DNA of 64,000 nucleotides, taken from the NCBI RefSeq assembly GCF_042453785.1, contig NC_091673.1, positions 1,309,501 through 1,373,500 on the forward strand, read 5' to 3'. The DNA comes from Malus domestica (lineage: Eukaryota > Streptophyta > Magnoliopsida > Rosales > Rosaceae). Shown here piece after piece: positions 1-64,000 of this stretch. The position numbers and the translations under genes are program-made. Below the pieces are notes generated by a model, which made no database searches, was not told the DNA's origin, and saw nothing but the letters and a program-made list of their open reading frames with translations. The stretch's first letter is position 1, and every line of letters starts with the position of its first letter.

Positions 1-118
1 GGGTGACAGTTCAGGGGCAAATCGATAGTTTACTTTGTAAATAAATTCCATAAAAGGAAGAAGTATTAAATAAATTGACAGGGAAAGAAACCCTCCTGTC
101 AACAAGGTCGCAGGGCCA

Positions 119-152
119 TTTGGCGGGGAAAGCTATCCTTTGGCGGGGAAAA
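119..152 (+). promoter_or_regulatory. Tandem E2F-like boxes upstream of PUX2
   Basis: TTTGGCGGGGAAA occurs at 119-131 and again at 139-151, a 20-bp period, about 205-235 bp before the PUX2 start codon. The E2F/DP consensus is close to TTTGGCGGGAAA, so each copy has one extra G. A link to cell-cycle control is inference. The rest of 1-354 is upstream and 5' UTR sequence in which I see no gene. Confidence 0.35.
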
Positions 153-354
153 TTATCCAACGAACCCCGGGCCAAGCGAGCGAAAGTCAACCAGTTCCAG
201 TCCAATCCAATCCAAACCGCCACGCTTTTCCTTAATCCACTCCCCCATTCTCTTGATCAAGAATCCCCCTTTCTAACCCTAATTTCCTCTCCCGATTCCG
301 CTTCGCATCAATCGTTGACTTGATTGAGCTCCTCTTCTTCTTTCATTAACCGAC

Positions 355-3212
355 ATGGACGACATGAAAGACAAGTTCAAGGGCTTCATGAAGACCACCT
401 TCTCGTCTTCCTCCTCCGCTAAATTCAAGGGCCAAGGCCGAGTCTTGGGATCGTCTTCTTCCTCCGGCACCGCCGATTCGGTCCTCACTCGCCCTAAGCA
501 GACTCCCCAATCCAATCCCAAACCCCTTCCCAATTCGAATTCGAATTCTTCGGTCGCCTCCCCAAATCCCAGGCCTTCGCCTCAGAAAGCGCAGATTCTT
601 GATCAGAAGAAAACGCAAATTCCTGACCAGAGCAAGGCGGAGCCGTCGGGCAATTCGAAGCCTGATCGGAAAACGGATTCTGGGTTTGATCCGTTTGACT
701 CTCTGATCACGCCGGGGAAGAGATCCCAAAACGGGTTTACGCTAAATGTATTCGAATGTCCGATTTGCGGGCAATCGTTTAGGTCGGAAGACGAGGTATC
801 CGTGCATGTAGACAGCTGTGTTAATGCTCCTGTGGAACACAAAAGTGTAGAGGGTGTTGGCGTTTCGGGGTCGCCGGATAACGGGTCTGATTCGTCGAGG
901 AGTGATTTGGAAGCTTGCATTGGTACCTTTGCTTCGGGAAATCCAGCTGCAGGGTCGGTTGAGGTTGTTCTTAGGCTGTTGAGGAATATAGTTAAGGAAC
1001 CGGAGAACGTGAAGTTTAGAAAGATTCGGATGAGCAATCCGAAGATACGGGAGGCCATTGGTGAGGTTGTGGGAGGCATTGAGTTGCTGGAGTTTGTGGG
1101 GTTTGAATTGAAAGAGGAGGATGGGGAGATGTGGGCATTGATGGGGGTTCCTAAGGAGGAACAAATTAGTTTAATGAAAAAGGCAATAGCATTACTGGAA
1201 CCGCCGAAGGTACAAGAAGTAGACATTTTGCCATCCATTGCTTCACTGAACGTGGATGAACCAGTTGAACCAAAGAAGGTCGACCGGCAGGTATGTTAAC
1301 TCTTTATGCTGTTTAGCGTATTAAGTGTCAGTCTGTGGTTGGTTGCTTGTTCATTCTTGTTTCATCTTTTATGGCAGTCGTAGCATGCTAATAATCATTG
1401 ATCATTAACTTATTATATCTTGGAATATCCTTCCCGAAAGTTATAAATGTATGTTATGATAGGATTATAGAATTTCAGTGTCGATGATTGGAAAGCAATA
1501 CTATAACTCGAAAGTGACCAAAAACTTCGGTAGCTACTTCTAAATTGACATGGGATCCCTGAGTTAATTGCTCGTCTTGAGACTTGCATTGGTTTTCAAC
1601 GAACTCTTTAAATGGGCATTGATATTGGTCAACTAGGCTGGTTTCAAAGTAGGCTGTTAGGCAGAATATAAAGAAGTGACTTCTTATTGTATGATAATAT
1701 AGTTTGTCCCATTCCATTTATTCACAAGAAAATCAGGTACACACTCTTGAAGAATTCGATGTTGCATTGTATGTTAAATTTTAAACCAAAAGTTTATTAG
1801 TAGAATCCAGTTAAATGATGGTAAAAGCACTGCAGCCCAAAATTCCAGTGAAAATGATGTGAATTATAGAGAAAATTTGCAATATTAAGGTTCATCTTGA
1901 CGTTTAAGTAGTTGGAAATCAGATAAAATGTTCTGGATTTCTGGCAACCATTGAAATGATCAAGCTGGTTACAGATCAGTGCTTATTTTAAGTGTATTCT
2001 ATCTAATAATCTGAGTGCTTCCTTCATTTTGTTTACCATTGTTTTTTTGGTACTATTAAAGTTAAACACATACCCGTATTTGTTATTGTGGGATTCCTTC
2101 GTTTTGTAAATAGTGCTTCCTGTTTCAGATTTATGTCTCATTCATTTTCTTTCAATTAACTACTTGTGGTTTACTGAAATTTGTTTCTTGTGCAGACGAG
2201 GGTCTTCTTTTCGGTCTCTGAAAGTATGGCAGCAAGAATTGAAGTACCAGCATCTTTCTACAACCTCACAGCTACGGAGCTGAAAAGAGAAGCTGAAATG
2301 AGAAAGAAAAAGATTGAAGATTCACAGATGTTGATCCCAAAGTCGTTCAGGGAAAAGCAGGCGAAAGCTGCTAAAAGGAGATACAGAAAAACTGTTATCC
2401 GGATCCAGTTTCCCGATGGAGTGGTGCTCCAGGGCGTTTTTTCTCCTTTGGAGCCAACTAGCTCATTATACGAGGTTAGTCTTTTACCATCCTCCTAATC
2501 CTTTAATCAATTGTCATTCTAGAGTCTAGTTTAGCCAGTTTCATGTGGTATAACAGGGTGTGATAAATATTCACTAAGGAGTGTGCACGTATATGTAATA
2601 TGTATAGATATGTTGGAACAAGTTTCTGCTTCATTTTTCAGCTCTCATACTAATTTTCCAAGCAAACAACTATAGAAATCTGCATTTTCTCCAACTTTTT
2701 AGTATTTCGTGTATCATCCTGCATAGTATGTTTCGTTTTTTAAGTTTGAATAAAGATGTAGTCTTTGATGTCTAAAACAAGTTTTGCTTGGAAAATTATT
2801 ATGTAGCCAGCCCAAATGAGGGAAATGAAAACGAATCTAAACCGTGATACATATACACAATTTGTGTTCGAGTGTATTTGTTCCTTGTGCATTTGTTTCA
2901 AGTTAAGAGTTCAACGTTTTTTAATTTTCTTTTTTTTTGGTCTTGATGAACCAGTATGTGAGCTCAGCATTGAAGGAGCCTAGTTTGGAATTCGAGCTGT
3001 TAAATCCTGTAGCTATCAAACGGCGGGTGATCCCTCATTTTCCAGCAGCAGGAGAGAAAGCCGCAACACTAGCTGATGAGGATTTGATGCCCTCGGCTCT
3101 TGTCAAGTTCAAGCCCATCGAAACAGATTCGGTTGTTTTCACAGGGCTGTGTAACGAACTCCTCGAAATAAGTGAACCACTTACGAGCGGTTCAGCTGTT
3201 GCTCCTGTATAA
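355..3212 (+). CDS. PUX2: Plant UBX domain-containing protein 2 (PUX2), CDC48 cofactor
   Basis: Three exons, 355-1290, 2196-2474 and 2955-3212, all phase 0, encode about 490 aa. The start ATG opens with [13 protein letters not shown], which matches the conserved PUX2 N-terminus, followed by a Ser-rich low-complexity segment. A zinc-finger-like motif, CPICGQSF then HVDSC, lies near residues 134-157. A PUB domain spans about 195-282, around [21 protein letters not shown] fold spans about 375-460, starting at [13 protein letters not shown], and is split by intron 2. Family knowledge: PUX proteins bind the AAA ATPase CDC48/p97 through UBX and PUB and adjust its assembly or substrates in ubiquitin-linked protein handling in the cytosol and nucleus. 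Introns 1 and 2 are about 905 and 480 bp. A LINE lies only about 185 bp beyond the stop codon. The identification rests on domain order and the N-terminal motif. Confidence 0.93.
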
Positions 3213-3397
3213 GCTTTTAGCCGTCGGTATCTTGCTGCATTTGCTTCTCCCATTCATGTTGTAATTGTTGAGCCAAATAATCCTTTGGATGTTCATTTTT
3301 TCGCCTTACATACACAATAGACCACGCATGAGATGAAGCGTGTATTTTTTTGTGATGTTGATTTCCCTTGCCGAAATCCCAATGAATTTTATCTTTG

Positions 3398-4988
3398 TAA
3401 GACAGATGGAAAGGTTATTTTCATAATCTTTTCAATGAAGGACATGAAAGGAGTGCTTCTTTAGGGGAGTTGAGTAACTCAGAAGAGTGTAGAAACTACT
3501 CTTTTTATCGTAGAATCCGGAAGGAAGAAGTGGTTGTAGCTTTGAAGAAGATGAAGCATAGAAAAGCAGTAGGCCCAGACGATATACCAATCGAAGTGTG
3601 GAAAGTTTTGGGAGAGACAGGTATAACATGGCTCACTGACCTTTTCAATAGGATTTTGAAAACGAAGAAGATGCCAAATGAGTGGCGAACGAGCACTTTG
3701 GTGCCTATCTACAAGAATAAGGGTGACGTACAAAATTGCATGAACTATAGGGGTATTAAGCTAATGAGTCATACAATGAAGCTCTGGGAGAGAGTCATTG
3801 AGCATAGATTGAGGCAAGAGACACGGGTTTCGGACAACCAATTCGGGTTCATGCCAGGGCGCTCAACCATGGAGGCAATCTATCTCTTATGAAGATTGAT
3901 GGAAAGATATAGAGATGGGAAAAAGGATTTACACATGGTCTTTATAGATTTGGAAAAAGCGTATGATAGGGTCCCAAGAGACATTCTTTGGAGGATTTTA
4001 GAGAAGAAAGGAGTACGAGTAGCATATATCCAAGCTATAAAGGATATGTATGAAGGAGCAAAGACTGCCGTAAGAACTCATGAAGGACAAACCGAAAGCT
4101 TTCCCATAATTGTAGGATTACATCAAGGCTCATCCTTAAGTCCTTACCTTTTTGCGTTGGTAATGGATGAGTTAACAGGACATATTCAAGATGATATTCC
4201 TTGGTGTATGCTTTTCGCAGACGATATAGTGTTGATAGATGAAACTCAGGAAGGGGTAAATGCAAAGCTTAACCTTTGGAGAGAAGTGTTGGAATCTAAA
4301 GGTCTTCGCCTAAGCCGATCAAAGACAGAATATATGGAGTGCAAGTTCAGTGCAAATGGAGGCCAAAACGAGTTAGGGGTGAGGATCGGAGATCAAGAAA
4401 TACCAAAGAGCGACCGTTTTCGTTACCTAGGATCTATCTTGCAAAAGAACGGAGAATTAGATGGAGATCTCAACCATAGAATACAAGCTGGATGGATGAA
4501 GTGGAAGAGTGCATCCGGCGTGTTGTGTGACCGCCGTGTGCCACTGAAGCTCAAGGGAAAATTTTATAGGACGGCAATAAGGCCAGCGATGCTGTATGGC
4601 ACAGAATGTTGGGCGGTGAAGCATCAACACATACACAAAATGGGTGTAGCGGAGATGAGGATGCTTCGTTGGATGTGTGGGCACACGAGAAAGGATAAGA
4701 TTAAGAATGAGGATATCCGGGGTAAAGTAGGAGTAGCCGAAATTGAAGGCAAGATGAGAGAAAATCGGTTACGGTGGTTTGGACATGTGCAACGAAGGCC
4801 TACTGACGCTCCGATTAGAAGATGCGACTATGGGACAGAGGTTCAGGGCCGAAGGGGTAGAGGAAGACCTAGGAAAACTTTGGAAGAGACTCTAAGAAAA
4901 GACTTAGAGTACTTGGATCTAACGAAGGACATGACACAGGACCGAGCACAATGGCGTTCTAAGATTCATATAGCCGATCCCACTCAGT
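3398..4988 (+). mobile_element. RTE-type LINE, 5'-truncated, reverse transcriptase with one in-frame stop
   Basis: The reading frame runs from about 3398 to 4990 and shows reverse transcriptase motifs in order: [46 protein letters not shown] and the catalytic FADDIVL. It ends with WFGHVQRRP and [11 protein letters not shown], which are typical of RTE-clade LINEs. The endonuclease half is missing, so the copy is 5'-truncated. One TGA at 3890-3892 interrupts the frame where the family has Arg, consistent with CGA to TGA deamination; the frame continues unchanged on both sides. Copy two in this window ends with a TTG-repeat tail, but here the tail is replaced at about 4988 by unrelated repeat sequence. 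Plain non-LTR element, probably not active. Confidence 0.9.
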
Positions 4989-5250
4989 GACTTGGATTTT
5001 CCAAGTCTCCAATCGAGAAGTTTTCCTCACTCGGGAAATTAAGGGAACACTACCCCAACCTACATGCTCCACTCAGAAAGCTTCAACATACAAGCTTCAA
5101 CAAAAGAAAATTCAAAGAACTTAGCGAAGAAGGTTTTGGTGTATTTAACACAATACGTTGAAATGAAGGAAAACTTATTTATTGATATCCCCGATAAGCT
5201 ACAAATGTGTACATATACATGAGTCAAAATAAACAAACAAGAGGGAGCCT

Positions 5251-5925
5251 TCACAAGGGTTGCTTAGGAGAAGTCTCAGCAGTCGGTAGAGCCCCAGAAA
5301 GAGAAGGCACCGGAGGGGGATCATTCGGAACCTCAGTACTGGACAGAACCCTAGAAGGAGGAGGCATCAGAGGTTGATTATTTGGAGCTTCATTACGCGG
5401 TACAGCCCCAGAAGACGAAGGCAATAAATGCCTTTGGAACAAACCCACAAATCTCTGATGATCAAGTAAAACCTGACCATCAGTTTCCTTCATCTGGTCA
5501 AGCTTCCTCTTCATGTTTGTAGCATAGTCATGTGCGAGCCGGTGCAACTGTTTATTCTCATGCTTGAGCCCTCTAATCTCCTGTTTGAGACTCATCACCT
5601 CAGCCGCCAATGATTCAACTTGGCGGGTTCGAGCAAATAGGCGTTGGGCCATATTAGACACAGAACCTGCACACTGAACACTGAGAGCCAGCGAATCCTT
5701 AACAGCTAACTCATCAGACCGTTTGGAAAGTAGTCTGTTATCTTTGGGAGTGAGAAGGTTCCTGGCCACCACCGCAGCAGTCATATCATTCTTCATCACG
5801 GAATCCCCAACGGTAAGAGGACCAGTAGGGGAGACGAAGGATGGGCGCCATATGTTGTCTGGAGAAGGCGGGGCTGCCTCTTCAACAAGGTTCAAGTCAA
5901 AACGACGGTCGGAGGGGCCAGACAT
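5251..5925 (-). CDS. Coiled-coil protein of unknown function, carried by a repeat element
   Basis: An uninterrupted ORF of 224 aa starts at the ATG at 5925 (MSGPSDRRFDLNLVEE). I do not recognise a named family. The N-terminal part carries DNIWRPSF and LTVGDSVMKN. A heptad-rich segment follows (TRQVESLAAEVMSLKQEI, then GLKHENKQLHRL and NMKRKLDQMKE, about residues 110-165), predicted to form a coiled coil. The last 60 residues are a Pro/Ser-rich tail with an imperfect repeat of about 22 aa (PPSRVLSSTEVPNDPP and similar). A TATA-like box lies at 6037-6045, about 115 bp upstream. A second homologue lies on the opposite strand at 45806. The ORF is antisense to the LTR-like sequence of its host element. 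Function unknown; it may be an antisense ORF of the kind reported in some plant LTR elements. Confidence 0.6.
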   Translation of the reverse strand: MSGPSDRRFDLNLVEEAAPPSPDNIWRPSFVSPTGPLTVGDSVMKNDMTAAVVARNLLTPKDNRLLSKRSDELAVKDSLALSVQCAGSVSNMAQRLFARTRQVESLAAEVMSLKQEIRGLKHENKQLHRLAHDYATNMKRKLDQMKETDGQVLLDHQRFVGLFQRHLLPSSSGAVPRNEAPNNQPLMPPPSRVLSSTEVPNDPPPVPSLSGALPTAETSPKQPL

Positions 5926-6036
5926 TTTCAAAGGTGTTGAAGAGAGAAGAGGTTGGACAAATCAAGATCTTAGAAGTGCAAGAATGGAGCTTCTACTGGT
6001 GGAGATTCAAGTGTGCTTTGGAACTTAATGCCAGCC

Positions 6037-6045
6037 CCTATAAAA
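6037..6045 (-). promoter_or_regulatory. TATA-like box upstream of the coiled-coil ORF
   Basis: On the minus strand the sequence reads TTTTTATAG, about 115 bp before the ATG at 5925. The homologous ORF at 45806 has TTTTATATAG at 45685-45694 at nearly the same distance. The matching spacing supports a dedicated promoter for this ORF. Confidence 0.45.
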
Positions 6046-6065
6046 ATCTGCACTCGACGGATCTT

Positions 6066-6305
6066 CAGAAATCGAAGAGGCGCCTGCTCAGAAATCGAAG
6101 AGGCGTTTGCTTTCTCAAAAGCTGGGCTGCTTAGAGACCACGAGGGTTGATCTCAGAAATCGAAGAGGCGTTTGCTTTCTCAAAAATTAGGCTGCTCAAA
6201 GACCACGAAGGCCGATCTCAGAAATCGAAGAGGCGCTCGCTTTCTCAAAAGTTGGGCTCCTCAGAGACCACGAGGGCCGATCTCAGAAATCGAAGAGGCA
6301 CCTAC
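6066..6305. repeat. 65-bp tandem repeat array
   Basis: The unit beginning CAGAAATCGAAGAGGCG recurs at about 6090, 6155, 6220 and 6285, a steady 65-bp period, with a shortened copy at 6066 and a dispersed copy near 7197. It lies directly upstream of the coiled-coil ORF promoter when read on the minus strand. Confidence 0.85.
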
Positions 6306-6620
6306 TTTTCCAGCCTTGTCAGCACCTGTCACACGCACACTCAGCTTTGCGGAAATTATGGGCATTTTGTCGAAGACTTCTGAGGAAGTAGAAAACACAT
6401 GAATCTTACTGTTCAATCACCCACTTCCCACACGCAACACTAGCTCATGGGTACCACAGATAACTTTGCCAAAGTTCTCTGCCAAAATTGAGCACGTAAA
6501 GCTTGCAGCTCCCACTACATCGCTCTGACCAAGAAAGGTAAAAGAATAGCAAAGAAACAGCACTAACAAAGTTTAGACCCATAAATTTTGAAGGTCTAGC
6601 TACCATATTATTACCCACAA

Positions 6621-7056
6621 GGGTAAAGGAACAGTACCACTGCTGGATAATTGGAAAGTCCCTGTGTGTCAACCTCTGTGCTTCGTGGCAAGGTAGACTA
6701 GTAAACATGCCCAACCTTTACTCACACTCGAGAAAACACTACCAATAAGATTGCTTGCTCCAAAATCGAAGAGGCACTGTCCTCCGAATCTCGAGAGCCA
6801 GACTCCCAACATGACTACTTTCTCAAAAATCGAAGAGAGGGTAAAGGAACAGTACCATTGCTGGATAATTGGAAAATCCCTGTGTGTCAACCTCTGTGCT
6901 TCGTGGCAAGGTAGACTAGTAAACATGCCCAACCTTTACTCACACTCGAGAAAACACTACCAATAAGATTGCTTGCTCCAAAATCGAAGAGGCACCGTCC
7001 TCCGAATCTCGAGAGCCAGACTCCCAACATGATTACTTTCTCAAAAATCGAAGTGA
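6621..7056. repeat. 218-bp direct tandem duplication
   Basis: GGGTAAAGGAACAGTACCA occurs at 6621 and 6839, and TTGCTTGCTCCAAAATCGAA at 6751 and 6969; both pairs are exactly 218 bp apart. The copies differ at only a few positions by eye, so the duplication looks recent. Related but more diverged units continue to about 7130 and 7385. Confidence 0.88.
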
Positions 7057-8686
7057 CACTGCTCCCCGAATCTCGAGAGCCAGACCCCCATCATGATTGC
7101 TTTCTTAAAAATCGAAGATGCATCGTTCTCCGAATCAATCGAAGAGACGCTCGCTTTCTCAAAAGCTGGGCTGCTCATAGACCACGAGGGCCGATCTCAG
7201 AAATCGAAGAGGCACCTACTTTTCTAGCCTTGTCAGCACCTGTCACACGCACACTCAGCTTTGCGGAAATTATGGGCATTCTGTCGAAGACTTCTCGAGA
7301 GCACATACCACTTTTTCAAAGTGCTCTGACAGAGTTAAAACATGTGAAGCTGGCAGCTCCCACTACTGTGCTATGACCAAGCAGGGTAAAGGAATAGCAT
7401 TACTACTTGTTGTTAGGGAGACTCCTATATATGTCGACCTCCATCCCCAACGGACAGGCAGACCTGCAAAAATGTTCAACCCTTCCTCATATTTGAGAGG
7501 GCACTCCCAACGAACCCTTTCGAAATATTCAGCTTTCTTTCCCCCCGATAATACCTTTGCAAACAAGCTATACTAGAGCAAGAATATCTCATATCATCAG
7601 GGTTAAAAGCAAGAGTATCCCATATCATGCTTTTTCCCTGTCTTTTCCTTTGGCCTTGTTGTTCCCTGCAAGACAAGGAGAAAGAGAGCAATCAGTCAGC
7701 ACTTGGAATCAAGCTTCCAGCCAGGAACTGACTGCCTGGAACCCCTTACCTGATTACTTACCTGGCATTGCTCTCGAGTACTCATCTTCAACATCTTATG
7801 TTTCCAGGGAAGATACCGCATCTGCTTGAGGAACAGATAGGGCAAGTGCGAAGGATACAAGGAAGCATGTGGAGACAAGCGTAACAGCACACGTGCCGAT
7901 ACATCCATTACTCTGTCAAAAGCAAAAGTATCCCATATCAGCAGGGTCGAACGTACTCTAGATTTGATGGACTTGTTTTGACCCTCAAATTCTTCAGTCG
8001 GCTCTGGAGGAAACCAGAAAACCCTCCAGCTCAGTTCAAGAATAAGCCTGTGGAAAGTTACTTCTTCAAAAGCAAAAGTATCCCATATCATCTCTTCTCA
8101 TCTTTCTTCTCTTTATCCTTCATGCTGCTGCAAGATGGGGAGAAGGTGAACAATCAGCCGGAGCTCTGATTGCTTACCTTGTCTGTCACCTCTTTCAGCA
8201 GATCCCCTAGCTCGGCGACTTGGGAGACTCCTACTACATGGTTTGTATCGCGCTTGACCAAGCTTGAAACTACAAGTAAGCTTCAAGTGAAATTGATACA
8301 TTACCTTGTGCATCTCTACCAGTTAAAGATACCACCCCTGGATGGAGGAAGAGTACTTCCAGAGAAGATGCCACATCTACCTATGAGACAGATAAGGCAA
8401 GTCAAGACGATACCACACTCCGATACTTAGAAGTTTCGTGATTACGAGATCATTCTCTCACAATATCTCCTAATGTCATTTGTACTAAATCATTCACTTG
8501 TACTCACTAAAGGAGAGCTTGAACCTATGTACTTGTGTAAACCCTTCACAATTAATGAGAACTCTTCTATTCCGTGGACGTAGCCAATCTGGGTGAACCA
8601 CGTACATCTTGTGTTTGCTTTCCTATCTCTATTCATTTATATACTTATCCACACTAATGACCGGAGCAATCTAGCGAAGATCACAA

Positions 8687-9299
8687 AAAGCGACCGTTTT
8701 TGCTGCCTAGGATCTATCTTGCAAGAGAACGGAGAATTAGATGGAGATCTCAACCATAGAATACGACCTGGACGGATGAAGTGTAAGAGTGCATCCGGCG
8801 TGTTATGTGACCGTCGTAGGCCACTGAAGCTCAAGGGAAAATTTTATAGGACGACAATAAGGCCAACGATGTTGTATGGCACAGAATGTTGGACGGTGAA
8901 GCATCAACACGTACACAAAATGGGTGTAGCGGAGATGAGGATGCTTCGTGGGATGTGTGGGCACACGAGAAAGGATAAGATTGGGCATGAGGATATCCGA
9001 GGTAAAGTAGGAGTAGCCGAAATTGAAGGAAAGATGAGAGAAAATCGGTTCCGGTGATTTGGACATGGGCAAAGAAGGCCGACTGACGCTCCGGTTCGAA
9101 GATGTGACTACGGGACAGAGGTTCAGGGCCGAAGGGGTAGAGGAAGACCTAGGAAAACTTTAGAAGAGACTCTAAGAAAAGACTTAGAGTACTTGGATCG
9201 AACGGAGGACATGACACAAAACCGAGCGCAATGGCGTTCTAGGATTCATATAGCCGACCCCACTTAGTAGGAAAAGGCTTTGTTGTTGTTGTTGTTGTA
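8687..9299 (+). mobile_element. RTE-type LINE, 3' fragment with TTG-repeat tail
   Basis: This fragment matches the last about 590 bp of the LINE at 4402-4988 ([43 protein letters not shown]). It keeps the true 3' end, CCCACTTAGTAGGAAAAGGCTTTG followed by a TTG run at about 9282-9298. One stop replaces the Trp codon of WFGH near 9056. It starts at the junction with LTR-like sequence around AAAAAGCGACCG. The shared 3' segment shows these are two separate copies, not one LINE split by an insertion. Confidence 0.85.
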
Positions 9300-9904
9300 A
9301 TTCTGCTGCTGCCTGCCTCTTTGGGGTCGGCTGCTGGGAGAATGATGTTAGCTCTGCTACCTTCCCTTAGTATTGTAGTATTGATTTCCTCATGTAAAAC
9401 CTATTTACTTTTCATCCCACACCACATATAAATCTTTGTAAGCTCAAAAGAGAAGTGGCTGCAAGAAGTTGTACCTTGCCCAAGTTTCGTTTGTTTATAT
9501 TTATATGTAGTAGATCTGTAGTTTAACGTACTTTGCTTCATATATTTAAGTCATTTTCAACTATTTTCTACTTAAGAGTTTTATTTACGTTCGAATCTGG
9601 TTAAGTTAATAAGCCTGGTTTCTTTATAACAAATTGTGATCAAGGAAATGGATGGAAGGGCCCTGAATTTCTAGGTCCGCTCCCTCGCACAGCTTTACGA
9701 GAAGATGGCACATTCTTGCTGCTTTGTGTGCTGCAAGATAAGTTAGTAGTTAGTTTGAAATGTGCCTTTGCAAGCTGTGGAGAGAAATGGCCATGATTCG
9801 GCCTCCACAACCTCCCAAAACTCAACCTCATGAGGCAGTGAAATAAATTATTATTGAACTCGTTATTTACAAAATTTAAATTTAAAACATCTAACTATAA
9901 ATAC

Positions 9905-9935
<31 letters not shown>

Positions 9936-10657
9936 GAATGACGCATCACAGCCAAAATTAAAGCTCTTGTAAATTATTTAGCTGAGAAGAGAAAGAAAAG
10001 TTTTGCTCTCCTTTACTTTAAATGGCAATTGCTAAGAGGAGAGTAACATTCCCCTCAATCTTGTCCTTCTTTCGCACTGTGTTGCATTCAGTTTGGAGCA
10101 GACCTGCTGCTGCTGTGCCAAGATTTTCTCTGCCTCACGTACTCATTCTTTACCTTTTAACACGTTCTTTCCATTTTTGGTCGTAGGGTATAATGAATTT
10201 AGAAGACTAATGGTCAAAAGTTCTTAAAAATGTGTGAGAAATAAAATTAGTTGTGTGAATAGCACTATTCTAATTTTAATAGATTGTAAATTAATGACAA
10301 CTTAAGCATTGTTCAATGAGTTGAATACCAAAATTTCATTTCTGAAAAGCGATAAAATTAAGTACGACTTATATATGGTTTTATTCGTATTTATATCAAC
10401 CTTTTGTGATAAGAAATTTATACATACAAGTTCTTGAATAATATCAATGTAATTAGTGTAGTTTAGTAATCGGAGTCTCTCAAAATTTGACACAAAATTA
10501 AAAGAGATGAGCTTTAAAAGGGAATATTTAATTATTCTAGTTGTGGATATAAAAACCAAAAGGTCACGGTCACAACCGAATAAAATACTTACATAGATTT
10601 TTGTTTCCAAAATAATGAATTTTTAAATTGCAGAAGTTAAAATGTGTAGATTTTTTA
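9300..10657. other. Intergenic, no gene seen
   Basis: AT-rich sequence with a 28-nt A tract at about 9905-9932. The short ORFs here have no family signature. No RNA gene was recognised. Confidence 0.6.
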
Positions 10658-10812
10658 AGGGGTGTGCTATCCACACACCCAATTTTACTTCTCACACACC
10701 CCTTAATAATTTCTGTCCGTTGATCTTCTTCAATTCATCCGATCCGACAGCCGAAAATTTAAAAGGTGTGTGAGAAGTAAAATGGGGTGTGTGGATATCA
10801 CACCCCTTTTTT
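10658..10812. mobile_element. Short MITE with terminal inverted repeats
   Basis: AAGGGGTGTGCTATCCACAC at the left end pairs with GTGTGTGGATATCACACCCC at the right end, and the arms extend into ACTTCTCACACACC against GGTGTGTGAGAAGT. Length is about 155 bp. Poly-T flanks hide the target duplication. A half copy of the same family is at about 41905-41975. Confidence 0.8.
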
Positions 10813-12473
10813 AATTCATGTGGCGTGCCAAATTGTACATTTGAAATGTGGTGATGATTAAACTATGAATCGGCCAAATGTAATACACACACACATATAT
10901 ACACATATATATCTATACATATATACATATGTATATATATGCATGCTTCCTGTTCCTGTTGTGGCAGGCCCATGGAAATTTAGAATCAAGTGCCTGTGCG
11001 TGGTCAACTTTGCAGTATATGCTGGAGAAGCTAAAAAAAGGGGAGATGAAGGGATTAAATTATGACATATTTTAAATTTTGAAGGCAGCCTTAGCACATG
11101 GTTTTGTTCATTCAAAGATGATAACCGGTGGCCATGCATATTTGTGAATTAAAAATAGAGAGCTCAAGTTCAACTGCAGCATGTGTGTCTCATTAAATAA
11201 TATTATTCACAAAAATAAAGCATTAAAACACACACACACACGCACAAAATCTTCGCACACGTATCGAATTGTCATCAGAAAGAAATATTGAAATGTCTAC
11301 TCAGTGGCCCGAGTTAGGATTTTATTATATTTGAATTACAATTTCGATCAAAATTTTTTTTATTGCACCGGTTGTGTTGAGCCTCTAGTGGCTACTTATT
11401 AAATTTACGAATATTCGCTGAAAGCTTATGATGACATCTATCAATAGTTGATGTGTTCTTCTAGTATTTGCATCTGTCAAGGTGTGCCCAGGCTAGATCA
11501 TTTTCAAGACCTGCCTCACTACCTGCCAAGACTTATATAGTGAAGCTTTACGTCAAGCATATGTTGCGCACAAGAAAAAGAAGAAGGAAGACATGGGAAA
11601 GAAGAAGAATGTTGAAGAAGGAAGAAGCAGGAATAAGTTGTAATTCAACGTTGTTCACTCTCTCCTTAGTTAGGGTCAAAGACAATTGAAGAGAGAAGAA
11701 GCAACAATAGGTTGTAATTTAACGTTGTTCACTCTCTCCTTAGTTGAGGTTAAAGATAAATTTATATATGAATTTACGTAGTGTTAAGAAGTTGTTGGAG
11801 TCATGAACAACCATTGGCCCCAAGCTAGCTCCGTTATTATGTCTACTTGCAAGAAAATTAGCTAAACTATCATTCGAGAAACACAATATTTTTTTACCCT
11901 ATCATTATAAATCATTGTTCATGAAAGATGTCAAGTTATAATCTTCGTATACGTTAAAACTCCTAAAAGAGAATGAAAGAGTAGAGATATTTTAGAGGAA
12001 AACGATAAAGGCTGCAAATTATTTAAGTGGGTAGTCAATATTGGAATGTTGATGATATGCATTTGCATGTTTTTATCCTCGAAATTATATGTTTTGTGTT
12101 CATTTAAGTTGGAGTATTTGCTTGTTGCTTAGCTTAATTGTCCTCATTTTACTGTAGTGTGAAACACCAAGTTTCAACCACCATTAAAATACACCACAGA
12201 AACTATATAAATGTGACCCGTCGGCTGTCGCATGTCACGTATAACATCGGTTGTGTTATTTCGATCGTTTGACAAATGATTGCTCAACTATTTGGTCCCC
12301 ATGCCAATATGCACCATGATCGAAGTAAACAAACCAAAACAGGTGGCATATTGTATGTATACTATACATATAGAAACGATACCAACCAATACCGTTTTAC
12401 TAGGATCAGTGTGGCTTTAAACGGAATGAATCTTGGCTTGGAAGGAACTAGATATGATAGTTATTGTGATATA
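10813..12473. other. Intergenic with microsatellites and a short tandem duplication
   Basis: CA/TA microsatellite sequence lies at about 10885-10945 and CA repeats at 11227. GTTGTAATTYAACGTTGTTC followed by ACTCTCTCCTTAGTT occurs at 11637 and 11711, a 74-bp tandem duplication. No gene recognised. Confidence 0.6.
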
Positions 12474-12902
12474 TGAATGGTAAAATTCATAATTGAATAA
12501 TACTTGGTTATTCAAGAATGAGTAAAAATTCATATTCAAGAATTTTTCATGTTTGAATTATAGAGCTTTGTGCTTATGATCATAATCGTTCATATTATGA
12601 ATCACTTGTAAAATTCCTCTCTTCAAAAAATAAATTAAAAATAAGGTCGTTTAGTCAATTTATTGTAGCAAATACATAGACGATATGCAATGCTTTTACC
12701 AATTCCGTTCATCTATTTTTATACAATTTGATGATTAAACGACCTTAGTTTTAATTGATTTTTTTTTGGCAGAGGCGATCTTTAAAGAGTATTTACAATA
12801 TGAATGGTTCCGATTATAAATATAAAGTTCTATGAATCGGTAATGAATAGTTTTGACTAGGAATACTCATTCTTTGAGTAGTCAAGTATTGTTATTCCAC
12901 TA
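12474..12902. mobile_element. Foldback-type inverted-repeat element
   Basis: The left arm (AATACTTGGTTATTCAAGAA, later AATCGTTCATATTATGAATC and AAGGTCGTTTAGTCAA) pairs imperfectly with the reverse complement of the right arm (TTGACTAGGAATACTC and AGTCAAGTATTGTTATTCC, earlier GATTAAACGACCTTAG). Nearly the whole 430 bp is palindromic with a short loop. Old non-autonomous DNA element; superfamily unknown. Confidence 0.55.
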
Positions 12903-14479
12903 TATATGTATGTGTCGTATTTACATTGTGCGAGTCAAATTTGAAACCTCTCTTAACCAGTTTGAGATTGAGTGTTAGCATGAATTCCACATTGGAGAGA
13001 GAGCAATAAGTCATGTTTGAAGAGGCTCGTATGCGGGACGTCTCGAAATAAAACTAGGACCGATAGGCTCATTTAATCGAGATTTAGAAGATGAAATTTC
13101 ACCCCCACCATCAATAGATTTAGCCAATGCATTTACAACACAACCTAAAAAAGCCTCATGAACCTCTTTAACAAATAATTTTTTTTGGTAAAACATTAAT
13201 TTGTTTTTTTTTTTGGTCAAGTTCAGCTGGAACAAGGGGCGATGTGCAGATTTTAACAAGGTTTAAGGAATGAAAAGAATGTTGCATTTACTAAGAGCTG
13301 GTTTGGAAAGTTATTTTAAATGATTGAAACTCATTTAGAGAAAATATTTTTAGAATCAATACTTATTAAAAATGCAAGTTAATAATAATAAAAAAAAACT
13401 GCAAGAAGCACCAATTAATCCTGTAAAAGCATTTGCATGAGCATTTCAAAGTGCTTTTGGACTCCAATTTTTTTTTTTTATAAAAATGTTTTCAATCATT
13501 TAATCTACAAGTATGTTCCATATAAGAGGGTTTTTTTTTTCCATCCAAACTATATGGGTTAATTGAGTTGTTTGTTACATTAAAATATCGAATGCACTTA
13601 AAAACAAAGAATGGTTAGATATAATATGTATATCATGTGCGTAGACGTTCAAATTACAGATCTACAACGTAAACCTCAAAATATCATTGGGAAGAAAAGG
13701 ACACTAGAACGTTTTTCTTGTGCAACACATAGGGGTTCTTCATCTTGTGGTGGAGCTCACAATTTCTGTGAGTGGGGGACACGGCCCAGCTCACAGTCAC
13801 GGTTTGAAAGAGACTGAAAACTTCCTTTCCTTTTCTCTGCTGGTGGAAAATTAAAACAAAGCGACCGAGAATTTAAATTTGCTAGTTGTAGAAATATTGA
13901 AGAGTAAGAGTGTCGGGATCAACAACTCCTCTACCTAGACTGTACTAAACTTAAATTTTTGTCGACGTTAAAGTGCTGCCAGCAAGCTCTATTCTACGAA
14001 TGACATGGTTGAATATCTTATTTAGGTTTTTCTCAACCTGATATACTTTCCATAATTTCAAAAACACCGTGACATGTGAAATTGGAATTGAATATGATCC
14101 ATATGATAGCATACTAATTACTCACGATACGAGATCTTTTATCATTAATTATTCCTTAATTCCATTGTGATACAATAATATATCAATAAAAAATAAGAAA
14201 TAAATTATAATTTCAAACTCAGCACAATAGTAACATACATTTTGAATTACATTTAGAGAAATGTTAAGCATACTCTTTCATATGTAGAACTGTTCATAGA
14301 CTATCTGTCACATCATATTTCTGACATAATTTTCGTAATAACATTATAAGATATTATGTGAAAAGTATAAAATGGCGGGGAATGCATGGATAGTCCGAAA
14401 ATCTCCGTTGCATTTCTCTTACAATAAGCTTTACAAATTCTTAAGGATCCCGATGATTAATCGGCTTGATACGAGGAAA
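12903..14479. other. Intergenic, no gene seen
   Basis: AT-rich. A degraded inverted-repeat segment at about 13292-13500 (TTTTAAATGATTGAAA against TTTTCAATCATTTAA) resembles the element at 14480. No coding family recognised. Confidence 0.55.
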
Positions 14480-14912
14480 TAATGGCTCATTTGAATGTGC
14501 TTTTAAAATGATTGAAAGCTCTTTTAGAGAAAATGTTTATGAGTTCCAAAAGCATTTCAAGTGTTTTGCCATGATTTATTAGCATTTTTACTAAAGATTG
14601 TTTCTAAAAATATTTTCACAAAAAACGTTTTCGGTTATTTTAAAAATACATTCAAATAAGCTCTAAATCGTTTTCCCAATTCATGTGGGGGAGGGGGGAT
14701 TATGTACTAGTTTGATACTGATGTGCTTTTATAAAAAGTGAGTATAAAAAAAGCTGAGCTCAAAAATGTTTGGTAAACACGTAAAAACAGTTTTTTTTCA
14801 CAATTTTGGATAAAAAAAGGTTGAAAACGTGAAACAGCAAAAATAAGTTTATTATCAAAGTACAACAAAAACAGTTTTTTTGCTTCCAAAGCACAGCGGT
14901 ACCAAACAAGGC
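14480..14912. mobile_element. Two adjacent degraded MITEs
   Basis: The first, about 14480-14670, has ends GCTCATTTGAATGTGCTTTT and AAAAATACATTCAAATAAGC. The second, about 14703-14912, has ends TTTGATACTGATGTGCTTT and AAAGCACAGCGGTACCAAA. They lie just upstream of the JAZ promoter G-boxes. Confidence 0.6.
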
Positions 14913-14962
14913 CTATGTCCATCTATTGTTCACGAGGTTATCCAATCAATTATCCATCTAAT

Positions 14963-15060
14963 CACGTGTCTACTTTATGGGGTGCACATTTGCGCTACAA
15001 CTCACTCGCACGTGGGAACCAATCTGGGGTCCCACTTCTCTCGAAAGCTTCCCGCACGTG
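14963..15060 (+). promoter_or_regulatory. Three G-boxes upstream of the JAZ gene
   Basis: CACGTG occurs at 14963-14968, 15009-15014 and 15055-15060, close to 46-bp spacing. G-boxes are bound by MYC2-type bHLH factors, which JAZ proteins repress. Their position 75-175 bp before the TATA box fits the known feedback of jasmonate signalling on JAZ genes. Confidence 0.7.
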
Positions 15061-15135
15061 GTTCCATTACCCGCCCAGCCGGTCACCTTAACTGGACTAT
15101 AACTGTAAACCTTAATCTCAACATGCACCGGCTTC

Positions 15136-15143
15136 TATATAAA
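15136..15143 (+). promoter_or_regulatory. TATA box of the JAZ gene
   Basis: TATATAAA lies 304 bp before the start codon and just downstream of the G-boxes. It is followed by a CT-rich leader (15236-15264), common in plant 5' UTRs. Confidence 0.65.
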
Positions 15144-15446
15144 GTAAAGTCATCCTATTCCCATATCATCAAACTTTTAAAATTTAAACGGTCGAGATCA
15201 CTTACAACTCTTCCTTCCTTGTCAAAGCAACTCCCACTCTCTCTCTCTCTTCCTTCTCTCTCTAGACCCGGGACTCCGTAATATTTTTATGTTTTTGTTT
15301 GCTGAAGGCGGAAGTTTTTGCCTTATTCTCTCTCAGTCTCAGATAGCTCGGGATTTTGGTTGAAGGATTTGTTGGTTGGTCTTTTTTTTTCTTTGTCAGG
15401 TGGACTTTTTTGTGTGCTTTTTTTTAGTGATTGTGGTGGGGCTGAG

Positions 15447-17751
15447 ATGGAGAGAGATTTCTTGGGCTTGAACTCCAAGGAGCCGGTGGTTGTGGTGAAG
15501 GAGGAGACCAAGAACGATGGCGGCAAAGACCCAGGTCCGTGATTTTCCGTTTGATCTTTTAGTCACAGAAAGTTTTCAGCTTTTCAATTTTATAAATTTG
15601 GAATTTTTGAGCTTTTGGTATATGAATTATGTGTTATTTTCTAATTCAATTGGAGTTGAGCAATTTTTAAGTTTATATGGCTGGTTGATTAAGTTGTTAG
15701 AATTGATTAAATGGTTTAGTGGAAAGTACATAATGCTTGTTTATTATGGTTTGTCTATATATGAAGTTAGTTTACTTAACCTGCATGTGAATCCGTCTCC
15801 CCGTAGTTTAGATTAGATTAATTAGAATATTGCTCGATTAAAAAAAAACATGTGAACAATTTTATCTTTAAGATGTGATTGTTAATGGTAGTCAAAATTT
15901 CCCGGCTGAGGTGCAGTGGTAATTTATCACATCCTGTCAGTTTCTTCTGGTATTGGTTTGTCCATGGTGGGATGTTTGCATAGCAGGAAACTTTGAATGC
16001 CGATAAATGAGGACCGAAATCTATTCAAGCTTATACGTAGGAAGCTCTTGTAACTTGAACTTTTGAACAATTTGTTTATTTGTTTGTGATGTTTAGGGTT
16101 TGGAAGAGGTGGAGGTGCACATTCGTCGTTTCAAAACAAGGTCTCTGCAGTTCCTCATTTTATGTCCTTCAAAGCTGCTCAAGATGATAGGACTAAAAAG
16201 ATGGTACCTGATTCATTCTTGTTTTCCGTCTCCACGGATGCATTTGGCGCTTGTAAAAAACAAACTACATATGAAGCGCAGGTATATGCTGTCCCCCGTT
16301 GTTGGTTAATTAGGATGCCGTTCTCTTGGCTTTTGCATATTTGGTCTATTTCGATTTTATTCATTATTTGGTTAATGTGTAGGATTAAATTGTCTTCTGA
16401 TATTGTTGTTGCCCTTTCCCTGATTGGTTTGTGTTTTTTATTATCTAGAATTACTTCAATCACGATAGGCAAGGTGGGACTCAATTTTCCCTGACAGCTT
16501 ATCATACGCAACACGATGTGCATCCTGTGCACCGTCCTCATGATGCGAAGATGATTTCAGTTACCAGTCAAGGGATTTCTGTTCCAATGAGTGACCCTTA
16601 CTTGAAGAATCACTTTGCGACTACTGGTCAGAATTTTTCCACCGCCACCATGAAGCACCAAATATTTGGAGGAATTCCTGTTACGGCTCCACTTTCAGCT
16701 CTTCCCGTTGGAGGTGGTTCCATTGCTGGGATCACTGAACCGTGGTAATTTTTAATATTATGCTTGAGTCCTTGGTCGACCATTTCATAATAACAATTGT
16801 ATTCTGAGGTTTGTTAAAACATTCTTTGTAGGAACAATGTTAAGAACTCTGGGTCTCCTTCGCAATTGACAATCTTTTATGCTGGTACTGTGAATGTCTA
16901 TGATGATATCTCCCCTGAGAAGGTACCCTCCCTCACCCTCTAGGTCGAACACACAGAAACGTTGCCAGCGCACACATGAAAACGCGGGTTTTTCTTGTTA
17001 ACCTTCTATTGGGTCATGTGAGCTCTAAAATTGTTTTGGGACATCTTTTCAGGCTCAGGCAATGATGCTTTTAGCCGGAAACAGTTGTTCTAACTCCTCT
17101 AATGCTGCACAACCCAAATCTCAAGTGCCTAGTGCGAAGTTGGCAGCGGAAGACGGTGTTCCTGTGAATCAGGCTACAAATATACATCCACCTGCTCTTT
17201 CTAGCCCCTTATCTGTCTCTTCACATACTGGCGCCCAGTCAGCAAGTGGGTCCACAAGCACTGATGAACTAATGGCAGCTAGAACTTCCAGACGTCCAAC
17301 CAGTCCTGTTAACAAAATGGAGGCTCCAAAAACAGCAAATGCAGCTGGATCTGTTGCCGCAACTTCTATGATTCCTTCTGGTATCAACATTTGCCTTTTT
17401 CTTTTCTTAATTGGACAATGTTTGCAATCTAAACTGGCATCTGCTTTCCTGTACAGCTGTTCCACAGGCTCGCAAAGCATCCTTGGTTCGGTTTTTGGAG
17501 AAGCGCAAGGAAAGGTACTTTTTGTTCATTCCAACTATAATCTTTTGAGACTTATGAATTGCTCTTCTTACCTCAAAATAGAAGTGAATAATATCTGATC
17601 GGAATTGGACAGCTAATGACATCCCGAGTTCTGTCCTCGTCTGTGCAGGGTGATGAGTGCAGCACCATACAACTTCGACAAGAAATCACCAGAACACGGC
17701 ACTCCAGAATCCGGCGGAGTGAGTTTTGGCCAACAAGGAGAACAACGATGA
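15447..17751 (+). CDS. TIFY6B: TIFY6B/JAZ3-type jasmonate ZIM-domain repressor
   Basis: Seven exons, 15447-15534, 16097-16281, 16449-16744, 16832-16922, 17053-17380, 17457-17514 and 17649-17751, join in frame to about 382 aa. The N-terminus MERDFLGLNSKEP is typical of the JAZ3/JAZ4 branch. The ZIM domain reads SQLTIFYAGTVNVYDDISPEKAQ..., with TIFY at about residues 203-206. The Jas motif, SLVRFLEKRKERV then PY, is at about 338-356; exon 6 carries its first half and exon 7 finishes it. Family knowledge: JAZ proteins bind MYC transcription factors through Jas, recruit NINJA/TOPLESS through ZIM, and are degraded via COI1 when jasmonoyl-isoleucine is present. The Jas intron sits after AG of an Arg codon, a conserved place where intron retention yields COI1-resistant forms. 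Upstream G-boxes suggest jasmonate-induced expression. Convergent with MED23. Confidence 0.92.
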
Positions 17752-19527
17752 TGTTCGGTGCTAAAGCAGAAGGGATAATTATTTCAAAATTTGTGTAGTA
17801 TAAGTGAAATATGTGAAGCACATTGTCATTGTTGGTAGAAAATAACAGTTATCCCGGCTGTTTTAGAATTTAAGTTTAGTCTCAAAAGTGTTGTTGTAGG
17901 GTTTTGGCCCCTTATTATTTTGAATGCTAGTCGGATCCTTTTACCCGAATCCGACTGTATAATGTTGAACGGACAACTTTGTGTAATAATATTACATTTT
18001 ATATACAAATTTTTATCTGCATGTTGCTTTATTATTGATGCAGGATGTTATCATATAGCGGTGTATTCAGCTTTGGTAACATTCTTCACGTATTGACATC
18101 CTTTTCGGATCTCTTTGAAAATCCGTCGAGATCCTTTAATCTTGGTCGTTAACATGGATTGTGCCCCCTGTGGTTGTGGAATATTGAAATTCGTACCGAA
18201 AAAAGAAACAGAAATGACTCTGGCTGCACAATCTGTGTTAATGATCAAAATTAAAGAATCTGACGCGATAGAGATTCGGAGAGAATCTCAATCTATCGTT
18301 CACGTTTAGAACGATGGTGTTTATAGTTGAGACAGAGAGACATTTGGGACAATAATTGGTGGACATGGGTGGGTGGGTCCACAAAATAACTTGCAATATC
18401 GGCAAAGCATTCCCGTTGGGTTGAAGCCAATCAATTGTTGCTTTTGTAGCGACGTGACGTGCCGGGGTCTGTCCGGAGTCGCTTTCTTTGCTGTTCACCA
18501 ATTTAACACACCTCCACGTTTGGAAGAATTCATAAAATGATCATGACAATTCTTTTCCGATGACCCACCGGAAAATAATTTTATTTACAATTGCTGCAAG
18601 TATGATAATTACAATTGTTAATTGGAAATTACTGGAAGCCGGAAACGCGAGACTATAATTACTAAGTAAATATAGAGAAATAAGGTAGAGTTGCCGCTTA
18701 ATATTTGATATTTATCATCACATGTAAGTAGTTATAAATCCAAAATTTTAACTTTTGGTGATCCTACTATGTACGATCCAAGGCGTCGCCACCATCATCG
18801 CAACTTCTCTAAATATCATCCTTTGCACATCACACGTTTATGGAACCGAAGAGGTTCCGACCACCTCTCCAGCACCACCTTCCAAGAGAATCAAGAGGTC
18901 CTCAAATGTCATTCAAAGAATCTTCTACCAACTTTCAGGTGGTCTGGGGATCACTCCGATTCTTCTATAGATCCGCCCCTATCCATAAGTGAAACACTTC
19001 AGGCTTAAAGTTCGTAAATGACGAGTTTGATACCAAATTTATTTTGTATTTGATAGGAATTCGTTTTTCTCGAAAGTTTGTCGACAGGGTTCTTATTGAA
19101 AAGAATTTGAAAGCCGCTTCTAACTACTATTCTTCCGTTTTTGTTTTTATGCGAGAAATTGTTCTAGTTCCTAAAAGATGAGATATTTACGCAAGAAGAG
19201 ATCAATTGTTGGATAGAGACTAATCCGCATCGTGACATCTCGATTTAATAATACAAGAATAGTTAAAACCAATTATACGATAGTGATAAGATGATTAACT
19301 AATTAAGTTGGAATTATATTATAATATTGCTCGTATAAAAAGAGATTTATTTTCTGATAATCTACAAGAAACCCACCCAAAGCCTGCATATTTCTGTCGC
19401 TGGTTACATAATGTTACACTATACACGACTTTACATACTCCAGAGAGGAAAGTCCTCGCTGGTGTTCTATAATTATGCCAAAAAATGGTGCTATCAGCTT
19501 ATGAGAGATGCTAAAAAACCCAAAAAC
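17752..19527. other. Convergent intergenic region between JAZ and MED23
   Basis: Contains the 3' flanks of both genes. Short ORFs near 18769-19008 and 18115-18309 show no recognised family. I see no RNA gene or clear mobile element. Confidence 0.55.
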
Positions 19528-22500
19528 TTACGACGAATTCTGGTTCAACTTGGGATGCGTAGCAGCGTAAATGGAAGAATTCGTGTCGGGTTTTAAGTGG
19601 GAAAGAAGGTGTTGTATGTCCGGACGCAGACTTTCCGCAGCTCTTCCACAGAGAGCTAAAACCTCTGGTCTGGGCTTGCTGTTAGCCTGCACAGGACCTC
19701 CCTGCCCTTCATAGTGGACGACGTGATGGCTGAGTAACACAACGGGTTACGCATGGTTAGCTATCGTCAGGCACTACTAAACAACAGCTATATCAAACCA
19801 CAAACGGAAAATTTGTTTGTTTCAAGTACAGAAAAGCACTTACAAGAAGTCAATTATATCTGCTATTTCTAATGGCTCGACTGGGATCGGAGGCTGTACA
19901 TTCTTCCCGAAGACATCTACCATCATACTTAAAATCAATGACAGAGCCTGAAACGGTTTACAAAATGATTAACCACAAACAATTGAAACTTTGTTTATAC
20001 ATATTACTTGGAAGAATTCAAATACGCATAAAAAATGATTAAAACCTTTGACGAAATTCTAATAAAAGCTCCCAATAAGTGAATTTCTGTACCTTACTGA
20101 AGAGGGCGTGCGCATTGGCTAGTTTAGGGAGCAAGGGACCCATTATTCGGAATGCTATTCTCAACATTGCAACTGAAGTCACCGGCCTGAGATGTTTGAT
20201 GATAAGATGGGTCCCTTCTAGCCACTCTTGTGGGAGGTTACTGAAAAACGAATGGAGCAGGGCAACAATATTACCTGCAATCACAACATAGAGTTTGCTA
20301 TAAACCCTTGGATCGGGAAGCTAAGCAAGGTTTACCAGTAAATAACCATTGCATATATTGTAGCATACCAATGGCGGTCGAGGTATTGTCTTGAGCAGCC
20401 CATGTTGGATCCAACAAAGCATAACCGACAGCAGAGTCTAATTCTCCCATTGACCTTTTGCCATCAGTGAGCCACCACGTTTCTTTTATTATACGTGATG
20501 CCTCTAGATAGAGTTGCACATGAAAATCAGGAGGCAGTTGAGCCAGTAGAAGACCACATGCTTGGATCAATAAGCAAGACAACTGTTGGCATGTATAACC
20601 ACTTCGAGAAACAAAGTTAGATGCATTTATTCCTGACCCTGAAGCAGCTGACCTGCTCGTCGTGCCCAAGGAATCTGTGCTTCCACCCGAAGGGGATGTT
20701 GGTAAAACAGAGCCTTGCCCAACACCATTTGGAGCTCCATGCAGGCCATTGCTGGATTGAATTAATGTTGGTTGTATATTGATGACAATCTGAACCAGTG
20801 ATGATACAATCTGGGATGAAGATACAGGAAGAGAGAGCAGTTCAATGACTGCTGTTTCAAGAACCAGCTGAGTATATGTGCCTGGATCCTGAATTTGAAA
20901 GAATGCTTTTTGGCCATCAGAAACATTTGCTTGCCCAGACTGCGACGTTGGAGGAGTCTTGTTAGGTGGGGCACGCATTGAATTATTTAAAGCATCATTC
21001 GCTCCAGATTTTGAGTTGTTATGCAATGGAGGAATGACATTATTCACTAGTCCCAGTAAGAGAGTTGCAAAGTAATCGGCAGGTGGGCACATGGTGGAAT
21101 TTGATAAATTCATATGCACTGGGAATGACTCAGAAAATGGGATCTGAAACAAACTTGGAGTTAATAAGGTAACTGGAGGATAATAGTACTCAATAGTCAA
21201 TGCTGAATACCAAAAAAATAAAAAGGAGAGCAAAGTCTTTACCTTGTTGACTTCGAGTCCATTCAATATTCGGACAATGAGCTTTCCGGGAAGATGGCCA
21301 TAAAAATATGCAAGTATGTCACGAACAAATGTAAATCTTAAAGGGTGGTATTTAAGAAATGTAGAATACATGACCAGAATTCCTTCAGCTGAATCTATGG
21401 CATCATTTTCAATTAGTCTATAAATTATCAACGGAATGACTGGGAGCAAACGCCCTGCAATGTCATCGAAGAAAGTAGGATACCTGCATCACATAAAAGA
21501 CCATGTAAGTGAATAATGATATGCACTAACGATTCACAAAGTTTAGCTTCTCTGCATGATTCTTATCTTAGCTTAGAAACCATACTATATAGTCCCAACA
21601 TCAAACCCAAAAAAAAAAAAAAGAAGAAGAAAAAGTTCATATATAACAGATGCAACCTGTCCTTCCAGGATAGATGATTCCCAAGGGCCTTTTGCAATTC
21701 AACTCGCTTAAAGGGTCCAGAGAAAAGCCAGTGTTCAGGGGGACCTCGATTCACACAATATAGTTTCACCCTCTGTTGAAGTTCTTGCCGATCAAGTAGA
21801 CTAATCTGCATCACATATTAGTACATAATTGCATCAAGAACATATCTTGAATTGTAGTACATATCCAGATCAGTTTGTTTAATAGATAAAGTGCAATTCT
21901 CACATTAACCTTGTTCTTTTTAATTAGTTCATATATGCAAACAAGATTAGAAATTCTAAATAAAAAATAAAATAAAAAGTTGAAAGCATGTACCACGATA
22001 TGCAAAGCATGGGGGTCATCGTCACGATCAATAAGTGCCAGGAGCAAAATATCCAAAGGGAGCAACTCGTGGGTCCAAATATAAAAAGCTAGGTTTGCAC
22101 AAGCTTTCAATAAAAGATCCTGAAAAAGAAATGAATGAAATGTCCGTAAAAACAACTGCACAGGCATGCAATACACAGGATTGTGAATGAAAAGCCTAAG
22201 AACAATTGACAGACCTGCAAAGAATGACCATGCTGAAGTTCCAACTGAATATGATGAAGCAGAACATCCACCATTGTATAAATATTAGATGTTACTTCCT
22301 CAGGAGAAAACTCTCTCAAGACACGTGCCTGAAACCATACAAGGAAGAGATTAAGCAACAGTTTCCTAGGCAATACGTCGAGGTTCTAATAGCAATGGAT
22401 AAACACTAATCATGGTTTTATTCATAATGCATTAAACTTACTAAGTTTACGCTGTTAATGTTTTCTGGGTGCCCTTGCATCAGGATCCATGCACCAGCAC

Positions 22501-25500
22501 ATAGATATTGTCGGTGTTGAGGAAAACTGTGACTGATATAGGTCATTACATATGTAGGATCAGCGGAAGGGGACAAAAGCTGGGTGCATTGGTTAATCAC
22601 AGTGGTTTCGGCCTGCAAAAGAGGATCTTTCATCATTATGTATATCTAAGAAATATTCATGATGGACAATGTTCAAAACCAAGTCAACCAAGTCTGACAG
22701 TAGAAGTTAATAGTTTTAAGTACAGAAGATTCTAATCAATCCTGTAGGAAAACAAAATCATCTTTATGATAGGGGAAAAAAAAGTCATGGCATCTGAATT
22801 TTGACAGCAGGGAAAAAAAGATGTTACAGATGAACAAAACAGACACTACAAAATCAAAAAACTAAGGGAGCAACAACGAACCTGCTGCCATTCTTGAATT
22901 GCCAGGCCCCTTTTATCAATCCGTTGGATCAAAACATCACGTAGAAGAGAAGGGAAATAGCGTAGTGTTTTCTCTGACCATGTGTGATTACTATTGGCTA
23001 ATATCTGCTCTAACATGGTTTGAAGATAAAGCAGATGATCAGCATCAGCAATTCCTCGTGTCTTAATGATGATCGCAAGAGTGACAACTGTTACTCGATT
23101 CAAAGTTTCTGTGAATTCAGTTGGACCCTGCCAAAGTTTAACAATGCATACAATTAATTTTCAGTTTGTCTATGAAATTTAAACAAAAAAGGGTTGCTGT
23201 TTGGAAAATGCACTATATACCTTCCCTTCTCTTTTCACCAAGAAAAAGTCTCTCAGAGACAGAATAAGATTCATACACAAGTTCTCAGCCAACCTAAATA
23301 CACGGTGATCTCCACGTTTTGATTTTAGAGCAGAAACTATTTTCGTAACATCATACATCAAGGCTTTGCTTTTTCCTTGGTACCTATAAAGTCAATATTT
23401 ACAGCATCTGAAGCCAAGAGAGTCCTACCCTATCTTTGAAAATTATAATTAACTTGAAGGAAGTGTAATTTCGGCATTTGGATAATACAAATAATCACCT
23501 GTAAAGTGGAAGCAAACGGTAATTCAATATTTCAAGCACTAAAAGAGTTACGCCTGGCTTGCTCAATACCGAGGGATTCCTTTGCGCCAAATGCTGAGAT
23601 ACAGAATAAATAAATAAATATCACAGTACAAGTTAATGAAACACAAAAGGTTACAACAGTACTGTTTAAAAATGGACAAGGAAATTAAATTTTAACAAAC
23701 GACAAATGGTGCTTACTGTGACAAGGGAAAAAAAAGAGGAAGGGTATAAACTACAAGTTAAGACTGCAAAGACTTATACGGAGTAAGCAAATCAACATCA
23801 TAGTTACACAAGTGTAGGTGAAGGTGAACGCTGAAGACGTACCTGGAAGACCAACCATACAGACTATCAACTTACCCCCACAAGAGAAGGAAAAAGTCAA
23901 CATGGAGCTTTAATACGCTCCATATGATTTAGCTTATTCAGTAAAATGCTAATAATATGTGGCAACAAGCCTAATAGTAACATTTCAAGGAGTTATGCTA
24001 GAGACTTGGGGTCAAATTTTGCCTGCTTAGGAAAAGGGCAAACCTCATAGCTTTTGATCTTTAAGTTAAGTGCCCTAGTGGGAGTAAATTATTAAGATGC
24101 ATGATCATTTGCGAGAAACATGAGAAACATTCAATCAGAGAAGCAATGAAAACCTTAGAGTTAAAAGAAAATTACATTGAAATGAGAACGAAATAATGAG
24201 TAAGGTGCAATGAGTAGCAGCCTACAATATGTTTCAGCCATTGCAATACTAGGTACAACCTGCATTTAAAACATAAAAATATATGTCAAACGACAGTTCA
24301 AAAAGAGTTAATAATAGGTTGGTTGCTACATACAATAAAATATTTTCTACTAAGAAGCCACTCTCAGATCAATGGCAAGAAGCCATAGCTTGAAGTATAA
24401 ATTTCTTCTGATTATGCGCAAATCTCAAAATTAGAAATACCATGATTTCTATCAAAGTGAACAAAAACGATTCATGAACAACTCCATAAGGTGCAAGATA
24501 AGTGTATGTGTGTGTGCGAGAGAGAGAGAGAGAGAGGGGCCAACTCCTTTATTTTCTTTTTCCCCTTCCCCATCATTATACCATGTACATGTAATCCATG
24601 TTCTTAGTTCTTAGTTCTTACAGCCTGCAGCCTCTGGCTATCCTCTATGGAAGGCATACATCAGTAAATGAACAAAAGTTTCAATTACCAACAAGTATAT
24701 TTAACCAATTTGGGACTACTTCCAAATCCAAGCTGAAAATAGCAATTTGCAAGAAAAATAAAAGATTACCTGCCCAGAAAATAAAGATTCTTCCATTTGA
24801 TACGCCAGCTTTAAACATAGGTTCATTGAAAAGCCAGATAACAAGGACATCGGCAATGGACATACTTCCCGCATAACCATTAGCCTCTCATTGGACTGTA
24901 AGTTTGTTCCTGGTAACGACTCTATAACCCCAGCAGAGGATAACCAATTGATCACAGTTTCACAAGCTGGCTGCGCCATGGTGTAAGACACAACCCAAAA
25001 CATCCCAATTGACCTTTCATCCATATTCATATAATCCATCATTCGGTCCCCTGAAATAGAAACCAACAGATACAAGTTCACAAGATTTCCAGGAAAAATG
25101 TCCTATTATAGAATTTACTAAGTTTTATGAAATACTGTCATATAAGGCAATTTTATAACAATCGTTCTTGATTTCGTTGCCAGAAACTGTCAATTTGTAA
25201 TACTTCTGGAGTGGAATATACCTTTGCTCGCTGTCCTCCACCATTCATCTATTTGCTTTCCTTTCTGAAGCTGCTCATTATTCAGATATTCTCTAGTTGT
25301 CGTGTTCAATGACCAAATACGTAAATTCTGGCAACTGCTGATGAAGTCCAGCAGTATACTTTGAGGACTATTTGGATCTGAGCTCCTATCTTCTTTATGA
25401 AACGATAGGATCTTTCTTGTTGTCTCCACCTACAAGCAGTAAAGCTACAGGCTATAAATATGGCATGATCAAGTTGTATCAAATTACAGAGGAAACACAA

Positions 25501-28215
25501 ATCAAATTGACAGAAGTCATTCTTTGGGGACGAAGTGAAATAATGCCGACATTTAGTTAGTGCAGCTAAATAGACAAAGAAATTGCAAGAAGTGAGACAA
25601 ATTATGTGACTTCATTAGAAAGACAATGGATTCTACTTTTCAAGGACAACCTTTCTAGCATCTTGATTTAGAGCATTCATCACATGTTCAACCCGAATAA
25701 TTTGAGCAAGAAGCCAAGTGACATGATTTGTCCTAAGAATTTGTTGATCACCCTCGTTAAGGCGTGAAACTAGCTTGTCCACAAAATCAACAAAATCAAT
25801 ACAGCCACTTTTAATAAGAAAAAAGAATATATCCGAAAAGACAAGCCACTGTTGCCAGCAATTAATATCTGCAAGGAACAAGATATAAGCATTAGCTAAC
25901 TAAAATATCAATCATTATACATGCAGGCAGAACCACAAAATAAAAGTAGGATAAAAGTAAAAAAAAAATTAGGATAAAAAATTATATAGAATTGTACTAA
26001 AAGAAAACAAGGTAAGAAGAAAAAGGAAGGTCTACAATATCCATAAGAGAGCCATACAGCTAAAAAAAGGCTAATCTTATTAATTAACAATGAAGATAAT
26101 ATTACCTGAATTGGTCAATTTCAATAGCTCAACAATTCTATCAATTGTTGCCTCGCAAATCATTTCAGAGATGAAAACAGCACCAGGAGTAGGTCCTTGA
26201 GAAGGAGACCTGTAGCAGGGGGCTACAAGCAGCACCCGTTTCCACCAGTCGGGTGATGGAGTAGTACAAAGAGCATGCCTTATGCAACGCAAAGCTCTCT
26301 CCCAATCCAAACTTCCTTTTGGAATTGAAGTTGCAAGGTCCTACACCAGCAAAAGCAAAGGAATTCTAGATTATATCCCCGAAAAAAGATCCCTAAAGAA
26401 GTAGCATAGATACAGAAATTATGCTTGGTGGAGAATATCATTTCTTTTTACAGATATTACCAGTACATTATCATAAATCTAATGATACTAACTATTGAAC
26501 AATATATATACTGACATTCCCATGACAAATAACGAATTCTTAAATAAATTCATCACCTCTCCATGCAATGGTTCTCCAAGAACACTTGGATATGTGATTG
26601 GTGAATACCGCAAGGTTGCTACTGCTTCTCCTGAAACACTAGGAGTTGTCTGCGTGAAAATCCGATGAGTCCCAAATGTAGGGCAATGTAGGTGTTGATC
26701 TAACATTTTCATGTGCATGGCCATCATATCTCGCCTCCTATGGATCTCCAAGATTAGAGTAAATAAGGCTTCATCATCAGGTATATTCTCCATAAATTGC
26801 AACCCACTTCGCAGTAATTCATAGAAGGGCACTCGGCATTTTTCCTCGTCAACCAAAAGCCAAATCACATCCAAACAGCTATGTAGCCATTCAATTAGCG
26901 CCTTTCCAGGTCTCCAGGATCTTACACTATCAGATTCATCAACCCCAAGTTGTTTTTGGTCCCAATTAACCAGCCAATTAAGCATATGGGAAAAGATGTT
27001 AGCATGAGTCACTGGTTTTAAATTAAATTTGAGTCCAGTTAAAATGATCTTGCAGCACAGCTGACGAAGACTGCTTATGGCATTATCTCTTATAGATGAG
27101 TTGAACCTTGCCATAGCCTGCTGTCCATTGGAGGCTATGTCAGATGATTTAACTGGTGACATAGATGATGGTTCAATAGCAGACTGGCTGGGGGAACCAA
27201 TGCCATGCACTGAAGGTAACGGAGAGGCAGGACTTGAAGATTGAAAATTAAACGAGTTGGGGATTGCATTTGAAGATGGAAGCATACCGGACTGCGATGA
27301 AACAGTACGCATTGCTTGACTACCTTGACCAACTGACATTTCTGCAGCAGAGACTGAAGAAAGAAGGGATGGCAAAAAAGTATCCCAGTTAATGTGACCT
27401 ATAGTACACAAGCTCCTTAGAGCAAAGAGAAGAAACTCCGCCTGCGGCGCATGATTGCTGCATTGCACGACTAAAGATATAAGTACAGACTCTGTCACGA
27501 CACGCAGTTGATCTTGGTCCTGAAACACATGAAACAACAGCATCAGAACTACTACCTTAAAGTAATAAAACTCCTAACAACAATGATACATAAAACAGCT
27601 TGTTTCGAATTGTGCAACTCACAGGAAGCTGGCTCTGCAGTTGTTCAAAATCTAGTAGGAACTGCTCGTTTCGAGGTGGAAGCTCTCGATTAAGAGCAAG
27701 TACACGCTTCTGTGACTTGTTCCTGAAGAATCGACAACATTAACTTCTTCAAAGTGGTTTTTTTCCAACTCAAAATTTTTTCTTTGATGAGTATTATCAT
27801 ATCAACTGTACAGTTTGAGCACTCAGAACCCAAAATTATAATCTCTAACCAAAAAACGAACATTCATTTAAATTAGTTCATATAATTCATACAATTCGAA
27901 CTAATTACGCAGCCTAATTCAAATTAATTCATACAATTCGAACTAATTACGCAGCAAACAAACACACTTACGGAGGTTCTCGAATTGAATCATCGGATTT
28001 TTGGCGGCTACTTCTCTGCGAAAAAGCATGAAAATTTCTTAATTTCAGATTTATTGAATAAAAAGTTCGAACAAAAAAAATACAGAGCGAGTGCAAATTG
28101 TACTCACTCCTAAGTAGAGGTCGAAGAGATTGACAATTGCTGCGCGTGCGGGGTGAAACTGGTAAGCTCGCGAGGCAGCTGACGCCGAGGAGGATGGTCT
28201 CTGGTTTTGGTCCAT
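19528..28215 (-). CDS. MED23: Mediator of RNA polymerase II transcription subunit 23
   Basis: Twenty-one exons on the minus strand: 28108-28215, 27972-28015, 27623-27722, 26557-27519, 26106-26340, 25651-25868, 25222-25429, 24770-25050, 24176-24259, 23499-23593, 23221-23383, 22882-23127, 22442-22612, 22215-22328, 21994-22119, 21657-21805, 21243-21483, 20369-21143, 20093-20274, 19844-19947 and 19528-19729. All join in frame to about 1602 aa, close to my memory of Arabidopsis MED23 at about 1.6 kb of residues. Landmarks are the N-terminus MDQNQRPSSSASAASRAYQF, GSLDWERALRCIRHALCTTP, LLPVIPLIIYRLIENDAIDS, and the C-terminal GRAAESLRPDIQHLLSHLK. The protein is helical throughout with no enzyme motif. 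Family knowledge: MED23 is a Mediator tail subunit linking activators to RNA polymerase II. No break was seen. The least certain junction is the last intron (19730-19843), where the acceptor gives Phe rather than Leu. A GA microsatellite sits in intron 8. Confidence 0.93.
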
Positions 28216-28345
28216 TCTTTCAGTTCATGTCCAATCGGAGCTCCGGCGGAGAGAACGGAAGAGTGCAGAGAATGAGGCGGTGGTGGAGGATTCTGTTTTT
28301 TCAAGTAGGCGGAGGCACATCGGTTTTGTGCTGGGCGAATAGTTA

Positions 28346-28763
28346 GAGCAACTCCAGCCTTCGTTTTTGGACGGGGGACGGGCTGCAGGAAGGGGCCCGA
28401 GGGCCCGTTGATCCTTCTCCAGCCATGGAGGGCCCGAGTGAGAGTGGGAGCCCGAGCACAAGGGGGCGGATAGTTTACCGGCTTGCAGCCCGAGGGCCAA
28501 GGCATTTTTTTATTGTTTTTTGTGTCAGCCCGAGGCCCTACAGCCCAATTTCCCTGTTTTTTTTATATTTTATATTATTTAAACAAACAAAAAAAAAATT
28601 TATTTTATTACCTATTGCCAGGGGGAGAGTTCAAAGGGTAGAGATGCAAAAGGTAATTACTGTTCATTAATGGTAGTTACTATTCATTAAAGGCAGTTAC
28701 TGTTCAATATGGTGGATTCAATAGTGGATTGCCAGGGGGATGGCTCCAAGGGTGGAGTTGCTC
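28346..28763. mobile_element. PIF/Harbinger-like MITE with TTA target duplication
   Basis: Ends GAGCAACTCCAGCC and GGGTGGAGTTGCTC are near-perfect inverted repeats, flanked by TTA at 28343-28345 and 28764-28766. The three-base TWA duplication fits PIF/Harbinger. The 418-bp interior is GC-rich on the left (GGGCCCGAGGGCCCG) and AT-rich on the right and codes for nothing recognisable. It begins about 130 bp upstream of the MED23 start codon, so it may sit in the promoter. Confidence 0.75.
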
Positions 28764-29245
28764 TTATAGTGGGTATTATTTTTGCCAGAGGATACGGGGC
28801 CCCGAATAACATATACGCGCTGAGCTAATTCCCTCTATTTTCTATACGAATAACAACTATGTAACCAGGTCGACTCTATAAATCTTAAAACGCTACTGAA
28901 TCATATTATGTTTGATATATGTCGTCTTGAGTTGCTCTCAGGGCATTCAGATTTTCAGACATCTGCAAAAAATTGTAATAGTAGAACGAAACTATATATT
29001 TCATGTTGCATTCTGTCCCGTTTATTTTTTGTTAAGATTTTTCATAATGTTGTTCAACGTAATTTGTTGTAAGAAACTTTTAGTATGACGTGACGTGAAT
29101 ACGTGTTAGTATACTAAGTGTCATAATATAAGTAATCAAAAATATTATTTTCTTCAAATATCTAACCACTTACATTAGCCACTTGATGCAACATAATGCA
29201 TTATAGCACACCGAAAAATCTTCTTTTGATGTGCTCGCTTGTTTA

Positions 29246-29440
29246 GGGAAAATGATCTCGCCGGATCCCTTCCACTCTAGCCAACTGCGCAAAATATTTG
29301 GACTTTTGAAATTTGATTCAACGGCTAAAAATAAATAGTTCTATTAAAAGTTATAATAACTTTAATCGTTAGATCAAATTTCAAGATCCGAATTTTTTAC
29401 TCAATTGGCTCAAGTAGATGAGATCCGGAGAGGATCCTTG
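29246..29440. mobile_element. Small inverted-repeat element
   Basis: GATCTCGCCGGATCCCTTCC on the left pairs with GATCCGGAGAGGATCC on the right, and the inner arms TTTGAAATTTGATTCAACGG and TTAGATCAAATTTCAAG also pair. About 195 bp. Superfamily not determined. Confidence 0.5.
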
Positions 29441-30050
29441 TTTAGTTCTATCGGAAAGAAAGCCTCTTTGCATAAAAATGACAGTCTAAGATCCATCGTG
29501 TCTCGTGGGGCTACCATTTTTCTGAATAATACATAAATATTCGCACAAAAAAAGACAAAAAATATGAAATAAAAAAAGAACTGAAACACTTTTCGGAATA
29601 AGACCGTTGCATCCAGCTGTACCAAGCCACGTCAGCACAAGTGGTCTACCCGTGGACCGCAAACTCAGACGAAACGTTAAACCTACCTAAGCCCTCTGAT
29701 TCGAGAGGCCCAACATCCGTGGTAGCCTAGGCTTTTCTGCATTTAATAGTTACTATGCACCTGCATGTAAATATTAGCCGTCCGATCTCTGACACACCCA
29801 CACACTCTGCGATCCTCTGGCTTCTGCATTTACAATTTCACCCCCTTCTCTCTCCTTTCTCTGTCTCATCAGCTTCCACAAACCTCAAAAGGAGCTCCTT
29901 TTCTCTTTTTTTCGGCCCTCTATTCCCTTCTTTTATTCTTGCTCTTTTGGTTTCTTGGGGATTTATTTAAATTAGAATTTTTTTCTGGGCTCTTTCTTCT
30001 GTGGGGGGGTTTCATTTGTATGGTTTTGGAGGGCAGAGAGGAAGGATTCC

Positions 30051-33000
30051 ATGGCTACTCTGCTGTTCTTCTTCCTGTTGGCTGTCTCCGCAGTTTCTGC
30101 TGGTGAAGGTAAGCTTTTATGCCTCTCTGTACTTGTGTGTGTGTGTGTATTCCTTGTATGTTTAAGCAACTCTCTAAAATCTTAAGCTTTCATTTCTCAA
30201 TAATCCCTTTTTTTATGATTAAAATCTAATTTTTGGATGTCTGCATTGTGTTCTACGAGTTCCTATGTGCCAAAGACCCTTCCCTTCTTCTTAAAGTTGC
30301 ATTCTTTTGGTGTTTTGATGCGTTTCCGATGTGGGTTTTTGCCTCCTTTTTTCTGGGTCTTTTTTAAACATGTTCAAATGAATGGTAGTTTTTTCTAATA
30401 AATCTGCAAAGTCAGTGAGTTTATTGTGACTGATTTGTATAATATAGGTTTAGACAACATTCTTTGCAACTGTTCTGGTCAATAAAATTTAAATTTGCAG
30501 TAGTCTAGCGTGGTCTTCACTGTTTGACTTTGGTCAACAAAAGTTAAGTTCCAATAGTTTACAGGTCATTTGATTTGATTTGAAGTTTCAATTGTTGCCG
30601 CACTTTGAGTCTTTGACCAAAAAAGAAAGACAGGTTCTTCTTGAAAGATGCAGTCTTTCAAAAGGGGGAGAGAGAGAGAGAGAGAGTGGGTGCATTTAGC
30701 TGATTGAGAGATCCAACAAGAATGCCGCGTTTTTGTTGGTTGAGAGATCCAACTTGTTATGCAAGTTAGTCGGAGCTATTTACCATTTAGGCTGATTGTT
30801 TCTATACTGGGAGGTAAGCTGTCACTTTTCCCTGATTGTTTCCTACACCTTCCAACCACATGCCGTATGTAATATGTGTCCGACGACAATATTAGCATAG
30901 CTGAGATTCGTATGATTCTTAAGATTGTTGGGATGTTTCTCCCGTGCCACCTTTATTGAATTCCCGTCACAGCTGTTTAGTTGTATCATGGATTCACGAT
31001 GCTTGTCTATGAAGAAAGAGAACATGGTGGAGCGGTAGCTTGGGCCCATTATCTGGTCTCTAGACAGGAGATTAGAGGATTGCCTCCGGCATGTTTCGTG
31101 TTTGGTCATGAGGGTCTAATTGGATCAGTACAAACTAATTAGAGTTGTTCCTTAAAAAGTAAATCAAGCTGACAATGTCAAGATGGTTTTTCTGGATATC
31201 CATAAATTCGAAACATGTCACATTTATGAGTTGTACTACCCGTTCTACATGCATGATGAAGTGTTTTCGGAATACAAGAGATTCCGTTTCACAGGACAAT
31301 TTTGTTGTCTAATCCTGCATTCTTTGTTAATGTTTTGCAGATGCCTTCGTTGGTGTAAACCTCGGTACAGATCTTTCTGCCATGCCGAGCCCAACTCAGG
31401 TGGTGGCACTTCTTAAAGCTCAAAATATTCGACATATCAGACTCTATGATGCAGACAGAACCATGCTCCTCGCTCTTGCAAACACTGGCATCCAAGTGAT
31501 GGTTTCGGTTCCTAATGACCAGCTCATTGGGATTGGCCAGTCCAATGCCACTGCTGCTAACTGGGTTGCTCGCAATGTGATAGCCCATGTCCCTGCCACC
31601 AACATCACTGCTATAGCTGTTGGATCGGAAGTCCTTAGTGCCCTCCCAAATGCTGCTCCAGTCCTAGTTTCTGCCCTGAAGTTCATTCACTCTGCACTTG
31701 TTGCGTCTAACCTTGACCGCCAAATTAGAGTCTCTACTCCACACTCTTCCTCCATTATTCTCGACTCCTTTCCACCATCTCAAGCCTTCTTCAATCGCTC
31801 ATGGGACCCAGTCATGGTTCCCCTGCTCAAGTTCTTGCAGTCTACAGATTCATATCTCATGCTCAATGTCTATCCGTATTATGATTACGTGCAATCAAAC
31901 GGTGTAATCCCCTTGGACTATGCACTTTTCCGCCCTCTCCCTCCAAACAAGGAAGCCGTGGATGCTAATACACTGCTGCATTATACTAATGTCTTCGAGG
32001 CTATTGTTGATGCAGCCTATTTTGCAATGTCCTATCTAAACATCACTAATATCCCTATTGTAGTGACCGAGTCAGGCTGGCCTTCAAAGGGTGGCTCAGC
32101 GGAGCCAGATGCCACACTTGACAATGCCAACACTTACAACAGTAACCTAATTAGGCACGTGCTTAACAACACGGGGACTCCCAAGCATCCTGGGATTGCT
32201 GTTAGCACTTATATTTATGAGCTTTACAATGAGGATTTGAGACCTGGGTCTGTCTCTGAAAAGAATTGGGGACTTTTTAATGCTGATGGAGTGCCAGTTT
32301 ATACCTTGCACTTAACAGGTGCTGGAACTGTGTTGGCAAATGACACAACAAACCAAACCTTTTGTGTTGCGAGGGAAGGTGCCGATAAAAAGATGCTACA
32401 AGCAGCCTTGGATTGGGCTTGTGGACCAGGGAAAGTTGATTGCTCGCCTTTGCTGCAGGGTCAACCATGTTATGAACCAAATAATGTGCTCACACACGCA
32501 ACATATGCTTTCAATGCATATTTTCAGCTGATGGCCAAGTCACCTGGAACTTGTGATTTCAAAGGGGTGGCTACCGTTACTACCACAGATCCAAGTATGG
32601 TATCATGACATGTTTATTTGCATCATATTTTCAATTATTACAGACTAGCTTAGGTGCTTTGATAAAACTTTAGTAGTGAAGACTGCATCAAGTGGAAATT
32701 TTTCTGTTTATGGCACTGGCATTGTGTTATATCCTGCACTTTTGTTGGTGAAAATCTTGCTTTGTTACTGATATATTTCATTGCCAATTCTTGCAGGTCA
32801 CGGCACTTGTATATTTCCAGGAAGGTACAAGTTTAAACTCTCTCATCTTATTACGAATATATTTTAACTTCCAAGAGACTACCAGAAATAATCTAACCTT
32901 TTGTTCCTTTTTGGTGAATGTAGTGGCGGGAGAAATAGCACTTTCATCAATGGCACATCACTGGCTCCTTCTTCAAATTCCACAGCTTCTGGGTGCCCTT

Positions 33001-33080
33001 CACTATTTTTCTACAGTGGTGGTTCCTTCACAAGCTCTGTGATCATCGGTTTCTTAGTTCTGAGTGCAGTTCTCTTGTAG
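30051..33080 (+). CDS. GPI-anchored glucan endo-1,3-beta-glucosidase (GH17 with X8/CBM43 domain)
   Basis: Four exons, 30051-30108, 31341-32594, 32797-32824 and 32924-33080, encode about 498 aa. The first exon is a signal peptide (MATLLFFFLLAVSAVSAGE). The GH17 barrel follows from DAFVGVNLGTDLSAMP. The likely proton donor is Glu116 in AVGSEVL and the nucleophile Glu263 in VVTESGWPSKGG. An X8/CBM43 Cys-rich domain runs from about 360 (TFCVAREGADKK) to about 450 (GTCIFPG). A Ser/Gly/Asn-rich linker leads to a hydrophobic C-terminus (SSVIIGFLVLSAVLL), a GPI-attachment signal. Family knowledge: these enzymes hydrolyse beta-1,3-glucan (callose) at the outer plasma membrane and wall, some at plasmodesmata. 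Several N-glycosylation sequons are present. Exon 3 has only 28 nt, a small exon seen in this family. Closest remembered relative: Arabidopsis At2g01630. The first intron is 1.2 kb and holds a GA microsatellite. Confidence 0.93.
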
Positions 33081-33557
33081 AACGCAGTGAATTTGTATTT
33101 CCTGCAAAACTCTTTTGATAGACGAATATTTTTTAGAGGCTCAGTTTGGCACCGGTTGGGAAACTTGCAGCAAGACCCAATTTTGTACCCTCCCAGGAGG
33201 AATTAGGGGGTGGCAAGCTTTGATTTGAACATATAGGCAGAAGCAACTAGTGGTTGAAATGTGAGTACTTGTGTTCATTGGAATTTGCAGAAACAAATTG
33301 GAAGGGGGATCATTTAGGATTATTTTGGTGTACCTATCTTGTTTGCGTAAATCTGGTTTTTGCTGACAGTTTTATTCTTTTGTTCCGGACTTTAATCCGT
33401 CCATTTATATTCAGAGTGATGAATTCAAGACTCTTAATGTAAATCTGCCTGTTTTTCTTCATATCCATCCGGCTTTTCTTTCGTAAGATTTTGCCAGTAT
33501 TAACTTAAATGACGAACAGAAGTCATCCAATTGTTCAATAAACATGGCACAACCAAA
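33081..33557. other. Convergent 3' flanks of the GH17 and F-box genes
   Basis: About 480 bp of UTR-like sequence between two stop codons facing each other. No further gene seen. Confidence 0.6.
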
Positions 33558-34696
33558 TTATTCAACAACGCTGTGCAAATCTACAATGAACTTTGCATAA
33601 CAAACATCACAAACGAACCCGGTGGAACCAGGAGGACGGTATCCGTTGCCAGCGTGTTGCTTACAGTATGGCTTGTTGCAGAAGTCACATTTGGGAAGTT
33701 GCAGCCAGCAATCCGAACACAAGATGTCTGCACAAACAGCCTCTTCCATTTCTTCACAATTGTCGATGCACCCGCCGCACTCTTGGCACCTCGGAATGCA
33801 AAAGTTGCATCCTCTGCAATCAGTCATTGGCCTGTCTATCTTTGTCCTGCACGTCCTCCTTGGACAGTCGAAAACCATCCTAACCTCGTCGCATTTTGGG
33901 CAAACTTGGACGTCGATTGCAGCGTGACCGTTGTCGTGTCTGGAGGTTGGGCAGTCCTTGTACTCGTGAAACAGAAGAGGCCGTGATCCTCCTGTCTGCT
34001 TTTGCTGTGACCGGTTTATCTGGAGATACGACTCAAGCGTTTCGAGGTATTGTTTGTTCATGTTGTAGATGCCGTATATCATGACGCTCTTTAAGCCGTG
34101 ATGATTTTCGGATAATGTTTTGGCAGCTCGAATGACTCCGTCGGGTGTTAAACCGGTGCATCCCGGTACGTAGAGCTGAATCAAAGATTCAAAACGAAAC
34201 AAAATACAGGATAAGATGGTTAAAATCGTGTTCTTGAGCAAGGCAATTCCGACCATTCGTATCTTATCCGCCAAGAAAACCAATCGAAATTACCTATCCG
34301 GCGAGAACAATTCATATAAGATTACATCCATACCTTGTTGATAAGAGGATTCTGCTCAACGACCCCTTGAAGCCCCTCATCTGTAATATTGGCACAGTTC
34401 ATCAAAGCCAGAGATCTCAACCTACCATTAGCCTTGGATGTGATTTTCATCAGAACCTCATCGGAAAGCCTCAAGTTCAACGGCGCTTTGACGATGATTT
34501 TTAGCCATGGTAAGACATCTGTGTTTACTGCATCTCTCAGTGTCCTACAAACTCCGCTAACAGCAAGAAGCTCGAACAGAGGAAGGTAAGCTGAAACAAG
34601 GAACAACGCCTCGTGCGGTGGCCCTGCTTGTTCATCTCCCGAACTGTCAGTAGCTTCATGTTCTTGGTGTTCCACCGTAGACTCTGAAATCTCCAT
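33558..34696 (-). CDS. SKIP28: F-box protein SKIP28-like with Cys-rich C-terminus
   Basis: Two exons, 34334-34696 and 33558-34175, encode about 326 aa. An F-box-like segment, LFLVSAYLPLFELLAVSGVC followed by RTLRDAV, lies at about residues 30-60. Leucine-rich-repeat-like sequence follows (LRSLALMNCANITDEGLQGV, then LYVPGCTGLTPDGV). The C-terminal third is unusually Cys-rich with paired CxxC motifs (CPKCDEV, CRGCNFC, CQECGGC, CSDCW, CDFCNKPYC, CDVCY), suggesting zinc binding. Family knowledge: F-box proteins link substrates to SKP1-cullin ubiquitin ligases. Arabidopsis SKIP28 (At2g01620, from memory) neighbours At2g01630 and At2g01650, matching the GH17 and PUX2 genes here. The substrate is unknown. 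Confidence 0.85.
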
Positions 34697-35177
34697 GTTT
34701 CTCGGGTTTAAGCGACGGTAGTGAATTGTCCAGAAATGAAGCAGAACGTATCAAATTTCTTGGAGAGAGAGAAGGAGATTACAAATTGGGTTTTGAGATT
34801 ACGACTGATATGAGCAGTTTTTGTCAAGTTGTAATAAGTCGGTAGAAAGAAAATATCTCTCCACGCAAATGAACACTGTCAAATGCTAATGTAATTAAAA
34901 TTTTAACAGCATTCTGTGCTACTCCAGATAACATGACATGAATTTACAACGTTTTCACTGCAACAAATGTTTTATGCAACGGAACACGAGTGTTTGCAAC
35001 TCATCAGAAGAAAATATAACTCGTTTGTGCTTTTAGTACAGAAGCGTGAAACGCAGCATGAACAAGAGGGAACACGAACGTTGATAATTATTGCGAGTCT
35101 TGCGATTTTACATGCTAGCTGACAATGGAAAATGTCACACGTACAAGCAAGGACACGTCTAAAATTGGCGGACATTG
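34697..35177. other. Intergenic between F-box and dynein light chain genes
   Basis: About 480 bp holding the F-box 5' flank and the 3' flank of the LC8 gene. No gene or repeat recognised. Confidence 0.55.
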
Positions 35178-36484
35178 TCAATGGTCCAAAGGCTCAACGG
35201 CTGTTTTGAAAAGAAGAACGTAAACCTTGTCGATAGAAAAATACAAGAAGCCCCCAGTTGAATGCGTCACGTATGAACCAAAGCTAGTTCCCACAATGCA
35301 GTGCCAAGCTGGACCGTATGATGAATCGAAATCCTGTCAAGTGATACAAAAACATTGTCAACTCTCTATATGAACTCAAACTAGTTCCCACAATTTCAAT
35401 GTTTCCTTGTATATTTCAGTACACATCGTTACAATCTCACTGCATCCCAAGTTATAGCATAGAAACATAAAATCTAGTGTCACAACATACTAGTCTTGTG
35501 ATCTCTCAGATTCTCAATCAGTGACGTTCAATGGTGCTTCTTGCACAGCATATTCAGTTACCAATATTCGACTGAAAATCGACTGTGAACTTCGAATTTA
35601 TCAAGAGCATGTGTTTGTCAGAAACCCGTCTCTTTCATGCAAGAAATTGTTCTTGCAGAAGAACAGAGAAAAATAATTGAGGTGTCAATGAAGCAGAACC
35701 TGACTGCTGAGACTTACAATACTGAATTTGAGTCTAGGACACAAAAATGCCTGCTTGTTTTGATAATCAATCAAAGAAACTCAAAGCAAGTCCCTTTCGG
35801 GTCTATTTGGGATTGCTTCAAATAGTTATAAGGCGTTTTTTGGACAATCAAAAGTGCTTTTGATTGCATTTGATAAAATAGCTCAAAGTGTTTTTGGGAC
35901 ATAAAAGAACCTTCTGGAGAAACACTTGTTAGTTGCTTCCTCATGTCATGGAGCACTTCCAAGTGTTTTTTTTTTCTCTTTCCAGAAGCGCTTGAATTTT
36001 CAATAAACATTTCAATGTGTTTCAAATCAAAACCACTTATACCAAAAGCGCTTCCCACAAAAGCAATCCCAAACGATTGCCACATTTCTCTTCTTTCCTT
36101 TGGTTTTTGACCCTAGGGTGAAAATATAACTTCAGAATACCCACTACTCAAAACACTTCAACAACAACTCAATCAACATTGCACGCATGCGACTACAAAC
36201 CAAAAGGATCAAAACCCAGTAAGAGAATATCTGATTAAGGCAAAAGATTTGACCTTTTTAAGTGCGAGAGCGAGGCGTTTGCTGTCGAGCTTCCCGGGCA
36301 TGGCGTCGAGGTGATCCCGCGCAGCGCGAAAGGCGCGGTTTTGCAGAGGGATGGGCATATCCGATGCCCTGACTCGAACATTGAGGCGGTCACAGTGATC
36401 TTGTTCCTCCACAGCTTTCTTCTTCTGTATCAAACTGCTGAGAAACTTGCTCCGCCTCTCCAGCTCCAGCTCTGCTCCCTCCAT
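35178..36484 (-). CDS. Dynein light chain LC8-type (DLC1/DYNLL-like)
   Basis: Two exons, 36254-36484 and 35178-35333, encode about 128 aa. I chose the ATG at 36484 ([14 protein letters not shown]) because the longer frame upstream lacks an ATG. The LC8 fold is clear: [19 protein letters not shown] at about 42-60 in exon 1, then in exon 2 [20 protein letters not shown] and [19 protein letters not shown]. Family knowledge: land plants lack dynein heavy chains, so LC8 proteins act as dimerising hubs for other partners. The N-terminal 35 residues are charged and coiled-coil-like, as in longer plant LC8 forms. The 920-bp intron contains an inverted-repeat element at about 35800-36080. Arabidopsis At1g23220, next to MED23 (At1g23230), is the remembered counterpart. 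Confidence 0.9.
35800..36080. mobile_element. MITE inside the LC8 intron
   Basis: TCTATTTGGGATTGCTTC at the left end pairs with AAGCAATCCCAAACGA at the right, with internal paired segments (CAATCAAAAGTGCTTTTGAT, AAGCGCTTCCCAC). About 280 bp, hAT-like in general appearance. The splice sites are untouched. Confidence 0.65.
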
Positions 36485-37139
36485 TTCTCTCTTGGCCGAT
36501 GATAACTTCACTCACTCGCATCAGTCAAAAAGCAGCATTCCATAAAAAGTACCCAACGAAAGAAAAGGATGAAAAAAAAAAGGAGAGAAGGAGGAGGGAA
36601 CAGAGGTCTCGATTGCAATGTTATTTGGGTTATATATTTGCTTTTGTTTGTCTTTTGATGCCTTGTTTGCGTATGGGCGAGGGCGTAGGGCTAGGCCGGG
36701 CGCAGGAGGAGACAGCTTTTCCGTACTTCGATTTGTAGAAAGCTGCAGGCCAAAACAAACGGTATTGCCTAATGCCAAATAACCTTTTGTTTGAGCTTTT
36801 TGAGGTAAAATTGTCCACAAGGAATTGATTAAGGACGTTTACTCTATATACTCGAGTTCATTTTTAAACATTTTTCTCTTGTTGTCGAGAGAGTATTATT
36901 GAGAGAGTATTTACAAATGTACTTGTATATGCAAACGTGAGCGTAATTACATTGAATAGAACGAATATTATATGTATTCAAAATTAAATGTGCTCTGCAT
37001 TCAAAGTCGAATTCCTCAATTACAAAGACTAAGCTCATGAACTTATTATCTTAGATCGGACTAAGTTGATAGGATCCCCTTTTTAACGTCTCCATGTCCC
37101 TCATGTGTGGCGACTTGGGGGTGTAAAAAAGGAAAGAGA
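36485..37139. other. Intergenic, no gene seen
   Basis: LC8 5' flank, then AT-rich sequence with no recognised family. The sharp change to conserved rRNA-like sequence comes near 37140. Confidence 0.55.
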
Positions 37140-37480
37140 GGGATGGGGTTTCTCTTGCTTTTGGCATAAAGGGAGGCCGCACGACGGGCTGTTAGCTCAA
37201 TGCCCCGGCTCTCCTGTCATCAGGTCACCAACTTCCTTGACCTTTCGGGGCTAGGTAGGCATTAGCCCCATACATGGCCTTATGACTTTGCGGAAACTTG
37301 TGTTTTTGATAAAGAGTCGTCTGGGCCTTGTCATTACAACCCTCTTTTTAAGGGGGACACCTCTTCTCCCAAAATTACGGAGCTATTTTGCTGAGTTCTT
37401 TAGAAAGGGTTGTCTCGCGCCCCTTATTTTCTACCTACTCACCTGTGTCGCTTTCGTGTACCATATATTTCAATGGTTAT
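37140..37480 (-). pseudogene. Decayed organellar large-subunit rRNA insertion (NUPT or NUMT)
   Basis: Read on the minus strand, this stretch carries LSU rRNA landmarks in order: CACAGGTGAGTAGGTAGA, GGGGCGCGAGACAA, GAACTCAGCAAAATAGC, GGGAGAAGAGGTG, AAAAACACAAGTTTCCGC, and AAGGTCAAGGAAGTTGGTGA followed by CCTGATGACAGGAGAGCC. These belong to the middle (around domain IV) of bacterial-type 23S rRNA, so the source is plastid or mitochondrion. Many differences from what I recall are C-to-T or G-to-A, as expected for an old methylated nuclear insertion. I cannot decide between the two organelles by eye. Not a functional rRNA gene. Confidence 0.8.
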
Positions 37481-38397
37481 TAGTGATCGAGTATTTCGAA
37501 AGCACAGAAGTATTTTTCACTCCAAAGGTATATGAAGGGCCTCAACCTTTTCAACAAAGACACGGCAATTGCGGGAAAAAAAAAGGAGGAAACGATGATT
37601 GGGTCAGTGAGTGGGTCCATCTCATAAATTTCTTTAGATTTTTTTAGCGTTGACTTGACTCGTATAATTCAAAATGAATGCGTGTATCTCATTAATGGTT
37701 GCATGAATTTCACTTAAGTTTGTAGGGACGTCTTTCGTATTCTATTTTAAAACTTTAATTATTTTTAAACCTATTTATCAAATATCTTTTAGAACATTTT
37801 TCTTTTTTAAATCTCAAATTTTTAAAAACTTGCTTGATTAAATAGTTGATTTTTTTTTTATATATATAATTGAATTCATAACTTGTGAGCACGAAATTGG
37901 AGGGGAGAGAGAAGAGCAACAGAAATTAGAAGAGAGAGATTAGTAGAAATTGATGAGGAGAGAGAAGATTCATTGATGAGGAGAGAGAAGATTCGGAGAG
38001 CGGAATAAATTAGAGATCAATAGAGGTTTGTTAAGTTAAAAGAAATCAAAAACTCATTTTGGTGTTTTTAACAAATTGCCTATGTCTTAATTTTGAGTTC
38101 AGTTTTTAAAACTAATCAACTCAAATTTGGTTAAAAAAAAACGAAGCAACTTTATGTGCCTTTGCATCAACACGATCTACGAATGAACATATTTGTTCTT
38201 CATTTTTTCTATTTTTCCTCTTGAAATTTAAATTTATTAATTATTTTCTATTATACAATGCTCATTACATCAATAGTTCAACATTTCATGTATTGTTTGA
38301 ATGTATAAACACTAAGTACAATATTTCATCGTGGCAACAAACTTTGAATAAACACTTAGTACAATACATAATATAATATAAGTGGGGTTTCTGAGTT
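37481..38397. other. Intergenic, no gene seen
   Basis: AT-rich sequence with a GAGGAGAGAGAAGATTC short direct repeat near 37950-38000. No coding signature. Confidence 0.55.
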
Positions 38398-39715
38398 TCA
38401 TTTATCTCGACTCATGCCTTCCTCCACCACCGGAGGCACCGGATTCATTGCAACTCCTTCACGGTTCCTTTCCTCGATATTTCCATGCCATCCTAATTAT
38501 TTTGTTATTCAACATTAATCCAACCGAGTCAATGCAAACAGAACAAAAAACATTAACCTAAAATATAGAATTCCATCTAACATTTATTCAATTGGAAAGC
38601 TCAGTTTGTGGCTAAAACAAAACATTAGAAAATTTAATGATATTCGTGCATATCCAAAGGGACAAAAATCAAAGAAATAAGATAAAAAATCTAAGGAGAG
38701 GTTTGTCCTATATATTAATCATATTGAGACGTGTCAGACTTATATTATGATCAGAAATTTTTATGTGTAACTGGTTGTATATCCTAATATTAATTAGTAT
38801 TAATCATATCAGTGACACATCCTTTGACTGCATCTTTGAATTAAAAAAAATATAAATAAAGAAGCAATTACCAAGTTTCAAGTCAAAACCGCGAAACCGA
38901 AGCTCGCGGTACTCTTGACACAAGGCGCAGTGCTCACAGAAGCAATGAACCAAGCAGTCCCCACAAGGGCTCTCTTCCAAGCTGTATTGCTGTCTCATTT
39001 TGGAGCGGTAGAAGCAGGAATAGCAGCATGGACAAGCTGTCACACAAGTAATCAGTGTGTACAGCGCTCCACTGGCACCACAAGCTGCATATCATTTCGT
39101 TAACTAATTAGTTAACCCTCATTAATCAGTTAATAATACACCTTAATCCCATTTAGAAAGAAGGAAAAGGAAAGGAAGAAGCTTAATTAGTTAATTACAT
39201 GTTGAACCCTTATCCACAATCTCTGCAATTTGGCCAAAGGTGATGCATGGACACCAAAGTGTTATGCAACCTGCATGTAGACATATACAATAACATGAAT
39301 CATTAATTCACGAGTAAATGATCCAATATTTCATCCAAATCAAACCCCATTATAAATCACTTTAACAGATTAATCACACACACACACACATATATATATA
39401 TTTATATATAGTAGTAGGATACACACATATATATTTATATATATACTTACAGTTTCTGAAATCGGAGAAGCAGTCGCAGAGGCCGGTGGACCAAGGGATG
39501 AGAGCACGAGGGCGGGGACGGGATGGGGGGTGGGTCATGTGGGAGTGGCCACTGTGGGAGCTCATGTCTTCGTTAGAAGTAGTAAAATAAGGTTCGGTGC
39601 TGGAGCTGACCGGGATACCTGTCGGCGCCAGCGGAGCATCTTGGTGGTGATGGTGGTGGTGCTGGGGGTCGGACGAGGAGTACTTCTCGTATCCCCTTGG
39701 GTGTGACGAGTACAT
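38398..39715 (-). CDS. PLANT CADMIUM RESISTANCE 2-like protein (PLAC8 family), copy A
   Basis: Four exons, 39451-39715, 39199-39270, 38872-39084 and 38398-38492, encode about 214 aa. The start [14 protein letters not shown] is followed by a long hydrophilic N-terminus with a six-His run. The PLAC8 core begins at [17 protein letters not shown] and includes the signature [20 protein letters not shown], then a hydrophobic membrane segment ([20 protein letters not shown]) and the Cys-rich [28 protein letters not shown]. It ends [16 protein letters not shown]. Family knowledge: PCR and cell-number-regulator proteins are small plasma-membrane proteins implicated in Cd/Zn/Ca transport or organ size. 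Exon 2 has 72 nt, the same as in every other copy here. An in-frame upstream ATG at 39853 exists, but family comparison favours 39715. Confidence 0.9.
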
Positions 39716-40803
39716 GATGGCCGAAGATAGGTGGGGAACAATGAGGAGGTTGAGATAATATGATCTCAGACAGATTGAGAGAGAAGACTTGGACAAGCTT
39801 TGATTTATTCTACAACCGAAGAACGGTCGAACGCCGCGTTGACTTGACTTCAAGTCTCCTCCGTCTGCGAGTCTTCCTGTATGCTTCCTTCCTTACAGGG
39901 CTGGGCTAAAGTTTTTTAAGGCCCATGGAAAAGCCTGTGAAAAGGGCCCTTTTATATGATCAATTTTTTTCGTGGATTGGTTTTTGAACATCTATTTTCA
40001 CTTTTTGCATAGCTTTTTTTATTTTATTTTTTATTAAATTTATTCAAACTAATAATTAAAAAAAGATGGATCTGCAAGAGGTGGAAAGTGCTTTTAAAAA
40101 TTACTAGTAGGCGTATTCGTGTATTGCTGCGGGATTTTGAATTTTGTTCAAGAAGTAGAAAATCTTGATAATATGTGGCAAAAAGTCTTAAAACTTTGTT
40201 CAAGTTAACAAAATTGGGAACATTGGAATGCCAAACTCAAGAAGTGTTATTTACATCCATTTATTACATAGACACCCAAATTGGTAACTCCGATGATGAT
40301 TTTGTTCCTTTTATGTCCAAACTGTATTTAAAAAAAAAAACTAAAAATTTGTTCTTTTATAGACACTCAAATCCACAAAGCCATCGAACATCAATATAAT
40401 AACCGAACTCAAATAGAAAGAAATAAAAAAATTAGCGACACAATAGTGACTTTATTATAATATTAAGAACTTATACAAACATTAAAAATAATATTTTAAT
40501 AAACGAAGGTCCACAATCTAAAGAGACTTCAATGAAACATAAAAGACCAACTTGGTTGAATACGATGACAAAACAAGCCCACAATAAACAAATGAACACA
40601 AAAAGTCTTCAAAACATTCGTACCGAAACTCAACAGACAGAGACAACCCTTGACTTCTCAAACTCAAAAGAACCTTACTCTTGATGAAAAATTCAGACGA
40701 GAACGAACTCTTTTATTCAAAGAGACAGCAAACAAAAAACGAAAACGAATTCTTTTATTCCAGATGGTATGATTTCCATGCCACCATCAAGCCAACAGCA
40801 TTA
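39716..40803. other. Copy A promoter and copy B 3' flank; duplicated segment
   Basis: The first 300 bp is the copy A upstream region, repeated at 54000-54300 and in part at 52898-53250. The stretch from about 40220 (ACATTGGAATGCCAAACTCA) is the 3' flank of copy B and recurs downstream of copy C at 42033 and copy D at 54541. No separate gene. Confidence 0.7.
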
Positions 40804-41769
40804 TTATTTGTGATCAGACTGACGATTCATGCCACCCTGCATAGCTGGTGCTGTCACCACTCCACGATTCTGGGACGCATCTCCTAGCCACCCTAACATT
40901 CATTGAAATTAATTAATTAATTAGGAATGATCTTCAAATAATACTTTTTAAAGATAATTACACGTGTATAACACATATCGGTTGATCTAACTAGAATGGA
41001 TAAGGAGGTGCAACGAGACGTTCTATCTAAGTAATTATATTGGAGGGAGGGAACAGCGCATGCACGTACCACTGGCAACATCGAAACCACGTTCCTGGAG
41101 CTCACGGTATTCTTGGCACAGGGCACAGGGGTTGCAGAAGAAATGAACGCAGCAATCGTTGCAAGGTTTTTCCTCCAACGTGTACTGCTCCCTCAGTTCG
41201 GTTCGAAAGCCGCGAGTAATGCAGAAACCGCAAGAAATGCCGAATGCGAAGTTAGTAACGAAATTAATTGCTGCATATGAACATCCATGCCAAAAACAAC
41301 CTGCATACGCATGCACATTTTGTTCACTTCCAATTTCAACAATCACTTAATTTAGGGCACGTCTTGGGCTGTTTCCGTATGAAGCGCTCATGTTAAGAGT
41401 TATAAGTACGTGCTTCTATTATGAAAATATTGAAAATTTTATAATTATCCAAGTTTAGATATCGAGTTACTGGGTTCTTTTAAAAGAAACATTACTGGTT
41501 TCTCCTTTTGAGACAATCTCTGCAACACGCCCAGCAACAACGCAAGGACACCAAAATCCCAAGCAGCCTGCAGTCCAAATTACGTTATATATAGGTTTAG
41601 GGTTTGTATGATCAAATCATCAATCGGTATACATTCATATACCAAACAAGTAAACATGGTATAATTGATTTAGCTAGCTAGACGGGAAGGGAAGAGAATA
41701 GAAGCTGCGCTTACAGACACTGCAATCACTGAAGCAGTCAAGCAGGCCAGTGCTCCATCCACCCGACAT
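40804..41769 (-). CDS. PLANT CADMIUM RESISTANCE-like protein (PLAC8 family), copy B
   Basis: Four exons, 41715-41769, 41496-41567, 41070-41300 and 40804-40892, encode 148 aa. The protein starts [20 protein letters not shown], has the PLAC8 motif [20 protein letters not shown], a membrane segment around YAAINFVTNFAFGISCGFC, the Cys-rich [20 protein letters not shown], and ends GGMNRQSDHK. Intron phases (1, 1, 1) match copy A. It lacks copy A's long His-rich N-terminus. It is about 80 percent similar by eye to copies C and D. Likely a plasma-membrane metal or calcium related protein by family; substrate unknown. It lies 1.1 kb from copy A on the same strand. Confidence 0.88.
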
Positions 41770-42551
41770 CTTTTTCTGCAAACGGTTGGGGCATATACAT
41801 ACACACATGCATACATATATATATAGATGCATATGCGATCGATGTTATTGGAATCTGCACTGGACTGCACTATGCATGTTTGACTTTTCGTGCAAAATTA
41901 TTGAGGGGTGTGATATCCACACATTCCATTTTACTTCTCACACACATTCTTAATTTTCGGCCGTCGAATCGGATGTCGGCTAGTACGTGCCTACCTTGGT
42001 GTTCGAGGAATGTCAGGGTCGGGCGTGTCACATTGGAATGACATACTCAAGGAGTGTTATTTACATCTATATATTACATAAGAAAAATTGGTAACTCCGA
42101 TAATGATTTGTACCTTTTATGTCCAAATTGTATAAAAAACTAAAATTTGTTCATTTACAAACACCCAAATTCGTAACTTCGATAATGACTTCTCCTTGGT
42201 TTTCCACAAAGCCATCGAACATCAATATAATAACCGATTAGAAACAATAGAACCCACCACTTTAAGATACACGCACATACAAACATTAAAAATAATATTT
42301 GATAAAAGAGAGTCCATAATCTAAAGATACTTCAACAAAACATAAAAGGTCAACTCGATTGAATACCATGGCGAGACAAACCCACAAATTAGCAAATGAA
42401 TACATAAAGTCTTCAAATTATTCACACCCAAACTCAACAAACTAAGATGACTCTCCAAAGCCAAATGAAGTTTATTCAAGAGACGGCAAACAAAAATCGA
42501 AAGCGTATTCTTTTATACCGGATGGTATGAAGCATCAAGCCAAAACCATTA
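41770..42551. other. Upstream of copy B and 3' flank of copy C
   Basis: Holds a half copy of the GGGGTGTG...CACACC MITE at about 41905-41975 and, from 42033, the tandemly duplicated copy-C 3' flank. No other gene seen. Confidence 0.65.
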
Positions 42552-43727
42552 CTATTTGTGATCAGTCTGACGATTCATGTCACCCTGCACAGCTGGTGCT
42601 GTCACCACTCCAGGATTCTTTGACGCATTTCGTTCCCAGCCTAACATTCATTGAAATTAACTAGTTAATTAGGAATGATCTTGAATTAATACTTTTTAAA
42701 GATAATTACACGTGTATAACGCGTATTGGTTGATCTAACATTCTAGCTAGGGTGGATAAGGAGGTGCACCGAGACGGTGAATCTAAGTAATTTTATTGGA
42801 GGGAGGGAACAACGAATGTGCGTACCAATGGCAACATTGAAACCACGGTTCTCGAGCTCACGATATTCTTGGCACAAGGCACAGGAGTGGCAGAAGAAAT
42901 GAACGTAGCAATCGTTGCAAGGTTTTTCCTCCAACATGTACTGCTCCCTCAGTTTGGTTCGAAAGCCGCAAGTAATGCAGAAACCGCAAGGAATGCCGAA
43001 TGCTAAGTGAGTATAGGAATTGATTAGTGCATAGAAACATCCCTGCTGAAAACAACCTGCATACGCATGCACACTTTTGGAGTTCACTTCCAATTTCAAC
43101 ATCATCGTCAAATTTTAATCACTTAATTTAGGGCATGTTTTGGGCTGTTTACGTATGAAACGCTCATGTTCGAGTTAAGTACGTGCTTCTATTACGAAAA
43201 TACTGAAAAATTTATTATATCCAAGTGTTTCTTATAAAATCCAAGTGCTTCATGGAAAGGAATTTGAATGTGCTATCGAGAAAGTGACTAGTTAATAGGT
43301 GCTTCTCGAGAAAGTCTTTTTAAATTTTTATGTTAAAGTTATTCAAAACAACTTTCGATTGACTAAGGCAGAAAGCAAAGAAGCAGTTCAAAACCGGCCC
43401 TCAATCAAGTTTACATATCGAGTTACTGGGTTCTTAAAAGAAACGTTACTGGTATGTCCTTTGGAAACAATCTCTGCAACACGCCCGGCAACAACGCAAG
43501 GACACCAAAATCCCAAGCAGCCTGCAGTCCAAATTACGTTATATATAGGTTTAGGGTTTGTATGATCAAATCATCAATCGGTATATATTCATATACCAAA
43601 TAAGTAAACATGCATGGTATAATTGATTTAGTTAGTTAGCCAGGAAGTGAAGAGAATAGAAGCTGCGCGTACAGACTTCGCAGTCACTGAAGCAGTCAAG
43701 CAGGCCAGTGGTCCATCCACCCGACAT
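42552..43727 (-). CDS. PLANT CADMIUM RESISTANCE-like protein (PLAC8 family), copy C
   Basis: Four exons, 43673-43727, 43450-43521, 42826-43056 and 42552-42640, have exactly the same lengths as copy B (55, 72, 231, 89 nt) and encode 148 aa. It starts [20 protein letters not shown], keeps [20 protein letters not shown] and the Cys-rich [20 protein letters not shown], and ends DMNRQTDHK. The duplicated unit includes the 3' flank and promoter, about 1.8 kb, arranged head to tail with copy B. A TA microsatellite lies about 25-60 bp upstream of the ATG. The open frame and intact splice sites suggest a working gene. Confidence 0.87.
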
Positions 43728-43750
43728 CGGGCATATACATACACACACCA

Positions 43751-43791
<41 letters not shown>

Positions 43792-44852
43792 TCGATGTTA
43801 ATGGAATCTGCACTAGACCGCACTATGCATGTTTTGGTTTGACGTGCAGAATTGCCATGATCATGGATAGCAACGGCAGATGAAGGAGCATTTATACGAT
43901 GAAGTAGGAGTAAATACATGTTCACGACCAAAAAAAAAACGAGACAATGTTGATTGATGCTTAGAATGTTCATTTTCTAAGTTACTCTTTGAACTTAATC
44001 ACGCACAAAACCAACTAAATAAAGACATTTAATTGTTCAATTAAAATTGTCATAATTTGAATTGTTAACTGAAAAATGTAGTTTGCCTCTTCATTAAAGA
44101 ATAATCAGATGAGCAAAATATCTTCATTTTAGCTTCTTCTTTTTTTGTAAAAATAATTTTTAACGTTCCTATTTACTCCATAATTTATACAAAAATAGAA
44201 TTATGGGACTGAGATCTTGAGTGAAGACGGATAATTAACATTTTAGTAAGCACTCTAGAAGATGGATTATTACATACAAACAGAGCAAGAGGCTCTCATG
44301 AGTGGGTTTGCATCATTCAACTTTGTGTTATTATTCTGGTTTAGATTATTACGTACAAACAAAGCAAGAGGCTCTCATGAGTGGGCCGCTTTGCATCATT
44401 CTTGTATTATTACTCAGACAAGGATTGTCTGCCCTCTTTGTTTTCGTGTCCTCCTATTTTGTGTGGTCACGGTTAAGCCACGTTAACATTTTATATTGTT
44501 TTTTTATAGAGATAATAAGATAAAAATAAATAATAATATAAAATATTGACGTGGTTTAACCGTAACCATACAAACATGAGAATACGGGAACCAGGAGGGC
44601 AGACAATCTTTATTACTCTGTTTCACGGCTGTCACTTCAGACCCACAATGTGGGAAACGAGGAGGGGTTATGCGGTTCTTATGCACCTTTTCACTACCTA
44701 CTTTTTCATTCTGTTGTTAAGTTTACCCGCTTGTGCAACAAATCACGTCGAGTTTTATAAGGAACTATTACTAATTTTCTCATCACAAATAAAAAAAATT
44801 GTATGGCTTCAATGCCATGTATTGTACCCCACTTATGCAACAAATCACGTCA
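43728..44852. other. Upstream of copy C; direct and inverted repeats
   Basis: A 79-bp direct duplication (GATTATTACATACAAACAGA at 44265 and its match at 44344) is followed by an inverted repeat at about 44421-44609: GATTGTCTGCCCTC against GAGGGCAGACAATC, with GGTTAAGCCACGTTAA against TTGACGTGGTTTAACC inside. The latter looks like a small MITE. No gene. Confidence 0.6.
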
Positions 44853-45215
44853 TGTTGTAAAATCGACGGTAGGTGCAATGAAATAAATGAAACAAGACAC
44901 AAAATTTACGAAGTTCTTCTATAGTCAGTGTGACTGGAGTACGTCATCGAGACAGCAGTGGTGCTTTCATTATAATTTGGAATAATTGGAGTATAAAGAT
45001 AACTCTCTTTAATCTCCCCTTCATTTTCCTCTTCTTCCTCTCTCTCTCTCTCTTCTCTTTTTCGTGAGTCACTCACCTCTTCTTCTCTTCTTCAAATATA
45101 CAAACAAAAGAAAACACTATTCACTTTACAAATTTTCCACAAATGAATAGTGAAAATACTGTGCATAAATAGTAACAAACTATTCATGTGGGCCATCCAC
45201 ATATTATTCACAACA
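44853..45215 (-). repeat. Left LTR (3' LTR) of the copia fossil
   Basis: It begins TGTTGTAAAATCGACGG and ends ATTATTCACAACA on the plus strand. It includes a CT-rich tract and TGCATAAATAGT, and matches 50896-51295 along its length. Confidence 0.9.
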
Positions 45216-45339
45216 CTCTCCCTTGGATGGCCACAAGTCTTCTATTGACTTGTTAAAATCTTGATCTGTTTGGATGCTCCCCCTAATTTCAAATCATTTA
45301 GGCAGATCGTTGATCATTCTGCTTCAGTCTCTTAGTAAG

Positions 45340-46510
45340 AAGAGTTGGACATCAAAATGCATTCTCGGAGATGAGGAAGAGTTGGACATTTTTGCAGGTC
45401 TGCCTTGTTATGGAGAACGGAGGTCGACATATATAGAGATTTCCCAATAACAGGTAGTGGTGTTGTGCCTTTACTCTTGTTAGCAACTGTGGTGTAATTA
45501 GAACAGTAAGACTTACGCGTTTTCAACTTTGTCAGAGATCTTTGACAAAGTTGCACGCGATATCCAAAAAAGCTAAGATTGCGTCTGAAAAATGTCAACG
45601 AACTTTATTCAGGAAAATCTGGCTTTTGAAATTTGGAGAGCGGTGCCTCTTCGATCTCTGAACAAGTGACTATGTTGCCTATTCTTTTATATAGACATCA
45701 ATTGTGTTCAAGAGTATACTCAGAAAGTTGTTGCCTGTAGAAATTTCTCCCATCTTGCACTTCCGAAATTTTATTTGACCTCTTTTTTTTTCATCATTTC
45801 TGAAAATGACTTACCCATCTAACATTTGCTTAGATTTGAGTCTTAGAAGTGATACAGACGAGCAGCGTCAGGATAACATATGGCGCCCGTCCTTCTTATC
45901 TTCTAATGGTTCTCTTACGGTTGGGGACTCTGTGATGAAGAATAACATAACCGCTATTATGGTAGTTAGGAATCTTCTCACTCCAAATGATAACAAAATC
46001 CTTTCAAAACGGTCTGATGAGGCGGCCGTTCAAAACTCATTGGCTCTCAGTGTTCAGTGTGCTGACTCAGCTTCCAATATGGGCCAACGCCTACTTGCTC
46101 AAACTCGCCAAGTTGAATCATTGATGGCTGAGGTGTCAAGTCTTAAACAAGAAATCAGAGGGCTCAAGCACGAGAATAGAGTGTTACATGTGCTTGTTAA
46201 TAAGTACTTGACGAGCATGAAAAGAAAGCTCAACCAACTGCAGAAATCCGAAAGTCGGATTCAAAGGATCACCAGAGGTTCGTTGCTAGATTCCGAAAGC
46301 AACCGATGCCTTCCCCTTCTGGTGTTTTGCCAAGTACTAGGGTGCCACATGATCAATCTCCAGTGCCTCCCCCTTCTGGGGTACTTCCGAGTACTGAGGC
46401 TTCACATGAGCAACCTTTGTGAAGGCTCATTCCTGTTTATTTGTTTTAACTCATGTGTATGTACATATCTGTAATTTCTTGGAAATATTAATAGATAAGC
46501 TTTATTTCAT
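45340..46510 (+). repeat. Unit shared with the element at 5050-7520, in opposite orientation
   Basis: GAGGTCGACATATATA near 45420, the CCTCTTCGATCTCTGAA phrase near 45650, the coiled-coil ORF, and its 3' flank (GAAGGCTCATTCCTG, then a TTTTAACTCATGTGTATGTA phrase) are all in the same order as on the minus strand of 7500-5050. Here the unit is about 1.2 kb and lacks the 65-bp and 218-bp tandem repeats. It sits inside the copia fossil close to its 3' LTR. Its own ends could not be defined. Confidence 0.7.
45806..46474 (+). CDS. Second coiled-coil ORF, homologous to the one at 5251-5925
   Basis: A 222-codon open frame starts MTYPSNICLDLSLRSD. From DNIWRPSF to MKRKLNQLQ (about residues 25-145) it aligns with the first copy nearly residue for residue, including LTVGDSVMKN, LLTPNDN, SKRSDEAAVQ and the heptad region TRQVESLMAEVSSLKQEI. 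The C-terminal part does not match in this frame, so the copy appears broken in its last third. A TATA-like TTTTATATAG is about 116 bp before the ATG. It is antisense to the surrounding copia fossil. Function unknown. Confidence 0.5.
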   Translation: MTYPSNICLDLSLRSDTDEQRQDNIWRPSFLSSNGSLTVGDSVMKNNITAIMVVRNLLTPNDNKILSKRSDEAAVQNSLALSVQCADSASNMGQRLLAQTRQVESLMAEVSSLKQEIRGLKHENRVLHVLVNKYLTSMKRKLNQLQKSESRIQRITRGSLLDSESNRCLPLLVFCQVLGCHMINLQCLPLLGYFRVLRLHMSNLCEGSFLFICFNSCVCTYL

Positions 46511-47992
46511 TCAATGTATTGTGCCAAATATAATAAAGCATATACTTCACTAAGATGTGGTACTTCTGGACCAAATATTAATTTATCTTTACCCTCACGA
46601 AGATAAATTATTATTCTTAGTGTCTACATCATTTGAGTATTCAACTCATAATCTTCAATCCATATGGTTCTTTTAATATGATAAACATCATGGATATGAT
46701 TCGTATTGGTAGATTGTTCGATCTGCAGCTCGAGACAATAATTCACTCAACATTTTATAATCTTTCTTAACTCTTCAGGAGTCTCAGTTTAATATCATCA
46801 ACTCTTTAGGAGTTCTAATTTAATGTCATTGACTCTTGCAAGAGATTTTAGTATGTTGCAACAATATCATAATGATACTCACTAAGGCAATTTATACCAT
46901 CCATTGGTATTGAGTACATATTTTATGTTTTACCCTTCGGGGGCTTACTTCAAGCAATTTGAATCCTTCAGGGATTTTCTACACTTCATGACATATTTTC
47001 CTTTAGAATTTATACAGAGCAATTTGCTCCCATGTATACTTGAGGGATTTACTTATGGAGATATGATGTGGGCAACTCACAACCCTTCGTATATAATTCT
47101 CCATTTATATGAACTCGTTTACAAGAGTATAATTTCAGGTTTCAATTAGTAACCTTGTGTCATATCATGTGAGTGTATTACAAATGCCCATATGTAACCT
47201 CCTTGGTTCAACATCTTTTGGCTATTTGTATTGTATTCAAATATATATATGTCCATTTTTCCACATTCTTACAAAATTGTAATGAAATTGCCTTTCTCCA
47301 TTTTTTGGCCAATAATTTTCCTTTTTGTCGACGAACAAAAGAATGTGACTCAATATTAACACAGCTATTGATGAATTTAGTAGCTACTTGTAAAAACCAA
47401 AATCACCATTGGTTATCATCAATCTGTGATCCCATATTCTCATGTGCATGCGCATGCATAAAAGCTTTCCATTTCTTTGGATATCCATTGCCTCTTCAAG
47501 GGCATGACACTATCTCTTCCAGGATAGTCATAATTTAGAGAATGTGGATCATAACCTCATCTTGAGCGTTATAGAGCTTGGATTTTAATCTCCACTTTCG
47601 GGAAGTTGAGTCATTGGAACCTATACGTCTATCATGCTACATGCATGAGACATTAATATTCCCATGTCCGTGGATTGTCCTATCTAGGACGTGTATCCCT
47701 GCGGTGACTGTCATGCTTATGGCATACAACAGTTATGCTTCGGGAATGTAATAGCTCAGTAGTGTCATATTCTTCTTCTTTCAAATGACTAAACCTTTTG
47801 AGTCTAAAAGTCTGCCACGCTTCAGGCATACAACAGATAAATCATTTACTGTCTCATTATTTTGTCCAACAGGGACATCAATTCTTGTAGGCACATTTGC
47901 AGCAAGTATATATGATTTCATCACTTTCGTTGCATCATTCAATTATTCCTATTTCATTTTCTCATTGATTGCTTCGTGAATCAAAATAAGAC

Positions 47993-48776
47993 TGTAGACA
48001 TCGAAATTTCGGTAAATAAATGTTGACCGATAAATCAAAGTGTCAACGCTCATGTATTACATAAATTTTACACGTAGCGTGTGACTCAACGAAAATTGAA
48101 ATGAGTTGGAAAAGTCATCAAATAGAACACGTGTCAACACCTGGCAGAAACGACTTATTTCATCTGGGATATTATATTCAAAATTAGGCATTGGAAAATT
48201 CTATAAATACAAGCCCATTTCATTCATTTGGGGGGAACCAATTCATATTACACCTTGAAGCTCTGAAGCTCTGAAACTCCGAAGCTCTCAAGCATCCAGG
48301 TTCCCGAAGAATCAAGAAAGCCTTCTTCGTTCTTCGTTCATCGTTCTTCCAAGATCAAGCCTCAACGGCCCTTGAAGAACTTCCACCAATCCAAGATCAA
48401 GCCCCAACGACCCTTTGGATCAACAACGTCGACAAATCCACACACATCCAACCGTTCTTCAAGATTAGCCCAAAAGCCCTTGAAGATCTGTTCATCACTG
48501 TTTCTTCAAGATCAAGCCCAAAAGGCCTTGAAGATCCGCTCAAATCCACCTTCAAAGATCAAGCCCACGGCCCCTTGAAGAAACTTTCAACAGTTCATCC
48601 AAGATCAAGCCTCGATGGCCCTTGGATCAACGAAACATCCACAAAGCAACACCTTACGGAGATCGAATCAGATGACCAAATTTGAGAGAGATTGTAACCC
48701 AAAATCATCAAATACAAAAATTTATTTGTGCACGTTGTTCTTGTCTCTTTCGTTTCAGGAATTTTCCGTGTTCACA
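47993..48776 (+). mobile_element. Nested solo LTR, 784 bp, with target duplication
   Basis: It begins TGTAGACATCGAAATTTCGG, ends TTTTCCGTGTTCACA, and is flanked by AAGAC at 47988-47992 and 48777-48781. It contains a TATA-like TCTATAAATACAAGCCC and a series of imperfect repeats around TTCCAAGATCAAGCC in its R/U5 part. The left flank is copia pol remnant, so the LTR landed inside the copia fossil and its interior was later lost by LTR-LTR recombination. Family probably Ty3/gypsy, by look only. Confidence 0.85.
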
Positions 48777-49594
48777 AAGACAAATTCTCTTTGTTCTTCT
48801 GGAACGGTATTTTCTTATCATTCTTTTGGAATGATATTTTCTCATTGTTTTTCTGGAATGATGTTATTTTCTCCCTCTAATGGCAAGAAAAATGTCTTAT
48901 CAAAATCATAGTCCGCAAATCATGCGGTAAATATATCCCCAGTCCAAGGTTCCAAATCATGCGGTAAATGTCTTATCAAAATGATAGATGGTGGATCAAA
49001 TTCAACATAAATTCCTAGTTTGTATTGATGCCTTATTTTAGTACGTTGTGGCAGTCTTACAGGCACATAGATAACACAACAAAAAACTCGTAAATGTATA
49101 ATGCTTGGCTAGTGCCCAAACACGAGTTGTACTAAGAAATATTGATGGTTGGTAACTGGTCTCAATCGAACTTAATAATGCATCATGTAAAATGACATGT
49201 CCCCATGTAGAAAACTAGCAATTTTGTTTTCATGAGTAGAGCGCGGGTAATTAATTTCATTCGCTTAATAAATGCTTCTGCTAAACCATTTTGAGTATGG
49301 GCATGAGGAACTTCTGGTCCTTATTTAATAGTCTGTAGACTGAGACTCTTATGACTTTTATTACAATTAAGTTGAGGCACTGCGACACTTCAAACTTACG
49401 GTACCCATCAAGGAATTTCATGTCCTAATCTTCAGGATCAAAAGACTTCATACCTGATCTTTTTACGTGATGGAACTTCGGGTCCAATCATTTTATATGA
49501 TGAGGATCAAGAAACTGCAGGTTCTAATATGATCAAGGAACTTTGGGCCCTATATATACTTATCGTAACAAAAGGTAAGTACAATAAATAAATT

Positions 49595-49915
49595 AAAGCA
49601 ATAGGCGGTAATTCCAGCCATAGTAAATAAATTGCATTTAAGTAAATAAAGCTTGTGATAAGGGCTTTAATTCAGCACCATTCACATAAATCAAAACTTA
49701 AAGCAGTAGGCGGTAAAACCGTTCATGGTAAATAAATTGTTTTAAAGTAAATAAAGCTTGTGACAAAGGCTTTGATTCAACACCATTCACATAAATATCA
49801 AAGCTTTAAAGCAAAGGGTAATAATTCTACCCACTGTAAATAAATTGCTTTAAATAAATAAAACTTGTGACATGGGCTTTAAACCAACACCGTACACATA
49901 AATAAATATATATTT
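49595..49915. repeat. About 107-bp tandem repeat, three copies
   Basis: Copies start at about 49595, 49700 and 49808 with AAAGCARTAGGCGGTAA-like sequence and share ATAAAGCTTGTGA and CACCATTCACATAAAT. They lie in the non-coding part of the copia fossil. Confidence 0.75.
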
Positions 49916-50895
49916 TTGTTTCTTATTTATTCACATGGTGCTGTGCACCATCCGATAATCTTTGTTCTTTTCTCCTTTTGTGTCAACATCATGCACCAAA
50001 ATCCACATTTCCAATTTTTTTTTCTTTTCAGAATGGTGCAAGTCACCATTCCAAAACCCTTTTTGTTTTCTTTAAATAGTCCAACCGACACACCATCCAT
50101 TTGCTCCCTTTTTCAATTTATATATATATATATATTTTTTTTCTTTCCAACTACCCAAAATAATAACACTTTTATTTGTCTGCCACTTATAAGAAAGATC
50201 AAACCGTTAGATTTAACTCAAAATTTAGTATGATATGGATAAGAAGATACCAAACAACTTTCGTGAAGAAACAGTTTTGAGTTGAGCTTCTGAAAATAAA
50301 GGTTTGGTACTCATAAGATGGCTGTCCAGTTTTCTGCGGAAATGAAAGCTGAGTTGAAGTTTTAGTCATCTGCGACGATCGAACCGTTGACAATTTCCGA
50401 AATTTGGATATGTTCTAGGTACTAGGTGGACAAACAACTTTCAAGAAGAAAGTATTTTAATCGGATGTCATGTCAGGAAGTTGGAGTTCATAGGCTATTT
50501 ACATGGCTGCCAGATTTTCTACGGATTTTGAGTCTGTAGTATTATTTCTAAGATCTGGAATGATTTAACTGTTGGATGGTTCTGGAATTGTGGTATGTTA
50601 TGGGAGAGAGGATAAGGAACAACTTTTATGAAGTAATGGTTTCTGTATGAGCATTGGAAGTTGAAGTTTCAAAGCTCATATGACTGTCAGATTTTCTGCC
50701 AATAATAATGACAATAGTTATATAACCACATGTATATTTACTTTAAGAAAATTAGTCATTTAGAGGTATAAAAAAAATGAAAAGATTTTCTTATCTGTGA
50801 GATTCCAGCCGATAGAGGTGAGAGGTAGGTAGTGCTTTACCAGATTTATGGCGTTGTGCTTTCCACCGACATGAGAGCTTCTCGTGCTGATAACA

Positions 50896-51295
50896 TATTG
50901 TAAAATCGACGGTGAGTGCAGTGGAATAAATGAAACAAGACACAAAATTTACGAGGTTCCTCTACAGTCAGTGTGACTGGAGTACGTCCTCGAGGCAGCA
51001 GTAGTGCTTTCATTATAATTTGGAATAATAGAAGTACAAAGATAACTCTCTTTAATCTCCCCTCATTTTCCTCTTCTTCCTCTCTGCCTCTTCTTTCCTC
51101 TCTCTCTCTCTCTTCTTTCCTCTCTCTCTCTCTTCTCTCTTCCGTGAGTCACTCACCTCTTCTTCTCTTCTTCAAATATATAAACAAAAGAAAGCACTAT
51201 TCACTTTATAAATTTTCCACAAATGATTAGTGAAAATACTGTGCATAAATAGTAACAAACTATTTATATGGGCCATCCACATATTATTCACAACA
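50896..51295 (-). repeat. Right LTR (5' LTR) of the copia fossil
   Basis: It matches 44853-45215, is 37 bp longer through an expanded TCTTTCCTCTCTCTC tract, and ends with the same TTCACAACA before CGTCA. Confidence 0.9.
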
Positions 51296-51300
51296 CGTCA

Positions 51301-52130
51301 TATATAAATAAGCATAGTTTAAATGTCATAATAGTCTTTGGGTTCTAGTTATTAGGTCAATTTCGTCTCCGTGATTTTAATTTGGCCAATTTGGTCCTTA
51401 TATTTATCTTTGTTAATCAATTAAGGATATTTCATCCAATCTCTGTTAAAAAAAATTATTATAAACTTATTTATAAGAATATCTATTTGATTTAAAAATG
51501 AAATAAAATCCCCCCCCCCCTCTTTTCTATACCATGAGAATTAAATTGGCCAAATGACTATAACACATGAACCATTTTTTAACATTTAAGGCAATAAGTA
51601 ATGAACTCAACCAAAAAATATTATATGTTCTCGTCATGAATTATAATATAATAGTTTTAAACCGTCTCCTCCCGCTAATAATAGTAGTTTTATTTATTTA
51701 TTCCACAATGACCTTAGTTCAAATCCAAAAGACATTAAACAAACCAAACTCAAGTGACTCAAACTCAATAATTAGGGATAAAAGCAATGTCTTGACCAAT
51801 TACCCTAATTTACATCGCCATCACATGTACAAACTTTACATCGACTTGTTTATGGTTGTAGATTAGCATTTTCTCCATATCACATTTCAAAGTAATAAAA
51901 AGCCGTTTAGTACTACGGTTTAGTGGTATTACTCTCCACACTATTACTAGCTCATTGTGAGGCTAAGATCACCCCCTCTCCTAATATCGTTTATTTAAAA
52001 ATAAAAAAACCGTTTGTTTGCATAACTAGTGGTTTCTTCATCAATTTGGGATTTGGATACAATTATAATTATTTCAGAATAATTGGGGCAGGGTACATGG
52101 GTGACCTAGATTAGAGCACCACTACACTCC
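51301..52130. other. Intergenic, no gene seen
   Basis: AT-rich, with a C tract near 51511. Short ORFs show no family signature. Confidence 0.5.
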
Positions 52131-52481
52131 TCACAATTGACATTTGGGTGTTGAAATCAATAGTGGGCTAATAAAATATGAAAGTAGGCCCACCAACGGC
52201 CAATTGATGTAAGTGGTGGGCTCGGATTCTTGGAAGAAAGGCCTCGAGTCTGGGAAAGCATCTGAGTTGTTGGGCTCACCAACTACGGCTCCCACCAGCA
52301 AATTGGGGTTGGGCTTTGGACTTAAGAAGTATCTAGACCCGGCTTTGCACCAGATGCGGGCCGGGTGGGCATGCACCGACAGTAATGACCTGCCGCGGTT
52401 GTGCATCCTCTGTGGGTAGCGTGCACCGTATCCAACCATGAACGACATGCTCAGTGAATTATCACCTAGAATGTAGTCCAC
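52131..52481 (-). pseudogene. Endo-1,4-beta-glucanase (GH9) terminal-exon fragment
   Basis: An isolated 116-codon stretch reads [20 protein letters not shown], then [29 protein letters not shown] and [18 protein letters not shown], which is the C-terminal catalytic part of a plant GH9 cellulase with the Asp and Glu of the D...E signature kept. It begins right after a splice-acceptor-like CTCTTCAG, as the real last exon does. The His-containing motif is altered (HNRGR where HHRGS is usual) and GDNP has become GDNS. No other GH9 exon is visible nearby, so this is a stranded gene fragment rather than a working cellulase. Confidence 0.85.
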
Positions 52482-53257
52482 CTGAAGAGAATTCAATTGA
52501 CGTGGGTGCCCTCCTGATGAAGGTCATTCAGACTGTGTGAACAATGTCATGGATGGCAGAAAGTTAAGGTTAAAGGAACACAGGACCGAAAAAAAGAAAT
52601 TTGCAGAAATGATTTTCTCGTAAAAGTAATTGAATTTTTCTAAAGGGGTAAGTACTTACGTGCAAAGATTATATATGTGTACAGTAATTGGACAAAGGGA
52701 TTTCAAATTTCAATGGAAGATATAGATAGACGGAAGTGGGAGGGGAAAAAAGAGGACGTTTTGATTGGGCAAGGTAAGTTGAGCCTGCGGCAGCAAAAGT
52801 TTTGAAGTACAAACATGCATGCATTGAACTTGTAGGTCAAATCTCAGCTCCAAATCCAATTGCAGAAAATAATGAACCAATAAATGCAACATAATTACAG
52901 CGCTGGGCTAAAGTTTTTGAAGGCCCATGGAAAAGCCTGTATGATCAACTTTTTTCCTGGGACTGGGAATCACCTCCAGATCCCAGCCTCTAGAGCAAAC
53001 TGAGCGAAACATTCTATCCTTCCATTTTCATCTTGCCTTGTTTTGCGTGAGAATTGTTCAATATTTAAATTTATTTCTAGCCACAGGATCAAAAATGGAA
53101 GGATGGGATGTCTTGCTTAGTTTGCTTCGGAGGCTGGGATCTGGAGGTGATCCCAGTCCCTTTTCGTCGAGTGATTTTTGAATATCTATTTTCATGTTTT
53201 GCACAGTTTTTTATTTATTATTTTTTTAAATAATAGTGATTTTGTTTGGGTTAATAT
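52482..53257. other. Flank of GH9 fragment and extra copy of the PCR copy-A promoter
   Basis: From about 52898 (GCTGGGCTAAAGTTTTTGAA) the sequence repeats the upstream region of copy A (39899). It is interrupted by the MITE at 52959-53160 and then joins the truncated copy A'. No gene in 52500-52890. Confidence 0.7.
52959..53160. mobile_element. MITE inserted in a duplicated PCR promoter
   Basis: GGGACTGGGAATCACCTCCA pairs with TGGAGGTGATCCCAGTCCC, and the arms continue through GATCCCAGCCTC and GAGGCTGGGATC. The 202-bp element is absent from the paralogous sequence at 39960 and 54245, which shows a clean empty site. Confidence 0.85.
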
Positions 53258-53651
53258 TTAAATTTGCTGTCTCATTTTGGAGCGGTAGAAGCAGGAATAG
53301 CAGCATGGACAAGCTGTCACACAAGTAATCAGTGTGTACAGCGCTCCACTGGCACCACAAGCTGCATATCATTTCGTTAACTAATTAGTTAACCCTCATT
53401 AATCAGTTAATAATACACCTTAATCCCATTTAGAAAGAAGGAAAAGGAAAGGAAGAAGCTTAATTAGTTAATTACATGTTGAACCCTTATCCACAATCTC
53501 TGCAATTTGGCCAAAGGTGATGCATGGACACCAAAGTGTTATGCAACCTGCATGTAGACATATACAATAACATGAATCATTAATTCACGAGTAAATGATC
53601 CAATATTTCATCCAAATCAAACCCCATTATAAATCACTTTAACAGATTAAT

Positions 53652-53684
<33 letters not shown>

Positions 53685-53998
53685 TTATATATAGTAGTAG
53701 GATACACACATATATATTTATATATATACTTACAGTTTCTGAAATCGGAGAAGCAGTCGCAGAGGCCGGTTGACCAAGGGATGAGAGCACGAGGGCGGAG
53801 ACGGGATGGGGGGTGGGTCATGTGGGAGTGGCCACTGTGGGAGCTCATGTCTTCGTTAGAAGTAGTAAAATAAGGTTCGGTGCTGGAGCTGACCGGGATA
53901 CCTGTCGGCGCCGGCGGAGCATCTTGGTGGTGATGGTGGTGGTGCTGGGGGTCGGACGAGGAGTACTTCTCGTATCCCCTTGGGTGTGACGAGTACAT
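53258..53998 (-). pseudogene. Truncated PCR2-like gene, copy A'
   Basis: Exons 1 (53734-53998) and 2 (53476-53547) are complete and nearly identical to copy A. Exon 3 starts at 53361 but homology stops at about 53264, after FYRSKMRQQ. The frame then reads one more codon into foreign sequence and stops at 53258-53260, giving about 146 aa instead of 214. The Cys-rich C-terminal half of PLAC8 ([13 protein letters not shown] in copy A) and exon 4 are missing. One change in the N-terminus is DAPPAPTG for DAPLAPTG. The breakpoint joins exon 3 to a further copy of the A promoter. It could still be transcribed, since its promoter is duplicated with it, but the domain is incomplete. Confidence 0.88.
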
Positions 53999-54614
53999 GA
54001 TGGCCGAAGATAGGTGGGGAACGATGAGGAGGTTGAGATAATATGATCTCAGACAGACTGAGAGAGAAGACTTGGACAAGCTTTGATTTATTCTACAACC
54101 GAAGAACGGTCCAACGCCGCGTTGACTTGACTTCAAGTCTCCTCCGTCTGCGAGTCTTCCTGTATGCTTCCTTCCTTACAAGGCTGGGCTAAAGTTTTTT
54201 AAGGCCCATGGAAAAGCCTGTGAAAAGGGCCCTTTTATATGATCAATTTTTTTCGTGGATTGGTTTTTGAACATCTATTTTCACTTTTTGCATAGCTTTT
54301 TTTATTTTATTTTTTATTAAATTTATTCAAACTAATAACTAAAAAAAGATGGATCTGCAAGAGGTGGAAAAGAGCTTTTAAAAATTACTAGTAGGCGTAT
54401 TCGTGTATTGCTGTGGGATTTTGAATTTTGTTCAAGTAGAAAGTCTTGACAAGATGCGGTAAAAAGCACAGTTTAATGTTTACATTATATGCAACATTCA
54501 TGTAAAGTCTTAAAACTTTGTTCAAGTTAACAAAATTGGGGACATTGGAATGCCAAACTCAAGAAGTGTTATTTACATCCATTTATTACATAGACACCCA
54601 AATGTGTTCCTTTA
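53999..54614. other. Copy A' promoter and copy D 3' flank
   Basis: Duplicate of 39716-40285, with a short extra segment near 54460-54500. No separate gene. Confidence 0.7.
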
Positions 54615-55753
54615 GGGTGCGTTTGGTACGTGGGACGAGACGGAACAGAGTGGGACGGACGCGTTCCGTCCCACGTTTGGTGCGCTTAAATTGTGTGGAA
54701 CGCCTGTCCCACGGAACGAAAATGGGTTAAATTTTGGTTCCATATACCCCCTGGAACGGGTTGTTCCATCCCGTAGAACACAAATTTATAATTTTTTGGA
54801 CAACAATACCCCTCATCTTTTTCATTAATTCCACTGTCTACCCTTGCTTTCTCTCCCGTAGCCTCCATCTCTTCGAATTCGTTCCTCTCTCCCGTAGCCT
54901 CCCTCTCTTCGAATTCGATCCCAGCAAACCCATCTGAACCCAAACCATGGCTTCCGGTTCAGTCCCTTCGCGCTCTATCTTCTTCTCCGGCGCCGTCACC
55001 TCCGCGCTCAACCTTCTTCTCTGGCGCCGTCACCTCCGCGCTCCACCTTCTTCTTCGACACTCCGACCTCCTCGTCGAGGCGGTACCAATCGCGATCCAG
55101 TGACGGCAGTGAAGACTGAAGAAGATGGTGTTGTGGGTAGACAAGTACCGACCCAAAACCCTAGACCAGACAATTGTCCACCAAGACATCGCCCAAAACC
55201 TCAAGAAACTCGTGCAACTCTACCCCTCCCTCGTCGATTTCAATTCCCAATTTCTACGATTTCATAACCCTAACTTCTTCTTGTGCAGATTGCAGAGCAG
55301 GATTGCCCCCATTTGCTCTTTTATGTCGTTGGGCTTTGCTGCCACATCGATGAGGAGCATCCGGTGGAGGCTAAGAACGGGGCATTTTGTTCAATTTCAC
55401 TTTTTTTAGTTTAATTTTGTAAGTTTTACAGTAAAAATGGTTGTTTGAATACGAACTTTCGAGATTCAGATCTTCTGTGGATTGATTTTTATGGGTTTGA
55501 TTTACTGAGATTGATTTTTACTGGGATCAATCTGGGCATGCGAAGAACACGAAACGTATGGAAGAAGAGAAAGCAGAGAAACGGGAGAGAGAGGGAGAGT
55601 CAAATAAAAAGGGCAAGTTAGTCATTTAATCCCGTTCCGTTCTGTTCCATCTTGCTAGTACCAAACATGACACGAAATCTTTGTTCCGTTCCATCCCGTT
55701 CCGTTCCGTCCCATCCAGTCCCGTTTCGTCCCGTCTGCGTACCAAACGGTATC
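54615..55753. mobile_element. TIR transposon carrying RFC3 gene exons (Pack-type)
   Basis: The element interrupts the duplicated 3' flank of copy D; the paralogous site at 40270 is uninterrupted. Ends GGGTGCGTTTGGTACG and CGTACCAAACGGTATC are imperfect inverted repeats that continue as GGGACGGAAC-rich arms of about 100 bp. TTA flanks both sides (54612-54614, 55754-55756), suggesting PIF/Harbinger. No transposase is visible. The interior is GC-rich and contains two exons of replication factor C subunit 3 with an intron. The captured part is in the plus orientation. Confidence 0.75.
55125..55327 (+). pseudogene. Captured fragment of replication factor C subunit 3 (RFC3), two exons with intron
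   Basis: From the ATG at 55125 the sequence reads MVLWVDKYRPKTLDQTIVHQ then DIAQNLKKL, which is the start of the small clamp-loader subunit RFC3 (WVDKYRPK is the hallmark). At 55212 a GT begins an intron that ends TTCTTGTGCAG at 55288. The next exon starts IAEQDCPHLLFY, the following RFC3 segment, and loses homology just before the Walker A GPSGSGKKT that a real gene has. So exon 1 and about 39 nt of exon 2 were captured as genomic DNA, not from mRNA. It cannot make a clamp-loader subunit. Confidence 0.85.
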
Positions 55754-55756
55754 TTA

Positions 55757-56280
55757 TAGACACCCAAATTGGTAAGTCGGATGATGATTTTGTTCCTTTT
55801 ATGTCCAAACTGTATTTAAAAAACAACTAAAAATTTGTTCTTTTATAGACACCCAAATCCACAAAGCCATCGAACATCAATATAATAACCGAACTCAAAT
55901 AGAAAGAAAGAAAAAAATTAGCGACACAATAGTGACTTTATTATAATATTAAGAACTTATACAAATATTAAAAATAATATTTTAATAAACGAAGGTCCAC
56001 AATCTAAAGTGACTTCAATAAAACATAAAAGGCCAACTTGGTTGAATACAATGACAAAACAAGCCCACAATAAACAATTGAACACAAAAAGTCTTCAAAA
56101 CGTTCATACCGAAACTCAACAGACAGAGACAAACCTCAAACTCAAAAGAACCTTATTCTGATGAAAAATTCAGACGAAAACGAACTCTTTTATTCAAAGA
56201 GACAGCAAACAAAAAACGAAAACGAATTCTTTTATTCCAGATGGTATGATTTCCATGCCACCATCAAGCCAACAGCATTA
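55757..56280. other. Copy D 3' flank
   Basis: Resumes the segment duplicated from 40290-40803. No separate gene. Confidence 0.75.
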
Positions 56281-57242
56281 TTATTTGTGATCAGAATGAC
56301 GATTCATGCCACCCTGCAGAGCTGGTGCTGTCACCACTCCACGATTCTGGGACGCATTTCCTTTCCACCCTAACATTCATTGAAATTAATTAATTAATTA
56401 GGAATGATCTTCAAATAATACTTTTTTAAGATAATTACACGTGTATAACACATATCGGTTGATCTAACTAGAGTGGATAAGGAGGTGCAACGAGACGTTC
56501 TATCTAAGTAATTATATTGGAGGGAGGGAACAGCGCATGCACGTACCACTGGCAACATCGAAACCACGGTTCTGGAGCTCACGGTATTCTTGGCACAAGG
56601 CACAGGAGTTGCAGAAGAAATGAACGCAGCAATCGTTGCAAGGTTTTTCCTCCAACATGTACTGCCCCCTCAGTTGGGTTCGATAGCCGCAAGTAATGCA
56701 GCATGCTAAGTTAGTATAGTAATTAATTGCTGCATATAAACATCCATGCCAAAAACAACCTGCATACGCATGCACATTTTGTTCACTTCCAATTTCAACA
56801 TCATCGTCAAATTTTAATCACTTAATTTAACGCACGTCTTGGGCTGTTTCCGTATGAAGCGCTCATGTTAAGAGTTATAAGTACGTGCTTCTATTATGAA
56901 AATATTGAAAATTTTATAATTATCCAAGTTTAGATATCGAGTTACTGGGTTCTTAAAAGAAACATTACTGGTTTGTCCTTTGGAGACAATCTCTGCAACA
57001 CGCCCAGCAACAACGCAAGGACACCAAAATCCCAAGCAGCCTGCAGTCCAAATTACGTTATATATAGGTTTAGGGTTTGTATGATCAAATCATCAATCGA
57101 TATATATTCATATACCAAATAAGTAAACATGGTATAATTGATTTAGTTAGCTAGCCAGGAAGGGAAGAGAATAGAAGCTGCGCTTACAGACACTGCAGTC
57201 ACTGAAGCAGTCAAGCAGGCCAGTGGTCCATCCACCCGACAT
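56281..57242 (-). CDS. PLANT CADMIUM RESISTANCE-like protein (PLAC8 family), copy D
   Basis: Four exons, 57188-57242, 56969-57040, 56547-56759 and 56281-56369, encode 142 aa. It starts [20 protein letters not shown], keeps [20 protein letters not shown] and [20 protein letters not shown], and ends [10 protein letters not shown]. Exon 3 is 213 nt instead of 231, an in-frame loss of six residues in the hydrophobic segment (copy B has AFGISCGFC where D has ACC). Frame and splice sites are otherwise intact. It is the partner of A' in the block copied from the A-B pair. It may be functional, but the shortened membrane segment could affect it. Confidence 0.85.
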
Positions 57243-57720
57243 CTTTTTTTCCACACCGTTGGGGCATATACATACACACACCATGCATATATATATGCGA
57301 TCGATGTTAATGGAATCTGCACTAGACCGCACTATGCATGTTTTGCCTTGACGTGCAGAATTGTCATGATCATGGATAGCAACGGCAGATGAAGGAGCAT
57401 TTATACGATGAAGTACGAGTAAATACATGTTCACGACCGAAAAAAACCGAGACGATGTTTTTTATTTATTTTTTGAATGAAAAAAAGGTTTATTATATTA
57501 ATATCCCATAAATTGTTGAATAAACTTCACATACTTAATACACCATATATTTGCTTTTTCACTTAAAAATTATCTTAATACACCTTACATAATTTCCCAT
57601 AATATCCTTACACCCCACATTCTCAATATACACCTTATATTTTGTACATACACCCCACATCTGATCTAGCAGGCCATTCGACAACACTTTACTGACTGCA
57701 CAGTCATTACTATTGCGCGT
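57243..57720. other. Upstream of copy D to the start of the gypsy fossil
   Basis: Promoter of copy D, then AT-rich sequence with ACACCTTA and ACACCCCACAT phrases. No gene seen. Confidence 0.5.
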
Positions 57721-58299
57721 TGTGGAGCCAAAAATAATCAAGAAGAATATGGAGGTGACACGTGGATTGTAGGGTAAAAAGGACAAAACCACCCTCGAGG
57801 AACACAAGAACTCCTACGCGCGAGCAGGGGACAACCATCCCTCAATCAAGTCAAAAGTGCCCAAAATAGGTATTTATTTAAAACATATTTCATCCATCCT
57901 CATCAAATATTCTCCACAAGGTAACCACCAAATCTTTCATTTCAAATTATATTAATTAGCTAATTAATTGATTTATTATTCAATTAATTTATTAATTAGC
58001 TACAAATCATGGATCTCACCCAAAAAATCATCCAAGCGGTCGGTCTATCTCCTCCCAAAGGGACCGGCCACATCCATATATAAACACCCTCATTTTCTCC
58101 AAAACCTAAGTTTTACACTCTTGCTAAATTCTCCAAACATTTTTCCCTCAAAATTCTAACTTTGGCATCGAAGGTTCTTCGGCCAAAGCCCTCTTCATTC
58201 ATCGTGGGCGTGTGAGGCTCTTGGCCTTGACCGAAGGTGTTATTTGTTTTGTAGGTACAATTTTGTCCAATAACAAGGAGGAATAAATTTGCATCCACA
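57721..58299 (+). repeat. 5' LTR of the gypsy fossil
   Basis: Starts TGTGGAGCCAAAAATAATC and ends AATTTGCATCCACA. A TATA-like box lies at about 58078-58085. The boundaries are inferred from the inverted ends because the second LTR is outside the window. Confidence 0.65.
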
Positions 58300-61200
58300 A
58301 ATTTGTACTTTCATTGAGAGTTGAGTCACACGCTTGTAAAAGACTCTCGCATCTAAGGTTTTTTGTTTCTTTGCTTATTTGTAGATTTTTCATACATTCT
58401 TATTCTTGGAATTTTTATTTCTAAAAATTCTTTACTAAAACGTAAAACAAAAGTACAATGGCAAGAGATTCGGAAACCTCGACAAACGGAAATTCCAACG
58501 TTCAAGGATTATGACCACGGCGATCTACAAGGCATAACATAACGATAAGCAGAACGGCACCCCCACGAGGCACCACCACGGCAGCCACCTTTGGCAAAAC
58601 CCAAGGCTCTAAGGCCACGACCTAAGCCGTGCCATTTCAACCTTCAAGGGCCCAAGCCTTAGCTGAGCCAGCCCGTGCCGTCTAAACCCAACGCAAGCCC
58701 AACACGTTGCCAAGCTGAGCCCAAGCTTCACACCCGCGTGCGCCACACGTCGAGCAACTCACTCCCGTGGCCCAGTCTGCTCCCCTCCCATTACCCAGCC
58801 CACTCTCATGGCCCAACCTGCTCCCGTAGCTCAACCTGCTCATGTGGCCCAGCCTGCTCCCGTGGCCTTCCAAGTAGCCCAAATCGGTCCAAGATTAGTT
58901 CAACCGTCCTGGCTTCAAATTTATGGGCTTACAATAAAATTGGGGGCATTTTTCACCACATTTCTCCGCGGATTTGCCATTTCTCAACTTAAATCTCGCA
59001 CCCGGAGTCTACCACACTTCCACTGCTCAAGGAGACATATTCATTCCAAGCTCTTCCAACCTAAATAAGGAACAACACTTGTCTCGACAAGTCATATAAT
59101 TAACGAGCACCTTCGCACATCAGATGACCTTGGTGAATCAACTATTGCAGCGTACCGAGATGCAACGTGCCCCAAAGGAGGTGTCCTGAAGTAAGACAAT
59201 GGTAGACAAAGAACTTCTCCAGTAGCGTCCCTGCAAGTAGCCACTCGACCAGCCACGAACTGAGCGTTCGAGCAATGTACACTCCCGATTGGGCCCCCAA
59301 GATAGCGTATACTCCCGTCTTAACACGCGGAGGAGCATGCACTCTCGAATAGGGCCACAAACGAGCATATATTCACTGTTAAGGCCACACTTTGATAGTC
59401 AACATAAGCAACCTTCCAAGTGAAGTGTTCATTCGAAGCTAGGCCCGCAAAGAGCATCATCCACCTCACATCAGAGTAGGCAGCACGAAGGACAGAGAGA
59501 ATCAATCACTCAGTCTGGCTTAAACTCAACTAATAGCCTGCGAAGAATTCCCTCGCCTGCTAGAAACGAACCACATGCATCGCAGCCGCGACATAGACGA
59601 GTCAAGTACGTAGAAGAGCATCCTAGACCAGTAGGTCACGACTGGGGCCAACCGAGAGCTCTGTTACCCCCAATAAAAGAAAATTTAGGAAGAAGTAGAA
59701 ATGCTCATGACTGAGCGATTGCGCGATTTCCAAGGTAACAAGGTCATTAATGAGGCACCACGATGAGACATGACCAACATAAGTAGGTCACCCTTCATTG
59801 ACGAGATTGAGCAGGCAGAGCCTCTATTCAAGTTCAACATGCCACATTTCACATCCTTCAAAGAGGATGGAGACCCGGAGAGACACCTAAAGCACTACCA
59901 AAATGCAATGATCATCTATCGAAACAACAACGATCTCATATGCAAGATGTTCGCCATCATTCTACAAGGCAAGGTAAAAGATTAGTTCTACACCCTGCCG
60001 CCACAATCCATATGGAGTTTGGACGAATTTTCTTTGGTTTTTACCAAAGAATATTCATCATATCACTCGATCAAGAAAAAGTCCGACCACTTGTTCAACG
60101 TCAAAAGAACCCAAATGAGTCACTTCATGACTATGTGAAAAGGTTCAAAGCAGAGAAGGCAAAGATAGTCGGATGCAACGACTAGATAACTAGAGCAACC
60201 TTCCAAAAATGACTTTCAGCAGACCACCTGTTGTTTAGAAAATTGATGATAAAAGAAGATTTAACTCTGGCAAACTCTTTCTCTTTGACAAAGAACCATG
60301 CATTTGGGACGAGGCTCGCCGATCCAGATGCAAAGACTTGAAATAGAACATGACATCACTTCTCTACTATCCAAACCTGAAGCGACGAATAATCTATTCG
60401 CATGTTTGATGGTATCTGAAGCAGCAATAAGCTCTACCATCATACGAGAAGAATTGGGGGCCCGACTACCTATATTCCACAATTCAAACACTCTTCTCAA
60501 TGCTACCAGAAATTCAAAAGCTAACTTTGGCGATAGTTGTTGCAACCTGGAAGCTTAAGTTTTACTTTCAGACACATGCAGTCATCTTCATGAAGCACTA
60601 TTTCGCCCAATCCAGACGCGTGTCGATAAAGGCGTAGACATTGGCGGATGCAAAATTTTCTGACGAACGTAACAACTCGACCCAAAAGACGCCCCAATGG
60701 CAGACGAACACTAGAATGACTCACTTGGAATCAAGTTTTGCCCTCATTACCCCAAAAGATTCTACATAGGAGAAACATGTACCGGTAGTTAAACACCACC
60801 TTCTGCTACGTGTCACACAACCCTCGCTGACCCTTACTCCATAATTCAACTATAGAGTGACTCAATACTGGTAGTTGAGCATCTCTTATTACGTTTAACA
60901 TGGCCCCAGCTCCAAGGCTCCCTACCATGCATTCACAACGCAACATGGTGACCCAACGACAGCTTCACGACTCCCTATTGTTCCTTCACACCTAGTTTAG
61001 GAGACGCAAAAAAACGACTTAACAATGCCCCGGAGGTAGCCGAGCACGCTCTAGCCGTGCCTGCTCCACTCGATGGAGACCTCTAGCATTTACATGTCGA
61101 CGGCGCATCCAACTACAAAGGTTAAGGAGCATGCATGGTCCTTGTCACCCCAGACGGTTCGATGCTTAAGCATGCGATCACTTTAGGCTTCAAAACATCC

Positions 61201-63509
61201 AACAACGAAGCAAAGTGTGAGGCCCTACTAGCAGGCATCTAAATGGTAAAAGATTTGGCGGTGAAAAAGCTCGCAATTCATTCTGATTCCCAGCCAATCA
61301 CTAGCCAGACTACTTGAGGCGTTTCAAACTTACACCCTTACTCAAGTTCCACGGGTAGACAACATTCACATGGACGCACTAGTTGGCCTAGGCTCATCCT
61401 TTAACCGCTAAAGGCAGCAAACTAGAGGTGGAATATCTAGACAAGCCAAGTATAGAGGCGGAGCCAGCAGCCGAGGTGTCACAAGCTAATACAATTCCAA
61501 ACTGGCAAGATTCTATTATAGACTACCTGGTTAATGACACACTCCCCATGGAAATATTGGAGTCTAGAAAGCTCCAAACAAAGGCAGCGCGCTATTACAT
61601 GTGGAACGACATTCTCATATGAAGATCCTACATTGGACCACATCTCCGCTGTTTAGCATCTCCCGACGACTTAAAGGTTCTAAGCTCAATCCATGAAGGC
61701 ATTTTTGGAAATCACTCCGGAAGCCAATCCTTAACACAGAAGGCTTTAAACGTAGGCTACTACTGGCATACCATGCACCAAGACGCTAAAGAGTTAGTTC
61801 AAAAGTACGATCGCTGCCAACACTATAAGTCGATATCAGCACTGTCTGCCAGCAAATTACACCCGCAGACAAGTCCTTGGTCGTTCACGCAATGGGAAAT
61901 CGACCTGGTATGACCAATGTTGCCCGCTACTAGGGGCAAAGGCATGACGATTGTGATAACCAATTACTTCACCTAATGGGTAAAAGCAGAGCCCATGACT
62001 ACCATGACATAAAAGGACATAAAGCGTTTCATATGGAGGAACATCATTTGCCGATTTGGCATCCCTCAATCCATCGTCACAAATAACGCCCCGTAATTCG
62101 TAGGAAAAAATTTGGCAAAGTTCTTCCAAAAGTATGGCATCAAGCAGCACATGTCCACGCCAAGATATCCTCAAGGCAATGGGCAGGCCAAAACATCCCA
62201 TTAGACGATCCTTAACTGCTTCAAGAAGTCCATCTCCGACAAAAAGGGAAAATAGCCAAATGAACTTCCCGGATGTCTATAGGTGTATCACATCACCAAA
62301 TGATGAGCCACCAGTGAAACTCATTTCTTTTTGGCATTTGGTTCAAAAGTGATCAGTTATCCCAATGTCATTGTGCTAGGTATCAACACTCAACTGCCAA
62401 GCATCGAGTAGAACAGTAAGGCGATGGCCACAACCTTAAATCTGGCAGAAGAGAAACGAGAGCAGACTATCACCCTCATCGTAGCCTACTAGTAGCTCAT
62501 CCTCTCCAGCTACAATAAAAGGGCCAAGATCCAGTAGTTTCAGCACGGAGATCTAAACCTAAGGAAAACCTTCATCACTGCTCGCAGAGAAGACTCCAAA
62601 AGATTAATTGCATCTGGGAAGGTCCGTACAAGATCAGTAGAGTAGGCAGCAAAGGAAATTACACCCTCGCCACCATGAATGACAAAGAGATCGAAAAGTA
62701 GTGGAACACCTACAATATGAAGAAGTACCATGTGTGACTTCCCACTACATCAAAGCCCGAAGACTCAAGCAACTCGACGGGCACCACCTCACATGCTGAA
62801 GATTATCCAATTGTTATGCAGTTCTTACATTACAGCTAAATTCTCATTCGTTTCACTTGTTTTTCAATGAGGAATTCAAAAGTAATCTACAACTTAGCTT
62901 GGCTACATGCTTACAACAACTAATCATTCATGCACTTCAAAAGAAGATCGCGTCATTCTTAGAGACTCATCGCAGGAATTACACCCCCCGAGGGACTAAC
63001 CATGTTATCCAGTGCAAGAAAGTAAACTAATTCCCCGACACCCAACTGGGTCTGCTCTCCAGTGCAAGAGCGTAAACCAATTCCCCAACACCCACATGAG
63101 TTTGCTCTTTAAGGTGACAGGATAAACTTTACACTCCGAATATCCAAACGTGGATGAGCCAAGCTACCCTAGTATAACTAGGTGCACGATGGCTTGCGCC
63201 GGGATTCCTAGACGTGGATGGCCAATAGAACCAAAGTTCTACACCAACAACTACGGATGCATCGGCTACGCGAGCCTGTTTGCTTATAGAAAAGTATCAC
63301 GCATACCACTTGTCTATAAAGTCTAAAGGTTAGGGCATGAACAAAAGAAGCGAAGATGGAGAAAAACGAAGGAATCAAGTTTATTAAATTTTCTAGCAAA
63401 ATTGATAAACAACTTGCAAAGACCGAAGAAGTTCAAGGAAAGCAAAAGGCAACGAGGGAAACAAAGAAAATCCTAAAGACTACCTAGACTACTACTTTTC
63501 AGCAGCTTA

Positions 63510-64000
63510 AACACTCCACGATTACTCGGTCGCCACACCTTCAGCAATCGCGACATTCTCAGCAGCGGCACCATCCGGTGTTTCACCCCCGGCTGCTCCA
63601 GCCTAGGCACCAACATCTCCAACTACTTCACCAATGGAGGTCTCAAAAGTATAAGTCAGTTTTCTAGAGAAATATAGAAGGTTTCGAAGTCTCTCCCAGC
63701 AAACTTGAAGTCAGATGGCTTACCAAATAGATGATCTACATAACCCAGCTTGTAGAAATCAGCCTGACTTTGAATAAGCGGAGCCTCGAGCCCAGCTTTC
63801 TCACATTTCAGCTGCCTGATCTCCTCGAACAGACCAACACGGACACGCTACAACTCATCCACTTATTTCTTCAAACATTCGTTATCTTATGTGCATCTTA
63901 AAGTTCCAACACTTGGGGTTCAAGCCTATCAACAACCTTCTTGAAGTGGATCACTTGGTTATAAGCAGCAATCAACTCTTCATCCTTTATATAAGTAGTG
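63510..64000 (-). pseudogene. Antisense ORF remnant in the gypsy fossil
   Basis: On the minus strand, coiled-coil-like and conserved pieces are visible (ELIAAYNQVIHFKKVVDRLE, EEIRQLKCEKAGLEAPL, LFGKPSDFKFAGRDFETF). They resemble plant transposon-associated proteins that I remember from Rosaceae gene sets. The ORF is antisense to gag-pol and lies after the integrase region, where extra ORFs are known in Tat-type elements. Broken; continues past the window end. Confidence 0.6.

Follow-up and report, generated by a model that had tools for sequence, protein, structure and literature searches.

A PIF/Harbinger-like Pack-TYPE element of apple, with a replication factor C gene piece nested within Di19 gene sequence captured earlier

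Results

The locus and the boundaries of the element

The window analyzed here is a stretch of 64,000 nucleotides of the Malus domestica genome (C13:1309501-1373500). It contains an ordinary plant gene at 31382-32608, a 408-aa open frame with glycosyl hydrolase family 17 and X8 domains (253.6 and 68.7 bits), and a PLAC8-family gene on the minus strand at 53258-53998. The three exons of the latter, joined by eye, reached 68 bits (cutoff, 34.4), with exons two and three scoring 27 and 19.4 bits when taken apart. Ca. 0.6 kb upstream of its probable ATG, which a count by hand places near 53998, lies the element that is the subject of this work; there is no element at the paralogous site near the PLAC8-like gene of the 40-kb block.

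The element covers 1139 bp (54615-55753, plus strand) and begins with the 5' terminal inverted repeat (TIR) GGGTGCGTTTGGTACG (54615-54630) and ends with the 3' repeat CGTACCAAACGGTATC (55738-55753). A TTA at 54612-54614 and another at 55754-55756 form a perfect duplication of the target site. The earlier note on this DNA had described a nonautonomous TIR element flanked by TTA at this place, and its coordinates proved exact, with ends that are inverted repeats. The condition that it set for the capture model, that these ends recur around other insertions, was borne out as well. Throughout the genome searched (651 Mb in 19 contigs), the 16-bp end had 616 exact matches (0 for the reversed pattern), and TTA or TAA preceded 332 of them (54%). 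When TTA plus the 16-bp end was searched with at most one mismatch, there were 507 matches, against 0 for the reversed pattern used as a control, so the recurrence of the TTA-flanked end is not due to chance.

Many of the listed ends were paired at a spacing of a few hundred base pairs, and six of the eight end-bearing loci examined had an element of 273 to 315 bp with matching 3-bp duplications. The TIR family thus has both small MITEs and cargo-bearing forms of 1.1 kb. Among the matches listed, two neighboring pairs of small copies (C1:29186523-29187138 and C2:9190916-9191530) had 3 bp between their members, as would be the case if one copy had landed at the target duplication of its partner. 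Because TTA or TAA stands before 332 of the 616 exact ends, the family is PIF/Harbinger-like, as judged from these termini. Among the 13 elements that carry Di19 sequence (see below), matching 3-bp target duplications were readable in 11 (that of L015 by eye); six were TTA or TAA, and the remaining five, AGA, CGA, ATA, ATA, and TCA, count against the explanation that we prefer.

The element has 25 stop-to-stop frames of at least 40 aa. In the 10 of them scanned against Pfam, with E values up to 0.1, no transposase family was detected; there was one subthreshold match, to Rad17, in the RFC3 frame described below. A genome search for DDE_Tnp_4 gave 157 matches, with 150 of 1216 candidates scored. 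Among 100 TTA-end sites and 101 transposase matches listed on C1 to C11, the closest pair was 52 kb apart and none was separated by 50 kb or less. No autonomous partner emerged from these listed sites, which likewise counts against the preferred explanation.

A replication factor C gene piece and its donor

Inside the element is a 226-bp piece of a replication factor C gene (55100-55325, plus strand), which includes 25 nt of 5' untranslated region upstream of the start codon. It continues with an exon 1 of 87 nt from the ATG at 55125 (55125-55211; MVLWVDKYRPK...), a 77-bp GT..AG intron 1 (55212-55288), and the first 37 nt of exon 2 (55289-55325), which end before the P-loop with an ATG common to Di19. 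The description of this cargo as two exons and an intron is thus correct for exon 1, which is complete, and for the intron, but exon 2 is a 37-nt stub.

A genome search with this piece, in which all 9 candidates were scored, returned 10 matches: five elements, two genes on C4, two exon pieces on C12, and one Di19 gene on C13, the last a short match through the Di19 end of the query. The start of the donor gene matched 33 clamp-loader sequences in the PDB, the best being chains named as subunits 5 and 3 of replication factor C (E values of 4 to 5e-16; 61.5 to 61.8 bits), followed by other small subunits at 59.7 bits. We use the name RFC3, which rests on a small margin of ca. 2 bits over the other small subunits and on the likeness to the plant RFC3 sequence.

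The two RFC3 genes on C4, at C4:4635047 (L022; here, C4a) and C4:4743406 (L023; here, C4b), are ca. 108 kb apart and 91 to 95% alike in aligned pieces, and both begin with an RFC3 frame that stays open through exons 1 and 2. The captured piece showed 6 mismatches in 226 positions to C4a (C4:4635047-4635273) and 9 to C4b. The RFC3 gene on C12, presumably a homoeologue, matched it in exons alone. Comparison of the captured with the parental introns gave 1 mismatch in 77 to C4a, where the 77-bp intron occupies the same position, and 4 in 77 to C4b. Given that the likely parental gene carries the same intron, DNA and not mRNA was captured, in agreement with the earlier note.

An extra codon after the ATG is present in the five RFC3-bearing copies of the element (see below) and in C4a and absent from C4b and C12, and this shared codon points to the C4a lineage as the donor. 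Other sites speak against a simple origin from C4a: at two of them, all five copies match C4b and not C4a; at a third, three of the five match C4b and the other two (L009 and L010) match C4a; and at a further one (TTG after the extra codon), all five match C12 and neither C4 gene. We read these discordant sites as later changes in C4a plus one back-change.

Di19 sequence from an earlier capture surrounds RFC3

The RFC3 piece is nested within part of a Di19 zinc-finger gene that had been captured before it and that was absent from the earlier note. All of its parts lie on the plus strand. On the left is a 40-bp remnant of exon 1 (55064-55103; 97.5% identical to the C13 Di19 gene), the last four bases of which, GTGA, overlap the RFC3 piece. 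On the right are the 3' half of exon 2 (55326-55381), corresponding to about half of the zf-Di19 domain, and a remnant of intron 2 (55382-55465). The donor-type gene, near C13:12204 kb, has a zf-Di19 domain of 89.0 bits (Pfam cutoff, 27.5). It aligns (L076 3823-4316) with two RFC3-free elements, L017 and L019, from 37 nt before the ATG into intron 2, with intron 1 covered and two gaps in intron 2.

Ca. 50 bp of Di19 exon 2 kept in the window copy are gone from the four other RFC3-bearing copies. At 55466-55489 and in L009 to L012, a 24-bp filler occupies the place where a stretch beside Di19 intron 2 (128 bp in L013) stood; it partly resembles nearby element sequence and looks like a second repair scar in the RFC3-bearing clade. 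For the segment 54920-55095, a search for a host source found none, its 22 matches being taken for family elements and a short match to the Di19 gene.

Three stages of the family in one genome

RFC3 was found in at least five copies of the element, namely, the window copy and those at C5:31334264, C8:4668532, C13:21694585, and C16:10808657, with the gene piece joined at identical positions inside the same ends. Four of them have target duplications (TTA in the window copy, then AGA, TTA, and CGA), and the fifth has an altered left end and TTA at the right. Pairwise, the five differed at 1.9 to 3.1% of aligned bases. In a phylogenetic tree they formed one clade (support, 1.000), within which the order was weakly supported: the window copy was grouped with L012 (0.773), despite a deletion common to the other four and absent from the window copy. 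The distances in this tree to other Di19 elements are inflated, with replaced segments aligned to each other.

Di19 sequence without RFC3 was present in at least eight elements (L013 to L020), most of which have since lost parts of Di19; three (L017, L019, and L020) retain Di19 intron 1, the state preceding RFC3. Three further relatives (L021, L092, and L093) have no Di19 and read ...GTAAATTGAAA|AAAA... at the Di19 position. These counts are lower bounds, as scoring covered 40 of the 1204 candidates from the first look in one search and 40 of the 203 in another. As read from these forms, the order is from no Di19 to Di19 and then to RFC3 within Di19, with all three stages surviving in one genome, since the reverse would need Di19-only copies to regain exactly the stretch that was replaced. 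A history with RFC3 first and Di19 later was accordingly rejected, the Di19-only elements holding the replaced Di19 stretch contiguous with the gene. We also rejected a processed, mRNA-derived copy because the introns of both RFC3 and Di19 are retained.

Other members of the TIR family carry other cargo. A second branch (L084, L085, and L027) has an antisense purple-acid-phosphatase-like stretch, for which 18 places in the genome covered at least 388 of 511 bases. The Pfam domain fn3_PAP scored 27.5 bits on it, below the cutoff of 33, and a PDB search with the frame gave 0 matches. One of the relatives without Di19 has another foreign stretch (L092:634-832; C17:14532083-14532281), the parts of which match C16:5106437-5106516 and C16:5106715-5106833. 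These are ca. 200 bp apart on C16 and joined in the element, as they also are at C8:27978657-27978783, which implies either loss of the gap or capture of a spliced form.

The insertion site and the duplicated block

The earlier note had placed the element in a duplicated gene block, and both pairs of segments do align, 38987-40185 with 53264-54466 at 97.8% and 40268-41899 with 55756-57362 at 92.8%. It had further taken an empty site at 40270 as showing that the element arrived after the duplication. The element is indeed missing from this paralogous site (40260-40285, plus strand), but so is a 24-bp unit that lies beside the element (54590-54613, plus strand; its limits may slide by one base), and the site is thus not a base-exact preinsertion site. 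The unit is also absent near 42.08 kb and at C13:1380270 (L061). Its first 14 bp make up a direct repeat that flanks the element (54590-54603 and 55756-55769), and a deletion between the two copies of this repeat would yield exactly the sequence seen at 40270.

Given that three paralogous sites have neither the element nor the 24-bp unit, a single gain, by insertion into this copy of the block, is the simpler reading. Arrival after the duplication is therefore supported by the three element-free sites, and by that at 40270 in particular, but short of proof, as the deletion route gives the same sequence. Between the two blocks, the flanks have diverged by 2.2% and 7.2% with gaps counted, values too near the 1.9 to 3.1% among the RFC3-bearing copies for the order to be settled by age.

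Junctions and the mode of capture

At the left RFC3 junction, the gene reads ...CCAA|GTGA|CGG and the older element ...CCG|GTGA|GTT, an overlap of 4 bp located at the Di19 splice donor; at the right junction the overlap is ATG (3 bp). The Di19 junctions, inspected by eye, had zero overlap, and where Di19 entered, the element sequences on its two sides are contiguous in element coordinates to within a few bases, inside a run of A. A comparison of 18 element queries with five donor stretches (L022, L023, L076, L074, and L062) revealed no element sequence beyond the captured pieces.

The sequence comparisons show the following series of events. A PIF/Harbinger-like element without Di19, of the kind that survives in the relatives, was the starting point. 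Part of Di19, from 37 nt before the ATG through the first two exons and the intron between them into intron 2, entered its A-rich stretch. The start of RFC3, closest to C4a, later took the place of intron 1 of Di19 together with the 5' half of exon 2, at the junctions that carry the overlaps of 4 and 3 bp. The product is present at no fewer than five loci, presumably moved by a transposase supplied elsewhere. Each capture probably took place when a break inside an existing element was mended with sequence copied from an unlinked gene.

The main alternative is that each capture began with two adjacent insertions around a host gene that were mobilized jointly as one hybrid element. Fusion of neighbors is the model proposed for Pack-TYPE elements, a maize Pack-PIF cluster being among the examples described (PMC8903248), and closely packed copies do occur in the apple family, with two pairs 3 bp apart among the matches listed of the 616 ends. 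We consider it rather unlikely here, since two independent truncations would rarely leave element parts that meet within a few bases, as those around Di19 do, and the donors, on C4 and C13, have no family remnant in the five stretches examined (as they stand today in one genome). From the junctions and the donor stretches taken together, template-switching repair inside an existing element is favored over neighbor fusion. The lack of overlap at the Di19 junctions and the probability that overlaps such as those of RFC3 arise at a single random junction (ca. 5.1% for at least 3 bp and 1.6% for at least 4 bp) keep this preference short of proof.

Coding potential of the cargo

In the window copy, a possible spliced frame (55125-55211 plus 55289-55414, plus strand) would encode 70 aa, with the RFC3 N terminus in frame with Di19: it runs from MVLWVDKYRPK...CPHLLFY directly into VVGLCCHIDEEHPVEAKNG of Di19 before the stop. 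In the other four copies the spliced frame is 52 aa long, and one of these, L012, no longer has the AG of the splice acceptor. The chimera contains neither a P-loop nor a whole zinc finger, and zf-Di19 scored 22.8 bits on it, below the cutoff of 27.5. Relative to C4a, the coding changes in the spliced frames were V to I in the first codon of exon 2 (all five copies), A to T in the window copy, and Q to H in L009, too few to be tested as evidence of selection.

That this chimera has been recruited, either as a spliced 70-aa RFC3-Di19 peptide or through small-RNA silencing of RFC3 or Di19, appears very improbable to us. The intact GT..AG intron of the window copy and the run of its spliced frame from RFC3 into half of a Di19 finger fit such a role, as do the 21-mers shared with the parental loci (107 with C4a RFC3 and 73 with C13 Di19), and small-RNA effects on either gene are possible. 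Against it, the Di19 finger is part of the frame in one of the five copies, and with a one-in-three chance of a frame match, its occurrence in a single copy is no sign of function. Besides, the RFC3 piece begins 25 nt before the ATG, so that little or no promoter was captured. From its sequence, the cargo is most likely inert, with no cellular role, and the 70-aa peptide, if spliced, is probably without function.

At a single locus, a MITE that had landed beside an ordinary RFC3 pseudogene, or an assembly artifact, might look the same. Both can be dismissed, refuted as they are by five copies with the same gene piece, joins, and ends on four contigs (C5, C8, C13 twice, and C16); target duplications were read at four of these five loci.

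Discussion

The locus presents what characterizes Pack-TYPE elements. Pieces of host genes with parental genes on C4 (RFC3) and C13 (Di19) lie between the TIRs; there are several copies at different loci (at least five with RFC3 and at least eight more with Di19); no transposase of its own was found in the 1139 bp (10 of 25 frames scanned with Pfam); and the 3-bp target duplication has the preference for TTA/TAA expected of PIF/Harbinger. We have high confidence that this Pack-TYPE element belongs to a PIF/Harbinger-like family and captured first Di19 and then RFC3, probably by break repair and with a cargo likely to have no role. As such, it is a clear case of a known type of event in an unusually complete example. 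We recognized no published account of this apple TIR family among the titles and abstract openings seen, and a search for literature joining RFC, Pack-MULE, and Di19 found none.

Pack-MULEs have Mutator ends, long TIRs, and target duplications of 9 to 11 bp, from which the apple element differs by its short TIRs and 3-bp duplication. The capture of gene pieces is common to both, and chimeric transcripts are known for some Pack-MULEs, as outlined in a 2026 review (PMC13317346). Closer are the Pack-PIF elements of rice and maize, which, as described by Gisby and Catoni in 2022 (PMC8903248), are likewise nonautonomous, with short TIRs, several copies, a host gene piece inside, and a 3-bp duplication that is mostly, though not always, TTA/TAA (in 52.4% of the rice and 81.2% of the maize PIF elements, compared with 54% of the exact ends here). 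In relation to the elements presented there, that of apple is distinguished by two unlinked genes, one captured inside the other, and by the survival of forms from before and after the captures, which do not point to neighbor fusion.

Along similar lines, PIF elements of grapevine carry exons and introns of host genes, some of them common to several copies (PMC2528002). Pifvine-3 thus resembles the apple element in its superfamily and in its host exons and introns, but the grapevine elements are reported there as 5.8 to 6.7 kb long with transposase genes, whereas that of apple is ca. 1.1 kb and none was found in it. The maize element Bs1 is comparable in that a single mobile element combines parts of several host genes in a hybrid reading frame; as summarized in the 2026 review, however, it is a retrotransposon, in contrast to a DNA transposon in which introns were kept (PMC13317346).

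For the capture of unlinked gene pieces by DNA transposons, the same review allows for an alternative mechanism, as yet undiscovered, beside neighbor fusion (PMC13317346), and the apple family bears on this question. With the three-stage record preserved in this genome, we lean toward the view that small PIF/Harbinger elements may repeatedly take in unlinked gene pieces by internal break repair and not by fusion of neighbors. Since the forms before and after two captures and both donors are found in one genome, the breakpoints, the overlaps, and the bases lost are open to direct inspection.
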